This document shows, piece after piece, positions 1-44,634 of a stretch of 44,634 nucleotides of DNA. The notes beneath the pieces are model-generated. The model saw only the letters and a list, made by a program, of their open reading frames with translations. It did no database searches and was not told the origin of the DNA. This stretch comes from Cellulosimicrobium composti (GTDB lineage Bacteria > Actinomycetota > Actinomycetes > Actinomycetales > Cellulomonadaceae). Position numbers and translations under genes: made by a program. The stretch covers positions 1 through 44,634 of the forward strand of contig NZ_WMKA01000033.1 in assembly GCF_009711085.1 (NCBI RefSeq). Direction: 5' to 3'. The number at the start of each line of letters is the position of its first letter. The first letter of the stretch is position 1.

Positions 1-171
1 CCCGCGGCGCCGGCCCGCACGCCCGACCCGCGCTGGACCACGCCCACGGGCGAGCCGCGCTACGGGGCGATGCGACCGACGTCGGACCAGCCGGCCGACG
101 CGCCGCCCGCACCCGACGCGCCCCCCGCCTCCGGGGCGCAGCCCCCCGAGCAGCCCGAGCGCCCGGCCTGA
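1..171 (+). CDS. C-terminal end of an unidentified protein (cut by window start)
   Basis: An open frame enters from the left edge in the phase of base 1 and stops at TGA 169-171, giving 56 visible residues. Codons keep the G/C-ending bias of the real genes nearby. The first half contains Arg, Trp and Tyr (RWTTPTGEPRYGAM) and the last 30 residues are a Pro/Ala/Glu-rich disordered tail. The stop is followed within 20 bases by a strong hairpin, consistent with the end of a gene. No catalytic motif is visible, so I assign no function. Confidence 0.6.
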   Translation, partial: PAAPARTPDPRWTTPTGEPRYGAMRPTSDQPADAPPAPDAPPASGAQPPEQPERPA

Positions 172-187
172 CCCCCACGACGGCGCA

Positions 188-225
188 GGGCCGGCCCGCG
201 GACCTCGTCGTCCGCGGGCCGGCCC
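188..225. terminator. Bidirectional intrinsic terminator
   Basis: A perfect 16-bp inverted repeat: left arm 188-203, six-base loop 204-209 (CTCGTC), right arm 210-225. It lies between the convergent ends of the partial gene at 1-171 and the small ORF at 241-345, so it probably serves both. No long T-tract follows, as is usual in high-GC actinobacteria. Confidence 0.85.
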
Positions 226-240
226 TCCGTTCCGAGCGCG

Positions 241-345
241 TCAGCGCTTACGGGTCTTGACGGCGGTCTCGGCAGCCCTCTCGCGCTTCTGGGCGCGCTT
301 CTCCTTGAGGGACATGGACGCCGCCTTCTTGGTGCTCTTCGCCAC
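241..345 (-). CDS. 34-residue very basic small protein
   Basis: On the minus strand a GTG at 345-343 opens 34 codons ending in TGA at 243-241. A near-ideal ribosome binding site, GGGAGGTGAA, sits about five bases before it (351-360). The product begins with a cluster of Ser/Thr/Lys (AKSTKKAAS) and continues as a Lys/Arg/Glu helix-like stretch (SLKEKRAQKRERAAE) ending TRKR. The predicted charge is strongly positive, which suggests binding to nucleic acid or ribosome, but that is inference. An internal ATG at the 11th codon is a less likely start because it lacks this binding site. A candidate -10 (TATGGT, 388-383) lies upstream, after the end of the aminopeptidase gene. I do not recognise the family. 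Confidence 0.75.
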   Translation of the reverse strand: MAKSTKKAASMSLKEKRAQKRERAAETAVKTRKR

Positions 346-382
346 GTGAGTTCACCTCCCCTCGCCGGTGGATGAACGGGCA

Positions 383-388
383 ACCATA
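383..388 (-). promoter_or_regulatory. Candidate -10 element of the 34-residue ORF
   Basis: TATGGT read on the minus strand, in the gap between the aminopeptidase stop (423) and the small ORF start (345). It would give a 5' leader of about 30 bases that includes the Shine-Dalgarno sequence. No convincing -35 is seen. Confidence 0.4.
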
Positions 389-422
389 GCCCAGTTCCTC
401 CGCCGGCGGGCCGGGTCGGCGA

Positions 423-2039
423 TCAGCCCCGCAGGCGCGCCATCCAGGCCTCGACGTCCTCCGGCCGGCGGGGGAGCGCGGCCGAGAGGTTCTCGTTGCC
501 GTCCGCCGTGACGAGCACGTCGTCCTCGATGCGGACGCCGATGCCCCGGTACTCCTCGGGCACCGCGAGGTCGTCCGCCTTGAAGTACAGGCCCGGCTCG
601 ATGGTGAAGACCATGCCCGGCTCGAGCACGCCGTCCAGGTAGAGCTCGCGGCGGGCCTGCGCGCAGTCGTGCACGTCGAGCCCCAGGTGGTGGCTCGTGC
701 CGTGCACCATCCAGCGGCGGTGCTGCTGGCCCTCGGGCGAGAGCGACTCCGCCGCCGTGACGGGCAGCAGGCCCCACTCCTCGAGGCGCGCGGCGATGAC
801 CTCCATCGCGGCGGCGTGCACGTCGCGGAACCGCGCGCCCGGCACGGCGACGGCGAACGCGGCGTCCGCGGCGTCGAGCACCGCCTGGTACACGCGGCGC
901 TGCACGTCGGTGTACTCGCCGTCCACGGGCAGCGTGCGCGTGATGTCCGCCGTGTACAGCGAGTCGACCTCGACGCCCGCGTCGAGCAGCACGAGCTCGC
1001 CGGCCCGGACCACGCCGTCGTTGCGGATCCAGTGCAGGGTCGTGGCGTGCTCGCCCGCGGCCGCGATGGTCTCGTAGCCGACCGTGTTGCCCTCGAGGCG
1101 CGCGTGCGCGTCGAACGTCGTCTCGATGACGCGCTCGCCGCGGCGGTGGGCCGTGGCCCGCGCGAGGTTGCGCACGACCTCCTCGAACCCTGCGATCGTC
1201 GCGGCGACGGCCTCGCGCATCTGCTCGACCTCGTGCGCGTCCTTGACGAGCCGCAGCTCGGAGACCGCCTCGACGAGCGCGGCGTCCGTGCGCCGGTAGG
1301 CCGCCTCGGCGCGCGCGACCCACTCCTCGTCGGTGAGCCCCTGCTCCTCGGCGGACTCCTCCTCGGCTCCCGCCTCGGCGCGGATCGCCTCGACGAGCGC
1401 CTCGACCGCCTCGTCGGCGCCGGCGACGACGAGCAGCGTCACCCCGCCCGGGCCGACGTCCTTCGCGAGCGCGTCGCGCAGCTCGTCGACGTGCCGCGCC
1501 TCGATCCCGGTCGCGGTCGTGACGTCGTCGAGCGACGGGCGCGCGCCGACCCAGAACTCGCCGTAGCGCGCGTCGGCGTAGAACTCCTCGGTGTCGCGCG
1601 CCGCGAGCGGGCGCACGTAGAGGACGGCGTGGTGGTCCGAGCCGTCGTCGCCCGTCCCGGGCTCGACGGGGTGCAGCACGAGCACCGCGTCGGGCTCCTG
1701 GTCGGTGCCGTAGCCGGTGAGGTGGGCGAACGCCGAGTGCGGGCGGAACCGGTAGTCGGTGTCGTTCGAGCGCGTCTTCAGCGGGCCCGCGGGCACCACG
1801 AGGCGGGCGCCGGGGAACCGGGCGGAGAGCGCCGCGCGCCGTGCCGCGGTGTACGGCGCGGCGGGCAGGGGCTCGACGTCGAGCGCCGCGCGCGGCGCCC
1901 AGCCGCTCGTGATGAAGGCCTTGAACGCGTCGGAGTCGGGGCGCTGGGAGCGGTTGCTCCCGCGCGCGGCGAGGTCCTGCGCCTCGGGCGCGCCCGCGTG
2001 CTCGGGGGTCTCGGAGATGACGGGGGTGGCGTCGGTCAT
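423..2039 (-). CDS. pepP: Xaa-Pro aminopeptidase (aminopeptidase P, M24B)
   Basis: A cytoplasmic metallopeptidase that removes an N-terminal residue preceding proline; 538 residues. The N-terminal 'creatinase' domain (about 60-240) carries the family-like stretch SNDTDYRFRPHSAFAHLTGY. The C-terminal pita-bread domain has the five dinuclear-metal ligands in order: Asp in LLDAGVE (about 350), Asp in TADITRT (about 363), His in SHHLGLDVHD (about 450), Glu in TIEPGLYF (about 480) and Glu in RIEDDVLV (about 503). It is somewhat long for the family because of an N-terminal extension and an acidic insert (EEESAEEQG, about 225). The ATG start overlaps the stop of the upstream alpha/beta hydrolase by four bases (ATGA), so translation is probably coupled. 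The start is fixed by this overlap; the longer open frame upstream is a shadow of the hydrolase. Confidence 0.93.
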   Translation of the reverse strand: MTDATPVISETPEHAGAPEAQDLAARGSNRSQRPDSDAFKAFITSGWAPRAALDVEPLPAAPYTAARRAALSARFPGARLVVPAGPLKTRSNDTDYRFRPHSAFAHLTGYGTDQEPDAVLVLHPVEPGTGDDGSDHHAVLYVRPLAARDTEEFYADARYGEFWVGARPSLDDVTTATGIEARHVDELRDALAKDVGPGGVTLLVVAGADEAVEALVEAIRAEAGAEEESAEEQGLTDEEWVARAEAAYRRTDAALVEAVSELRLVKDAHEVEQMREAVAATIAGFEEVVRNLARATAHRRGERVIETTFDAHARLEGNTVGYETIAAAGEHATTLHWIRNDGVVRAGELVLLDAGVEVDSLYTADITRTLPVDGEYTDVQRRVYQAVLDAADAAFAVAVPGARFRDVHAAAMEVIAARLEEWGLLPVTAAESLSPEGQQHRRWMVHGTSHHLGLDVHDCAQARRELYLDGVLEPGMVFTIEPGLYFKADDLAVPEEYRGIGVRIEDDVLVTADGNENLSAALPRRPEDVEAWMARLRG

Positions 2040-2920
2040 GCCCCCAGTCTCGCACCGCGCCCGCGGCCGAAGTCCGCGAGGGCGCGGCCGAGCACGCGGT
2101 TGAAGGCCTCGGGGGCCTCGCTGTTGACGTCGTGGCCGGCGCGCGGCACGACGACGAGGGCCGCGTCGGCGGCGGCGGCCAGGTAGCGCTGCTCGTCGAG
2201 ACGCATGTGGTCCCGCGCGCCGTTGACGAGCCACACCGGGACGTCGACGTCGCGCACGTGCGCGAGCCACGAGCGGCCCGCGAGCTGCGTCAGCGCGTCG
2301 GTGACGACGTGCCACCCGGGGGCGGCGGGCCGGTGGGCCGCGCCCGCGTCGCCGGGCCCGGCGAGCGCGTGCGACGACGCCCCGCCCCCGGGCAGCGAGC
2401 GCCCGGCGCGCGTGATCGCGGACCACGCCGCGCCGCTCGTCCGCGCGGCCCAGCGCGCGCCGCGGCCGACGGCCCCGCCGCCGGCGACGACGAGGCGAGC
2501 GACGTCGCGGTACAGCGCCACGGGCTTGCCCTTGGGGTCGGACGTGCAGGCGGCGGCGACGACGCCCGCGAGGTTCGCGGGGCGGCGGGCCGCCCACGCG
2601 AGGGACGTGTACCCGCCGAGCGAGAGGCCGACGAGCGCGACGCGGCGCCCCGGGCCGAACGAGGCAGCGGCCTCGTCGAGCACCTCGAAGGACCGGTCGA
2701 GCGTGAACCGCTCGTGCGCGCGGGCCCCGTGCGCGGGCAGGTCGACCGCGACGGCGTCGTGGCCGAGCGCGCGCACGTGCTCGACCTGGCGCTCCCAGAT
2801 CGCGCCGGACGTCCGCATCCCGTGCACGAACACGACGGCGGGGGGCTGGGCGGACCCGTCGGCGGGCGCCCCGGCGGGGTCGGGTGCGGGCACGGCGGGG
2901 GTGAGCGTGGTGGAGGTCAT
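2036..2920 (-). CDS. Alpha/beta-hydrolase fold protein
   Basis: 294 residues with a complete serine-hydrolase triad: VFVHGM near residue 30 (oxyanion region), the nucleophile elbow GLSLGG (Ser near 101), Asp in NGARDH (about 235) and His in AGHDVNSE (about 262). The lid region (about 130-200) is Gly/Ala-rich and gives no clue to substrate. No signal peptide is visible, so the protein is probably cytoplasmic. Its stop codon overlaps the aminopeptidase ATG (ATGA, 2039-2036), making it the first gene of a two-gene unit. The ATG at 2920 is preferred because the conserved fold begins about 27 residues later. The ribosome binding site is weak (GGGACC). The substrate could be an ester, lactone or amide and cannot be decided from sequence. 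Confidence 0.85.
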   Translation of the reverse strand: MTSTTLTPAVPAPDPAGAPADGSAQPPAVVFVHGMRTSGAIWERQVEHVRALGHDAVAVDLPAHGARAHERFTLDRSFEVLDEAAASFGPGRRVALVGLSLGGYTSLAWAARRPANLAGVVAAACTSDPKGKPVALYRDVARLVVAGGGAVGRGARWAARTSGAAWSAITRAGRSLPGGGASSHALAGPGDAGAAHRPAAPGWHVVTDALTQLAGRSWLAHVRDVDVPVWLVNGARDHMRLDEQRYLAAAADAALVVVPRAGHDVNSEAPEAFNRVLGRALADFGRGRGARLGA

Positions 2921-3024
2921 CGGTCCCGACTGTTCCACCCCAGCCTGGGACGGCCGTGGTGAGGCCCCGGGTCCCGTGTGCACATCGTGTGCGGGTCCCG
3001 TGCCACCCGGGCACGGCCCGTCAC

Positions 3025-3030
3025 TATCCT
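3025..3030 (+). promoter_or_regulatory. -10 element of a likely leaderless mRNA (PHP gene)
   Basis: TATCCT ends seven bases before the GTG at 3038. With usual -10 to start-point spacing, transcription would begin at or next to the start codon. No Shine-Dalgarno sequence is present. Confidence 0.6.
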
Positions 3031-3037
3031 GGTCGTC

Positions 3038-3877
3038 GTGCGCATCGACCTCCACACCCACTCGACCGCGTCCGACGGCACGGACGCCCCGGGGGAGGTC
3101 GTGGAAGCCGCGGCCGCGGCCGGGCTCGACGTCGTCGCGCTCACCGACCACGACACGACCGCGGGCTGGGCGCAGGCGACGGACGCGGCGCTCGCGCACG
3201 GCGTCGCGCTCGTGCGCGGCGCCGAGATATCGGCACGCTCCGGCGGGATCAGCGTGCACGTGCTGTCCTACCTGCACGACCCCGCGCACGCGGCGCTCCT
3301 CGCCGAGCTCGACCGCACGCGCGACGCGCGCACGAGCCGGGCGCGGCGCATGGTCGACCTCATCGCCCAGGACTACCCCATCACGTGGGAAGATGTCCTC
3401 GCGCAGACCGTCGAGGGGACGACGATCGGCCGCCCGCACATCGCGGACGCGCTCGTCGCCGCGGGCCTCTCGCCCGACCGCTCGGCGGCGTTCGCGACCA
3501 TCCTCGCCGCGAACACGCCGTACTACGTGCCGCACTACGCGCCCGACGCCGTCGCGGCCGTGCGCGGGATCCGTGCCGCGGGCGGGGTGCCCGTCTTCGC
3601 CCACCCGGGTGCGGACGGACGCGGGCGCGTCGTGGCCGACGCCGTCATCGAGGAGATGGCGGAGGCCGGGCTCGCGGGGCTCGAGGTGTTCCACCGCGAC
3701 CACGACGAGCGCCAGCGCGCACGGCTCGAGGACCTGGCCCGGACCCTGGGCCTGTTCGTCACCGGGTCGAGCGACTACCACGGGGCCGGCAAACCGAACC
3801 GGCTCGGGGAGAACACGACAGCACCGACCGTGCTGGAGCAGATCGAGGAGCAAGGACAGTTGGACGTGATCCGATGA
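3038..3877 (+). CDS. PHP-domain phosphoesterase (TrpH/RNase AM-like)
   Basis: 279 residues; a metal-dependent phosphoesterase of the PHP superfamily. Motifs in order: RIDLHTHSTASDG at the N terminus, LTDHDTT (about 37-43), GAEIS, HPGADGRG near the middle, and SDYHG close to the C terminus; these supply the trinuclear metal ligands. Relatives such as E. coli YciV/RNase AM act on 3',5'-nucleotides or RNA 5' ends, so a nucleotidase or 5'-exonuclease role is likely but unproven. I choose the GTG at 3038 because it directly precedes the first motif and lies seven bases after a -10-like TATCCT. An upstream in-frame ATG (2978) would add 20 residues before the domain without support. The MarC-type gene follows after seven bases, probably in the same transcript. 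Confidence 0.88.
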   Translation: MRIDLHTHSTASDGTDAPGEVVEAAAAAGLDVVALTDHDTTAGWAQATDAALAHGVALVRGAEISARSGGISVHVLSYLHDPAHAALLAELDRTRDARTSRARRMVDLIAQDYPITWEDVLAQTVEGTTIGRPHIADALVAAGLSPDRSAAFATILAANTPYYVPHYAPDAVAAVRGIRAAGGVPVFAHPGADGRGRVVADAVIEEMAEAGLAGLEVFHRDHDERQRARLEDLARTLGLFVTGSSDYHGAGKPNRLGENTTAPTVLEQIEEQGQLDVIR

Positions 3878-3884
3878 GCGGACG

Positions 3885-4520
3885 ATGAGCGAGTTCTTCG
3901 ACGTCCGGCTCTTCACGGAGGTCTTCGTCACCCTGTTCGTCATCATGGACCCGCCCGGCACGGTGCCGGTGTTCCTGGGCCTGACGGGCGCGATGGGTGC
4001 CAAGCAGCGCAACCAGGCGGCGCGGACCGCGATCTTCGTCGCGTTCGGCGTGATCGTCGCGTTCGCGGTCTTCGGCCAGCAGATCCTCAGCTACATGCAC
4101 ATCTCGCTCCCCGCGCTCCAGACCGCGGGCGGCCTGCTGCTGCTCCTCGTGGCGATGGAGCTCCTCACGGGCAAGATGGAGGAGCCGCAGCCGTCCGGGA
4201 ACAAGAGCGTCAACGTGGCGCTCGTGCCGCTCGGGACGCCGCTGCTCGCGGGGCCGGGCGCGATCGTGGCGACGATGGTCTTCGTCCAGCGCGCGGGCGA
4301 GCGCGGCGGCGGGGTCGCGGAGTGGGTCGCGATCGCGGCGGGCGTCGTCGCGGTGCACGTGTGCCTGTGGCTCTCGATGCGCTTCGCGAACGTCATCAAC
4401 CGCGTCCTCGGCGACTCGGGCACGATCCTCGTGACGCGGATCGCCGGTCTGCTCCTCGCGGCGATCGCGGTCCAGCTCGTGGCCGACGCCGTGATCGAGT
4501 TCGTCCAGAACGCCTCGTAG
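3885..4520 (+). CDS. MarC/UPF0056-family inner membrane protein
   Basis: 211 residues with about six hydrophobic segments and the family N-terminal region FVTLFVIMDPPGTVPVFLGLT. A second characteristic stretch is TPLLAGPGAI near residues 113-122. The family is widespread; despite the MarC name, an antibiotic-resistance role has not held up, and transport substrates are unknown. The ATG at 3885 is used because an ATG eleven bases upstream (3874) runs into a stop after four codons. The gene follows the PHP phosphoesterase by seven bases and probably shares its promoter. The last codons and the stop lie inside a 29-bp tandem duplication (4502-4559). Confidence 0.9.
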   Translation: MSEFFDVRLFTEVFVTLFVIMDPPGTVPVFLGLTGAMGAKQRNQAARTAIFVAFGVIVAFAVFGQQILSYMHISLPALQTAGGLLLLLVAMELLTGKMEEPQPSGNKSVNVALVPLGTPLLAGPGAIVATMVFVQRAGERGGGVAEWVAIAAGVVAVHVCLWLSMRFANVINRVLGDSGTILVTRIAGLLLAAIAVQLVADAVIEFVQNAS

Positions 4521-4559
4521 CGGGTCCCACCGTCCAGAACGCCTCGTCGCGGGTCTCAC
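4502..4559 (+). repeat. 29-bp tandem duplication spanning the MarC stop codon
   Basis: Bases 4502-4530 and 4531-4559 are direct repeats matching at 27 of 29 positions. The first copy encodes the last residues (VQNAS) and the TAG stop of the MarC-type gene. In the second copy the TAG is changed to TCG. This looks like a slippage or recombination duplication with slight divergence. Confidence 0.9.
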
Positions 4560-4629
4560 CGTGCTCCGCGCAGGGCGTTGCGCCGTGGCCGTGCAGCCGC
4601 GCGGCCACTCGCCATCAAACAGGGGATGT

Positions 4630-4635
4630 TAGGTT
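4630..4635 (+). promoter_or_regulatory. -10 element of a likely leaderless mRNA (GntR gene)
   Basis: TAGGTT ends six bases before the GTG at 4642 (spacer CTTTCG). The local AT content is higher than in the surroundings. No Shine-Dalgarno sequence is seen. Confidence 0.6.
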
Positions 4636-4641
4636 CTTTCG

Positions 4642-5412
4642 GTGCCCGAGCCGATCGTCCCGCCCCGCAAGGTCTCCGAGCTCGTCGTCGAGCGCCTCAC
4701 GCAGCGCGTGGAGCGCGGCGAGTGGCCCGTGGGCACGCGCATCCCGCCCGAGCCCGAGCTCGTCGCCGAGCTCGGCGTCGGGCGCAACACCGTCCGCGAG
4801 GCCGTGCGCGCGCTCGAGCACGCCGGGATCCTCGAGCCGCGGCGCGGCGACGGCACCTACGTCCGCGCGGCCGACGGGCTCGACGCGGCCCTGAACCGGC
4901 GCGCACGGACCACGGACGCGTTCCACGTGCTCGAGGTACGCGGGATCCTCGAGCGCGGCGCGGCGCGCGCCGCGGCCGAGCGGGACGACCCCGGCGCGCT
5001 CGTGCGCCTCGACGCCGCGCTCGCCGCCCAGGTCGCGGCGCGCGCCGGGGACGAGGACGCCTTCCAGGCCGCCGACGTCGCGTTCCACGCCGAGGTCGTG
5101 CGCGCGGCGGGCAACCCGCTGCTCGCGGACCTCTACGACGGGCTCGACCACGCGCTCGTGCGGTCGTTCCCCTCGGGCGAGCAGCGGCGGCACCACCGTG
5201 CGGTGCCCGGGCACGAGGAGGTCGTCGCCGCGATCCGCGCGCACGACCCCGCCGCGGCCGAGGCGGCCGTCGCCGCGACGATCGCGACGGTGCGGGCCCA
5301 CCTCGTCGAGGCGGCGCGCGGCGCACCGGACGGCCCCGACGTCCCCGGCGGCTCGGGCGCCCGCGGCGCGCGCCCGACCGGGGGCGCCGACGAGAGCGGG
5401 GCCGGCGCGTGA
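4642..5412 (+). CDS. GntR-family transcriptional regulator, FadR/FCD type
   Basis: 256 residues. The N-terminal winged helix-turn-helix (about 9-75) shows the GntR pattern GTRIPPEPELVAELGVGRNTVREAVRAL, followed by a wing ending GDGTYV. The C-terminal FCD ligand-binding domain (about 88-220) is all-helical and includes the metal/ligand-associated region DVAFHAEVVRAAGNPLL and a later HEEVVAAI. FCD regulators usually respond to small organic acids. The last 35 residues are a Gly/Ala-rich tail. The stop overlaps the start of the MFS gene (GTGA, 5409-5412), so the regulator and transporter are co-translated and the regulator probably controls its own operon. Effector unknown. Confidence 0.92.
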   Translation: MPEPIVPPRKVSELVVERLTQRVERGEWPVGTRIPPEPELVAELGVGRNTVREAVRALEHAGILEPRRGDGTYVRAADGLDAALNRRARTTDAFHVLEVRGILERGAARAAAERDDPGALVRLDAALAAQVAARAGDEDAFQAADVAFHAEVVRAAGNPLLADLYDGLDHALVRSFPSGEQRRHHRAVPGHEEVVAAIRAHDPAAAEAAVAATIATVRAHLVEAARGAPDGPDVPGGSGARGARPTGGADESGAGA

Positions 5413-6605
5413 CGGGCCTGCGGCGCCCGCTCGGCGTGGGCGCGGTCGTCGCGATCGTCCTGGCGGCGCTCAACCTGCGCCCCGCCGTCGTGGCGATCTC
5501 CCCGCTGCTCGGCGACATCCGCGCCGACGAGGACCTGAGCGCGACGGCGGCGGGCGTCCTCACGACGCTGCCCGTCCTGTGCTTCGGTCTGCTCGCGCCC
5601 GTCGCGCCCGTGCTCGCGCGACGCTGGGGGCTCGAGCGCGCACTCCTCGCGAGCCTCGCCGCGCTGTGCGCCGGTTTCGCCCTGCGCCTCGTGCCCGACG
5701 CGTGGGCCCTGTTCGCCGGGACCGTCGTGGCCGGGTGCGCGATCGGTCTCGGCAACGTGCTCCTGCCCGCGCTCATCAAGCGCGACTTCGCCGACCGCAT
5801 CGGCCTCATGACGGGGCTGTACTCGATGGCGCTGTCCGGCGGCGCGGCGCTCGCCGCGGGGCTGACGCTCCCGGTCGCGGCCGCGACGGGCCTCGACTGG
5901 CGCGGGGCGCTCGCGAGCTGGGGCGTGCTCGCCGTGGTCGGTGCGCTCGTGTGGGTGCCGCGCGCGCTGCGGCCCGACCCCGGCGGCGCGTCCGCGTTCC
6001 GCGGGCTGCCCGGCGCGAGCCCGGCCGGGGCGCGGTCGGCGGTGTGGCGCAGCCCGCTCGCCTGGGCGGTGACCGTCGTCATGGGCATGCAGTCGCTGTC
6101 GTTCTACGCGGTCAACGCGTGGCTCCCGGAGATCATGGTCGGGCTCGGCCGCACCCCGGAGGCCGGCGGGTGGCTCCTCGCGCTGTGCAACCTCGCGGGC
6201 ATCCTCGGGTCGTTCGTCACCCCCGTCCTCGCCGGGCGGATGCCTCGCCAGCGCGGCATCGGCGTCGTGCTCGTCACGCTCGTCGGGACGGGGCTGCTCG
6301 GCCTCGCGCTCGCCCCCGGCGCCGCGCCGGCGTGGGTCGTGCTCGTGGGGCTCGGGCAGGGCGGCGGGATCAGCCTCGCGCTCACGCTCATGGCGCTGCG
6401 GGCGCGCGACGCCGCGCACACGTCCGAGCTCTCCGGGATGGCGCAGAGCGCCGGGTACCTCCTCGCAGCCGGCGGCCCGCTCGGCCTCGGGCTCGCGCAC
6501 GACCTCACGGGCGCGTGGCTCGTGCCGCTGCTCCTGCTCGTGGCGGCCGCCGTCGTGCAGGGCGTCGCCGTGTGGTTCGCCGGTCGCGACGCGCACGTCC
6601 ACTGA
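5409..6605 (+). CDS. CynX/NimT-family MFS transporter
   Basis: 398 residues with about 12 membrane segments. The first segment contains ALNLRPAVVAISPLL, typical of the CynX/NimT (cyanate / nitroimidazole-resistance) branch of the major facilitator superfamily. A short charged cytoplasmic loop follows segment 6 (RALRPDPGG, about 182-190), and the second half opens near MGMQSLSFYAVNAWLPEIM, also family-like. The GTG start at 5409 overlaps the stop of the GntR gene by four bases. Coupling to an FCD regulator suggests ligand-induced expression of an exporter or importer; substrate unknown. Confidence 0.88.
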   Translation: MTGLRRPLGVGAVVAIVLAALNLRPAVVAISPLLGDIRADEDLSATAAGVLTTLPVLCFGLLAPVAPVLARRWGLERALLASLAALCAGFALRLVPDAWALFAGTVVAGCAIGLGNVLLPALIKRDFADRIGLMTGLYSMALSGGAALAAGLTLPVAAATGLDWRGALASWGVLAVVGALVWVPRALRPDPGGASAFRGLPGASPAGARSAVWRSPLAWAVTVVMGMQSLSFYAVNAWLPEIMVGLGRTPEAGGWLLALCNLAGILGSFVTPVLAGRMPRQRGIGVVLVTLVGTGLLGLALAPGAAPAWVVLVGLGQGGGISLALTLMALRARDAAHTSELSGMAQSAGYLLAAGGPLGLGLAHDLTGAWLVPLLLLVAAAVVQGVAVWFAGRDAHVH

Positions 6606-6610
6606 CCCCC

Positions 6611-6634
6611 GAGCCCGAGCCCGAGCCCGAGCCC
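6611..6634 (+). repeat. Hexanucleotide repeat (GAGCCC)x4
   Basis: Four perfect copies of GAGCCC lie directly after the MFS stop. It is a simple repeat in the 127-base gap between the MFS gene and the convergent RNA helicase gene. I see no gene in this gap. Confidence 0.9.
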
Positions 6635-6732
6635 GGGGCCCGGCCACCCGACGCCCGACCCCGGGGACGACGAAACCGGGCCGCTCCCGCCGCGACGTGG
6701 CGGAGGGTGCGACCCGGGGTCCGGTGCCGTGA

Positions 6733-8418
6733 CTACTCGGCGGGCTGGGGCGCGGCCGACGCGCCGCCGTCCTGCTCGACGGGGCGGCCGCCGCGCGTGC
6801 GGCGGCGGCTGCGCGACCGACGACGACGCTCGCCGCCCTCGGACGCGGTGCCCGCCTCGGGCGACTGCGGCCGCTCGCGGTCGCCGCCGCCTGCGCCGGA
6901 GCGCTCGCCCTCGGCGCCGCGCCCGCGGCCCTGGCCGCCGGACCGGCCGCGGCCGCCCTGCTCGCCGCGCCCGCGGCCCTCCGAGCGACCGCCCTCCGAG
7001 CGACCGCCGTCCGACCGGCCGCCGTCCGCACGACCGCGCCCGCGCGAGCCGCCGGCCGGCGTGTGCCGCTTGCCGGTCTCGCCGAGGTCCTCGATCTCCT
7101 CCGCGTCGAGCCCGGCGAGGGTACGCCGGTCCTTGGGGAGGCGGCCCTTGGTGCCCTCGGGGATGTGCAGGTCCGTGTACAGGTGCGGCGAGCTCGAGTA
7201 CGTCTCGACCGGCTCGGGGATGCCGAGGTCGAGGGCCTTGTCGATGAGCGACCAGCGGGGGATGTCGTCCCAGTCGACGAACGTGACCGCAGTGCCCTTG
7301 TTGCCCGCGCGGCCGGTGCGGCCGGTGCGGTGCAGGTACGTCTTCTCGTCCTCGGGGCACTGGTAGTTCACGACGTGGGTGACGTCCTCGACGTCGATGC
7401 CGCGCGCCGCGACGTCCGTCGCGACGAGCACGTCGATCTTGCCGTTGCGGAACGCGCGCAGCGCCTGCTCGCGCGCGCCCTGGCCCAGGTCGCCGTGGAT
7501 CGAGCCGGCCGCGAAGCCGCGGTCGACGAGCTCGTCCGCGACCTTCGCCGCGGTGCGCTTGGTCCGCGCGAACACGATCGTGCGGCCACGGCCGTCGGCC
7601 TGGAGGATGCGCGCGAGCATCTCGACCTTGTCCAGCGCGTGCGCGCGGTAGACGACCTGCTCGATGTTCTTGACCGTCTGGCCGCCGTCGTCCGGGTCGT
7701 TCGCGCGGATGTGCGTCGGCTGCTTCATGTACCGGCGGGCCATCGAGACGACGGCGCCCGGCATGGTGGCCGAGAAGAGCATCGTGTGCCGCTGCGCGGG
7801 CGTGCGGGCCAGGATCTTCTCGACGTCGGGCAGGAACCCGAGGTCGAGCATCTCGTCCGCCTCGTCGAGGACCACGGTCGCGGCCCGCGTGAGGTTGAGG
7901 TGGCCCTGGTTCATGAGGTCGATCATGCGGCCCGGGGTGCCGACGACGACCTCGACGCCGCGCTGCAGCGCCTCGACCTGCGGCTCGTAGGCGCGGCCGC
8001 CGTAGAGCTGGACGATGCGCACCGAGCGACGCTTCGAGGCCGTGGTGAGGTCGTTCGCGACCTGGACGGCGAGCTCGCGCGTCGGGACGACGACGAGCGC
8101 CTGCGGCTTGCCGGGCGCGGGCAGCTCGTCGAAGCCGGGCTCACCCGGGGCGACGACGCGGTGCAGCAGCGGGACGCCGAACCCGAGGGTCTTGCCCGTG
8201 CCGGTCTTGGCCTGGCCGATGATGTCGTGGCCGGACATGGCGACGGGGAGCGTCATCGCCTGGATGGGGAAGGGCTGGACGATGCCCGCGTCGGAGAGCG
8301 CGTCGACGATCTCCTGGCGCACGCCGAAGTCGGCGAAGGTGGTGTTGTCCGCGTGGACGCTCGCGGCGACGGTCGTCGCGTCGGCGTCCACGTCGGGAGT
8401 CGCGTCTGTGGTGGTCAC
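6733..8418 (-). CDS. DEAD-box ATP-dependent RNA helicase (RhlE-type)
   Basis: 561 residues. It starts with the isolated aromatic of the Q motif (FADFGV) and PFPIQAMTLP, then AKTGTGKT (motif I), PTRELAVQ (Ia), TPGRM (Ib), DEADEM (II), FSATMP (III), IVFARTK (IV), DVAARGID (V) and HRTGRTGRAG (VI). The helicase core ends near residue 390. The last 120 residues are an Arg/Gly/Ser-rich, RNA-binding-like tail, partly encoded by a 15-bp tandem repeat (6978-7037). It probably acts in RNA unwinding, ribosome assembly or cold adaptation. The GTG at 8418 is used (VTTTDATPD); the ribosome binding site is modest (AGAGG). The equivalent gene in M. tuberculosis is, from memory, rhlE. Confidence 0.93.
   Translation of the reverse strand: MTTTDATPDVDADATTVAASVHADNTTFADFGVRQEIVDALSDAGIVQPFPIQAMTLPVAMSGHDIIGQAKTGTGKTLGFGVPLLHRVVAPGEPGFDELPAPGKPQALVVVPTRELAVQVANDLTTASKRRSVRIVQLYGGRAYEPQVEALQRGVEVVVGTPGRMIDLMNQGHLNLTRAATVVLDEADEMLDLGFLPDVEKILARTPAQRHTMLFSATMPGAVVSMARRYMKQPTHIRANDPDDGGQTVKNIEQVVYRAHALDKVEMLARILQADGRGRTIVFARTKRTAAKVADELVDRGFAAGSIHGDLGQGAREQALRAFRNGKIDVLVATDVAARGIDVEDVTHVVNYQCPEDEKTYLHRTGRTGRAGNKGTAVTFVDWDDIPRWSLIDKALDLGIPEPVETYSSSPHLYTDLHIPEGTKGRLPKDRRTLAGLDAEEIEDLGETGKRHTPAGGSRGRGRADGGRSDGGRSEGGRSEGRGRGEQGGRGRSGGQGRGRGAEGERSGAGGGDRERPQSPEAGTASEGGERRRRSRSRRRTRGGRPVEQDGGASAAPQPAE
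6978..7037 (-). repeat. 15-bp tandem repeat x4 in the RNA helicase tail
   Basis: Four in-frame 15-bp units (6978-6992, 6993-7007, 7008-7022, 7023-7037). The first two are identical and the others diverged. On the minus strand they encode the repeated pentapeptide G-G-R-S-D/E of the Arg/Gly-rich tail. Confidence 0.85.
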
Positions 8419-8649
8419 TGGTGTGCCTCTGTCTCGTTCGGGCACGCGCGACCGTCGGCGGGCCCGGCGGGGCCCGGAACCGGGAGCCTCCCGGTCGCGG
8501 TCGTACGCGCCTCGTGGCCGGCAGCCGATCGTGGGATGTCGTGGCCAGGCCCGCTCCGCGGGCCGTGCCGTGCCGTCGTCGTGCGCGTGACGAGCGTGAG
8601 GTCTGGACGACCGGGCAACCGATGTACGCCCGCCATGATATCGGACAAC

Positions 8650-8655
8650 TATCCT
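8650..8655 (+). promoter_or_regulatory. -10 element of a likely leaderless mRNA (ferritin-like gene)
   Basis: TATCCT ends six bases before the ATG at 8662 (spacer GGCCCG). The preceding stretch (ATGATATCGGACAACTATCC) is unusually AT-rich for this genome. No ribosome binding site is visible. The remainder of the 243-base divergent gap 8419-8661 holds no gene that I can see. Confidence 0.65.
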
Positions 8656-8661
8656 GGCCCG

Positions 8662-9384
8662 ATGAGCGACGCCCCGAACGCGACCCCCACGACCCTGCCC
8701 GCGGGGGACCACGCCGACGCGGTGGAGCTCCTGGGGCTCGTCGCCTACACCGAGCTCGCGAGCTTCGGCCGCCTCGCCGGGGACGCCGCCCACGCCCCGA
8801 CGCTGCGTCAGCGCCAGGCGCTGTCCCGGCTCGCCGCCGCGATGCTCGACCGCCAGGAGCGTGTGCTCGTGCGCGTGGGCGAGCTGGGCGGCGACCCGGA
8901 CGACTGCATGACGGCGTTCGACGGGATCTTCGACGACTTCGACGCCCGCACGCGGCCGAGCACGTGGTGGGAGGGCATCCTCAAGGGCTACGTGGGCCAG
9001 GGCGTCGCGGACGACTTCTGCCTGCTCGCCGCCCAGGGTCTCGACGAGCGGTCGCGGACCGTCGTCGTGGACGCCCTGACGCAGGACACGCCGTCCCAGC
9101 GGTACGCGCCCGTCATCGCCGAGGCGGCCGCGACCGACCCGGTGCTCTCGTCGCGCCTCGCGCTGTGGGGGCGACGCCTCGTCGGCGAGGCGCTCGGCGT
9201 CGTGGGCGTCGTGCTGGCCGAGCGCCCGGCGCTCGCGCGGCTCGTCGCCGCCGGCGCGGCGGCCGAGGCGCCGGAGCCGGGCGAGCCCGGCGGCGGCCCG
9301 GAGCCCGCGACGCAGTCGTGGGTGTTCGCGCAGCTCACCGCGGAGCACGCGCGCCGCATGGACCGTCTCGGCCTCGCCGCCTGA
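8662..9384 (+). CDS. Ferritin-like fold protein (MiaE-like domain)
   Basis: 240 residues, mostly helical, with several segments carrying Glu spaced as in ferritin-like di-iron proteins (YTELASFGRLAGDA near 32-45, and later EAAATDPVL and FAQLTAEHARRMDRL). The family is often annotated as a ferritin-like or tRNA-hydroxylase (MiaE)-like protein and is, from memory, a constant neighbour of DUF3107 and the RNA helicase in actinobacteria. I cannot confirm a full set of metal ligands, so enzymatic activity is uncertain. A Pro/Gly-rich linker (PEPGEPGGGPEP) precedes the last helix. It is divergent from the RNA helicase and convergent with DUF3107. Confidence 0.75.
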   Translation: MSDAPNATPTTLPAGDHADAVELLGLVAYTELASFGRLAGDAAHAPTLRQRQALSRLAAAMLDRQERVLVRVGELGGDPDDCMTAFDGIFDDFDARTRPSTWWEGILKGYVGQGVADDFCLLAAQGLDERSRTVVVDALTQDTPSQRYAPVIAEAAATDPVLSSRLALWGRRLVGEALGVVGVVLAERPALARLVAAGAAAEAPEPGEPGGGPEPATQSWVFAQLTAEHARRMDRLGLAA

Positions 9385-9417
9385 GGCGACGACGGCTCCG
9401 GTCCGGCAGACGGCACA

Positions 9418-9478
9418 CCGCCGCCGCGCCGGGCGGCGCGACGGCGGCGTCGGTCGGGGCGCGCCCTCAGGGGCGCGC
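9418..9478. terminator. Two successive hairpins between convergent genes
   Basis: Hairpin 1 has arms 9418-9430 and 9435-9447 (13 bp, one mismatch, loop GGGC). Hairpin 2 has arms 9459-9466 and 9471-9478 (8 bp perfect, loop TCAG). They sit between the ends of the ferritin-like gene (9384) and DUF3107 (9484), and probably terminate transcription from both sides. Confidence 0.75.
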
Positions 9479-9483
9479 GGACG

Positions 9484-9708
9484 TCACAGGGAGCCGAAGC
9501 CCACGCGACGCGGCTCCTCGGTGCCGATCTCGACGTACCCGAGGGACGCCGTCGGCACGATCACGCGCCGGCCCCGGGTGTCCGTGAGCTCCAGGGCGGG
9601 GGCGCCGCCGAGCGCGTCGGCGACCGCGGTCGCCACGGCCTCGGCGGACAGGTCCGTGTCGACGACGATCTCACGGGCCAGGTTCTGCACACCGATCGTG
9701 ACTTCCAC
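9484..9708 (-). CDS. DUF3107 small protein
   Basis: 74 residues starting VEVTIGVQNLAREIVVDTD and ending RRVGFGSL. This compact alpha/beta protein corresponds to the DUF3107 family of actinobacteria; the M. tuberculosis counterpart is, from memory, Rv3208A (TB9.4). Function unknown. The GTG at 9708 is preceded by a good ribosome binding site (GAGGAGAG, four bases before the start), which fixes the start. It lies downstream of the TetR gene on the same strand with a gap of 97 bases. Confidence 0.88.
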   Translation of the reverse strand: MEVTIGVQNLAREIVVDTDLSAEAVATAVADALGGAPALELTDTRGRRVIVPTASLGYVEIGTEEPRRVGFGSL

Positions 9709-9805
9709 TCAGCTCTCCTCACAGCGGCTGCGCCAGGCGCAGCGACGACGGGCCTCGGTCCGCCCGGGTGGGGCGTCCCACCGGCGGCAACGCGATCGAT
9801 AGTAG

Positions 9806-10555
9806 TCAGATTCCCGCGGCCGACCCGTCGAGCGCGGCGGCGTCGTCCTGCGCGTCGGCCGAGGGCCGGGAACGGCGCAGCATCCCGTGCACGCCGCGCC
9901 ACACGAGCCGCGGCACGAGCCGGGTGACGTCGTCGGCCGTCGCGCCGTCGGGGCGGACGACCTCGGTCGCCGCCGCGCGCCCCACGGCCGTGCACGTGCG
10001 CGCGACGACGAGCGCCTCGCCGGCGTCGAGGTCGGCGATCCGCACGAGGACGTCGGCGAACGCCCCCGCGATCCGGGCGTCGGGCTCGAGCACGCGCGCG
10101 CGGACCACCGGGTCCCGCATGACGTCGGACTCGAAGAGCAGCGCCGCCGAGCGGCCGGCCGTGCACGCGTAGGCGACGTACGCGCGCACGATGCCCTCGA
10201 GGACCGCGAGCCCGTCGACCGCGAGCGCGTCGAGGTCGCCTGCCTCCACCCCGGGAGCGGGCTCGCGGAACGGGTCGAGCGTCGTGTGCACGGCCCGGAC
10301 GAGCCGCTCGCCCTGCTCGTCGACGATCGCGAGGTAGAGGTCGAGCTTCGAGGGGAAGTGGCGGTAGAGCACCGGTTTGCCGACGCCGGCACGGTCGGCG
10401 ATGTCGTCCATCGAGATGTGGTGGTACCCCTGCGAGGCGAAGAGCTCCTCGGCGATCGCCAGGAGCTGGGCCCGGCGCGCGTCCCGCGGCATGCGGGTGC
10501 GCGCGGCGGCGGGCGGCGCGGCCGCGTCGCGCATGTGTCCGCTGGCTCCCGTCAT
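9806..10555 (-). CDS. TetR-family transcriptional regulator
   Basis: 249 residues. The helix-turn-helix is clear: LLAIAEELFASQGYHHISMDDIADRAGVGKPVLYRHFPSK. The C-terminal ligand domain includes RAYVAYACTAGRSAALLFESDVMRDP and a last region rich in Asp/Ala. The first 18 residues before the domain are a flexible extension. The ATG at 10555 lies six bases after TATCCT, so the mRNA is probably leaderless. It is divergent from the DUF3152 gene (66-base gap), and both promoters sit in that gap, making the DUF3152 gene and its own promoter natural targets. Ligand unknown; the neighbourhood matches the M. tuberculosis Rv3208 region from memory. Confidence 0.9.
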   Translation of the reverse strand: MTGASGHMRDAAAPPAAARTRMPRDARRAQLLAIAEELFASQGYHHISMDDIADRAGVGKPVLYRHFPSKLDLYLAIVDEQGERLVRAVHTTLDPFREPAPGVEAGDLDALAVDGLAVLEGIVRAYVAYACTAGRSAALLFESDVMRDPVVRARVLEPDARIAGAFADVLVRIADLDAGEALVVARTCTAVGRAAATEVVRPDGATADDVTRLVPRLVWRGVHGMLRRSRPSADAQDDAAALDGSAAGI

Positions 10556-10561
10556 GGGGGG

Positions 10562-10567
10562 AGGATA
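10562..10567 (-). promoter_or_regulatory. -10 element of a likely leaderless mRNA (TetR gene)
   Basis: TATCCT on the minus strand (10567-10562), followed by six C residues and then the ATG at 10555. Confidence 0.65.
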
Positions 10568-10609
10568 CGGAAACCCCTCCTCGTGTCGACCCCGTGTCGC
10601 GAGGAGTGG

Positions 10610-10615
10610 GACGAT
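10610..10615 (+). promoter_or_regulatory. -10-like element of a likely leaderless mRNA (DUF3152 gene)
   Basis: GACGAT ends six bases before the GTG at 10622 (spacer GGGCGC). It diverges from the TetR promoter, with about 45 bases between the two elements. Confidence 0.5.
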
Positions 10616-10621
10616 GGGCGC

Positions 10622-11602
10622 GTGCCTGACAGACAATCCCTCCCGAACCGGTCCACGGCGCCCCGCGCGGCCCGCCCGCCACGGGGTCTGCGGCACGGGG
10701 CCGCCGTCGCCGCGTGCCTCGTCCTCGGGTTCGGCGGGGGCGCCGCGACGGCCGAGGTGTGGGACGTCCCGCACCCGCGCGGCGCGAGCCCCGAGGCGGC
10801 CGCGAGCCGGCAGGACCCGCCGGCCCCGGTCCGCGAGGAGGACGACGCGGCGAGCCGGTCCGCGGTCGGGCGCGCCGGCGCTGCCGCGAGCGCGCCCGAG
10901 CGCGCCCCGGCGCTCGACCTGCTCGCCCCCCGCCCCGACGCGATCACGGCGCCCGACCCGGCGCCGTCGGCCGAGCCGGGGATGACGACGCCGGAGCCGC
11001 CCGTCGCCGAGCAGCCGCCCGAGCCACCGGTCGCCGATCCCGGCTCCGGGCTCCTGGGCGACGTCGTCGTCGTCGCGCCCGACCTCGGCGGCGCGCTCGC
11101 CGTCGTCCCGGGCGAGAGCCCCGCGCCCGGTGGGGGCACGGTCAGGTCCGTCCGGGTCGAGGTCGAGGAGGGCCTGCCCGTCGACGGCGAGGTGTTCGCG
11201 ACGGCCGTCCTCACGACGCTCAACGACCCGCGCGGGTGGTCCGGCCCCGACGGCGTGACGTTCTCGCGCACCGCGGCCGACGACGCGTCGATCCGCGTCG
11301 TGCTCGCGAGCCCCGCGACGACCGACCGTCTGTGCGCGCCCCTCGAGACCGAGGGGACGTACTCCTGCGGGAACTCCGTGACGGGCGTCGCGGTCCTCAA
11401 CTTCGAGCGCTGGGTGCTCGGCGCGCCCGACTTCGGCGACGACGTCGCGACCTACCGCCAGTACCTCGTCAACCACGAGGTGGGGCACGTCCTGGGGCAC
11501 GGGCACGAGGACTGCCCGGCCCCGGGCGCGGTCGCCCCGGTGATGGTGCAGCAGTCGATCTCGGCCCAGGGCTGCCTCGTCAACGGGTGGCCCGTGCCGT
11601 AG
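10622..11602 (+). CDS. DUF3152 exported protein with a metzincin-like zinc motif
   Basis: 326 residues. The N terminus has a positively charged start and a hydrophobic segment (HGAAVAACLVLGFGGGAATA, about 27-46), consistent with export or membrane anchoring. A Pro/Ala-rich linker of about 110 residues follows. The C-terminal domain (about 170-326) is DUF3152 and contains HEVGHVLGHGH near residue 285, which fits the zinc pattern HExxHxxGxxH, plus Cys residues that could pair outside the cell (CAPL, SCGNS, EDCPA, GCLVN). A secreted metallopeptidase is a reasonable inference, but substrate is unknown. M. tuberculosis Rv3207c is the likely relative. The GTG start is supported by the -10-like element six bases upstream. 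Confidence 0.85.
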   Translation: MPDRQSLPNRSTAPRAARPPRGLRHGAAVAACLVLGFGGGAATAEVWDVPHPRGASPEAAASRQDPPAPVREEDDAASRSAVGRAGAAASAPERAPALDLLAPRPDAITAPDPAPSAEPGMTTPEPPVAEQPPEPPVADPGSGLLGDVVVVAPDLGGALAVVPGESPAPGGGTVRSVRVEVEEGLPVDGEVFATAVLTTLNDPRGWSGPDGVTFSRTAADDASIRVVLASPATTDRLCAPLETEGTYSCGNSVTGVAVLNFERWVLGAPDFGDDVATYRQYLVNHEVGHVLGHGHEDCPAPGAVAPVMVQQSISAQGCLVNGWPVP

Positions 11603-11647
11603 CGCGCCGCGCCGGGCTCGTGGCACCGCGGTGTCGGTGGCGCGTGA

Positions 11648-11653
11648 TGGGAT
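11648..11653 (+). promoter_or_regulatory. -10-like element before adnA
   Basis: TGGGAT ends six bases before the GTG at 11660. It is weaker than the other elements because position 2 is G, not A, but the geometry is the same. No ribosome binding site is seen. Confidence 0.35.
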
Positions 11654-11659
11654 CTGACC

Positions 11660-14600
11660 GTGCCCCGGACGACCGCCCCCCGCCTCGTCGCGCGGCCTCG
11701 GGACGTCGAGGCCGACGTCGAGCTCGACCCCTCTCAGCGGGCCGCCGTCGCCGCGGCCGCCGGGCCGGGCGCGACGCTCGTCGTGGGAGCGCCCGGGACG
11801 GGCAAGACGCTCGTGGCCCAGGAGGTCGTGCTCGCGGCGCTCGCGGACGGGCTTCCCCCCGAGCGCGTCCTGCTCCTCGCGGCGTCGCGGCGCGCGGCGG
11901 CGGCGCTGCGCGACCGGCTGTCCGCGCGCGCCCGGCGCACGGTCGGCGCCCCGATGGTCCGCACGGCGGCGTCCGCGGCGTTCGCCGTCCTGCGCGAGCG
12001 CGCGGCCGCGCTCGGTGAGCCGGACCCGACGCTCATCTCCGGCCCGGAGCAGGACCTCGTGCTCGCGGAGCTGCTCGAGGGCCACCTCGACGGCTCCCTC
12101 GCGCACCTGTCCCCGCTCGTCCTCCCGCCGGGCCTGCCCGAGGAGTCGCTCGGCCTGCGGGGCCTGCGCCAGGAGCTGCGCGACCTCCTCATGCGCGCCG
12201 CCGAGCGCGGCCTGACGCCGGGCGACCTCGCGGCCCTCGGGGAGCGGTACGACCGCCCGGAGTGGAGGCTGGGCGCCCAGCTCTTCGCGGAGTACCTCGA
12301 CGTGACGGCCCTGCGCTCGGGCACGCCGGACGCCGGCGCCCGCTACGACCCGGCGGTCGTCGTGGACGAGGCGGCCGAGGCCCTGATCGCGTGGGACGAC
12401 GAGGTGCCCGACGCCGCGCGGCCCCGCTGGGACCTCGTCGTCGTCGACGACTACCAGGAGGCGACGGTCGCGACGGCGCGCCTGCTGCACGTGCTGCACG
12501 ACGACGGCGCGCGCCTCGTCCTGCTCGGCGACCCCGACGCGGCGGTGCAGACGTTCCGCGGCGCGAGCCCGGGCCTCGTGGGGCGCGCGTCGGCCCCGCC
12601 GCGCCGGGACGGCGCGCGGCGCGGCGAGCTCGGCGCGCGCGTCGCCGTCCTCGGGACGGCGTGGCGCCAGACCGGTCCGCTGCGCGCGGTCACGCAGCGC
12701 GTCGCCGCGCAGGTGGGGACCGTCGCGGGCGCGGTGCACCGCGGTGCGGCGCCCCGCACGGCACCGGACGACCCGGCGGACGTCGCACCCGGGCCGTCGG
12801 CCGAGAAGGTTCCGCCGGTCCAGGTCGCCGTGCTCTCCGCCGTCGCGCAGGAGGCCGCGTACGTGGCGCGCGAGCTGCGCGCCGAGCACCTGCTCCACGG
12901 CACGCCGTGGCACCGCATGGCGGTCGTCGCGCGCACGGGCACGCGGCTCGCCGCGCTGCGCCGCGAGCTCGTCGCGGCCTCGGTGCCGGTCACGCTGCTC
13001 GGGTCCGACGTGCCGCTGCGCGACGAGCCCGCCGTCGCGCCGCTGCTCGCCGCGGTGCGCGTGTGCGTCGCGGAGCCCGACGACCCGGGTGCGCTCGACC
13101 CGTTCACGGCGGCGGCGCTGCTCACGTCGCCCGTCGGCGGCCTCGACGTCGTCGCGCTGCGCCGGCTGCGGCGCGCGCTGCGCGCCGAGGAGCTCGAGGG
13201 CGGGGGCGGGCGGTCGTCCGACGCGCTGCTCGTCGAGGTCCTCGAGGACCCGGCGCGCGCCGCGACGCTTCCGCCGACCGTGCGGCGCGGCCCTGTCGCG
13301 GTCGCCCGTGCGCTCGCGGCGGGGCGCGCCGCGGCGGCCGAGCCCGGCGCGACGGCGCAGACGGTGCTGTGGGCGGTGTGGGCCGCGACGGGCCTCGCGG
13401 AGCGGTGGCGGTCGGCGGCGCTCGACGGCGGTCCGGCCGGGGCGCGCGCGGACCGCGACCTCGACGCGGTGCTCGCCCTGTTCCGCGCCGCGGAGACGTT
13501 CGTCGACCGCATGCCGGGGGCGCCCGCGGGCGCGTTCGTCGAGTACCTCGCGTCCCAGGACCTGCCCGCGGACTCGCTCGCCGCGAGCGCGAGCGGCGCG
13601 GACGCCGTCGCGGCGCTCACCCCGGCGGGCGCCGCCGGGCGCGAGTGGGACGTCGTCGTGGTCGCGGGCGTGCAGGACGGCGTGTGGCCCGACCTGCGGC
13701 TGCGCGACTCGCTGCTCGGCTCGCAGGCGCTCGTCGAGCTCCTCGCGGGGCGCGCGCACGACGCGCACGGCGTGGGCGCGCAGGCGCGAGCCCAGGTCCT
13801 CGCGGACGAGCTGCGCGCGTTCGTCGTCGCGACGTCGCGCGCGACGCGCCGCCTCGTGGTCACCGCGGTGCAGGACGCCGAGGAGACGCCGTCGGTGTTC
13901 TGCGACCTCGTCGCGCCGCCCGCCGCACCGGACGACGGGACCGACGGACCGGACGACGGGCCGGGCACGCCCGGCGACGGGGCCGGCGACCCGGGGGCTG
14001 CTCCCGGCGAGGGGGGCGGCTCCGCGGCACGGGACGCGGAGCGGCGCCACGTGCGCGTCGGCGCCCCGCTGGACCTGCGCGGCCTGGTCGCGGCGGCGCG
14101 CGGCGTGCTCGTCGAGGCGGCGGCGCGCGAGGCGGCGGTGACCGAGACCGCGGTGACCGAGACCGCGGTGACCGGGGCCGCGGCGACCGAGGAGCGGGGC
14201 GGGCCGGACCCCCGCGCGGTCGCCGCGGCGACGCTCCTCGCGGACCTCGGGGCGCTCGGCGTCGCGGAGGCGCGTCCGGAGACCTGGTACGGCGTCGCGG
14301 GCGTCTCGAGCGCCGCACCCCTGCGCCGCCCGGAGGAGACCGTCGTCGTGTCGCCGTCGAAGGTCGAGACGGTCTCGACGTGCCCGCTGCGCTGGTCGCT
14401 CGAGGCGGCCGGCGGGACGGCGCCCGACGCGACCCACCAGAGCCTCGGCACGCTCGTGCACTCGATCGCGGAGAGCCATCCCACGGGGTCGCTCGCCGAG
14501 CTGCGCGCGGAGCTCGACCGCCGGTGGGCCGAGCTCGCGCTGCCCGACGGCTGGCCCGCGCGCCAGCTCCGCCGCCGCGCCGAGCGCATGATCGACAAGC

Positions 14601-15088
14601 TCGCCGCGTACGTCGCGCAGGCGGGCGAGCCGCTCCTCGTGGAGCCGACGTTCGACGTCACGGTGGGGCGCGCGCGCCTGCGCGGCACGATCGACCGGGT
14701 CGAGGCTGCGGGCGACGGCGCGGTCCGGGTGGTCGACCTCAAGACGGGCCGCCGCACCGCGACGAAGGCGGAGGGCGCCGAGCACCCGCAGCTCGGCGCC
14801 TACCAGCTCGCGGTCGAGGCGGGTGCGCTCGACGTGCCCGAGGGCACGCGCAGCGCGGGCGCCCAGCTCGTGTACGTGGGCAGCACGCACGTGGGCCCGG
14901 CCGTCGTGCCGCAGCCCGCGCTCGACCCCGCCCCCGACGGGTCGAGCTGGGCCCGCGAGCTCGTCGAGGAGGCCGCCGGGACGATGTCGGCGGCCACGTT
15001 CACGGCACGCCAGAACGGGCTGTGCGAGATGTGCCCCGTGCGCCGCGCGTGCCCGGTGCAGCCCGAGGGCAGGAGGGTGGTCGCGTGA
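11660..15088 (+). CDS. adnA: AdnA-like subunit of the AdnAB helicase-nuclease
   Basis: 1142 residues; with AdnB it forms the actinobacterial counterpart of RecBCD/AddAB that resects double-strand breaks. The N-terminal UvrD-like motor has Walker A GAPGTGKT (43-50). Its motif II reads VVVDDYQEA (about 258) rather than the usual DEYQD, so this motor may be weakened. A late helicase motif is REWDVVVVAGVQDGVWPD (about 660). The C-terminal RecB-family nuclease has DLKTGR near 1024 and an iron-sulfur cysteine set: one Cys in STCPLRW (about 908) and three in CEMCPVRRACP (about 1122-1130). An Ala/Asp/Gly-rich insert with short repeats lies near 755-845. The stop overlaps the adnB start (GTGA, 15085-15088). 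Confidence 0.92.
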   Translation: MPRTTAPRLVARPRDVEADVELDPSQRAAVAAAAGPGATLVVGAPGTGKTLVAQEVVLAALADGLPPERVLLLAASRRAAAALRDRLSARARRTVGAPMVRTAASAAFAVLRERAAALGEPDPTLISGPEQDLVLAELLEGHLDGSLAHLSPLVLPPGLPEESLGLRGLRQELRDLLMRAAERGLTPGDLAALGERYDRPEWRLGAQLFAEYLDVTALRSGTPDAGARYDPAVVVDEAAEALIAWDDEVPDAARPRWDLVVVDDYQEATVATARLLHVLHDDGARLVLLGDPDAAVQTFRGASPGLVGRASAPPRRDGARRGELGARVAVLGTAWRQTGPLRAVTQRVAAQVGTVAGAVHRGAAPRTAPDDPADVAPGPSAEKVPPVQVAVLSAVAQEAAYVARELRAEHLLHGTPWHRMAVVARTGTRLAALRRELVAASVPVTLLGSDVPLRDEPAVAPLLAAVRVCVAEPDDPGALDPFTAAALLTSPVGGLDVVALRRLRRALRAEELEGGGGRSSDALLVEVLEDPARAATLPPTVRRGPVAVARALAAGRAAAAEPGATAQTVLWAVWAATGLAERWRSAALDGGPAGARADRDLDAVLALFRAAETFVDRMPGAPAGAFVEYLASQDLPADSLAASASGADAVAALTPAGAAGREWDVVVVAGVQDGVWPDLRLRDSLLGSQALVELLAGRAHDAHGVGAQARAQVLADELRAFVVATSRATRRLVVTAVQDAEETPSVFCDLVAPPAAPDDGTDGPDDGPGTPGDGAGDPGAAPGEGGGSAARDAERRHVRVGAPLDLRGLVAAARGVLVEAAAREAAVTETAVTETAVTGAAATEERGGPDPRAVAAATLLADLGALGVAEARPETWYGVAGVSSAAPLRRPEETVVVSPSKVETVSTCPLRWSLEAAGGTAPDATHQSLGTLVHSIAESHPTGSLAELRAELDRRWAELALPDGWPARQLRRRAERMIDKLAAYVAQAGEPLLVEPTFDVTVGRARLRGTIDRVEAAGDGAVRVVDLKTGRRTATKAEGAEHPQLGAYQLAVEAGALDVPEGTRSAGAQLVYVGSTHVGPAVVPQPALDPAPDGSSWARELVEEAAGTMSAATFTARQNGLCEMCPVRRACPVQPEGRRVVA
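14135..14173 (+). repeat. 15-bp tandem repeat in adnA
   Basis: About 2.6 copies of GCGGTGACCGAGACC (14135-14149, 14150-14164, partial 14165-14173). They encode the repeated pentapeptide A-V-T-E-T in the linker before the nuclease domain, a region likely to vary in length between strains. Confidence 0.9.
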
Positions 15089-18000
15089 GCAGCGAGCTGT
15101 TCGAGCTCCCGGAGCCGGCCGGTCCGGCGGTGCGGCTCGTCGCGGCCGACGGCGTCGCGCTCGAGCCGGCCGAGCACGGGCCCGCGACCCCCGAGCCGGT
15201 CCGGCCCACGCTCTCCGCGACGCGCATCGCCGACCTGCTGGGCCGCCCCCGCCCGACGCCCGAGCAGGTCGAGGTCATCGAGGCGCCGCTCGAGCCGACG
15301 CTCGTGGTCGCGGGCGCGGGATCGGGCAAGACGGAGACGATGGCGGCCCGCGTCGTGTGGCTCATCGCGAACGGGCTCGTCGCGCCGGACGCGGTGCTCG
15401 GCCTGACGTTCACGCGCAAGGCGGCGGGCGAGCTCGCCGAGCGCGTCCAGGTGCGGCTCGCGCAGCTCGCCCGGGCCCGCGGGGGCGCGGCGTCGGCGCT
15501 GTCGCTGCTCGACCGGCCGACGGTCGCGACCTACAACGCGTACGCCGCGTCCCTCGTCGGCGACCACGGGCTGCGCGTCGGCGTCGAGCCGGGGTCCCGG
15601 CTCCTCGGCGAGGCGCAGCAGTGGCAGCTCGCGTCCGAGGTCGTCGAGGGCTGGGACGACGACCTCGGCACGGACCGCGCGCTGAGCACGGTCGTCGCGG
15701 CCGTCCTCGGGCTCTCCGGCGCGCTCGGCGAGCACCTGCTCGAGCCCGCGGAGGCGCGCGACCGCCTCGCGGGCATCGTCGAGCAGCTCGACGCGCTCCC
15801 GCTCGGTCCCCGCCAGAAGGCGCGGACCAAGGAGGTGGAGAAGCTCGTCGGGGACGTCGCCGAGCGCGTGCGGCTGCTCGACGTGGTCGCGGAGTACCGG
15901 CGCCGCAAGCGCGCGACGGACTCCCTCGACTTCGGCGACCAGGTCGCGCTCGCGGCGCGCCTCGCGCGCGAGGTCCCGGTCGTGGGCGAGACGGAGCGCG
16001 CCCGGTACCGCGTGGTCCTGCTCGACGAGTACCAGGACACGTCGCACGCGCAGGTCGAGCTGCTCGCGGGCCTGTTCGGCGGCGGGCACCCGGTGACGGC
16101 GGTGGGCGACCCGCACCAGTCGATCTACGGCTGGCGCGGCGCGAGCGCGGGCGGGCTCGCGCGGTTCCCCGAGCGCTTCCCGCGCGCCACGGGCGACAGG
16201 TCGGCCGTGCGCTTCCTGTCGACGTCGTGGCGCAACGACGCCGCCGTGCTCGCCGCCGCGAACGTCACCGCCGCCCCGCTGCGCAGCGCCGGGCAGGGCG
16301 CGTCGGGCGACCGGGTCGAGGTGCCGCCGCTCGGGCTGCGCGACGACGCGGGGCCGGGCACGGTGTCCGCGCACGTCGCCGCGACGGCGGAGGAGGAGGC
16401 CGCCGCGGTCGCCGAGCTCGTCGCGGCGCGCTGGCGCCCGGCGAGCGCGCCGGGCGGTCGCGTCACCGCCGCGGTGCTGTGCCGCAAGCGCAGCCAGTTC
16501 GCCGCGGTCGAGGTCGCCCTGCGCCGCCGCGGCCTGCCCGTCGAGGTCGTGGGACTCGGCGGCCTCCTCACGACGCCGGAGGTCGTCGACGTCCTCGCGC
16601 TCCTCGAGGCCGTGCACGATCCCTCGCGCGGCGACGCGCTCGTGCGGCTCCTCACCGGGCCGCGTCTCAACCTCGGCGCGGCGGACCTGCACGCGCTCGG
16701 GAGCCGCGCCGCGGACCTCGCGCGACACGAGGGCGCGCTCGGGTCCCGCCGACGTGACGCGCCCGAGGACGGCGACGGGCCCGTCGTCGTCGAGGGCGAC
16801 GTGGCCGACCACCGGTCGATCGTCGACGCGCTCGACGACCTGCCCGCGCCGGGGCAGGCCGCGTCCGACGGCCGCACGCTCACGCCGCAGGGCCACGCGC
16901 GCCTGTCGGCCCTGTCGCGGACCCTGCGCGCGCTGCGCGGGCTGACCTACCTCTCGCTCCCGGAGCTCGTCGTCGAGGCGGAGCGCGCGCTCGGTCTCGA
17001 CGTCGAGGCCGTGACGAACGAGGCGCTGCTCGCGTCGCGCAGGCTCGCGGACCCCGAGGCCGTGAGCGACCGCGCGCGCGAGCACCTCGACGCGTTCCGC
17101 GACGTCGCCGCGACCTTCAGCCAGACGGCCGACGTCGTGACGCTCGGGGCGTTCCTCGCGTGGCTCGGGGTGGCGTCGACGCGCGAGAACGGGCTGGACC
17201 TGCCGGTGCGCGAGCCCGACCCGGACGCGGTGCAGGTCATCACGGCCCACGCCGCGAAGGGCCTCGAGTGGGACGTCGTCGTGGTGCCGGGTCTCGTGGA
17301 CGGGGTCTTCCCGACGACGGCCCGGTCGTCGTCCGGCGTCCGCGCGGACAGCGGGTGGCTGACCGACGTGAGCCAGCTCCCGTACCCGCTGCGCGGCGAC
17401 GCCGCGGACCTGCCGGCGTTCCGGTACGACCTCGCGTCCGACACGAAGGAGCTCGTCGCGCGCCGCGACGAGTTCCGCGCGGCGTGCGGCGAGCACCAGC
17501 TCGCGGAGGAGCGGCGCCTCGCGTACGTCGCGTTCACGCGCGCCCGCCGCGAGCTGTACCTCACCGCGTCGTGGTGGCAGACGGGCTCGCGCCCGCGCGC
17601 GCTCTCCCCGTTCCTGCTCGAGCTCGTCGAGGCCGGCGTCGTCGCGGCGGACGGCTGGTCCGCCCCGCCCGGGCCCGACGACACCAACCCGCTCGAGGAC
17701 GTCGAGGTCACGGGCACGTGGCCCGCGCCCGACGACGCCCCCGCGGGCTCCGCCCGCGCGTTCCTGCGCCGGACCGCCGCCGCGGTCGAGCGGGCAGCCG
17801 CCGACCGCGCCGCCGCGGACCGCACGGTCGCCGACGCTGCCGGCCGCGCCGTTGCGGGTCGTGCGGACGTCGGCCGGCCGCGTGGCGACGGTGCGCCGGG
17901 AGGCGACGGTGCGCCGGGTGGTGACGGCCTGCCGGACGGTCGTGAGCCGGGGGGCGGTGCGGCGGGCCTGACGGCTCCGACGGGCGTGCTCGTCGACGGC

Positions 18001-18684
18001 GAGGGCCGCGACCTCGTCGCGCTCGCGCGGGTCCTGCTCGCGGAGCGCGCGGAGCGGTCGGGGCGCGAGGTCGAGCTGCCGCCGCACGTGTCGGCGTCGA
18101 GCCTCGTGCGGCTCGCGGCCGACCGCGACGAGTACGCGCTGCACCTGCGCCGCCCGGTCCCGGTCGAGCCCACGGTGCACGCCCGGCGCGGCACGAGGTT
18201 CCACCTGTGGGCCGAGCGCTACTTCACGACGTCGTCGCTGCTCGACGTCGAGGACCTCCCGGGCGCGGACGACGACGACCTCGACCCTGACGCCGACCTC
18301 GAGACGCTCCAGCGCACGTTCCTCGCCTCGGAGTGGGCCGCGCGCACGCCCCTCGCGGTCGAGGTCGACGTCGAGACGCCCGTGGGCGCCACCGTCCTGC
18401 GCTCGCGCATCGACGCGGTGTTCCCCGAGGAGCCCGAGCACGCGGGCGGGGCGCACGACGCCGTCGTGGTGGTCGACTGGAAGACGGGCCGGGCGCCGTC
18501 GGACGCCGCCGCGCGCAGCGTCCGCGAGGTGCAGCTCGCCGTCTACCGGCTGGCGTGGTCGCGCTGGACGGGCCTGCCGCTGGAGAAGGTCAACGCCGCG
18601 TTCTACTACGTCGCGTCCGACGAGACGGTGCGGCCGCGCCGACTCCTCGGCGAGGCCGAGATCGAGGCTCTGCTCGCGGGCTGA
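15085..18684 (+). CDS. adnB: AdnB-like motor-nuclease subunit of AdnAB
   Basis: 1199 residues. The SF1A helicase motor is intact: Walker A VVAGAGSGKTET (about 75), TFTRKAAGELAER (Ia), LLDEYQDTSHAQ (II, about 311), GDPHQSIYGWRGA (III), STSWRND (IV), ITAHAAKGLEWDVVVVPG (V) and YVAFTRARRELYLT (VI). The C-terminal RecB-type nuclease has VVVDWKTGR (about 1130) followed by VQLAVYRLAW-like QLAVYRLAW; no iron-sulfur Cys set is seen, unlike AdnA. An Ala/Asp/Gly-rich linker (about 895-970), partly built from an 18-bp tandem repeat, joins motor and nuclease. In mycobacteria AdnB is known as the driving motor. The GTG start overlaps the adnA stop, giving equimolar expression. I see no convincing terminator in the 90 bases after the stop. 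Confidence 0.93.
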   Translation: MSSELFELPEPAGPAVRLVAADGVALEPAEHGPATPEPVRPTLSATRIADLLGRPRPTPEQVEVIEAPLEPTLVVAGAGSGKTETMAARVVWLIANGLVAPDAVLGLTFTRKAAGELAERVQVRLAQLARARGGAASALSLLDRPTVATYNAYAASLVGDHGLRVGVEPGSRLLGEAQQWQLASEVVEGWDDDLGTDRALSTVVAAVLGLSGALGEHLLEPAEARDRLAGIVEQLDALPLGPRQKARTKEVEKLVGDVAERVRLLDVVAEYRRRKRATDSLDFGDQVALAARLAREVPVVGETERARYRVVLLDEYQDTSHAQVELLAGLFGGGHPVTAVGDPHQSIYGWRGASAGGLARFPERFPRATGDRSAVRFLSTSWRNDAAVLAAANVTAAPLRSAGQGASGDRVEVPPLGLRDDAGPGTVSAHVAATAEEEAAAVAELVAARWRPASAPGGRVTAAVLCRKRSQFAAVEVALRRRGLPVEVVGLGGLLTTPEVVDVLALLEAVHDPSRGDALVRLLTGPRLNLGAADLHALGSRAADLARHEGALGSRRRDAPEDGDGPVVVEGDVADHRSIVDALDDLPAPGQAASDGRTLTPQGHARLSALSRTLRALRGLTYLSLPELVVEAERALGLDVEAVTNEALLASRRLADPEAVSDRAREHLDAFRDVAATFSQTADVVTLGAFLAWLGVASTRENGLDLPVREPDPDAVQVITAHAAKGLEWDVVVVPGLVDGVFPTTARSSSGVRADSGWLTDVSQLPYPLRGDAADLPAFRYDLASDTKELVARRDEFRAACGEHQLAEERRLAYVAFTRARRELYLTASWWQTGSRPRALSPFLLELVEAGVVAADGWSAPPGPDDTNPLEDVEVTGTWPAPDDAPAGSARAFLRRTAAAVERAAADRAAADRTVADAAGRAVAGRADVGRPRGDGAPGGDGAPGGDGLPDGREPGGGAAGLTAPTGVLVDGEGRDLVALARVLLAERAERSGREVELPPHVSASSLVRLAADRDEYALHLRRPVPVEPTVHARRGTRFHLWAERYFTTSSLLDVEDLPGADDDDLDPDADLETLQRTFLASEWAARTPLAVEVDVETPVGATVLRSRIDAVFPEEPEHAGGAHDAVVVVDWKTGRAPSDAAARSVREVQLAVYRLAWSRWTGLPLEKVNAAFYYVASDETVRPRRLLGEAEIEALLAG
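17884..17919 (+). repeat. 18-bp tandem repeat in the adnB linker
   Basis: Two 18-bp units (17884-17901 and 17902-17919) differ at the last base only and encode G-D-G-A-P-G twice, in the disordered linker between motor and nuclease. Confidence 0.85.
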
Positions 18685-18774
18685 CGTGCCCGCGCGGCCG
18701 CAGCGCGGCTCGCGGGACCGCCATGCTCCGCGGACCGCCCGGCCAGCGGGACAACGGGGCCGAGCGCGGTCCGG

Positions 18775-19695
18775 TCAGTCGGCGTCGTCCTGCGTCGCCT
18801 CGTCGAGGTCGGCGAGCATGTCGAGCGCGTCGGCGACGACGTCGTCGAGACCGTGGCGCACGCCGTGCAGGAGCCAGCGCGCGAGCGCGAGCTCGCCCAC
18901 GAGCAGCGCGCGGTCCACGAGGTGCTTGTCCGTGAGCTCGGTGCGGCGCAGCTGGTACGCCTCCATGACGGAGTCGATCGCCTCGGGCGGCGCCGAGACC
19001 AGCAGCCACGCGAGGTCGTCGGCCGGGTCGGCGACGCGCGCGCTCGCCCAGTCCGTCACCGCGACGACGCGACCGCGCGCCACGAGCACCTGCTCGGGCC
19101 CGAGGTCGCCGTGCACGACGACCGGCTGGAAGCGCCACAGCGACACGTCCTCGAGCGCGGTCTCCCAGCGCCGCAGGAGGTTCGGCGGCACCTTCCCCGT
19201 GGCCGCGGCCTCGTCGAGCTCGGCCATGCGGCGGGACCGGTACTCCTCGACCTCGTACCCGGGCAGGCCCGCGTCGTCGACGATCGTGCGCGGCAGCTCG
19301 TGGACCGCGGCGATGACACGACCCAGGTCGGCGGCGAGACCGGGCCCGGGGCGCAGGGCGTCGACGTCGAGGGGCGTGCCCTCGAGCGCCGGCCCCACGA
19401 CGGCGCGCCCGCCCTCGGGCAGCAGGGCCGTGCCGGCGACGCGCGGCACCGCGAACGACAGCACGCCGGACTCGGCGTAGTGCTGGAGCGAGGACAGGAG
19501 CTCGGCCTCGGCCTCGAGCGCCGCGCCGGCCTGGAGGCTGCGCGGGGCGCGCACGGTCCAGCGGCCGCCGTCGGCGTCGGTGACGATCGCGGTGTCGTAG
19601 TCGCCCGGGTCCTCGACGGGACGCGCGCTGCGGGCGTCCAGACCGGGCACGGCTGCGGTCGCGAGCGCGGCGAGGGTCAGCGGTGAGCGGGGCAC
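18775..19695 (-). CDS. Aminoglycoside/macrolide-phosphotransferase-fold kinase
   Basis: 306 residues of the APH kinase fold. The catalytic loop reads VVHGDLGPEQVLV (about 193): the catalytic Asp is present, but the usual Asn of HxDxxxxN is Gln. The metal-binding motif is VTDWASARVADPADDLAWL, as in APH/MPH enzymes. The N-lobe lies in GRWTVRAPRS to AVVGPALEG. It could phosphorylate an antibiotic or a metabolite; sequence alone cannot decide. The GTG at 19695 lies six bases after TACCGT, suggesting a leaderless mRNA. It is divergent from nudC, with 72 bases between the start codons. The position between adnB and nudC is, as far as I recall, common in Micrococcales. Confidence 0.85.
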   Translation of the reverse strand: MPRSPLTLAALATAAVPGLDARSARPVEDPGDYDTAIVTDADGGRWTVRAPRSLQAGAALEAEAELLSSLQHYAESGVLSFAVPRVAGTALLPEGGRAVVGPALEGTPLDVDALRPGPGLAADLGRVIAAVHELPRTIVDDAGLPGYEVEEYRSRRMAELDEAAATGKVPPNLLRRWETALEDVSLWRFQPVVVHGDLGPEQVLVARGRVVAVTDWASARVADPADDLAWLLVSAPPEAIDSVMEAYQLRRTELTDKHLVDRALLVGELALARWLLHGVRHGLDDVVADALDMLADLDEATQDDAD

Positions 19696-19701
19696 GCGAC
19701 C

Positions 19702-19707
19702 ACGGTA
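19702..19707 (-). promoter_or_regulatory. -10 element of a likely leaderless mRNA (phosphotransferase gene)
   Basis: TACCGT on the minus strand (19707-19702), spacer GGTCGC, then the GTG at 19695. Confidence 0.6.
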
Positions 19708-19755
19708 GTCGGTCACCGCGCACGCCCCGGTCGCCCCACGCCGTGCGGCGTGGCC

Positions 19756-19761
19756 TACGGT
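19756..19761 (+). promoter_or_regulatory. -10 element of a likely leaderless mRNA (nudC)
   Basis: TACGGT ends six bases before the GTG at 19768 (spacer CGAGGG). It diverges from the phosphotransferase promoter about 50 bases away. Confidence 0.6.
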
Positions 19762-19767
19762 CGAGGG

Positions 19768-20868
19768 GTGACCACCCCAGCAGGCCGACCGCCGTCGGGC
19801 ACGCCCGCCGCAGACCCGCCCGCCGCCGCTGCGCCCGCGCCCGCGGGCACCCGGCCGCCGGGCCCGGACCTCCCGCGCACCACGCTGCGCGACCTCCCCC
19901 TCCCGCTCGACGGCGCGGTCGTCGACCGCGCCGCGCACCGCCGCGCCGAGCCGGACCTCGTGCGGACGCTGCGCGCGCAGCCGACGACGCGCGTCCTGCT
20001 CGTGCACCGCGGCCGCCTCGCGCTCGCGGGCCCGACCCCGGCGGACGGCGTCGCGCTCCTCGGGCCGGCGGACGTCGCCGCGGTGGACCCGGTGACCGAC
20101 GACGAGCACGCGCGCTGGCTCTTCCTCGGGGAGGAGGGCGGCGCCGCGTACGTCGCGCTCGTGCTGCCCGACGACGCGGACGCGGAGGAGGTCGACATCG
20201 AGGGCGTGGACGCGTCCGACCCGTTCGCCGTCCTCGCGCGCGAGCGGCACTGGTCGGGGCTGCGCGAGCTCGTCGGCGGGCTCGGCGCCCCGCTCGCGGG
20301 GCTGGCGACCGAGGCGGTCGCGCTCGCGGCGTGGCACGCGAACCACACCCGGTGCCCGCGCTGCGGGGGCCGCACCACGGTGGAGAACGGCGGCTGGACA
20401 CGCCGCTGCGTGGCCCAGGGGATCGAGCTCTACCCGCGCACCGACCCGGCGGTCATCATGACGGTCGTGCACGGCGAGGGGGACGACGAGCGCCTGCTCC
20501 TCGGGCACGCGGCCCACTGGCCCGAGCGGCGGTTCTCGACGCTCGCGGGCTACGTCGAGCCGGGGGAGTCGCTGGAGAGCGCGGTACGGCGCGAGGTCGC
20601 GGAGGAGGTGGGCGTCGTCGTCGGCGACGTCGCCTACCGCGGGAGCCAGCCCTGGCCCTTCCCGGCGTCGCTCATGCTCGGGTTCGCGGCGCGCGCGCTG
20701 ACGACGGAGCTGCGCCCCGACGGCGTCGAGCTCACCGACGCGCGCTGGTTCACGCGCGCCGGGCTGGCCGAGGCCGTGCGCGCGGGCGACGTGCTGCTGC
20801 CCGGGCGGGCGTCCATCGCACGCGCTCTCGTCGAGGACTGGTTCGGCGGTCGCCTGCCCGACGCGTGA
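19768..20868 (+). CDS. nudC: NADH pyrophosphatase / NAD(+) diphosphatase NudC
   Basis: 366 residues. It hydrolyses NAD(H) to NMN(H) and AMP, and relatives remove NAD caps from RNA. The Nudix box GYVEPGESLESAVRREVAEEVG spans about 260-281. It is followed by SQPWPFPASLM, the family signature. The zinc-ribbon region before it shows CPRCGG and RRCVAQG: three Cys, with the fourth expected position occupied by Gln, so zinc binding may be altered or use another ligand. The first 30 residues are a Pro/Ala-rich extension. The GTG at 19768 is supported by the -10-like element six bases upstream; an ATG at 19750 lies before that element. Convergent with the mycoredoxin gene, separated by a strong terminator. 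Confidence 0.93.
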   Translation: MTTPAGRPPSGTPAADPPAAAAPAPAGTRPPGPDLPRTTLRDLPLPLDGAVVDRAAHRRAEPDLVRTLRAQPTTRVLLVHRGRLALAGPTPADGVALLGPADVAAVDPVTDDEHARWLFLGEEGGAAYVALVLPDDADAEEVDIEGVDASDPFAVLARERHWSGLRELVGGLGAPLAGLATEAVALAAWHANHTRCPRCGGRTTVENGGWTRRCVAQGIELYPRTDPAVIMTVVHGEGDDERLLLGHAAHWPERRFSTLAGYVEPGESLESAVRREVAEEVGVVVGDVAYRGSQPWPFPASLMLGFAARALTTELRPDGVELTDARWFTRAGLAEAVRAGDVLLPGRASIARALVEDWFGGRLPDA

Positions 20869-20953
20869 CGGCCGCCCCGGACGCGCGCGGAGCCGGCCCG
20901 AACGCACAGGGCGCACGACGGTCGCCCAGGACGCACGACGGTCCCCGGACGCG

Positions 20954-20989
20954 CGCGGGGCCGGCCCGGACGTCCGGCCCGGCCCCGCG
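20954..20989. terminator. Strong bidirectional hairpin between nudC and mycoredoxin
   Basis: Arms 20954-20971 and 20972-20989 are 18 bases each with one mismatch, and the centre is the palindrome GACGTC (the loop opens inside it). It lies between convergent gene ends at 20868 and 20998. A related direct repeat (GGACGCGCGCGG followed by GCCGGCCC) begins near 20879. Confidence 0.8.
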
Positions 20990-20997
20990 GTGGTGTG

Positions 20998-21264
20998 TCA
21001 GGCGGCGAGGCGCTGCTTGACCTCGGCGAGCGACGGGTTCGTCGCGGCGGAGCCGTCCGGGAAGACGACGGTCGGCACCGTGCGGTTGCCGTCGTTGACC
21101 GACTCGACGAACTCGGCGGTGCCGGGCGTCTCCTCGATGTTCACCTCGGTGTAGCCGATGCCTTCGGAGTCGAGCTGCGTCTTGAGGCGGCGGCAGTACC
21201 CGCACCAGCTCGTCGAGTACATGACGATCGAGCCGGGGTCGGGAAGGGTCGGGGAGGTGGGCAT
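20998..21264 (-). CDS. mrx1: Mycoredoxin-1 / glutaredoxin-like redox protein
   Basis: 88 residues with a thioredoxin fold: VMYSTSWCGYCRRLK (active-site CGYC at 18-21), TVPTVVFPDG with the cis-proline near residue 60, and a C-terminal helix SLAEVKQRLAA. Mycoredoxins reduce mixed disulfides of mycothiol in the cytoplasm; the CGYC motif and this locus (M. tuberculosis Rv3198A lies beside uvrD2) fit that role. The ATG at 21264 has a good ribosome binding site (AGGAGAG, six bases before it); a longer upstream frame has none. It is divergent from uvrD2. Confidence 0.92.
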   Translation of the reverse strand: MPTSPTLPDPGSIVMYSTSWCGYCRRLKTQLDSEGIGYTEVNIEETPGTAEFVESVNDGNRTVPTVVFPDGSAATNPSLAEVKQRLAA

Positions 21265-21395
21265 CGAGGCTCTCCTGTGCGGGTCCGTGCGGCGGTTGCC
21301 GCGGGCGATCGGTCGTGACGGTAACACCGGCGGCCCCCGCGCTGTTCCCGCGGGTGCGTCGTCCCCACCGCCCCCCGCGTGTCACCGAGGCCTGA

Positions 21396-21401
21396 GAGAA
21401 T
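21396..21401 (+). promoter_or_regulatory. -10-like element of a likely leaderless mRNA (uvrD2)
   Basis: GAGAAT ends seven bases before the ATG at 21409 (spacer CGCGGTG). No ribosome binding site is visible. Confidence 0.55.
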
Positions 21402-21408
21402 CGCGGTG

Positions 21409-23463
21409 ATGTCCACGCCACCGGTCTCACGCCCGCCGTCCCTCCGCTCCGCCGACGAGATCCTCGACGCGCTCGACCCGGACCAGCGCGACGTCGCCGT
21501 CGCGCTGCGCGGTCCCGTCTGCGTCCTGGCCGGGGCCGGGACGGGCAAGACGCGCGCGATCACGCACCGGATCGCCTACGGGGTGCGCACCGGCGTGTAC
21601 GTGCCGACGAGCGTGCTCGCCGTGACGTTCACGGCGCGCGCGGCGGGGGAGATGCGCACGCGCCTGCGCGAGCTCGGCGCGACGGGCGTGCAGGCGCGCA
21701 CGTTCCACGCCGCCGCGCTGCGCCAGCTCGGCTACTTCTGGCCCAAGGTCGTCGGGGGCGCGCCGCCGCGCATCCTCGAGCACAAGGCCCCGGTGATCGC
21801 GGAGTCGGCCCGCCGGCTCGGCGTCGGCGTCGACCGCGTCGCGGTGCGGGACCTCTCGTCGGAGGTCGAGTGGGCCAAGGTCTCGCTCGTCACCGCCGAC
21901 GACTACGTCCGCGCGTGCGAGGCGATCGACCGCGAGCCGCCCGCGGGCTACGACCACCAGACGGTCGCGCGTCTCATCACGGCGTACGAGGACGTCAAGA
22001 CGGAGCGGTCGGTCATCGACTTCGAGGACGTGCTCCTCATGCTGGGGGACATGCTCGCGACGCAGGGCGGGGTCGCGGACGAGGTGCGGCGCCAGTACCG
22101 CCACTTCGTCGTCGACGAGTACCAGGACGTCTCCCCGCTCCAGCAGTTCGTGCTCGACCAGTGGCTCGGGGGCCGCGACGAGCTGTGCGTCGTGGGCGAC
22201 CCGTCGCAGACGATCTACTCGTTCACGGGCGCGACGCCGCACCACCTCCTGACGTTCCAGCGCACCCACCCGAACGCCCAGGTCATCCGGCTCGTGCGCG
22301 ACTACCGCTCGACGCCGCAGGTGGTGAACCTCGCGAACCAGCTCCTCGCGCGCGCGGGTCGCGCAGGCGGGGCGCACCAGGCGCTCGAGCTCGTCGCGCA
22401 GCGCCCGGCCGGACCGCCCGTCGCGTTCACGGCGTACGACGACGACGAGGCCGAGGCGACCGGGATCGCCCAGCGGATCTCGCGCCTGCTCGCGGCGGGC
22501 ACGCGGGCGAGCGAGATCGCGGTCCTCTACCGGACGAACGCGCAGTCGGAGGCGTTCGAGTCCGCGCTCGCCGACGCGGGCATCGGCTACCTCGTCCGCG
22601 GTGGGGAGCGGTTCTTCCAGCGCAAGGAGGTGCGCGACGCGATCGTGCTGCTGCGTGGTGCCGCGCGCTCCGCGGACCCGGACGCGCCGATGCCCGAGAC
22701 GGTGCGCGACGTCCTCGCCGCCGCGGGCTGGGCGCCCGAGCCGCCCGCGGCGCGCGGCGCGGCGCGCGAGCGCTGGGAGTCGACGCAGGCGCTCGTCGCG
22801 CTCGCGGACGACCTCGCTGCGCTCGCCGCGGCGTCGGACGCCCCCGCCCCGACGGTCGCGGCGTTCGTCGCCGAGCTCGACGAGCGGGCCTCCGCGCAGC
22901 ACGCGCCCACGGTGGAGGGCGTGACGCTCGCGTCGCTCCACGCGGCCAAGGGCCTCGAGTGGGACGCCGTGTTCCTCGCGGGCATGAGCGAGGGGCTCAT
23001 GCCGATCTCGCTCGCCGAGACCGACGAGGCGGTCGCGGAGGAGCGTCGCCTCCTGTACGTCGGCATCACCCGGGCGCGCGAGCACCTGGAGCTCTCGTTC
23101 GCGCGGTCGAGGAACCCGGGTGGCCGGGCCACGCGCCGTCGCACGCGCTTCCTCGACGGCCTGTGGCCGGACGAGCCGGGCGCGCACGGCCCGCGCCGGT
23201 CGCGCAGCGGGCAGGCGAAGGTGCGGCTCACGGGCGAGTACGACCAGGAGCTGTTCGAGAGCCTGCGCGAGTGGCGCCGCCAGGTCGCGGAGGAGACGGA
23301 CAAGCCGGCGTTCACGGTGCTCGTGGACACGACGCTCGCGGCGATCGCGGAGACCCGGCCGACCAGCACCGCGGCGCTCGCCCGGATCAGCGGGCTCGGG
23401 CCCGCCAAGATCGAGCGGTACGGCGCGACGATCCTCGACATCGTGAGCCGCGCGGAGCGTTGA
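21409..23463 (+). CDS. uvrD2: SF1A DNA helicase UvrD2 with HRDC domain
   Basis: 684 residues. A 3'-to-5' DNA helicase of the UvrD/PcrA group. Motifs: Q-motif region DPDQRDVA, Walker A LAGAGTGKT (about 40-48), TFTARAAGEM (Ia), VVDEYQDVSPLQ (II, about 236), GDPSQTIYSFTGA (III), YRSTPQVV (IV), LASLHAAKGLEWDAVFL (V) and YVGITRAREHLELS (VI). The last 70 residues form an HRDC domain (LAAIAETRPTSTAALARISG). Mycobacterial UvrD2 has, from memory, a tetracysteine module just before HRDC; here that segment contains no Cys at all. The ATG at 21409 is supported by the -10 element seven bases upstream and the lack of motifs before it. Confidence 0.94.
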   Translation: MSTPPVSRPPSLRSADEILDALDPDQRDVAVALRGPVCVLAGAGTGKTRAITHRIAYGVRTGVYVPTSVLAVTFTARAAGEMRTRLRELGATGVQARTFHAAALRQLGYFWPKVVGGAPPRILEHKAPVIAESARRLGVGVDRVAVRDLSSEVEWAKVSLVTADDYVRACEAIDREPPAGYDHQTVARLITAYEDVKTERSVIDFEDVLLMLGDMLATQGGVADEVRRQYRHFVVDEYQDVSPLQQFVLDQWLGGRDELCVVGDPSQTIYSFTGATPHHLLTFQRTHPNAQVIRLVRDYRSTPQVVNLANQLLARAGRAGGAHQALELVAQRPAGPPVAFTAYDDDEAEATGIAQRISRLLAAGTRASEIAVLYRTNAQSEAFESALADAGIGYLVRGGERFFQRKEVRDAIVLLRGAARSADPDAPMPETVRDVLAAAGWAPEPPAARGAARERWESTQALVALADDLAALAAASDAPAPTVAAFVAELDERASAQHAPTVEGVTLASLHAAKGLEWDAVFLAGMSEGLMPISLAETDEAVAEERRLLYVGITRAREHLELSFARSRNPGGRATRRRTRFLDGLWPDEPGAHGPRRSRSGQAKVRLTGEYDQELFESLREWRRQVAEETDKPAFTVLVDTTLAAIAETRPTSTAALARISGLGPAKIERYGATILDIVSRAER

Positions 23464-23529
23464 GGTGCGCCGGTCCCGGCGTCCGGAGGGGCCGGCGAGA
23501 ACTCGTCGAGAAAAAGTCTCGTAAATAAG

Positions 23530-23559
23530 TTGTGCGCCCTGCGAGGTGCGTCATATGGT
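23530..23559 (+). promoter_or_regulatory. whiB7 promoter with AT-rich upstream block
   Basis: A -35-like TTGTGC (23530-23535) and a -10-like TATGGT (23554-23559) are separated by 18 bases. Directly upstream, 23508-23529 (GAGAAAAAGTCTCG then TAAATAAG) is one of the most AT-rich patches in the window. WhiB7 proteins carry an AT-hook and are known to activate promoters with an AT-rich block next to -35, including their own. Start of transcription would be near 23566, giving a leader of about 400 bases. Confidence 0.65.
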
Positions 23560-23629
23560 CGACGAGTCCTGTTGGAGAGGGGCGCGCCGAAAGGTGCGCT
23601 CCGAACGGAGAGAGGGGGTGGGAAAGCTG

Positions 23630-23785
23630 ATGAAGAACCAGATCGCGATGGCGAACCTGCTGGATAACGCGTCCGTGTGCACGGGCACGCCAGGAGGACT
23701 CCGTCCGCGTGCAGCCGCGCTCCGCGGCGGCATTCTCGTCACCCGCCCCGCTCCCGACTCCGCCTCCAGGACACGACTGGTCTGA
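23630..23785 (+). CDS. Candidate upstream ORF (51 codons) in the whiB7 leader
   Basis: An ATG at 23630 opens a frame starting MKNQIAMANLLDNASVC and stopping at TGA 23783-23785. A purine-rich stretch (GGAGAGAGGGGGTGGGAAAG, 23607-23626) lies just before it; an in-frame GTG at 23618 is an alternative start. The first 15 codons look less GC-biased than normal genes here. The codons at 23696-23703 can pair with the left arm of the downstream terminator, and the stop codon lies in the loop of a small hairpin (23777-23793). This arrangement suggests a translation-sensing leader peptide, as known for whiB7 genes in other actinobacteria. The function is in the act of translation, so residue conservation may be low. 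Confidence 0.5.
   Translation: MKNQIAMANLLDNASVCTGTPGGLRPRAAALRGGILVTRPAPDSASRTRLV
23696..23703 (+). promoter_or_regulatory. Candidate antiterminator arm
   Basis: GGACTCCG here is exactly complementary to CGGAGTCC at 23808-23815, which forms part of the left arm of the leader terminator. Pairing would break the terminator. The segment covers codons 23-25 of the candidate upstream ORF, so a translating ribosome would hide it. Confidence 0.45.
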
Positions 23786-23793
23786 CCGACCAG
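23777..23793 (+). promoter_or_regulatory. Small hairpin at the upstream-ORF stop codon
   Basis: Arms CTGGTC (23777-23782) and GACCAG (23788-23793) with loop TGACC. The loop contains the TGA stop of the upstream ORF, so a terminating ribosome would open this structure just before the terminator is made. Confidence 0.45.
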
Positions 23794-23802
23794 AACCTTC
23801 CA

Positions 23803-23842
23803 GGCCGCGGAGTCCGTCTCGGACCCGTGGCCTTCGTGTTCT
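23803..23842 (+). terminator. Attenuator (intrinsic terminator) inside the whiB7 leader
   Basis: Left arm 23803-23816 and right arm 23820-23832 form a GC-rich hairpin with a three-base loop (TCT), one mismatch and one bulge, followed by the T-rich run TTCGTGTTCT (23833-23842). It lies about 120 bases before the whiB7 start and would stop transcription before the gene unless the alternative pairing with 23696-23703 forms. Confidence 0.6.
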
Positions 23843-23962
23843 CCGAGCACGTCTGCCGATGAGGATCACCGGCGTCTCCCGTCAGCATCGACGGGACCGC
23901 TGTCCTCAGGGTCCTGTGACGACGACGTTCACACCCACGACAGGACATCACTGGAGGACATC

Positions 23963-24394
23963 GTGCGGCTCACCGCGCTGCTCGACAACATCACTGCCCA
24001 GGGCGGATCCGGCCCCTGGGTCCCCCACCAACCGCTGGCCACCCCGCTGGGCGAGAAGGACTCCGCGGAGTTCGACCGTCTCCTCGCAGGCCTGCTGCCC
24101 TGCCGCACCAACGACCCGGAGCTCTGGTTCGCCGAGCGCACCGCCGAGGTCGAGGAGGCCAAGGCCCTGTGCCGCACGTGCCCCCTCGTCGAGGGCTGCC
24201 TCGCCGGCGCGGTCGAGCGCCGCGAGCCCTGGGGCGTCTGGGGCGGCGAGGTCTTCGTGGACGGCGTCGTCGTCGCGCGCAAGCGCGGCCGCGGCCGTCC
24301 GAGCAAGGCCGAGGTGCTCGCCCGGGAGGCCGAGCGCCAGGCGCAGGAGGCCGCTCGGGCCGAGGCGTCAGTCGGCGCCTCGACGGCGGCCTGA
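23963..24394 (+). CDS. whiB7: WhiB7-type iron-sulfur transcription factor
   Basis: 143 residues. The four iron-sulfur cysteines are one in LPCRTNDPELWF (about 48) and three in ALCRTCPLVEGC (about 71-80). The sigma-factor-contact turn EPWGVWGGE follows at about 90-98. It ends in an AT-hook, KRGRGRPSK (about 109-117), which separates WhiB7 from other WhiB proteins, then an Ala/Glu-rich helix. WhiB7 activates intrinsic antibiotic-resistance genes when translation is inhibited. The GTG at 23963 has a strong ribosome binding site (GGAGGA, four bases before it). The long structured leader and position after uvrD2 match the mycobacterial locus. The 3' end overlaps the convergent ThiF-like gene by 27 bases. 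Confidence 0.9.
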   Translation: MRLTALLDNITAQGGSGPWVPHQPLATPLGEKDSAEFDRLLAGLLPCRTNDPELWFAERTAEVEEAKALCRTCPLVEGCLAGAVERREPWGVWGGEVFVDGVVVARKRGRGRPSKAEVLAREAERQAQEAARAEASVGASTAA

Positions 24395-25471
24395 CATGGG
24401 CAGCGGCGCCCCGTCCGGGGGCGTGCGCGCCAGCTCGCCGCACCCGCACCGCGGGTGGCGGCTCGTCTCGCGCAGCCGCGGCACGGCATCGGGAGCAGGG
24501 ATCTCGATGCACGCCGTGGCTGCGCGGGGCACGAGCCCGTCCAGGGCTGCCAGGACCTGACCGAGCGCCGCCGCCGCGGCCGACGCGGCGAGCAACGACT
24601 CCTCGCCTGCCGGGAGGGTCCGTCCCCGCAGCTGTCGCGCGAGCTGCGGCCAGCACGGGTCGACGTCCGCCCGGTGCAGCTCCACGCAGGTCAGGCACGG
24701 GTCGACGCCCGGCCGCACGAACGGCCCGACGACCACGTCGGCCTCGCGCACCACGACGGACAGGTGCGCCACCCCCTCACCCACGAGCCGCGCGACCCGT
24801 CCCGGGTCCGCCGCACCGTGCTCCACCACGACGACGACGTCCGGCGGGGGAGCCCCGTACCCCACCGTCCCAGCCCCCGTCTCCGGCACGACCGCAGTCA
24901 CGACGCCCGGCGCGACCTCCCCGACCAGTCGCTGCACCGCCGTCGCGCGCGGGGACCCGACGTCGCGCAGCCGGTACGCCCCGACGCCCACGTCGGTCGT
25001 GAGGACCGCGCCGGGGTCGCCGAGCACGAGCGTGCCCACCCCGGCCGTCGCGAGGTGCACGGCGAGCCCGGCGCCGAGGCGGCCGAGCCCGACCACCGCG
25101 ACCGTCGCGCGCGAGCGCGCCGCGAGGACGCGGTGCCCCGCGCCGTCCGCGCGCAGCGCCGAGAGGACGGCCAGGTCCGCCTCGCCCTTCCCCGGTGCGG
25201 GCGAGTCCGGGCGCTTGCGGCGCGCCGGGACGAGGAGGTGCGCCTCGTCGAGCAGCCGCACGAGCGCCGCGCGCCGCCCCGAGGTCGTCGCCTGCTCCGC
25301 ACCGGCGCCCCGACGCGCGGACGGGGACGCGAGCTCGCGCAGCCACGCCTCGTCGTCGGGGTCGAGGCCCGCGAGCCGGACGGACCACCGCGGGTCCGTC
25401 CCGACCTGGACCTCGCCGGGAGCGCGCCGCAGGAGCGGTGCGTCGGGTCGCAGCACGCGTCGTCGCTGCAC
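24368..25471 (-). CDS. ThiF/E1-like protein related to TOMM leader-peptide-binding proteins
   Basis: 367 residues. The centre carries a Rossmann motif, VAVVGLGRLGAGLAVHLATAG (about 121-141), then LGDPGAV and a helix with PRATAVQRL, as in E1-like adenylating enzymes. Two Cys pairs resemble the family zinc site: DPCLTC (about 257) and HPRCGCGEL near the C terminus. The N-terminal 115 residues resemble the partner-binding part of thiazole/oxazole-modified microcin (TOMM) E1-like proteins. No YcaO protein or precursor peptide is adjacent, so a RiPP role is not demonstrated. I choose the GTG at 25471 because GGAGGA lies three bases before it; the open frame extends to a GTG at 25540 without such a site. 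Its last 27 bases overlap whiB7 tail to tail. Confidence 0.75.
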   Translation of the reverse strand: MQRRRVLRPDAPLLRRAPGEVQVGTDPRWSVRLAGLDPDDEAWLRELASPSARRGAGAEQATTSGRRAALVRLLDEAHLLVPARRKRPDSPAPGKGEADLAVLSALRADGAGHRVLAARSRATVAVVGLGRLGAGLAVHLATAGVGTLVLGDPGAVLTTDVGVGAYRLRDVGSPRATAVQRLVGEVAPGVVTAVVPETGAGTVGYGAPPPDVVVVVEHGAADPGRVARLVGEGVAHLSVVVREADVVVGPFVRPGVDPCLTCVELHRADVDPCWPQLARQLRGRTLPAGEESLLAASAAAAALGQVLAALDGLVPRAATACIEIPAPDAVPRLRETSRHPRCGCGELARTPPDGAPLPMSGRRRGAD

Positions 25472-25694
25472 GGGTCCTCCGGCGGTGGGGTCGGTCGACG
25501 ACCGTGCGGCCGTCCGGGCCAGCGTGGCACGGGGTGCCACGGCGCCGAGCGTTGTCCACAGGTGCGGCCGGGTTGACGTCCCGACTGTGCTTCCTTGACC
25601 CGGACCACAGCACCGGACGCCGTTTCCTCGACCGAACGACGCGGGAAAGCGCGCCGCGCGGCGTGGGGCACTGCCGTTTCGTGGCGAGAACCAC

Positions 25695-25700
25695 TACGGT
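25695..25700 (+). promoter_or_regulatory. -10 element of a likely leaderless mRNA (YgjP-type gene)
   Basis: TACGGT ends six bases before the GTG at 25707 (spacer CTGAGC). It lies at the right end of the 235-base divergent gap 25472-25706, in which I see no gene. Confidence 0.6.
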
Positions 25701-25706
25701 CTGAGC

Positions 25707-26312
25707 GTGGTCCGGGAGACGATCGTGGAGGTTCGGCGCAGCCGCCGACGCAAGAGCACGGTGAGCGCCTACCGCGACGGCGAGCGCACGATCGTCGCGA
25801 TCCCCGCGCGGTTCACGCGCGCGCAGGAGCGCGAGTGGGTCCAGCGGATGCTCGACCGGCTGGCCGACTCCGAGCGCCGTCGCCGGCCGTCGGACGCCGA
25901 GCTCGAACGGCGCGCGGCCGAGCTCTCGGAGAAGTACCTCGACGGGCGCGCCCACCCGACGAGCGTGCGGTGGTCGAGCAACCAGGACCGGCGCTGGGGC
26001 TCGTGCACGCTCATCGACGGGACGATCCGCATCTCGACCCGGGTGCGCGGCATGCCGCCGTGGGTGCTCGACTACGTGCTGCTGCACGAGCTCGCGCACC
26101 TGCTGCACGCGGGTCACGGGCCGGGCTTCTGGAAGCTGCTCGAGTCGTACCCGCGCACGGACCGGGCGCGCGGCTTCCTCGAGGGCGTGTCGTTCGCGCG
26201 CGACGCGGAGGTCGAGCCCGACGACGCGGACGTCGAGACGGGCGGGACCGACGTCGAGCCGAGCCGCGTCGAGGCGGACGCCACGGACGACGCTCCCCAC
26301 GGCGCGCGCTGA
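25707..26312 (+). CDS. YgjP/DUF45-type (M48-like) metallopeptidase
   Basis: 201 residues. The motif WGSCT (about 97) and the zinc motif LLHELAHLLHAGHGPGFW (HELAH near 128-132, with a downstream His) identify the YgjP/WLM-like gluzincin family, cytoplasmic zinc peptidases of unclear substrate. The N-terminal half is basic (VRRSRRRKSTVSAYRDG) with an arm of helix typical of the family. The last 40 residues form an acidic tail (EVEPDDADVETGG). The GTG at 25707 is preceded by a -10-like element at leaderless spacing. It is convergent with the DUF2342 gene with only 34 bases between. Confidence 0.88.
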   Translation: MVRETIVEVRRSRRRKSTVSAYRDGERTIVAIPARFTRAQEREWVQRMLDRLADSERRRRPSDAELERRAAELSEKYLDGRAHPTSVRWSSNQDRRWGSCTLIDGTIRISTRVRGMPPWVLDYVLLHELAHLLHAGHGPGFWKLLESYPRTDRARGFLEGVSFARDAEVEPDDADVETGGTDVEPSRVEADATDDAPHGAR

Positions 26313-26346
26313 CGGCGAGCAGCCGCCGCCCGTCGACCCGCGCTCG

Positions 26347-27882
26347 TCAGCGCGTGGCGCCGCCCTCGCCCGCCGCGCCGCCCTCGTCCGCCGCGCCGCC
26401 CTCGTCCGCCGCGCCGCCGGCCTCGGGCCCGTCGCCCGACCCGCCCTCCGCGGCGCGGAAGATCTCCTCGAGCGCGCGGTCGACGTCGGCCTCCTCGGCG
26501 CGCGTGGCCGCGCGCCGCCCCTCGTAGCCCGCGGGGTCGTCGAGGTCGGTCGCGTCCGGCAGGAGGTCGGGGTGGTCCCAGACGCCGTCGCGCGCGGCCG
26601 AGCCGGACTGCGCGGCGATGAGCGCCCACAGCGCGGCCGCGTCGCGCGAGCGGCGCGGGCGCAGCTCGAGCCCGACGAGGCTCGCGAACGTGTGCTCGGC
26701 GGGTCCGCCCGCGGCGCGACGGCGGCGCAGCATCTCGCGCAGCGGCACGGCGTGGGGCAGGTGGGGGAGCGCCGCGGTCGCGGTGACCTCGTCGACCCAG
26801 CCCTCGACGAGCGCGAGCGTCGTCTCCAGCCGCAGGAGCGTGGCCTGCTGCTCGGGCGTGTTCTGGAGCCCGAAGACGCCGCCGGACAGCGCGCGCTGGA
26901 GGGCGTCGGTGTCCGCGAGGTCGACGTCGGCGAGCTGGGACTCCAGGGCGGACAGGTCGATCGTGATGCCGCGCGCGTAGGCGTCGACGAGGCCGCGCAG
27001 GTGCCCGCGCAGCCACGAGACGTGCGTGAACAGGCGCGCGTGGGCGGCCTCGCGCAGCGCGAGGAAGAGGCGCACCTCCTCGGCGGGGGCGTCGAGACCC
27101 TCGGCGAACGCCTCGACGTTCGTGGGGAGCAGGACCGTCGCGGGGCGGTCGAGCAGCGGCAGCCCGACGTCGGTCGCGCCGAAGACCTCGCGGGAGAGCG
27201 TGCCCGCGGCCTGGCCGACCTGCATGCCGAAGACCGCGGACCCGAGGCGCCGCATGAGCGCGGCGGGGTCGCCGCCGGGCAGGCCGGTCGCGCCCGCCGG
27301 GAGGCCCGGGAGCGTGAACCCGACGCCCGGCAGGGCGCCCGGCTCGTCGCCCAGGCCCTCGGGGAGCTGGTCGCGCAGCACGGTCGCGAGCGCGTCCGCG
27401 ACGGACGACGCGACGGGCGCGACGAGCTCGTTCCACGCGGGGAGCGTGTGCTCGACCCACTCGGAGCGGCTCCACGCGTGGCTCTTCCCGCCCGACGGCG
27501 GGAGGTCGGTGACGGCGTCGAGCCAGAGCTCGGCGACGGACAGCGCGTCGGTGGCCGCGCGCTGCTGCGCTGCGGTGACGGACGGGTCGCCCTCCGCGAC
27601 CGCGACCTGGCGCGCGACGTCGTGCGAGACGTCGGTGTTCACGGGGCCGTCGCTCGGGGTCGACAGCAGCCGCTGGACCTGCGCGAGCACGTGCTGGAAG
27701 AGCTGGGGGTCGGCCGCGCCGCCCGCGGCGAGCGACTGCGGGTCGAGGCCGCGGGCGCGCAGCTCGCGCAGGGCCTCGTCCGCGTCGGGGCCGAGCATCG
27801 AGCGGAGCAGCTCCTCGAACCGCGGGTCGAAGGGCGCGTCGTCGTCCGGTCCGGGCGTGCGGTCGGGGGGAAGGCTGCTCAT
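26347..27882 (-). CDS. DUF2342-family zinc-dependent metalloprotease-like protein
   Basis: 511 residues. The body matches the actinobacterial DUF2342 / 'zinc-dependent metalloprotease' family: the N-terminal region has AELWLDAVTDLPPSGG, the middle has GSAVFGMQVGQAAGTLSREVFG, and the presumed active-site helix is LFLALREAAHARLFTHVSWL (about 272-291), where Glu and His of EAAH stand in for HExxH-like ligands. It ends in a Gly/Ala/Glu repeat tail. The relative in M. tuberculosis is, from memory, Rv3195. The ATG has a GAGGAG ribosome binding site, and TACCGT lies at 27899-27894, 11 bases before the start. It is divergent from the epimerase-like gene. Confidence 0.85.
   Translation of the reverse strand: MSSLPPDRTPGPDDDAPFDPRFEELLRSMLGPDADEALRELRARGLDPQSLAAGGAADPQLFQHVLAQVQRLLSTPSDGPVNTDVSHDVARQVAVAEGDPSVTAAQQRAATDALSVAELWLDAVTDLPPSGGKSHAWSRSEWVEHTLPAWNELVAPVASSVADALATVLRDQLPEGLGDEPGALPGVGFTLPGLPAGATGLPGGDPAALMRRLGSAVFGMQVGQAAGTLSREVFGATDVGLPLLDRPATVLLPTNVEAFAEGLDAPAEEVRLFLALREAAHARLFTHVSWLRGHLRGLVDAYARGITIDLSALESQLADVDLADTDALQRALSGGVFGLQNTPEQQATLLRLETTLALVEGWVDEVTATAALPHLPHAVPLREMLRRRRAAGGPAEHTFASLVGLELRPRRSRDAAALWALIAAQSGSAARDGVWDHPDLLPDATDLDDPAGYEGRRAATRAEEADVDRALEEIFRAAEGGSGDGPEAGGAADEGGAADEGGAAGEGGATR
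26361..26414 (-). repeat. 18-bp tandem repeat x3 in the DUF2342 C-terminal tail
   Basis: Units 26361-26378, 26379-26396 and 26397-26414 are identical except for one base in the first. They encode the repeated hexapeptide G-G-A-A-D/G-E in the terminal tail. Confidence 0.88.
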
Positions 27883-27951
27883 GGCGACTCCTCACGGTAG
27901 CGTCGGTGATCACCGTAACCACGATCGAGCGCCGAGAACGGGGGCTGAGGC

Positions 27952-29073
27952 ATGTCCGAGGGCCGGGTTCGCTCACGGCGCAGCGACGTGCCCGGCGAGG
28001 GGGGAGCGCCCCCGGTCGGGGCGGGGGACGGCCCCGTGGCGGAGGCGGACGGCGCCGTGCCCGAGGCGGTCTCGGGTGGTGCGCAGGACGACCCGCCCGT
28101 GGTCGTCGGCGTCGGCCAGGTCGCAGACGCGGTCCGCGCGGGGCTCGGCGCGCCCGAGGCCTCGCCCGTCGACCCCGGCGGCTGGCCGGACGGCGCGCGC
28201 CGGCTGGTCGTCGTCGCGCCCGCGGGCGAGTTCGGCGCCCCGACCGCGCGGACCGACGCCGAGCAGCGGGCGCGCCTCGCGCTCCTCGGCCGCCGCGCCG
28301 GGGAGGCCGCGGTCGCGGCGGGGATCGAGCACGTGGTCGCCGTGACGTCCGCCGCCGTGCACGGGGCCACCCCGGGCCGCGACGTGATCGACGACGACGA
28401 CCCGGTCGTGCGCGACGAGGGTCCCGGCTTCGCGGGCGACCTCGTCGCGTTCGAGGACGCGCTCGGCGAGGCGCTCGGCGCGGTGCCGCTCGCGGTGGTG
28501 CGGCCCGCCGTCGTCGTGGGCCCGGGCGTGGACACCGTGCTCACGCGGCACTTCGAGGCGCCGCGGCTCCTCACGGTGCGCGGCGGAGGGCGCACGTGGC
28601 AGCTCGTGCACGTCGAGGACGTGGTGTCCGCGGTGCGCGTCGCGCTCGACCGCGGGCTCGTCGGGGGCCTGACCGCCGGGCCGCTGCGCGACGGCGAGCC
28701 CGACGCGCTCGACTCGGAGACCGTGGCCGCGGCGGCCGGGATGCGCACGGTCCAGCTCCCGCCCGCCACGGCGTTCGGCGCCGCCGAGCGCCTGCACCGC
28801 GTGGGCGTCCTGCCGTCCCCGGCGAACGACCTCGCGTTCGTCGTGCACCCGTGGTCGGTCTCGGCCCGGCGCCTGCACGACGCCGGGTGGTCGCCGGCGT
28901 GGTCGGGCGCGGCCGCGCTCGAGGTGCTCCTCGCGGAGGTACGCGGCCGCGTGGGCGTCGGCGGACGTCGGTTCGGGGGTCGGGACGCGGCCGCGATCGG
29001 GGCCGCGGGCGCCGCGGTCGCCGTCCTCGGGACCGCGGCCGTGTGGCGCCAGGCGCGCTCGCGGCGCCCCTGA
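27952..29073 (+). CDS. NAD-dependent epimerase/dehydratase-like protein
   Basis: 373 residues with the general pattern of atypical/extended short-chain dehydrogenases: RRLVVVAP, EHVVAVTSAAVHG (about 124-136), PLAVVRPAVVVGPG (about 178-191) and WQLVHVEDVVSAVRVAL (about 218-234). The usual N-terminal GxxGxxG is not clear; VVVGVGQVADAVRAGL is the nearest, and the catalytic YxxxK is not evident. It may therefore bind nucleotide without classical dehydrogenase activity. The first 45 residues are a disordered acidic extension. A hydrophobic segment near 348-365 could anchor it to the membrane. The ATG at 27952 has only a weak ribosome binding site. Confidence 0.75.
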   Translation: MSEGRVRSRRSDVPGEGGAPPVGAGDGPVAEADGAVPEAVSGGAQDDPPVVVGVGQVADAVRAGLGAPEASPVDPGGWPDGARRLVVVAPAGEFGAPTARTDAEQRARLALLGRRAGEAAVAAGIEHVVAVTSAAVHGATPGRDVIDDDDPVVRDEGPGFAGDLVAFEDALGEALGAVPLAVVRPAVVVGPGVDTVLTRHFEAPRLLTVRGGGRTWQLVHVEDVVSAVRVALDRGLVGGLTAGPLRDGEPDALDSETVAAAAGMRTVQLPPATAFGAAERLHRVGVLPSPANDLAFVVHPWSVSARRLHDAGWSPAWSGAAALEVLLAEVRGRVGVGGRRFGGRDAAAIGAAGAAVAVLGTAAVWRQARSRRP

Positions 29074-29142
29074 CGGCGTCGCGGAGGGTGCGACGCGTGC
29101 CCCGGGCGCGGGCGCCCGCAGGGAGATCCCAGCAACCTCGGG

Positions 29143-29148
29143 GATGAT
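29143..29148 (+). promoter_or_regulatory. -10-like element of a likely leaderless mRNA (PDZ-Lon gene)
   Basis: GATGAT ends six bases before the GTG at 29155 (spacer GTCCCG). No ribosome binding site is seen. Confidence 0.5.
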
Positions 29149-29154
29149 GTCCCG

Positions 29155-30264
29155 GTGAGCGACGCCCCCTCCTTCGACGCCCTCCTCGCCGAGGACGAGC
29201 ACGTGCCGCCCCCCGTGACCCGGCGGTCCCTGACGTTCGGCATCTCCCTGCTCGCGACGACGCTGCTCGTCGCGGGTCTCGCCGTGCTTCCCGCGCCGTA
29301 CGCGGTGCGCTCCCCGGGGCCCACGGAGGACACGCTCGGGGAGCAGGACGGGACGCCCCTCATCTCGATCACGGGCGCCGAGACGTTCGACTCCACGGGC
29401 GAGCTGCTCCTGACGACGGTCTCCGTCGCGGGGGGCCCGGGCTACCCGGTGAACGTCGGGCAGGTCGTGCAGGGCTGGTTCGACCGGTCGCGCAGCGTGC
29501 GTCCCGTCGAGGAGGTCTTCCCGACGGGCCGCACCAAGGAGGAGACCGAGCAGCAGGGACAGGCCGAGATGATCTCCTCCCAGGAGAACGCCACGGTCGC
29601 CGCGCTCACCGAGCTCGGCTACGAGGTGCCGGCCACGCTCACCGTCGAGGCGGCCGTCCCCGGCAGCGGGTCCGACGGCGTCGTCGAGCCCGGGGACGTC
29701 ATCGTCGCGCTCGACGGCTCGCCCGTCCCGACGTACCAGGACCTCATCGACGGGCTCGCCGCGGTCGACCCGGGCGACGACGTGACGCTCGGCGTCCTGC
29801 GCGACGGCACGGCCACCGACCTCACGGTGACGACGACGGACGGCGGCGACACCGCGCTGCTCGGCGTGTACATCGACCCGGCGTTCGACTTCCCGGTCGA
29901 CGTCGCGATCCAGATCGAGGACATCGGCGGCCCGAGCGCGGGCACGATGTTCGCGCTCGGCATCGTCGACCAGCTCACGCCCGAGGACGAGGCGAACGGC
30001 GTCGTCATCGCGGGCACGGGCACCATGAGCGTCGAGGGCGACGTGGGCCCGATCGGCGGGATCCAGCAGAAGCTGTACGGCGCGCTGCGCGACGGCGCGA
30101 CGTGGTTCCTCGCGCCGCAGGCCAACTGCCCCGAGGTCGTGGGCAACGTGCCGGACGGCCTGCACGTCGCGGCCGTCTCGACGCTCGCGGACGCGCGCGC
30201 CGCGATGACCGCGATCGGCGCGGGGAACGGCGACTCCCTCCCCACGTGCGAGGCGCGGGACTGA
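29155..30264 (+). CDS. YlbL-type membrane-anchored PDZ/Lon-like serine protease
   Basis: 369 residues. One membrane segment (about 26-47: TFGISLLATTLLVAGLAVLPAP) is followed by VRSPGPTEDTLG, typical of the YlbL family. A PDZ domain spans about 155-235 (SDGVVEPGDVIVALDGSPV). The Lon (S16) protease domain has the catalytic Ser in IGGPSAGTMFAL (about 261) and the catalytic Lys in GGIQQKLYGA (about 305). The protease part should face outside. In Bacillus YlbL degrades a cell-division inhibitor made during DNA damage; a similar quality-control role here is inference. The M. tuberculosis relative is, from memory, Rv3194c. It is convergent with the PPA1309 gene. Confidence 0.9.
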   Translation: MSDAPSFDALLAEDEHVPPPVTRRSLTFGISLLATTLLVAGLAVLPAPYAVRSPGPTEDTLGEQDGTPLISITGAETFDSTGELLLTTVSVAGGPGYPVNVGQVVQGWFDRSRSVRPVEEVFPTGRTKEETEQQGQAEMISSQENATVAALTELGYEVPATLTVEAAVPGSGSDGVVEPGDVIVALDGSPVPTYQDLIDGLAAVDPGDDVTLGVLRDGTATDLTVTTTDGGDTALLGVYIDPAFDFPVDVAIQIEDIGGPSAGTMFALGIVDQLTPEDEANGVVIAGTGTMSVEGDVGPIGGIQQKLYGALRDGATWFLAPQANCPEVVGNVPDGLHVAAVSTLADARAAMTAIGAGNGDSLPTCEARD

Positions 30265-30270
30265 CGTCGG

Positions 30271-30289
30271 GGCGCGCGCCGGGCGCGCC
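30271..30289. terminator. Hairpin between convergent genes
   Basis: Arms GGCGCGC (30271-30277) and GCGCGCC (30283-30289), five-base loop. It lies between the ends of the PDZ-Lon gene (30264) and the PPA1309-family gene (30315). Confidence 0.5.
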
Positions 30290-30314
30290 GTCGCTGCCCC
30301 CGGGCGGGGGTCGG

Positions 30315-30923
30315 TCAGTCCTCGAGCGTGGCGCGCAGCGCCGTGACGAGGCCGGGGACGAGGTCGGGCCCGCCGGCGACGTCCGTCGCCGCGTCGTGCG
30401 CCCGGGACCGCACGGCGCACCACGACGAGCCGTCGCGCAGCACGCCGACCGCGAGGCGCACGTCCTGGCGGTCGGGGTGGGACGCGAGGTAGTCGAGCGC
30501 GGCGTCGGGGTCCTCGGGGACGTCCTCCTCGGCGGCCGGCGGCAGGACGATGCGCTCGACGACGAGCGCGGCGCCGTCGACGGTCGGCGGCCACGCGACG
30601 CGCGCGAGCCCGTCCTCGAGGTCGCCGTCCACGGCGAAGCCCTCCTGCTCGATCGAGAGCAGGTGGTGCGGGTCCGCGCCGGCCGCGGCGACGACGTCGG
30701 ACGGGAGCCGGTCCGCGAGCGTCGGGTCCGCCGCGAGCGCGCCGGCCGTCACGACGAGCGCGAAGAGGCGCGGCGGTCCGTCCCACCCGGCGTCCGCGGC
30801 GTGCGCCTCGACCTCGTGGACCGCGAGCGCGAGCGCGTGGCGGGGCGTCGGGCCGCCCGGAGCGACGGGGTCGGGTCCGGACGCGGAGGCAGGCGTGGGC
30901 GCGGCGTCGTCAGGCTGGGGCAT
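30315..30923 (-). CDS. PPA1309-family conserved protein
   Basis: 202 residues. Family-like features are ALAVHEVEAHAADAGWDGPPRLFALV (about 37-62), LLSIEQEGF, LEDGLARVAWPPTVDGAALVVERIVLPP (about 107-134), and a C-terminal DVRLAVGVLRDGSSWCAVRSR. The order and the pairing with the UPF0182 gene are, from memory, conserved in Actinobacteria. No catalytic motif or membrane segment is visible, so function is unknown. The ATG at 30923 lies six bases after a -10-like GACGAT on the minus strand, and no Shine-Dalgarno sequence is present. It is divergent from the UPF0182 gene (125-base gap). Confidence 0.83.
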   Translation of the reverse strand: MPQPDDAAPTPASASGPDPVAPGGPTPRHALALAVHEVEAHAADAGWDGPPRLFALVVTAGALAADPTLADRLPSDVVAAAGADPHHLLSIEQEGFAVDGDLEDGLARVAWPPTVDGAALVVERIVLPPAAEEDVPEDPDAALDYLASHPDRQDVRLAVGVLRDGSSWCAVRSRAHDAATDVAGGPDLVPGLVTALRATLED

Positions 30924-30929
30924 GCCCCC

Positions 30930-30935
30930 ATCGTC
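30930..30935 (-). promoter_or_regulatory. -10-like element of a likely leaderless mRNA (PPA1309 gene)
   Basis: GACGAT on the minus strand (30935-30930), spacer GGGGGC, then the ATG at 30923. Confidence 0.5.
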
Positions 30936-31048
30936 CCTCATGCGTCGGGAGAGCCCCCACGGAGCCGCGGGCCGTGGGAACCTTGGGGGAGGACCGGGCG
31001 TTGACCCCGGTGCACGCCCGAGCCACGACCCGAAGAGGAATACCCACC

Positions 31049-34000
31049 GTGTCATTCGCCGCAGCGCCCCGCCGGCCGTCCCCCGGGGGCCGGCCCGCCC
31101 GGCGCCGGAGCCCGATCGGCATCGCGATCGCCGTCGTCGGCGCCCTCGTCGTCCTCCTGCTCCTGCTCGCCCAGTTCTGGACCGAGGTGCTGTGGTTCCA
31201 GCAGCTCGACTTCGCGAACGTCCTGTGGACGCAGTGGGGCGCGCGTATCGCCCTGTTCGTCGCGGGCTTCCTCGTCATGGGCGGGCTCGTCTTCCTGTCG
31301 TTCTCGCTCGCGTACCGGTCCCGGCCGATCTACGCGCCCTCGACGCCCGAGCAGGCGACGCTCGACCAGTACCGCGAGGCGATCGAGCCGCTGCGCAAGG
31401 TCGTCATGGTCGTCGCGCCGGCGCTCGTCGGCTTCTTCGCGGGCGCCGCGGCGGCGTCGCAGTGGCAGACGGTCCTCCTCGCGCTCAACGCGGTGCCGTT
31501 CGGCACGACGGACCCGCAGTGGGGCATCGACCTGTCGTTCTACGTCTTCACGCTGCCGCTGCTGCGGTTCGTCGTGAGCTTCCTCATGGCGGTCGTCATC
31601 ATCTCGGGCATCGCCGCCGTCGCGACGCACTACCTGTACGGCGGTCTGCGCATCGGCGGCGGGGCGGACGCCGGGCCGCGCACGACGACGGCCGCGCGCG
31701 TGCAGCTCTCCGTGATCGCCGCGCTGCTCCTCGTGCTCATCGCGGCGAACTACTGGCTCGACCGCTACTCGATCCTCACGTCGGGCGGCGCGAAGTTCGA
31801 CGGCGCGTCCTACGCCGACGTGCACGCGGTCATCCCCTCGAAGGCGATCCTCACGGTCGTCGCGCTGTTCGTCGCCGCGCTCTTCGTCGTCACCGCGGTC
31901 CGCGGCAACTGGCGCCTGCCCGCGATCGGCGTCGGCCTCATGGTCGTCTCCGCCATCGCCATCGGCGGGATCTACCCGAGCGTCGTGCAGCGGTTCCAGG
32001 TCACGCCGAACGCGCAGGACTTCGAGGAGGAGTACATCCAGCGCAACATCGACGCGACCAAGGCCGCCTACGGCATCGACGACGTCCAGACCGAGCAGTA
32101 CAACGCGAAGACCGAGGCCGAGGCGGGCGCGCTGCGCGAGGACGCCGACACCACCGCGTCGATCCGCCTGCTCGACCCGGAGATCGTCAGCCCGTCGTTC
32201 AGCCAGCTCCAGCAGAACAAGCAGTACTACCAGTTCTCGCCGTCGCTGTCGGTGGACCGCTACACGATCGACGACGAGAGCCGCGACACCGTCATCGCGG
32301 TCCGGGAGCTCAACCAGGGCGGCCTCGGCGCTGACCAGCGCAACTGGGTCAACGACCACACGGTCTACACCCACGGCTTCGGCGTCGTCGCGGCGTACGG
32401 CAACCAGATCGGCCCGGACGGCCGGCCCGCGTTCTACGAGGGCTCGATCCCGTCGACGGGCGCGTTCACCGACGCCGGCGGCTACGAGCCGCGGATCTAC
32501 TTCTCGCCCGAGGCGCCGCAGTACTCGATCGTGGGCGCGCCCGAGGGTCGCGAACCGTGGGAGCTCGACTACCCGGTCGACGACGAGGGCGGCCAGGTCA
32601 ACAACACGTTCCCCACGCAGGAGATCGCGGCGGGCCCGAGCGTCGGCACGTTCCTCAACAAGGTGCTGTACGCGCTGAAGTTCGGGTCCGAGCAGATCCT
32701 GTTCTCCGACCGCGTCACGGAGGACTCGCAGATCCTCTACGACCGCAGCCCGCGCGACCGCGTCGCGAAGGTCGCGCCGTACCTCACGCTCGACGGCCGC
32801 GTGTACCCCGCGGTCGTGGACGGCCGCGTGAAGTGGATCGTCGACGGCTACACGACGTCGAACGCGTACCCGTACTCGACGTCGGAGTCCCTGGACGAGA
32901 CGACGGCCGACTCGCTCGTCGCGGCGAACTCGGTCGAGGCGCTCGCGCCCCAGCAGATCAACTACATCCGCAACTCGGTCAAGGCGACCGTCGACGCGTA
33001 CGACGGGTCGGTCGACCTGTACGCGTGGGACGCCGAGGACCCGCTCCTGCAGGCGTGGACGAAGGTCTTCCCGAGCACGGTGCAGCCGATGTCGGAGATC
33101 TCCGGCGACCTCATGAGCCACCTGCGCTACCCCGAGGACCTGTTCAAGGTGCAGCGCACGCTGCTCGCGAGCTACCACGTGGACGACGCGAACGAGTTCT
33201 TCTCGGGCCAGGACTTCTGGCGCAGCCCGGAGGACCCGACGGCGAGCGGCCAGGTCAAGCCGCTGCAGCCGCCGTACTACCTCACGCTGCAGATGCCGAG
33301 CCAGGACGCCCCGACGTTCTCGCTCATGTCGACGTACATCCCGGGCGGCGGTTCCGACCGCAACATCCTCACGGGCTTCCTCGCGGTGGACGCGGAGCCG
33401 GGCAGCGAGGCGGGCGTGCGTTCCGAGGACTACGGGACGCTGCGCCTCCTCGAGCTGCCGCGCAACGCGACCGTGCCCGGCCCGGGTCAGGTGCAGAACA
33501 ACTTCAACACCGACCCGACCGCGGCGGACGGTCTGCTCGCGCTGCGCCGTGGTGACTCCACGGTCATCAACGGCAACCTCCTCACCCTTCCGGTGGGCGG
33601 CGGCCTCCTGTACGTCCAGCCGGTCTACGTGCAGTCGACGGAGGGCACGCGGTTCCCGCTGCTGCGCAAGGTGCTCGTGTCGTTCGGCGACGAGATCGGC
33701 TTCGCGGACACGCTCGACGAGGCGCTGGACCAGGTGTTCGGCGGCGACTCGGGCGCGAACGCGGGCGACGCGGACGGCGGGGTCGAGACCGAGGTCCCGG
33801 ACCAGCCGGCTGACGGCGAGACGGCCGACCCCGGCACGACCGACCCCGGCACGACCGACCCGGACGCGGGCGAGCCGGACGCCGAGCAGCCGGCGCCGCC
33901 GGCGGACGGCGGCACGGTCGACGGCGGCGCTCGCGCCGAGCTCGACCAGGCGCTGCGCCAGGCGCAGCAGGCCATCGAGGCGGGCGAGGCGGCGCTCGCG

Positions 34001-34108
34001 GAGGGCGACTTCGCGGCGTACGGCGAGGCGCAGGACCGCCTGCGGCAGGCGCTCGAGGCGGCGCTCGCCGCCGAGCAGCGGCTCGACACCGAGTCGTCGG
34101 GCGGCTGA
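31049..34108 (+). CDS. UPF0182-family large membrane protein
   Basis: 1019 residues. The N-terminal third has about seven membrane segments (GIAIAVVGALVVLLLLLAQF is the first; the last ends near 310 with VSAIAIGGIYPSVVQRF). A large extracytoplasmic domain follows, starting with the family-like NAQDFEEEYIQRNIDATKAAYGI and later RDTVIAVRELNQGGL and HTVYTHGFGVVAAYGNQI. A Thr/Asp/Pro-rich acidic linker (about 905-965) leads to the usual C-terminal helix (ELDQALRQAQQAIEAGEAAL). Function is unknown; M. tuberculosis Rv3193c is the likely relative. The GTG at 31049 has an AGAGGA site nine bases upstream and lies about 25 residues before the basic stretch and first membrane segment. Confidence 0.93.
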   Translation: MSFAAAPRRPSPGGRPARRRSPIGIAIAVVGALVVLLLLLAQFWTEVLWFQQLDFANVLWTQWGARIALFVAGFLVMGGLVFLSFSLAYRSRPIYAPSTPEQATLDQYREAIEPLRKVVMVVAPALVGFFAGAAAASQWQTVLLALNAVPFGTTDPQWGIDLSFYVFTLPLLRFVVSFLMAVVIISGIAAVATHYLYGGLRIGGGADAGPRTTTAARVQLSVIAALLLVLIAANYWLDRYSILTSGGAKFDGASYADVHAVIPSKAILTVVALFVAALFVVTAVRGNWRLPAIGVGLMVVSAIAIGGIYPSVVQRFQVTPNAQDFEEEYIQRNIDATKAAYGIDDVQTEQYNAKTEAEAGALREDADTTASIRLLDPEIVSPSFSQLQQNKQYYQFSPSLSVDRYTIDDESRDTVIAVRELNQGGLGADQRNWVNDHTVYTHGFGVVAAYGNQIGPDGRPAFYEGSIPSTGAFTDAGGYEPRIYFSPEAPQYSIVGAPEGREPWELDYPVDDEGGQVNNTFPTQEIAAGPSVGTFLNKVLYALKFGSEQILFSDRVTEDSQILYDRSPRDRVAKVAPYLTLDGRVYPAVVDGRVKWIVDGYTTSNAYPYSTSESLDETTADSLVAANSVEALAPQQINYIRNSVKATVDAYDGSVDLYAWDAEDPLLQAWTKVFPSTVQPMSEISGDLMSHLRYPEDLFKVQRTLLASYHVDDANEFFSGQDFWRSPEDPTASGQVKPLQPPYYLTLQMPSQDAPTFSLMSTYIPGGGSDRNILTGFLAVDAEPGSEAGVRSEDYGTLRLLELPRNATVPGPGQVQNNFNTDPTAADGLLALRRGDSTVINGNLLTLPVGGGLLYVQPVYVQSTEGTRFPLLRKVLVSFGDEIGFADTLDEALDQVFGGDSGANAGDADGGVETEVPDQPADGETADPGTTDPGTTDPDAGEPDAEQPAPPADGGTVDGGARAELDQALRQAQQAIEAGEAALAEGDFAAYGEAQDRLRQALEAALAAEQRLDTESSGG

Positions 34109-34136
34109 CGGACGGTCGCGCGCGCGACGTACCGCC

Positions 34137-34178
34137 ACGGACGGGCGGGGACACCGACGGGTGTCCCCGCCCGTCCGT
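34137..34178 (+). terminator. Very strong intrinsic terminator of the UPF0182 gene
   Basis: A 19-bp perfect stem (34137-34155 with 34160-34178) and a four-base loop GACG. It is followed shortly by GGGTTTGTCATTT. It is the strongest hairpin seen in the window. Confidence 0.92.
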
Positions 34179-34190
34179 CGTGCGGCGGGT

Positions 34191-34219
34191 TTGTCATTTC
34201 CTCCGGCGGACGGGAGGAT
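34191..34219 (+). promoter_or_regulatory. Candidate promoter of the aldose-epimerase-like gene
   Basis: TTGTCA (34191-34196), 17-base spacer, GAGGAT (34214-34219). The -10 ends eight bases before the GTG at 34228. GGGAGGAT could alternatively serve as ribosome binding site for that GTG. Confidence 0.45.
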
Positions 34220-34227
34220 CGCTCCTC

Positions 34228-35286
34228 GTGACCTCTGCAACGGTTTGCAGCAACGCTTTCAGCGCGGCGGGCGACGCGGCGAGCGACGTGACCCCCGCCG
34301 TCCCCGCGGCGCGCCTGCGCCACCCCTCCGGCGCCGAGCTCGTGGTCGCGCTGCGCGGCGCCGCGGTGCTCGCGTGGCGCGCACCGTGGCGCGGCGCGGA
34401 CGGGACCGTGCGGGTCGAGGACCTCGTCGACGGGTACACCGACGAGGTGGAGGTCGCGACGCACGACGCCGCGCGCTCGGCGCTCATGGCGCCGTTCGTC
34501 AACCGTCTCGCGGGCGGCGCCTACACCTTCGACGGGGTCCGGCACGAGGTGGCCCCGGTGCTGCCGTGGGAGCCGGTGACCATGCACGGGTTCGCGCGCA
34601 CGCTCGACTGGGCGGTCGTCGAGCCCGGCCCCCGCTCGGCGCGACCCGCCGGGCCCCCGGACGCCGGGGCCACGCCCGTCGCCGTCACGCTGCGCGCCGC
34701 CGTCGCGGCGGACGCGCACGCGGGCTACCCGTTCGCGCTCGAGCTCGAGGTGGACTACGTGCTCGGGGCCGCGTCGCTCGACGTCGTGCTCCGCGCACGC
34801 AACGTCGGCCCGACGGCGGCGCCGGTCGCGCTCGGGTGGCACCCGTACCTGCGCGTGCCGGGGCACGCGAGCGTCGACGGCCTCGAGCTCACCGTGCCCG
34901 CCCGCCGCGCCGTGGTGACCGACGCCGGCCTGCTCCCGCTCGCCGGCCCGTCCGCCCTGGAGGAGATCGACGGCGTCGGCCCGCTGCCCCTCGCGGGCGT
35001 GCGCCTCGACCACGCGTTCGGGGGCCTGCGCCCGGACGCCGACGGCCGGGCCCGCACGCTCGTGCGCGACCCGGCGACGGGGCAGGGCCTCGCGCTCTGG
35101 CAGGACCGCGGCCTCGTGCACGTCTACACGGGGGACGGCCTGGGGCGGCGGGCGCGCGCGGCGGTGGCCGTCGAGCCGGTCGAGACGCTCACCGACGCCT
35201 TCAACCGCCCCGACTGCGCGGCAGACGTGCGGCTCGAGCCCGGGGCCGTGCGCACGTTCGCGTTCGGGGTCGAGGTGCTGGAGTGA
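34228..35286 (+). CDS. Aldose 1-epimerase-like (galactose mutarotase fold) protein
   Basis: 352 residues. The beta-sandwich mutarotase fold is indicated by MAPFVNRLAGGAYTFDG (about 91-107), the first catalytic His in TMHGFARTLDW (about 121), the second His in LGWHPYLRVPG, Asp in LDHAFGGL, and the catalytic Glu region VAVEPVETLTDAFN (about 313-326). The family interconverts anomers of hexoses in the cytoplasm; the exact sugar is unknown. Start choice is uncertain: GTG at 34228 has GGGAGGAT upstream, but the conserved part begins after the in-frame GTG at 34288. If 34288 is used, a LacI-type palindrome (34235-34250) lies in the leader. The gene stands alone between the UPF0182 terminator and tRNA-fMet. 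Confidence 0.85.
   Translation: MTSATVCSNAFSAAGDAASDVTPAVPAARLRHPSGAELVVALRGAAVLAWRAPWRGADGTVRVEDLVDGYTDEVEVATHDAARSALMAPFVNRLAGGAYTFDGVRHEVAPVLPWEPVTMHGFARTLDWAVVEPGPRSARPAGPPDAGATPVAVTLRAAVAADAHAGYPFALELEVDYVLGAASLDVVLRARNVGPTAAPVALGWHPYLRVPGHASVDGLELTVPARRAVVTDAGLLPLAGPSALEEIDGVGPLPLAGVRLDHAFGGLRPDADGRARTLVRDPATGQGLALWQDRGLVHVYTGDGLGRRARAAVAVEPVETLTDAFNRPDCAADVRLEPGAVRTFAFGVEVLE
34235..34250 (+). promoter_or_regulatory. LacI-type operator-like palindrome
   Basis: CTGCAA-CGGT-TTGCAG is a perfect 6-4-6 inverted repeat resembling the CG-centred operators of LacI-family sugar regulators. A second, related half (CAACGCTTTC) follows at 34251-34260. It lies just after the candidate promoter, at the 5' end of the sugar-epimerase gene. 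Confidence 0.45.
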
Positions 35287-35307
35287 TCCACGTCTCGCTC
35301 ACCCGAT

Positions 35308-35336
35308 TTGGCCTGGTCCGGAACGTCCCGTAGAGT
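35308..35336 (+). promoter_or_regulatory. Promoter of tRNA-fMet
   Basis: TTGGCC (35308-35313), 17-base spacer, TAGAGT (35331-35336). The -10 ends 12 bases before the tRNA 5' end, so transcription would start almost at the mature end. Confidence 0.7.
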
Positions 35337-35348
35337 AGTGATCATCGA

Positions 35349-35422
35349 CGCGGGGTGGAGCAGCTCGGTAGCTCGCTGGGCTCATAACCCAGAGGTCGCA
35401 GGTTCAAATCCTGCCCCCGCTA
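35349..35422 (+). tRNA. Initiator tRNA-fMet (anticodon CAT)
   Basis: 74 bases with a full cloverleaf: acceptor CGCGGGG (35349-35355), D arm with GAGCAGCTCGGTAGCTC, anticodon stem CTGGG/CCCAG around CTCATAA, T arm GCAGG-TTCAAAT-CCTGC, discriminator A at 35422. Initiator marks are the three G-C pairs at the base of the anticodon stem and an unpaired first acceptor position (C1 facing U72). The 3' CCA is not encoded (CGA follows). It has its own promoter and terminator. Confidence 0.97.
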
Positions 35423-35446
35423 CGAAAGATGTCGCAGGACATCACG

Positions 35447-35480
35447 AAGGCCCGGACCACGGAAACGTGGTCCGGGCCTT
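35447..35480. terminator. Terminator after tRNA-fMet
   Basis: A 15-bp perfect stem (35447-35461 with 35466-35480), GAAA loop, then TGTCGTT. It lies between the tRNA and the convergent hydrolase gene ending at 35516, and could serve both. Confidence 0.9.
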
Positions 35481-35515
35481 TGTCGTTCCGGCCGGTGGGG
35501 CAGCGGGGTCGCTCG

Positions 35516-36313
35516 TCACCGGGTGCTGCGGGCGGCGTCCTCGATCAGGCGCGCGACCGCGACCGGGTGGCTGACCATGACGGCGTGCGAGCCGTTGACC
35601 TCCTCCGTGTACGCGCCGGCCCGCTCGGACATCCAGCGCTGCACCTCCGGGTCGATCGCGTGGTCCTTGCGCGTGACGAGGCTCCACGACGGGATCGTGC
35701 GGAACGCCTCACCGACGCTGGCGTCGGTCACCGCGCGCGTGTTGGCGGGTCGCTGGACCACGGCCAGGTCGGCGGCCGTCTCCTTGTCCACGTCGTTCGC
35801 GAAGAACTCCCGGAACCGGGCCGGGTCGATCGCCACCTCGACGCCGTCCGGTACGGGGGTCGAGACGAGCGGGATCGCGGGGGAGGTCTTGGCGGCCAGG
35901 TCGCCCACGGTCTCGCCGGCGGTGGGGATGAACGCGGCGACGTAGACCAGCGCCTTGACGTCCGGGTTTGACGCGGCGGCGTTCGTGATCACGGCACCGC
36001 CGTAGGAGTGGCCCACGAGCACGACGGGGCCGTCGATGGTGGACAGGTAGCTGGAGACGTACGCGGAGTCGCCGGTCAGGCCCTGGAGCGGGTTCGCGAG
36101 GGCCTGGACGGGGTACCCGTCCTTGCGCAGCCGCTCGATCACGGGCGACCAGCTCGAGGAGTCGGCCCACGCTCCGTGGACGAGGACGACGGTCGGCTTC
36201 GGCTGCGGGGTCGGGGGACCCCCGACGGCCGAGGCCGTGAGGGTAGGGCTGATGACGCCGAGCACGGTGAGCGCGCTGGCGAGGGCTGCGGGGATACGAA
36301 GACGCAGACGCAT
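35516..36313 (-). CDS. Secreted alpha/beta-hydrolase
   Basis: 265 residues. A signal peptide (MRLRLRIPAALASALTVLGV, ending near TASA at 28) indicates export. The mature part has VVLVHGAWADSSSW (about 42-55), the nucleophile elbow VGHSYGGAVI (Ser about 103) and a C-terminal His in NGSHAVMVSHP. The pattern fits small esterase/haloperoxidase-like alpha/beta hydrolases; substrate unknown. The ATG at 36313 has a clear GGAGGAG ribosome binding site. It lies 127 bases downstream of the flavin oxidoreductase on the same strand, and a hairpin at 36369-36384 lies in that gap, so it may be transcribed separately. Confidence 0.87.
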   Translation of the reverse strand: MRLRLRIPAALASALTVLGVISPTLTASAVGGPPTPQPKPTVVLVHGAWADSSSWSPVIERLRKDGYPVQALANPLQGLTGDSAYVSSYLSTIDGPVVLVGHSYGGAVITNAAASNPDVKALVYVAAFIPTAGETVGDLAAKTSPAIPLVSTPVPDGVEVAIDPARFREFFANDVDKETAADLAVVQRPANTRAVTDASVGEAFRTIPSWSLVTRKDHAIDPEVQRWMSERAGAYTEEVNGSHAVMVSHPVAVARLIEDAARSTR

Positions 36314-36368
36314 GACAACTCCTCCGAGGGGTTGGTGTTGCGGTGGTCGCCGCTCCCGGCGGCCGTCC

Positions 36369-36384
36369 CGGGGCTCATGCCCCG
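36369..36384 (-). terminator. Candidate hairpin after the flavin oxidoreductase gene
   Basis: CGGGGC-TCAT-GCCCCG (arms 36369-36374 and 36379-36384). A loopless palindrome GCCTGCCGGCAGGC lies at 36422-36435, just after the oxidoreductase stop. No T-run follows either. Confidence 0.4.
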
Positions 36385-36440
36385 CGGCGGCGCCGAGCGC
36401 GGTGCTCTGTGGTGCCGTCCTGCCTGCCGGCAGGCGGTCG

Positions 36441-37856
36441 TCAGCTCGGCCGGCCGTAGCTCTCGAGCAGGCGGAGCCAGATCTCGCTGATCGTGGGGTA
36501 GGCGGGGACGGCGTGCCAGAGCCGGTCGACGGGGACCTCCCCGACGATCGCGACGGTCGCCGCGTGCAGGAGCTCCGCGACGTCCTGGCCGACGAAGGTC
36601 GCGCCGACGACGACCTGGCGGTCGGTGTCGACGACGAGCACGGCGCGGCCCGTGTAGTCGTCGGCCTCCAGCGCGGCGCCGGCGACGGAGCCGAGGTCGT
36701 GCTCGACCGTGCGGACGGCGAGCCCGCTCTCGCGCGCGTGGGCCTCGGTGAGCCCCACGCTCGCGACGGCAGGATCGGTGAACACGACGCGGGGCACCGC
36801 GGCGTGGTCCGCGGTCGCGGCGTGCGCGCCCCACGGGCCGTCGTCGAGGGGCGTCCCGCGCAGCCGCGCGGCGATCGCCTCCCCGGCGGCGCGCGCCTGG
36901 TACTTTCCCTGGTGGGTGAGCAGCGCCCGCCCGTTGACGTCCCCGACGGCGTACAGCCAGTCGGTGCCCTCGACGCGCAGGGTCTCGCCGACCCGGAGCG
37001 GACCGGAGAGCCCCACCGTGTCGAGGCCGAGGTCGTCGGTGCTCGGGCGGCGCCCGGTCGTCACGAGGATCTCCTCGCCCTCGACCACGCGGCCGTCGTC
37101 GAGCGTGACGGTCACGACGCCGTCGGCCCGGCGGTCGACGCGCGTCGGCGTGACGTGGAGGCGCACGTCGACGCCGTCCGCCGCGAGGGCGGTGGCGACG
37201 TGCTCGCCCGCGACGGGCTCCTCGCGGTCCAGCAGCCCGGAGACGGACAGGAGGGTCACGCGCGAGCCGAGCGAGGCGTACGCCTGGGCGAGCTCGACGC
37301 CGGCCACGCCCCCGCCGAGGACGACGAGGCGCGGCGGCACGTGGTCCGCGGACGTGGCGTCCCGGGTGCCCCACGGGGCGGCGTCCGCCAGGCCGGGGAC
37401 CGGCGGGACCACCGGCACGGAGCCGGTGGCGAGCGCCACCGCCGCAGCCGTGAGCACCCGCTCGCCGACCTGCACGGCGCGTGGCCCGACGACCCGGCCG
37501 CGTCCGCGGACGAGGTCGATGCCCGCGGACGCGAGCCAGGCGGCCTGGCCGTCGTCCGCCCACCCGTCCGTGAACGACGTGCGCCGGGCGAGCACCGCGG
37601 CGGCGTCGAGACTGCCGGTGACCGCCTCGCGGGCGCCCGCCACCCGGCGGGCGGCCCGCAGGGCGTGCCCGCTGCGCAGCAGCGCCTTGGACGGCATGCA
37701 GGCCCAGTACGAGCACTCGCCCCCGACGAGCTCGGACTCGACGACGGCCGCGCGCAGCCCGCGCCGGGTCGCGTAGTCGGCGACGTTCTCGCCGACGGGT
37801 CCGGCACCGACGACGACCAGGTCGTAGTCGTAGGTCGTGGTGTCCATGACGCTCAT
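36441..37856 (-). CDS. FAD/NAD(P)-dependent disulfide oxidoreductase (class I, MerA/Lpd-like)
   Basis: 471 residues. The FAD-binding motif is VVVGAGPVGENVADYA (about 14-29). The redox-active disulfide is GGECSYWACMPSK (Cys 48 and 53, C-x4-C). The NAD(P) motif is LVVLGGGVAGVELAQAYASLG, and the second FAD motif is LYAVGDVNG. The C-terminal interface carries HAVPAYPTISEIW, with the family His-Glu pair. It lacks a lipoyl-complex neighbour and the metal-binding domain of mercuric reductase, so the substrate is unknown; related proteins are often misannotated as dihydrolipoamide dehydrogenase. The ATG at 37856 overlaps the stop of the membrane protein gene by four bases (ATGA). A later in-frame ATG (fourth codon) is possible. 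Confidence 0.9.
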   Translation of the reverse strand: MSVMDTTTYDYDLVVVGAGPVGENVADYATRRGLRAAVVESELVGGECSYWACMPSKALLRSGHALRAARRVAGAREAVTGSLDAAAVLARRTSFTDGWADDGQAAWLASAGIDLVRGRGRVVGPRAVQVGERVLTAAAVALATGSVPVVPPVPGLADAAPWGTRDATSADHVPPRLVVLGGGVAGVELAQAYASLGSRVTLLSVSGLLDREEPVAGEHVATALAADGVDVRLHVTPTRVDRRADGVVTVTLDDGRVVEGEEILVTTGRRPSTDDLGLDTVGLSGPLRVGETLRVEGTDWLYAVGDVNGRALLTHQGKYQARAAGEAIAARLRGTPLDDGPWGAHAATADHAAVPRVVFTDPAVASVGLTEAHARESGLAVRTVEHDLGSVAGAALEADDYTGRAVLVVDTDRQVVVGATFVGQDVAELLHAATVAIVGEVPVDRLWHAVPAYPTISEIWLRLLESYGRPS

Positions 37857-38416
37857 GACTCCTTCTCCCGCAGGACGCGGCCGAGCCGGAGGGCGGAGAC
37901 GAGGAAGAAGATCCCGCCGAGGGCCGCGTAGCCGGCGGTCCCGGCGATCGTCTCCGCGCCCTGGAGGCCCTGGGCGAGGAACGCGCCGCCCACGACGACC
38001 GAGAGGCCGCCGCTGAGCATCTGGGCGACCTGCCCGCCCGTGCGGCGGTTGCGGACGGCGGCGACGAGCTGCGGGACGCCCGCGCCGATCGCCCAGACGC
38101 CCCAGACGGCGAGGGCTGCGCCGAGGGACTGGGTCGACGCGACGCCGAGCGCGACGGCGACGGCGACGCTGACCACGACGTTCACCCGTTCCGCGACCGT
38201 GGACCGCGCGGTGCCCGGGGTGACGCGCACCTGCCACAGCACGGCGGCGGCGTCGACCAGCGGGTAGACGACGAGCAGGGTCGTCAGCCACGGCCCGGCC
38301 GCGGTCGCGGTGGTGAGGACCAGGGCCGCCCAGACGAGGGCGACGACGAAGCGGGTGAGGTACAGGCGGCGCAGGGCCGCGCCGAAGGTCGTGGGGATCG
38401 TGGTGGTCGTCGTCAT
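37853..38416 (-). CDS. Six-segment membrane protein (DUF308/HdeD-like)
   Basis: 187 residues with about six hydrophobic helices: FVVALVWAALVLTTATAAG, LTTLLVVYPLVDAAAVLW, VVVSVAVAVALGVA, LAVWGVWAIGAGVPQLVAAV, MLSGGLSVVVGGAFLAQGL and AALGGIFFLVSALRLGR. The helical-hairpin pattern with a Gly-rich fifth segment (SGGLSVVVGGAFL) suits the DUF308/HdeD family of unknown or acid-stress function. It is overlapped by four bases (ATGA) at both ends: by a 30-codon ORF before it and by the flavin oxidoreductase after it. This suggests a tightly coupled operon. Confidence 0.8.
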   Translation of the reverse strand: MTTTTTIPTTFGAALRRLYLTRFVVALVWAALVLTTATAAGPWLTTLLVVYPLVDAAAVLWQVRVTPGTARSTVAERVNVVVSVAVAVALGVASTQSLGAALAVWGVWAIGAGVPQLVAAVRNRRTGGQVAQMLSGGLSVVVGGAFLAQGLQGAETIAGTAGYAALGGIFFLVSALRLGRVLREKES

Positions 38417-38505
38417 GCTGCCCTCACGAGTCCGGTCGTGGTCGGGACCGGGGCGGACGGGCGACGGCGCGGGGCCGTCGTCGCGCGCAGGGTCGCGGTG
38501 GTCAT
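38413..38505 (-). CDS. 30-residue small ORF leading a coupled operon
   Basis: ATG at 38505 with a good ribosome binding site (AAGGGAG, six bases before it) opens 30 codons ending in TGA at 38415-38413, which overlaps the membrane protein ATG (ATGA). The product starts MTTATLRATTAPRRRP and ends TTTGLVRAA: Thr/Arg/Pro-rich, no membrane segment. The coupling at the same four-base overlap used by the next two genes argues it is translated. It may be a leader peptide that delivers ribosomes or a functional microprotein. Too short to judge by homology. Confidence 0.6.
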   Translation of the reverse strand: MTTATLRATTAPRRRPSAPVPTTTGLVRAA

Positions 38506-38630
38506 GGTGGTCTCCCTTCCGTGGCGCTGGACGGGCGGTCCGTGGCGCCGGTTCGTACAGGAGACGTTCGCTCGCGTCGGGTCCCGGTCGAATCCGTGAG
38601 GTGCCCGGTCAGCACCCCGGCACGACGCAC

Positions 38631-38668
38631 CCCCGGCGTGCCGGGCACCGGCGCCGGGCACGCCGGGG
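38631..38668 (-). terminator. Terminator after the LuxR-type regulator
   Basis: A 12-bp perfect stem (38631-38642 with 38657-38668), 14-base GC-rich loop. It lies between the stop of the regulator (38728) and the start of the small-ORF operon (38505), so these are probably separate transcripts. Confidence 0.6.
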
Positions 38669-38727
38669 CGCCCTGCTCGGGGGACGCGGAGGGTCGCCGT
38701 CGGCCGGGGTGCGGGGCCGCCGTCGCC

Positions 38728-41460
38728 CTACGGCGTGGAGGAGCGGTCCAAGGCGCGCGCGAGCTCGGTGCGCGACGCGATGCCGAGCTTCGCGAAGACC
38801 TTGTGCAGGTGGTACTCGACCGTGCGGGGGCTGAGGAACAGCCGGGTGCCGATCTCGGGGTTGGAGAGGCCGTCGCGGGCCAGCCGGACGATCTGCGCCT
38901 CGCGCTTCGTGAGCTCGGTGCGCGCGTCGACCGCGCGGCGGCGTGCGGTCTCCCCGGTGGCTTCCAGCTCCTGGCGCGCCCGCTCGGCGAACGCCTCGAG
39001 GCCCATCGAGCAGAACAGGTCGTAGGCGGTCCGGAGCTCGTGGCGCGCGTCGAGTCGCCGGCGCGCGCGCCGCAGCCACTCTCCGTAGAGGAGGTGGGCG
39101 CGCGCCAGGTCCACGCGCACCGGCGTGCGGCGCAGGCGGGAGATCGCCTCGCGGTGGTGCGTCTCGGCGTCGTCGCCGGCCACGAGCGCGCGCGAGCGGG
39201 CCTCGACGCCGAGGGCCCAGTCGGTGCCGGACGCGGCGGTCCGCTCCGCGAGCCGCTCCAGGCCGTCGCGGGCGCGATCGTGCTCGCGGCAGCGGACCGC
39301 CGCCTCGACGAGCTCGACGAGGGCCCAGTTGTACCAGGCGAGGGCGTCCTCGTTCGCCGACGCCCGCTCGCCCGCCGCGAGCGCCAGGTCGTGCCGCCCG
39401 AGCCCGTTGTAGAGGATCGCTCGCGCCGTGTGGCCGGCGATCAGGACCATCCCCTCGCCCCGCGCCCGGGACGCCTCGACGAAGGACTCGATCGTCGCCG
39501 TCGCCTCGGCCTCGCGCCCGCGCCACGCCGCCTGCAGCATCGACCCGTACGGGAGGTGGACCACGCCCGTCGCGTCGGCGGCGGCGTCCATCTCCTCGCT
39601 CAGCGACGCGACGGCGTCGAGCTCGCCGGCCAGGACCCGGGGCGCGAGCTGGAAGGCGAGCCCCACCGGCAGGGCGCGCAGCGCGCCGGTGCCGCGCGCG
39701 AGCCGGACGGTGCGGTCGGCGAGCTCCGTCCACGCCTCGTGGTCCCACAGCAGGGACGCGACGCGGCACGCGAGCCAGTCCCAGCGGAGGGCGTCCTCGT
39801 CGGTGGTGGTCGCCCGGAACTCCTCGAGCGCACGCGCCAGGCGCGGCGCCGCGGCCGGGTAGCCGTCGGTCGCGAGGAGGGTCATGGCGTCGAGGAGGAG
39901 GTCCCGGGCGCGCGGTGGACCGGCGGGGGACGGCGCCCGCCGGGCTGCCTCCGCGACGCCCAGGACTCCGCCCGCGACGGCTCGACCGGCGAACTGGGCG
40001 GCGGCGAGCGCCTCGAGGTAGGTGTCCCGTGCGAGCGGCACGTCGAACGGCTCGAGCCGGCGGGCGGCGTGCAGGAGCAGGGGCGGGGCGTCGTCCCCGC
40101 GGCTGCGGGCGTGGACGATCTCGGCGCGCAGGAGGTCGACGCGGGCCGCCTGGGCGCCGGTCAGCGGCGCGGCCTGCGTGGCGGCGAGGAGGCGGAGCGC
40201 CTCGTCCGGGTCGCCGGCGAGGTCGTGGGCCTCGGCCGCGGCGAGCGCGCGGGACGCCCGGGCGGCCGGGTCGGGCGTGAGGACGGTGGCGCGGTCGAGG
40301 AACGCGGCCGCGGCGGCGTACCCGCCCCGGGCCTGGGCGTGGGCGGCCGACCGCTCGAGCTCTGCGGCCACGTCCTCGTCGGGGCCCGCGGTCGCCTGCG
40401 CCAGGTGCCACGCCCGGCGGTCGGCGTCGACCGCCGGGTCGGTCACCGTGGCGAGCGCGTGGTGGACCTCGCGACGCTCCTCCACCCCGGCCGAGCGGTA
40501 GACGGCCGAGCGGGCGAGGGGGTGGCGGAACGACACCCGGGTCGTCGTCCAGCGGAGCAGGTCCGAGAGCGCCGCGGGGTCGGCGGCGTCGGGGGACACG
40601 CGGAGCACCTCGGCCGCGCGCCACAGCAGGGCGGCGTCACCGAGGGGTTCGGTGGCCGCCACGAGCGCGAGGCGGCGCTGGCCGGGGGACAGCCGGTCGA
40701 GCCGGCGCCGGAAGCTGTCCTCGATCCGGGCGGTCAGGCCACCCGGGTGGTCCGCGCCCAGGCCGGCGGCCAGCTGCGCGTGCGTGAGCCCGCGCGGCAG
40801 CTCGAGGATCGCCAGCGGGTTCCCGCGTGTCTCGGCGACGATCCGGTCCCGCACCCGCGGGTCGAGCGGCCCGCGGACGACCGAGTCGAGCAGCGCCTGC
40901 GCGTCGGCGGCCGGGAGCCCGCCGACCGCCATCTCGGGGATTCCCGCGAGCGTCGGGTCGGGCTCGGCGCCGCGGCGGCCGAACACGAGGGCGACCGACT
41001 CCGTCGCCAGACGGCGCGCGACGAACCCGAGGACCTGGGCCGACGCGTGGTCGAGCCACTGCGCGTCGTCGACGAGGCACACGAGGGGCCCCTCGGACGC
41101 CGCCTCCGCGAGCAGCCCGAGCACCGCGAGCCCGAGCAGGAAGCGGTCTGGGGCGGGGCCGTCCTGCAGCCCGAAGGCCGTGCGCAGCGCGTCCGACTGC
41201 GGGCCCGGGAGGGCGTCCAGGTGGCCGAGCAGGGGTGCGCACAGCTGGTGCAGCGTCGCGAACGCCAGCTCGGCCTCCGCCTGGACGCCCGTCGCGCGGA
41301 CCACGCGGCACCCGGACGCGGCGTCGGCCACGTGCTCCAGGAGGGCGGACTTCCCGACGCCCGCCTCGCCGGCGACGACCAGGGCCCGGCTCCGCCCCTC
41401 GCGCACGTCGCCCAGCAACCGCTCGAGCCGCTCCTGCTCGGCGCCGCGCCCTCGGATCAC
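38728..41460 (-). CDS. Large ATP-binding LuxR-family (LAL-type) regulator
   Basis: 910 residues. The N terminus has an ATPase: Walker [15 protein letters not shown] (31-38 core) and Walker B-like [16 protein letters not shown] (about 123-138). The middle 500 residues are tandem helical repeats, TPR-like ([21 protein letters not shown]). The C terminus is a LuxR/NarL helix-turn-helix: [48 protein letters not shown]/MalT-type regulators bind an inducer and ATP and then activate nearby operons. It is divergent from the EthD-like gene and upstream of the small-ORF operon, which are the natural target candidates. The GTG at 41460 lies six bases after TAGCCT, with GAGGAG directly before the start. 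Confidence 0.92.
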
Positions 41461-41466
41461 CTCCTC

Positions 41467-41472
41467 AGGCTA
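41467..41472 (-). promoter_or_regulatory. -10 element of a likely leaderless mRNA (LuxR-type gene)
   Basis: TAGCCT on the minus strand (41472-41467), spacer GAGGAG, then the GTG at 41460. The rest of the 233-base divergent gap (41461-41693) has no gene that I can see. Confidence 0.55.
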
Positions 41473-41693
41473 CACAGGCACCCACGGCGGACTTCCGGCC
41501 CGGCCGGGCCCGCGGAACCCTGCGCGTACCCCGCACCGGGGACCTCACTGGGGAGCACCCGGATGCGACGGGGGAGCCGTGCGCGGGACGGTGGCGAGCA
41601 CCGGCCTCCCTCCGTCCGCGACCACGGCGGACGAGGCACGCCGGGGGTCGTGCGGTCCTGCACGACCCGTTCACCCGCACGAAGGAGCCCCGC

Positions 41694-42002
41694 ATGACGA
41701 CCAAGATCACGATCATCTTCGACAACCCGGTCGACCCGGAGGCGTTCGAGGCCGCCTACCCCGACCTGCTCGACCGCGCCCGCAAGGTCCCGGGGGTCGT
41801 GCACCGGGAGGCGTCGAAGGTCTGGCCGAAGGAGGACGGCAGCCCGACCCCGGCGTACCGCATGATCGACCTGTACTTCCCCGACTACGACGCGGCGAGC
41901 GCGGCCGTGGGCACGCCCGAGATGCAGGCGTTCTTCCCGCGCGCGTTCGAGCTCGCGACCGGGGGAGCGAGGGCGGTCTTCGCCGACGTCGAGGAGTCCT
42001 GA
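41694..42002 (+). CDS. EthD-family small protein
   Basis: 102 residues with the dimeric ferredoxin-like alpha/beta-barrel pattern: TKITIIFDNPVDPEAFEAAYPD, KVPGVVHREASKVWPKEDGSPTPAYRMIDLYFPDYDAASAAV and TPEMQAFF. This fits the EthD domain family, small proteins of uncertain role found beside monooxygenases or dehydrogenases. The ATG at 41694 has a strong ribosome binding site (GAAGGAG, six bases before). It is divergent from the LuxR-type regulator, so it is a plausible regulated target. A hairpin follows it. Confidence 0.82.
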   Translation: MTTKITIIFDNPVDPEAFEAAYPDLLDRARKVPGVVHREASKVWPKEDGSPTPAYRMIDLYFPDYDAASAAVGTPEMQAFFPRAFELATGGARAVFADVEES

Positions 42003-42021
42003 GCCTCCTCACGGACGCTTC

Positions 42022-42058
42022 CGTGCCCGGGCCCGACCGCGCGTCGGGGCCGGGCACG
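42022..42058 (+). terminator. Terminator of the EthD-like gene
   Basis: Arms 42022-42037 and 42043-42058 (16 bp, one mismatch), loop CGCGC. It lies 20 bases after the EthD-like stop and isolates the ABC operon from it. Confidence 0.75.
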
Positions 42059-42194
42059 GCGTCGTCCGCGTCCGTGCTGTGACACGACCCACGTCGTCGC
42101 GGGCAGGCGCGGGGAGTACCGCGGACACGACCGGCGTTATCGTCAGTGGCTGGCGCCCACCTTCCCCGGGGCGCCCGACACCCGGAAGGTCACC

Positions 42195-43079
42195 ATGCGC
42201 CGTCTGCGTCCCCGTCCCGCCGTCCTCGCCGCCGTCACGGCGGTGTCCGCCCTCGCGCTCGCGGCCTGCTCGTCCGGCGGCACCGGCTCCGGCGACGCGG
42301 CCGACCCGACCGGCGGCCCGTCGTCGGGCGACGCCGCGCAGTGCGAGCCCGGCGCGCTGCCCACGCTGACCGACGGCGTGCTCACCGTGGGCGCGGGCGA
42401 GGCGTACTCGCCGTGGTACGTCGGCGAGCACGACTCGGGCGAGGGCTTCGAGTCGGCGCTGATCTACGCGGTCGCGGACCGCCTCGGCTACGCGCCCGAG
42501 GACGTCGTGTGGGAGACGGTGACGTTCGAGCAGATCATCAGCCCGGCCGTGAAGCCGTTCGACGTCGCCGCGTACCAGACCTCGATCACCGACGAGCGCA
42601 AGCAGGCCGTCGACTTCTCGAGCCCCTACCTCACCACGCGCCAGGGCGTCATCGTCATGGAGGACGGCCCGTACGCGGGCGCGACGACGCTCGCCGAGCT
42701 CGACGGCGCGCGCATCGGCGTCACCGCCGCGCAGACGAGCCTCACGCTCGCCGAGGCCGCGTGGGGCGAGGACGCGGACATCTCGCCGTACAACGCCGCG
42801 GGCGACGGCATGCAGGCCCTGCAGTCGGGCACGATCGACGCGATGGTCATGGACGTCGACCAGGGCGTCGCCGCGTCGACCGAGTACTTCCCGGACTCCG
42901 TGGTCATCGGCACGCTGCCGGACGAGGGCGTCGTCGAGCAGTACGGGCTCGTGCTCGACCTCGGGTCGGAGCTCACCGACTGCGTCTCGCAGGCGGTCGA
43001 CGACCTCGAGGCCGACGGCACGCTCGCGGAGCTGCGCACGACGTGGCTCAAGTCGGACGACATCCCCGTCCTCGACTGA
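42195..43079 (+). CDS. ABC transporter substrate-binding lipoprotein (amino-acid type)
   Basis: 294 residues. A lipoprotein signal peptide ends in the lipobox LAAC with Cys 25, then a Ser/Gly linker. The mature part has the SBP_bac_3 pattern: DGVLTVGAGEAYSPWYVG (about 60-77), FESALIYAVADRLG, FDVAAYQTSITDERKQAVDFSSPYLTTRQGVIV and GARIGVTAAQTSL, then GTIDAMVMDVDQG. It delivers a polar amino acid or similar small solute to the membrane permease. The ATG has a good ribosome binding site (GGAAGG, five bases before). It is the first gene of the operon. Confidence 0.93.
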   Translation: MRRLRPRPAVLAAVTAVSALALAACSSGGTGSGDAADPTGGPSSGDAAQCEPGALPTLTDGVLTVGAGEAYSPWYVGEHDSGEGFESALIYAVADRLGYAPEDVVWETVTFEQIISPAVKPFDVAAYQTSITDERKQAVDFSSPYLTTRQGVIVMEDGPYAGATTLAELDGARIGVTAAQTSLTLAEAAWGEDADISPYNAAGDGMQALQSGTIDAMVMDVDQGVAASTEYFPDSVVIGTLPDEGVVEQYGLVLDLGSELTDCVSQAVDDLEADGTLAELRTTWLKSDDIPVLD

Positions 43080-43084
43080 CGGCC

Positions 43085-44035
43085 GTGACCGTGCCCGACG
43101 ACCGGCCCGCGGGGGCGGCGCCCGACGACCGCCCCCGCGGGCGCGGCACGGACCCCCGCGTCCCCGTGGACGCGTGGACGCCGTCGCCGCTCGCGCTCGA
43201 CCGGGCGGCGTTCCGGCGCGCGCAGCGTCGTCGCTCGCTGCTCGTCGCGCTCGTCAGCACGGTGCTCGTCGTGACGGCGGTCGTGCTCGTCGTGGTCAAC
43301 GCGCCCGGCTGGGAGCGCGCGCGGACCGCGTTCTTCGACCCCGCGATGGCGTGGGAGTCGCTGCCCGCGATCCTCGAGGGGCTGTGGCTCAACCTGCGCG
43401 TGTGGGTCGTCGCGGGCGTCGTCGGCACGCTCCTCGGCCTGGGGCTCGCCGTCGCGCGCACGAGCCGCGTCCCGGCGCTGTTCCCGCTGCGCGCGTTCGC
43501 GATCGGGTACGTGGACCTGTTCCGCGGGGTCCCGCTGCTGCTCGTGCTGCTGCTCGTCGGCTTCGGGCTGCCCGCGCTGCGCCTGGAGTGGCTGCCGACG
43601 TCGGGTGCGTTCCTCGGGGCGCTCGCGATCGTGCTCACCTACACCGCGTACCTCGCGGAGGTGTTCCGCGCGGGCATCGAGTCGGTGCACCCCTCGCAGG
43701 TCGCCGCCGCGCGCTCACTCGGCCTGACGCGCGCCCAGACGACGCGCCGCGTCGTGCTGCCGCAGGCGGTGCGCAACGTCACGGCGCCGCTCGCGAACAA
43801 CCTCGTCTCGCTGCAGAAGGACTCGGGCCTCATCTCCGTGCTCGGTGCGGTCGACGCGATCCGCGCGGCGCAGATCGCGACGACGGGCAGCTACAACTTC
43901 ACGCCGTACGTCGTCGCGGGGATCCTGTTCTTCCTCGTGTCCTTCCCGCTGACGCGCGCGGTCGACGCGTACCAGGCGCGCCGCGGCTGGGGCCGGTCGC
44001 TCGCGACCGTGAGCGGGGCGGGGGACATCCGATGA
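43085..44035 (+). CDS. ABC transporter permease (polar amino-acid, HisM/GlnP type)
   Basis: 316 residues. A disordered hydrophilic extension of about 55 residues precedes the first membrane helix (LLVALVSTVLVVTAVVLVVV). The permease domain follows: EGLWLNLRVWVVAGVVGTLLGLGLAVAR, the FRGVPLLLVLLLVGFGLP segment, and the EAA loop VHPSQVAAARSLGLTRAQTTRRVVLPQAVRNVTAPLAN that contacts the ATPase. It is the usual one-gene permease acting as a homodimer. The start may be the GTG at 43085 or the in-frame GTG two codons later; neither has a clear ribosome binding site. The stop overlaps the ATPase start (ATGA, 44032-44035). Confidence 0.92.
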   Translation: MTVPDDRPAGAAPDDRPRGRGTDPRVPVDAWTPSPLALDRAAFRRAQRRRSLLVALVSTVLVVTAVVLVVVNAPGWERARTAFFDPAMAWESLPAILEGLWLNLRVWVVAGVVGTLLGLGLAVARTSRVPALFPLRAFAIGYVDLFRGVPLLLVLLLVGFGLPALRLEWLPTSGAFLGALAIVLTYTAYLAEVFRAGIESVHPSQVAAARSLGLTRAQTTRRVVLPQAVRNVTAPLANNLVSLQKDSGLISVLGAVDAIRAAQIATTGSYNFTPYVVAGILFFLVSFPLTRAVDAYQARRGWGRSLATVSGAGDIR

Positions 44036-44634
44036 GCGGGGTCGTCCTGCCCTCCGGCGCGAGCCCGCAGGACGCGGGCGCGGACCACCTGCTCTCGCTG
44101 CGCGGCGTGCGCAAGACCTATCCGGCGGCGGGCGCTCCGGGCGGGCGGCGCGTCGTGCTCGACGGCATCGACCTCGACGTCGACGCGCACCGGTGCGTCG
44201 TGCTCGTGGGATCGTCGGGTTCAGGCAAGTCCACGCTCCTGCGCGTGGTCAACCTCCTCGACGAGGTCGACGACGGGCAGATCCTGCTCGACGGCGAGGA
44301 CGTCGCCGACCCGCGCCTCGACGCCAACCGGGTCCGAGCCCGCATGGGCATGGTCTTCCAGGCGTACAACCTCTTCCCGCACCTCACCGTGCTCGACAAC
44401 GTGACGCTCGCGCCGCGCCTCGTGCACCGGCGCTCGCGTGCCGAGGCGGAGGGGGCGGCCGTCGAGATGCTCGGCCGGGTCGGCCTGGGGCACAAGGTGA
44501 CCGCGTACCCCGACCAGCTCTCGGGCGGCGAGCAGCAGCGCGCCGCGATCGCGCGCGCCCTCGTCAACGGGCCCGAGCTGCTCCTGCTCGACGAGGTGAC
44601 GTCCGCGCTCGACCCCGAGCTCGTCGGCGAGGTG
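44032..44634 (+). CDS. ABC transporter ATPase (GlnQ/HisP type), cut by window end
   Basis: 201 codons are visible and the frame is open at the edge. Walker A is VLVGSSGSGKST (60-68 core), the Q loop is MVFQAYNLFPHLTVLDNV, the signature is LSGGEQQRAAIARAL, and Walker B is LLLLDEVTSALDPE. It energises the permease encoded just upstream, with which it is translationally coupled. The first 20 residues are an extension before the core. About 50 C-terminal residues should lie beyond the window. Confidence 0.95.
   Translation, partial: MSGVVLPSGASPQDAGADHLLSLRGVRKTYPAAGAPGGRRVVLDGIDLDVDAHRCVVLVGSSGSGKSTLLRVVNLLDEVDDGQILLDGEDVADPRLDANRVRARMGMVFQAYNLFPHLTVLDNVTLAPRLVHRRSRAEAEGAAVEMLGRVGLGHKVTAYPDQLSGGEQQRAAIARALVNGPELLLLDEVTSALDPELVGEV

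Follow-up and report, generated by a model that had tools for sequence, protein, structure and literature searches.

A probable ribosome-controlled attenuator ahead of whiB7 in Cellulosimicrobium composti, with a predicted antiterminator strand near the end of the leader reading frame

We propose that the whiB7 leader of Cellulosimicrobium composti is very probably a transcription attenuator under ribosome control, of the type known for whiB7/wblC, with its antiterminator strand at 23756-23763. Positions are those of the window, the whole stretch of 44,634 nucleotides that was analysed (assembly GCF_009711085.1, contig NZ_WMKA01000033.1, forward strand), and the features are collected in Table 1. 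The proposal draws on predicted RNA folds and on a comparison of related leaders, which points to conserved parts, pairing and spacing, codon constraint and some co-variation; the order of events, the positions of the ribosome and the response to drug are what we infer.

An initial annotation of this DNA had described an attenuator that senses the translation of an upstream open reading frame (uORF), with free translation leading to the terminator and a stalled ribosome to read-through. The present analysis supports that model, but not the antiterminator that was named for it, 23696-23703. Its premise that attenuation by uORFs is established for whiB7 agrees with excerpts of PMC11550727 and PMC10727445, which give the same model.

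The whiB7 gene and its leader

Judging from the sequence of its product, the gene downstream of the leader is a whiB7 orthologue. A Pfam search returned Whib and a search of solved structures placed WhiB7 first (E 3.9e-26), with WhiB4 second (E 2.9e-8); an NCBIfam search of the product gave no match at E 0.001. The protein is 98% identical to that of locus L001, 94-97% identical to those of L002-L008 (all labelled Cellulosimicrobium) and, over the matched part, 61% identical to the Streptomyces copies L075-L079. The record of L001 (QAPD01000006.1) is titled Sphaerisporangium cinnabarinum ATCC 31213, has a whiB7 locus of the Cellulosimicrobium type and is possibly mislabelled. Directly upstream of whiB7 lies a superfamily I helicase gene, UvrD/PcrA-like (21379-23463), a neighbourhood that we take to be similar to that of other actinobacteria.

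For the comparison, 109 loci together with the window yielded 94 unique leaders (L081, being the window itself, was skipped). The terminator annotated at 23803-23842 was recovered, and a canonical one is present in 86 of the 94 leaders, with none found in three and a non-canonical or spurious one in five. uORFs were chosen by an automatic score of Shine-Dalgarno sequence (SD) and start; 80/94 leaders have a predicted uORF with a score of at least 8, those scoring lower being left out of the uORF counts, and the 80 uORFs range from 37 to 74 codons. In the window the score picked a longer in-frame start, which was trimmed to ATG 23630. The 51-codon frame first annotated there is present with its SD and is conserved, with in-frame indels among relatives, and its peptide is little constrained (199 nonsynonymous and 68 synonymous codon changes in 17 relatives compared with the window).

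Upstream of the uORF, the promoter-like elements of the initial annotation (23530-23559) can be read as described and are kept with few changes in an alignment of 23 close leaders, from Cellulosimicrobium and Oerskovia; the adjoining AT-rich box AAATAAG presumably resembles the WhiB7 autoregulation site. Between the promoter-like site and the uORF ribosome-binding site (RBS) sits a GNRA hairpin (GCCGARAGGC type). A paired 3-bp GNRA hairpin is present here in 64 of 80 leaders, with a mean of 10.9 and a maximum of 23 in shuffles (200 rounds). Folding of the leader from 23566 to 23962, a check that the annotation had suggested, gives a z of -5.7, more than chance.

A covariance model of the segment found one strong match in the organism's own genome, the whiB7 leader (E 2.7e-20; the next at 0.15), in a search that scored 150 of 7285 first-look candidates, and at E 0.01 with stricter filters it matched 90/101 genomes of the same family. 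Of 40 leaders fetched from other families of the class, 33 contain, ahead of the gene, a hairpin at -21 kcal/mol or below that is followed by a T-rich tail. Rfam, searched over the whole window at the gathering score, returned nothing but one tRNA.

Table 1. Positions of the leader and gene features in the window
Feature	Position	Strand	Remarks
Promoter-like site	23523..23559	+	AAATAAG 23523-23529; -35-like TTGTGC 23530-23535; -10-like TATGGT 23554-23559
5' hairpin, GAAA (GNRA) tetraloop	23579..23602	+	Upstream of uORF RBS; from fold of leader
uORF ribosome-binding region	23606..23629	+	SD AGGGGGT 23613-23619; co-varies with antiterminator region
uORF	23630..23785	+	ATG 23630, 51 codons, TGA 23783-23785; SD; frame kept
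Complement named by the initial annotation	23696..23703	+	Judged a by-product of Gly-Leu-Arg coding
Arg25-Pro26-Arg27, +X+ motif	23702..23710	+	Codons 25-27; P-site codon 23705-23707
Predicted antiterminator strand, GACTCCGC	23756..23763	+	Codons 43-45; from comparison, codon null and folds
Stop-codon hairpin	23777..23793	+	Stem 23777-23782/23788-23793; predicted apex of composite antiterminator
Intrinsic terminator	23802..23843	+	Hairpin 23802-23833 (-25.6 kcal/mol), then T-rich tail
Left-arm segment of terminator, GCGGAGTC	23807..23814	+	Partner of 23756-23763
whiB7 CDS	23963..24394	+	GTG start, SD GGAGG; Pfam Whib; WhiB7 top among solved structures

The antiterminator strand, the stop-codon hairpin and the terminator

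The segment GACTCCGC at 23756-23763 is a perfect 8-base match to the terminator arm at 23807-23814, and with G-U allowed it pairs with the left arm in 23/23 close leaders. Its place is nearly fixed: in 45 of the 80 uORFs the 8-mer starts 27 nt ahead of the stop and in 22 it starts 30 nt ahead (67/80), while the remaining starts are at 33 nt in two uORFs, 36 nt in one and 18 nt in one, and in 9/80 it was not found in the last 45 nt. Five leaders (L062, L105, L110, L043 and L071) retain the terminator and the uORF although their 8-mer has moved, is truncated or is absent, and possibly use alternative registers. In an alignment of 51 of 78 segments, from which near-duplicates had been dropped by hand, strand and left arm pair in 96.1% of cells, against 31-49% when one is slid along the other. 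For the terminator hairpin, 98.6% of cells pair.

Compensatory changes in the partner bases were seen in two lineages. Two-sided changes occur at two of the eight pairs, in five cells, a result reached by 0/500 shuffles for cells and 11/500 for pairs; further pair types in the same 51 rows were not above shuffles (165/500). The clearest case is that of L061 and L106, in which terminator GTGGAGTC stands opposite GACTCCAC, the segments having been extracted by a search for the changed 8-mer and the uORF start being poorly placed. Leader L102 has one A-U replaced by G-C and its first pair broken, and two Streptomyces rows have two-sided changes in an alignment register that is doubtful. The Streptomyces leaders L075-L079, the terminators of which are similar in sequence, use another register, with CCGCGGAA pairing with TTCCGCGG or TTCCGTGG. 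Their uORF candidates have WSDPA at the end and the antiterminator register TTCCGYGG with CCGCGGAA.

Coding demands were separated from RNA demands by a codon null, in which uORF pieces were given random synonymous codons and scored by how well they pair with the left arm. For the site ahead of the stop in 26 mutually dissimilar uORFs, chosen by a similarity cut, the observed pairing sum was reached by 0/1000 draws with the codon usage of the window genes and by 2/1000 with that of the uORFs; the significance lies in the sum over leaders, with no single leader below 0.05 at this site. The serine codon here is TCC in 72/72 scored uORFs, compared with 24 of 93 serine codons across five genes of the window. 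When strands were swapped among 38 leaders the pairing with the left arm was barely weaker, 509/5000 swaps being as good. On this comparative evidence, the synonymous sites of 23756-23763 are constrained at the RNA level and the segment is conserved as expected of a real antiterminator strand; comparison and folds together indicate an antiterminator built from uORF and terminator sequence, 23756-23763 with 23807-23814.

The hairpin that the annotation had drawn around the uORF stop was also read in the sequence, the complete TGA lying inside its 5-nt loop. The stop is enclosed by at least 4 bp of local fold in 73/76 leaders, with differing stems and as a count without a null of its own, the exceptions being L062, L074 and L105, and the local fold energies have a mean z of -2.2 against plain shuffles. 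We read the stop hairpin and the 8-bp helix as a composite antiterminator, predicted to carry the stop codon at its apex.

Folds of the window leader describe the competition. In transcripts ending at 23817 or 23826, the antiterminator is predicted with a probability of 0.90-0.99 over six states; in naked RNA that includes the left arm but lacks the right one, 23756-23763 and the left arm are joined at 0.96-0.98. In transcripts extended to 23834 or 23845, the terminator is at 0.97-0.98 in all six states. Since the finished terminator wins at equilibrium in every state, the predicted switch must be kinetic. When 23766-23797 is masked, as by a ribosome on the stop, the antiterminator still forms in the model (0.93 and 0.90) because the folding takes no account of steric blocking.

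The arrest motif and the ribosome-binding site

The uORF peptide has a conserved feature of its own. A [RK]-x-[RK] motif is found in 78/80 uORFs, compared with a mean of 33.3 and a maximum of 48 in composition shuffles, and R-x-R in 77/80 (mean 22.6, maximum 39; 2000 rounds each). Among the 26 dissimilar uORFs, 24 have +X+ (shuffles 11.3, maximum 19) and 23 have RxR (shuffles 7.5, maximum 15; 5000 rounds), and in 133 windows of 51 residues from six ordinary proteins of the window the frequencies are 43% and 41%, respectively. In L010 and L018 the first Arg is lost and a new one lies two residues past the second, so that the motif is retained. In other families, +X+ occurs in 15 of 17 well-placed uORFs (null 7.9, 0/5000) and in 22 of 33 leaders, out of the 40 fetched, with a terminator and some uORF (null 13.9, 10/5000). 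RxR alone was not enriched in the former set (8/17, null 6.1, 963/5000) and occurs in 13 of the latter 33 (null 9.7, 556/5000).

The usual footprint of a ribosome is about 15 nt each way. The P-site codon of the motif lies 51 nt before the antiterminator strand, and the gap between the X codon in the P site and the strand is at least 16 nt in 69/70 scored leaders. Because of that footprint, a ribosome stalled at +X+ would leave the strand free and cover 23696-23703. According to excerpts of PMC8298421, leader ORFs of resistance genes make use of +X+ as a motif at which ketolides and macrolides cause arrest, X being in the P site. By its sequence the leader peptide carries such a macrolide arrest motif of the erm type, and the conserved Arg-X-Arg is likely the point at which a macrolide would stop the ribosome.

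A second signal links the RBS of the uORF with the antiterminator region. When 24-nt windows were mapped against each other (7 x 10) in 38 leaders, hand-picked for diversity from the organism's own family and its near kin, this pair had the strongest native energy (-21.8) and, of the 70 window pairs, the strongest signal of native over permuted (z -4.7, 0/1000), with signals of up to z -4.0 in neighbouring windows and of z -2 to -2.7 in a few distant ones. In 15 leaders of other families, compared without first locating the antiterminator strand, there was no clear signal. In partition-function folds of 29 leaders, also hand-picked for diversity, the RBS pairs with the antiterminator region in 27 as long as the left arm has yet to be transcribed. 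After transcription of the left arm, and with no ribosome, the helix of strand and left arm has a probability of at least 0.5 in 27/29 (not L018 and L067); in 24 of those 27 (not L048, L059 and L069), roughly five RBS pairs or more are retained on the stretch 5' to the 8-mer.

What might this pairing do? If it were a protector in the manner of the trp 1:2 helix, an untranslated leader would terminate, and a loaded, stalled ribosome would be needed for read-through. The prominence of the pairing in the map and its presence in 27/29 folds before the left arm speak for such a role, but nearly all of the ribosome-free leaders form the strand/left-arm helix all the same, the RBS pairing and this helix mostly coexist at equilibrium in the 29 naked leaders where 1:2 pairing of the trp type would be exclusive, and the signal was not found in the 15 leaders of other families; a protector is unlikely and lacks support at equilibrium. 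From the folds, we consider it more plausible that the pairing serves as a latch that would close the uORF to later ribosomes.

We tentatively suggest, and hold it as a possibility below even chances, that whiB7 uORFs are built drug sensors, in which arrest at +X+ leaves the strand bare, complemented in this family by an RBS latch. As a sensor, the almost neutral peptide would retain +X+ at the position that frees the strand. As a latch, the uORF RBS would fold onto the segment beside the strand once the antiterminator forms, such that no later ribosome could enter to undo it and the first ribosomes would decide.

Proposed mechanism, alternatives and known systems

In the attenuator that we propose, RNA polymerase would transcribe the leader and the uORF would be translated at once. 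A ribosome reaching the stop (23783) would open the stop-codon hairpin and sit between 23756-23763 and the left arm, keeping the two apart, so that the terminator 23802-23843 would form and transcription end. With the ribosome stalled further upstream, for instance by a macrolide at Arg-X-Arg, 51 nt short of the antiterminator strand, 23756-23763 could join 23807-23814 ahead of the synthesis of the right arm, the two being drawn together by the intervening stop-codon hairpin. The left arm would then be consumed and the polymerase would continue into whiB7.

Alternatively, there might be no switch, the terminator only lowering basal read-through and WhiB7 controlling whiB7 at the promoter. The conserved promoter-like site with its AT-rich box fits this, and feedback at the whiB7 promoter has been published (PMC13393426, in excerpt), but the fixed place of 23756-23763, its codon constraint and co-variation and the stop hairpin would all be left unexplained, and we regard promoter control alone as very improbable.

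Least probable of all, and scarcely credible, is that 23696-23703 is the antiterminator strand, hidden while codons 23-25 are translated: its perfect 8-base complementarity to 23808-23815 is present exactly as first described and 14/23 close leaders can pair there with G-U allowed, but it is missing or broken in the other nine, five of them Oerskovia with the segment deleted (L013-L017), as seen in the comparison with relatives that the annotation had called for; in the synonymous-codon null at the Arg-X-Arg site that holds it (23 uORFs), 977 and 550 of 1000 draws were as good (z -1.8 or -0.1); its pairing probability in the folds is 0.00; and, given the usual footprint, a ribosome stopped at Arg25-Pro26-Arg27 would cover it. 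In many genera the Arg-X-Arg codon region is complementary to the terminator; this match was considered as a second antiterminator and rejected, being within synonymous-codon expectation. The comparison places the conserved strand 60 nt beyond 23696-23703.

The type of switch proposed here is known. A whiB7/wblC transcription attenuator with a uORF was reportedly described in Streptomyces and mycobacteria by Lee, Lee and Roe in 2022 and by Burian and Thompson in 2018, and the antiterminator at 23756-23763 may already be mapped in earlier literature. Control of whiB7/wblC by uORF, terminator and antiterminator appears in excerpts of PMC11550727, PMC4128351, PMC10727445, PMC13393426, PMC13236596 and PMC12121999, the last of which, a 2025 paper, states in its excerpt that stalling of ribosomes by antibiotics within the whiB7 uORF was untested. 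The present leader is alike in its gene, uORF, intrinsic terminator and antiterminator from overlapping uORF and terminator sequence, and no difference in logic is apparent; its particulars are the strand in codons 43-45, +X+ in the uORF and the co-variation of the RBS. No paper with +X+ or the RBS pairing for whiB7 uORFs was found in the titles and abstract starts among the matches listed, an absence that is no proof.

Two other groups of leaders invite comparison. Leader peptides of the erm type, such as ErmDL, likewise have a short leader ORF with Arg-X-Arg ahead of a resistance gene; there, according to excerpts of PMC8298421, the stall of ErmDL refolds the mRNA and ErmD is expressed, whereas here the stall would act on a transcription terminator and control the gene of a regulator. 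In trp/ilv-type attenuators (M. tuberculosis ilvB1; PMC13236596, in excerpt), the choice between terminator and antiterminator is likewise set by the position of the ribosome on the leader ORF. Unlike in these, a series of regulatory codons for one amino-acid group was not seen here, and the antiterminator would have the stop codon at its apex.

whiB7 is a main switch of actinobacterial intrinsic resistance against ribosome-targeting drugs. The Arg-X-Arg motif singles out a codon to examine, and the new position of the antiterminator shows which bases to test.
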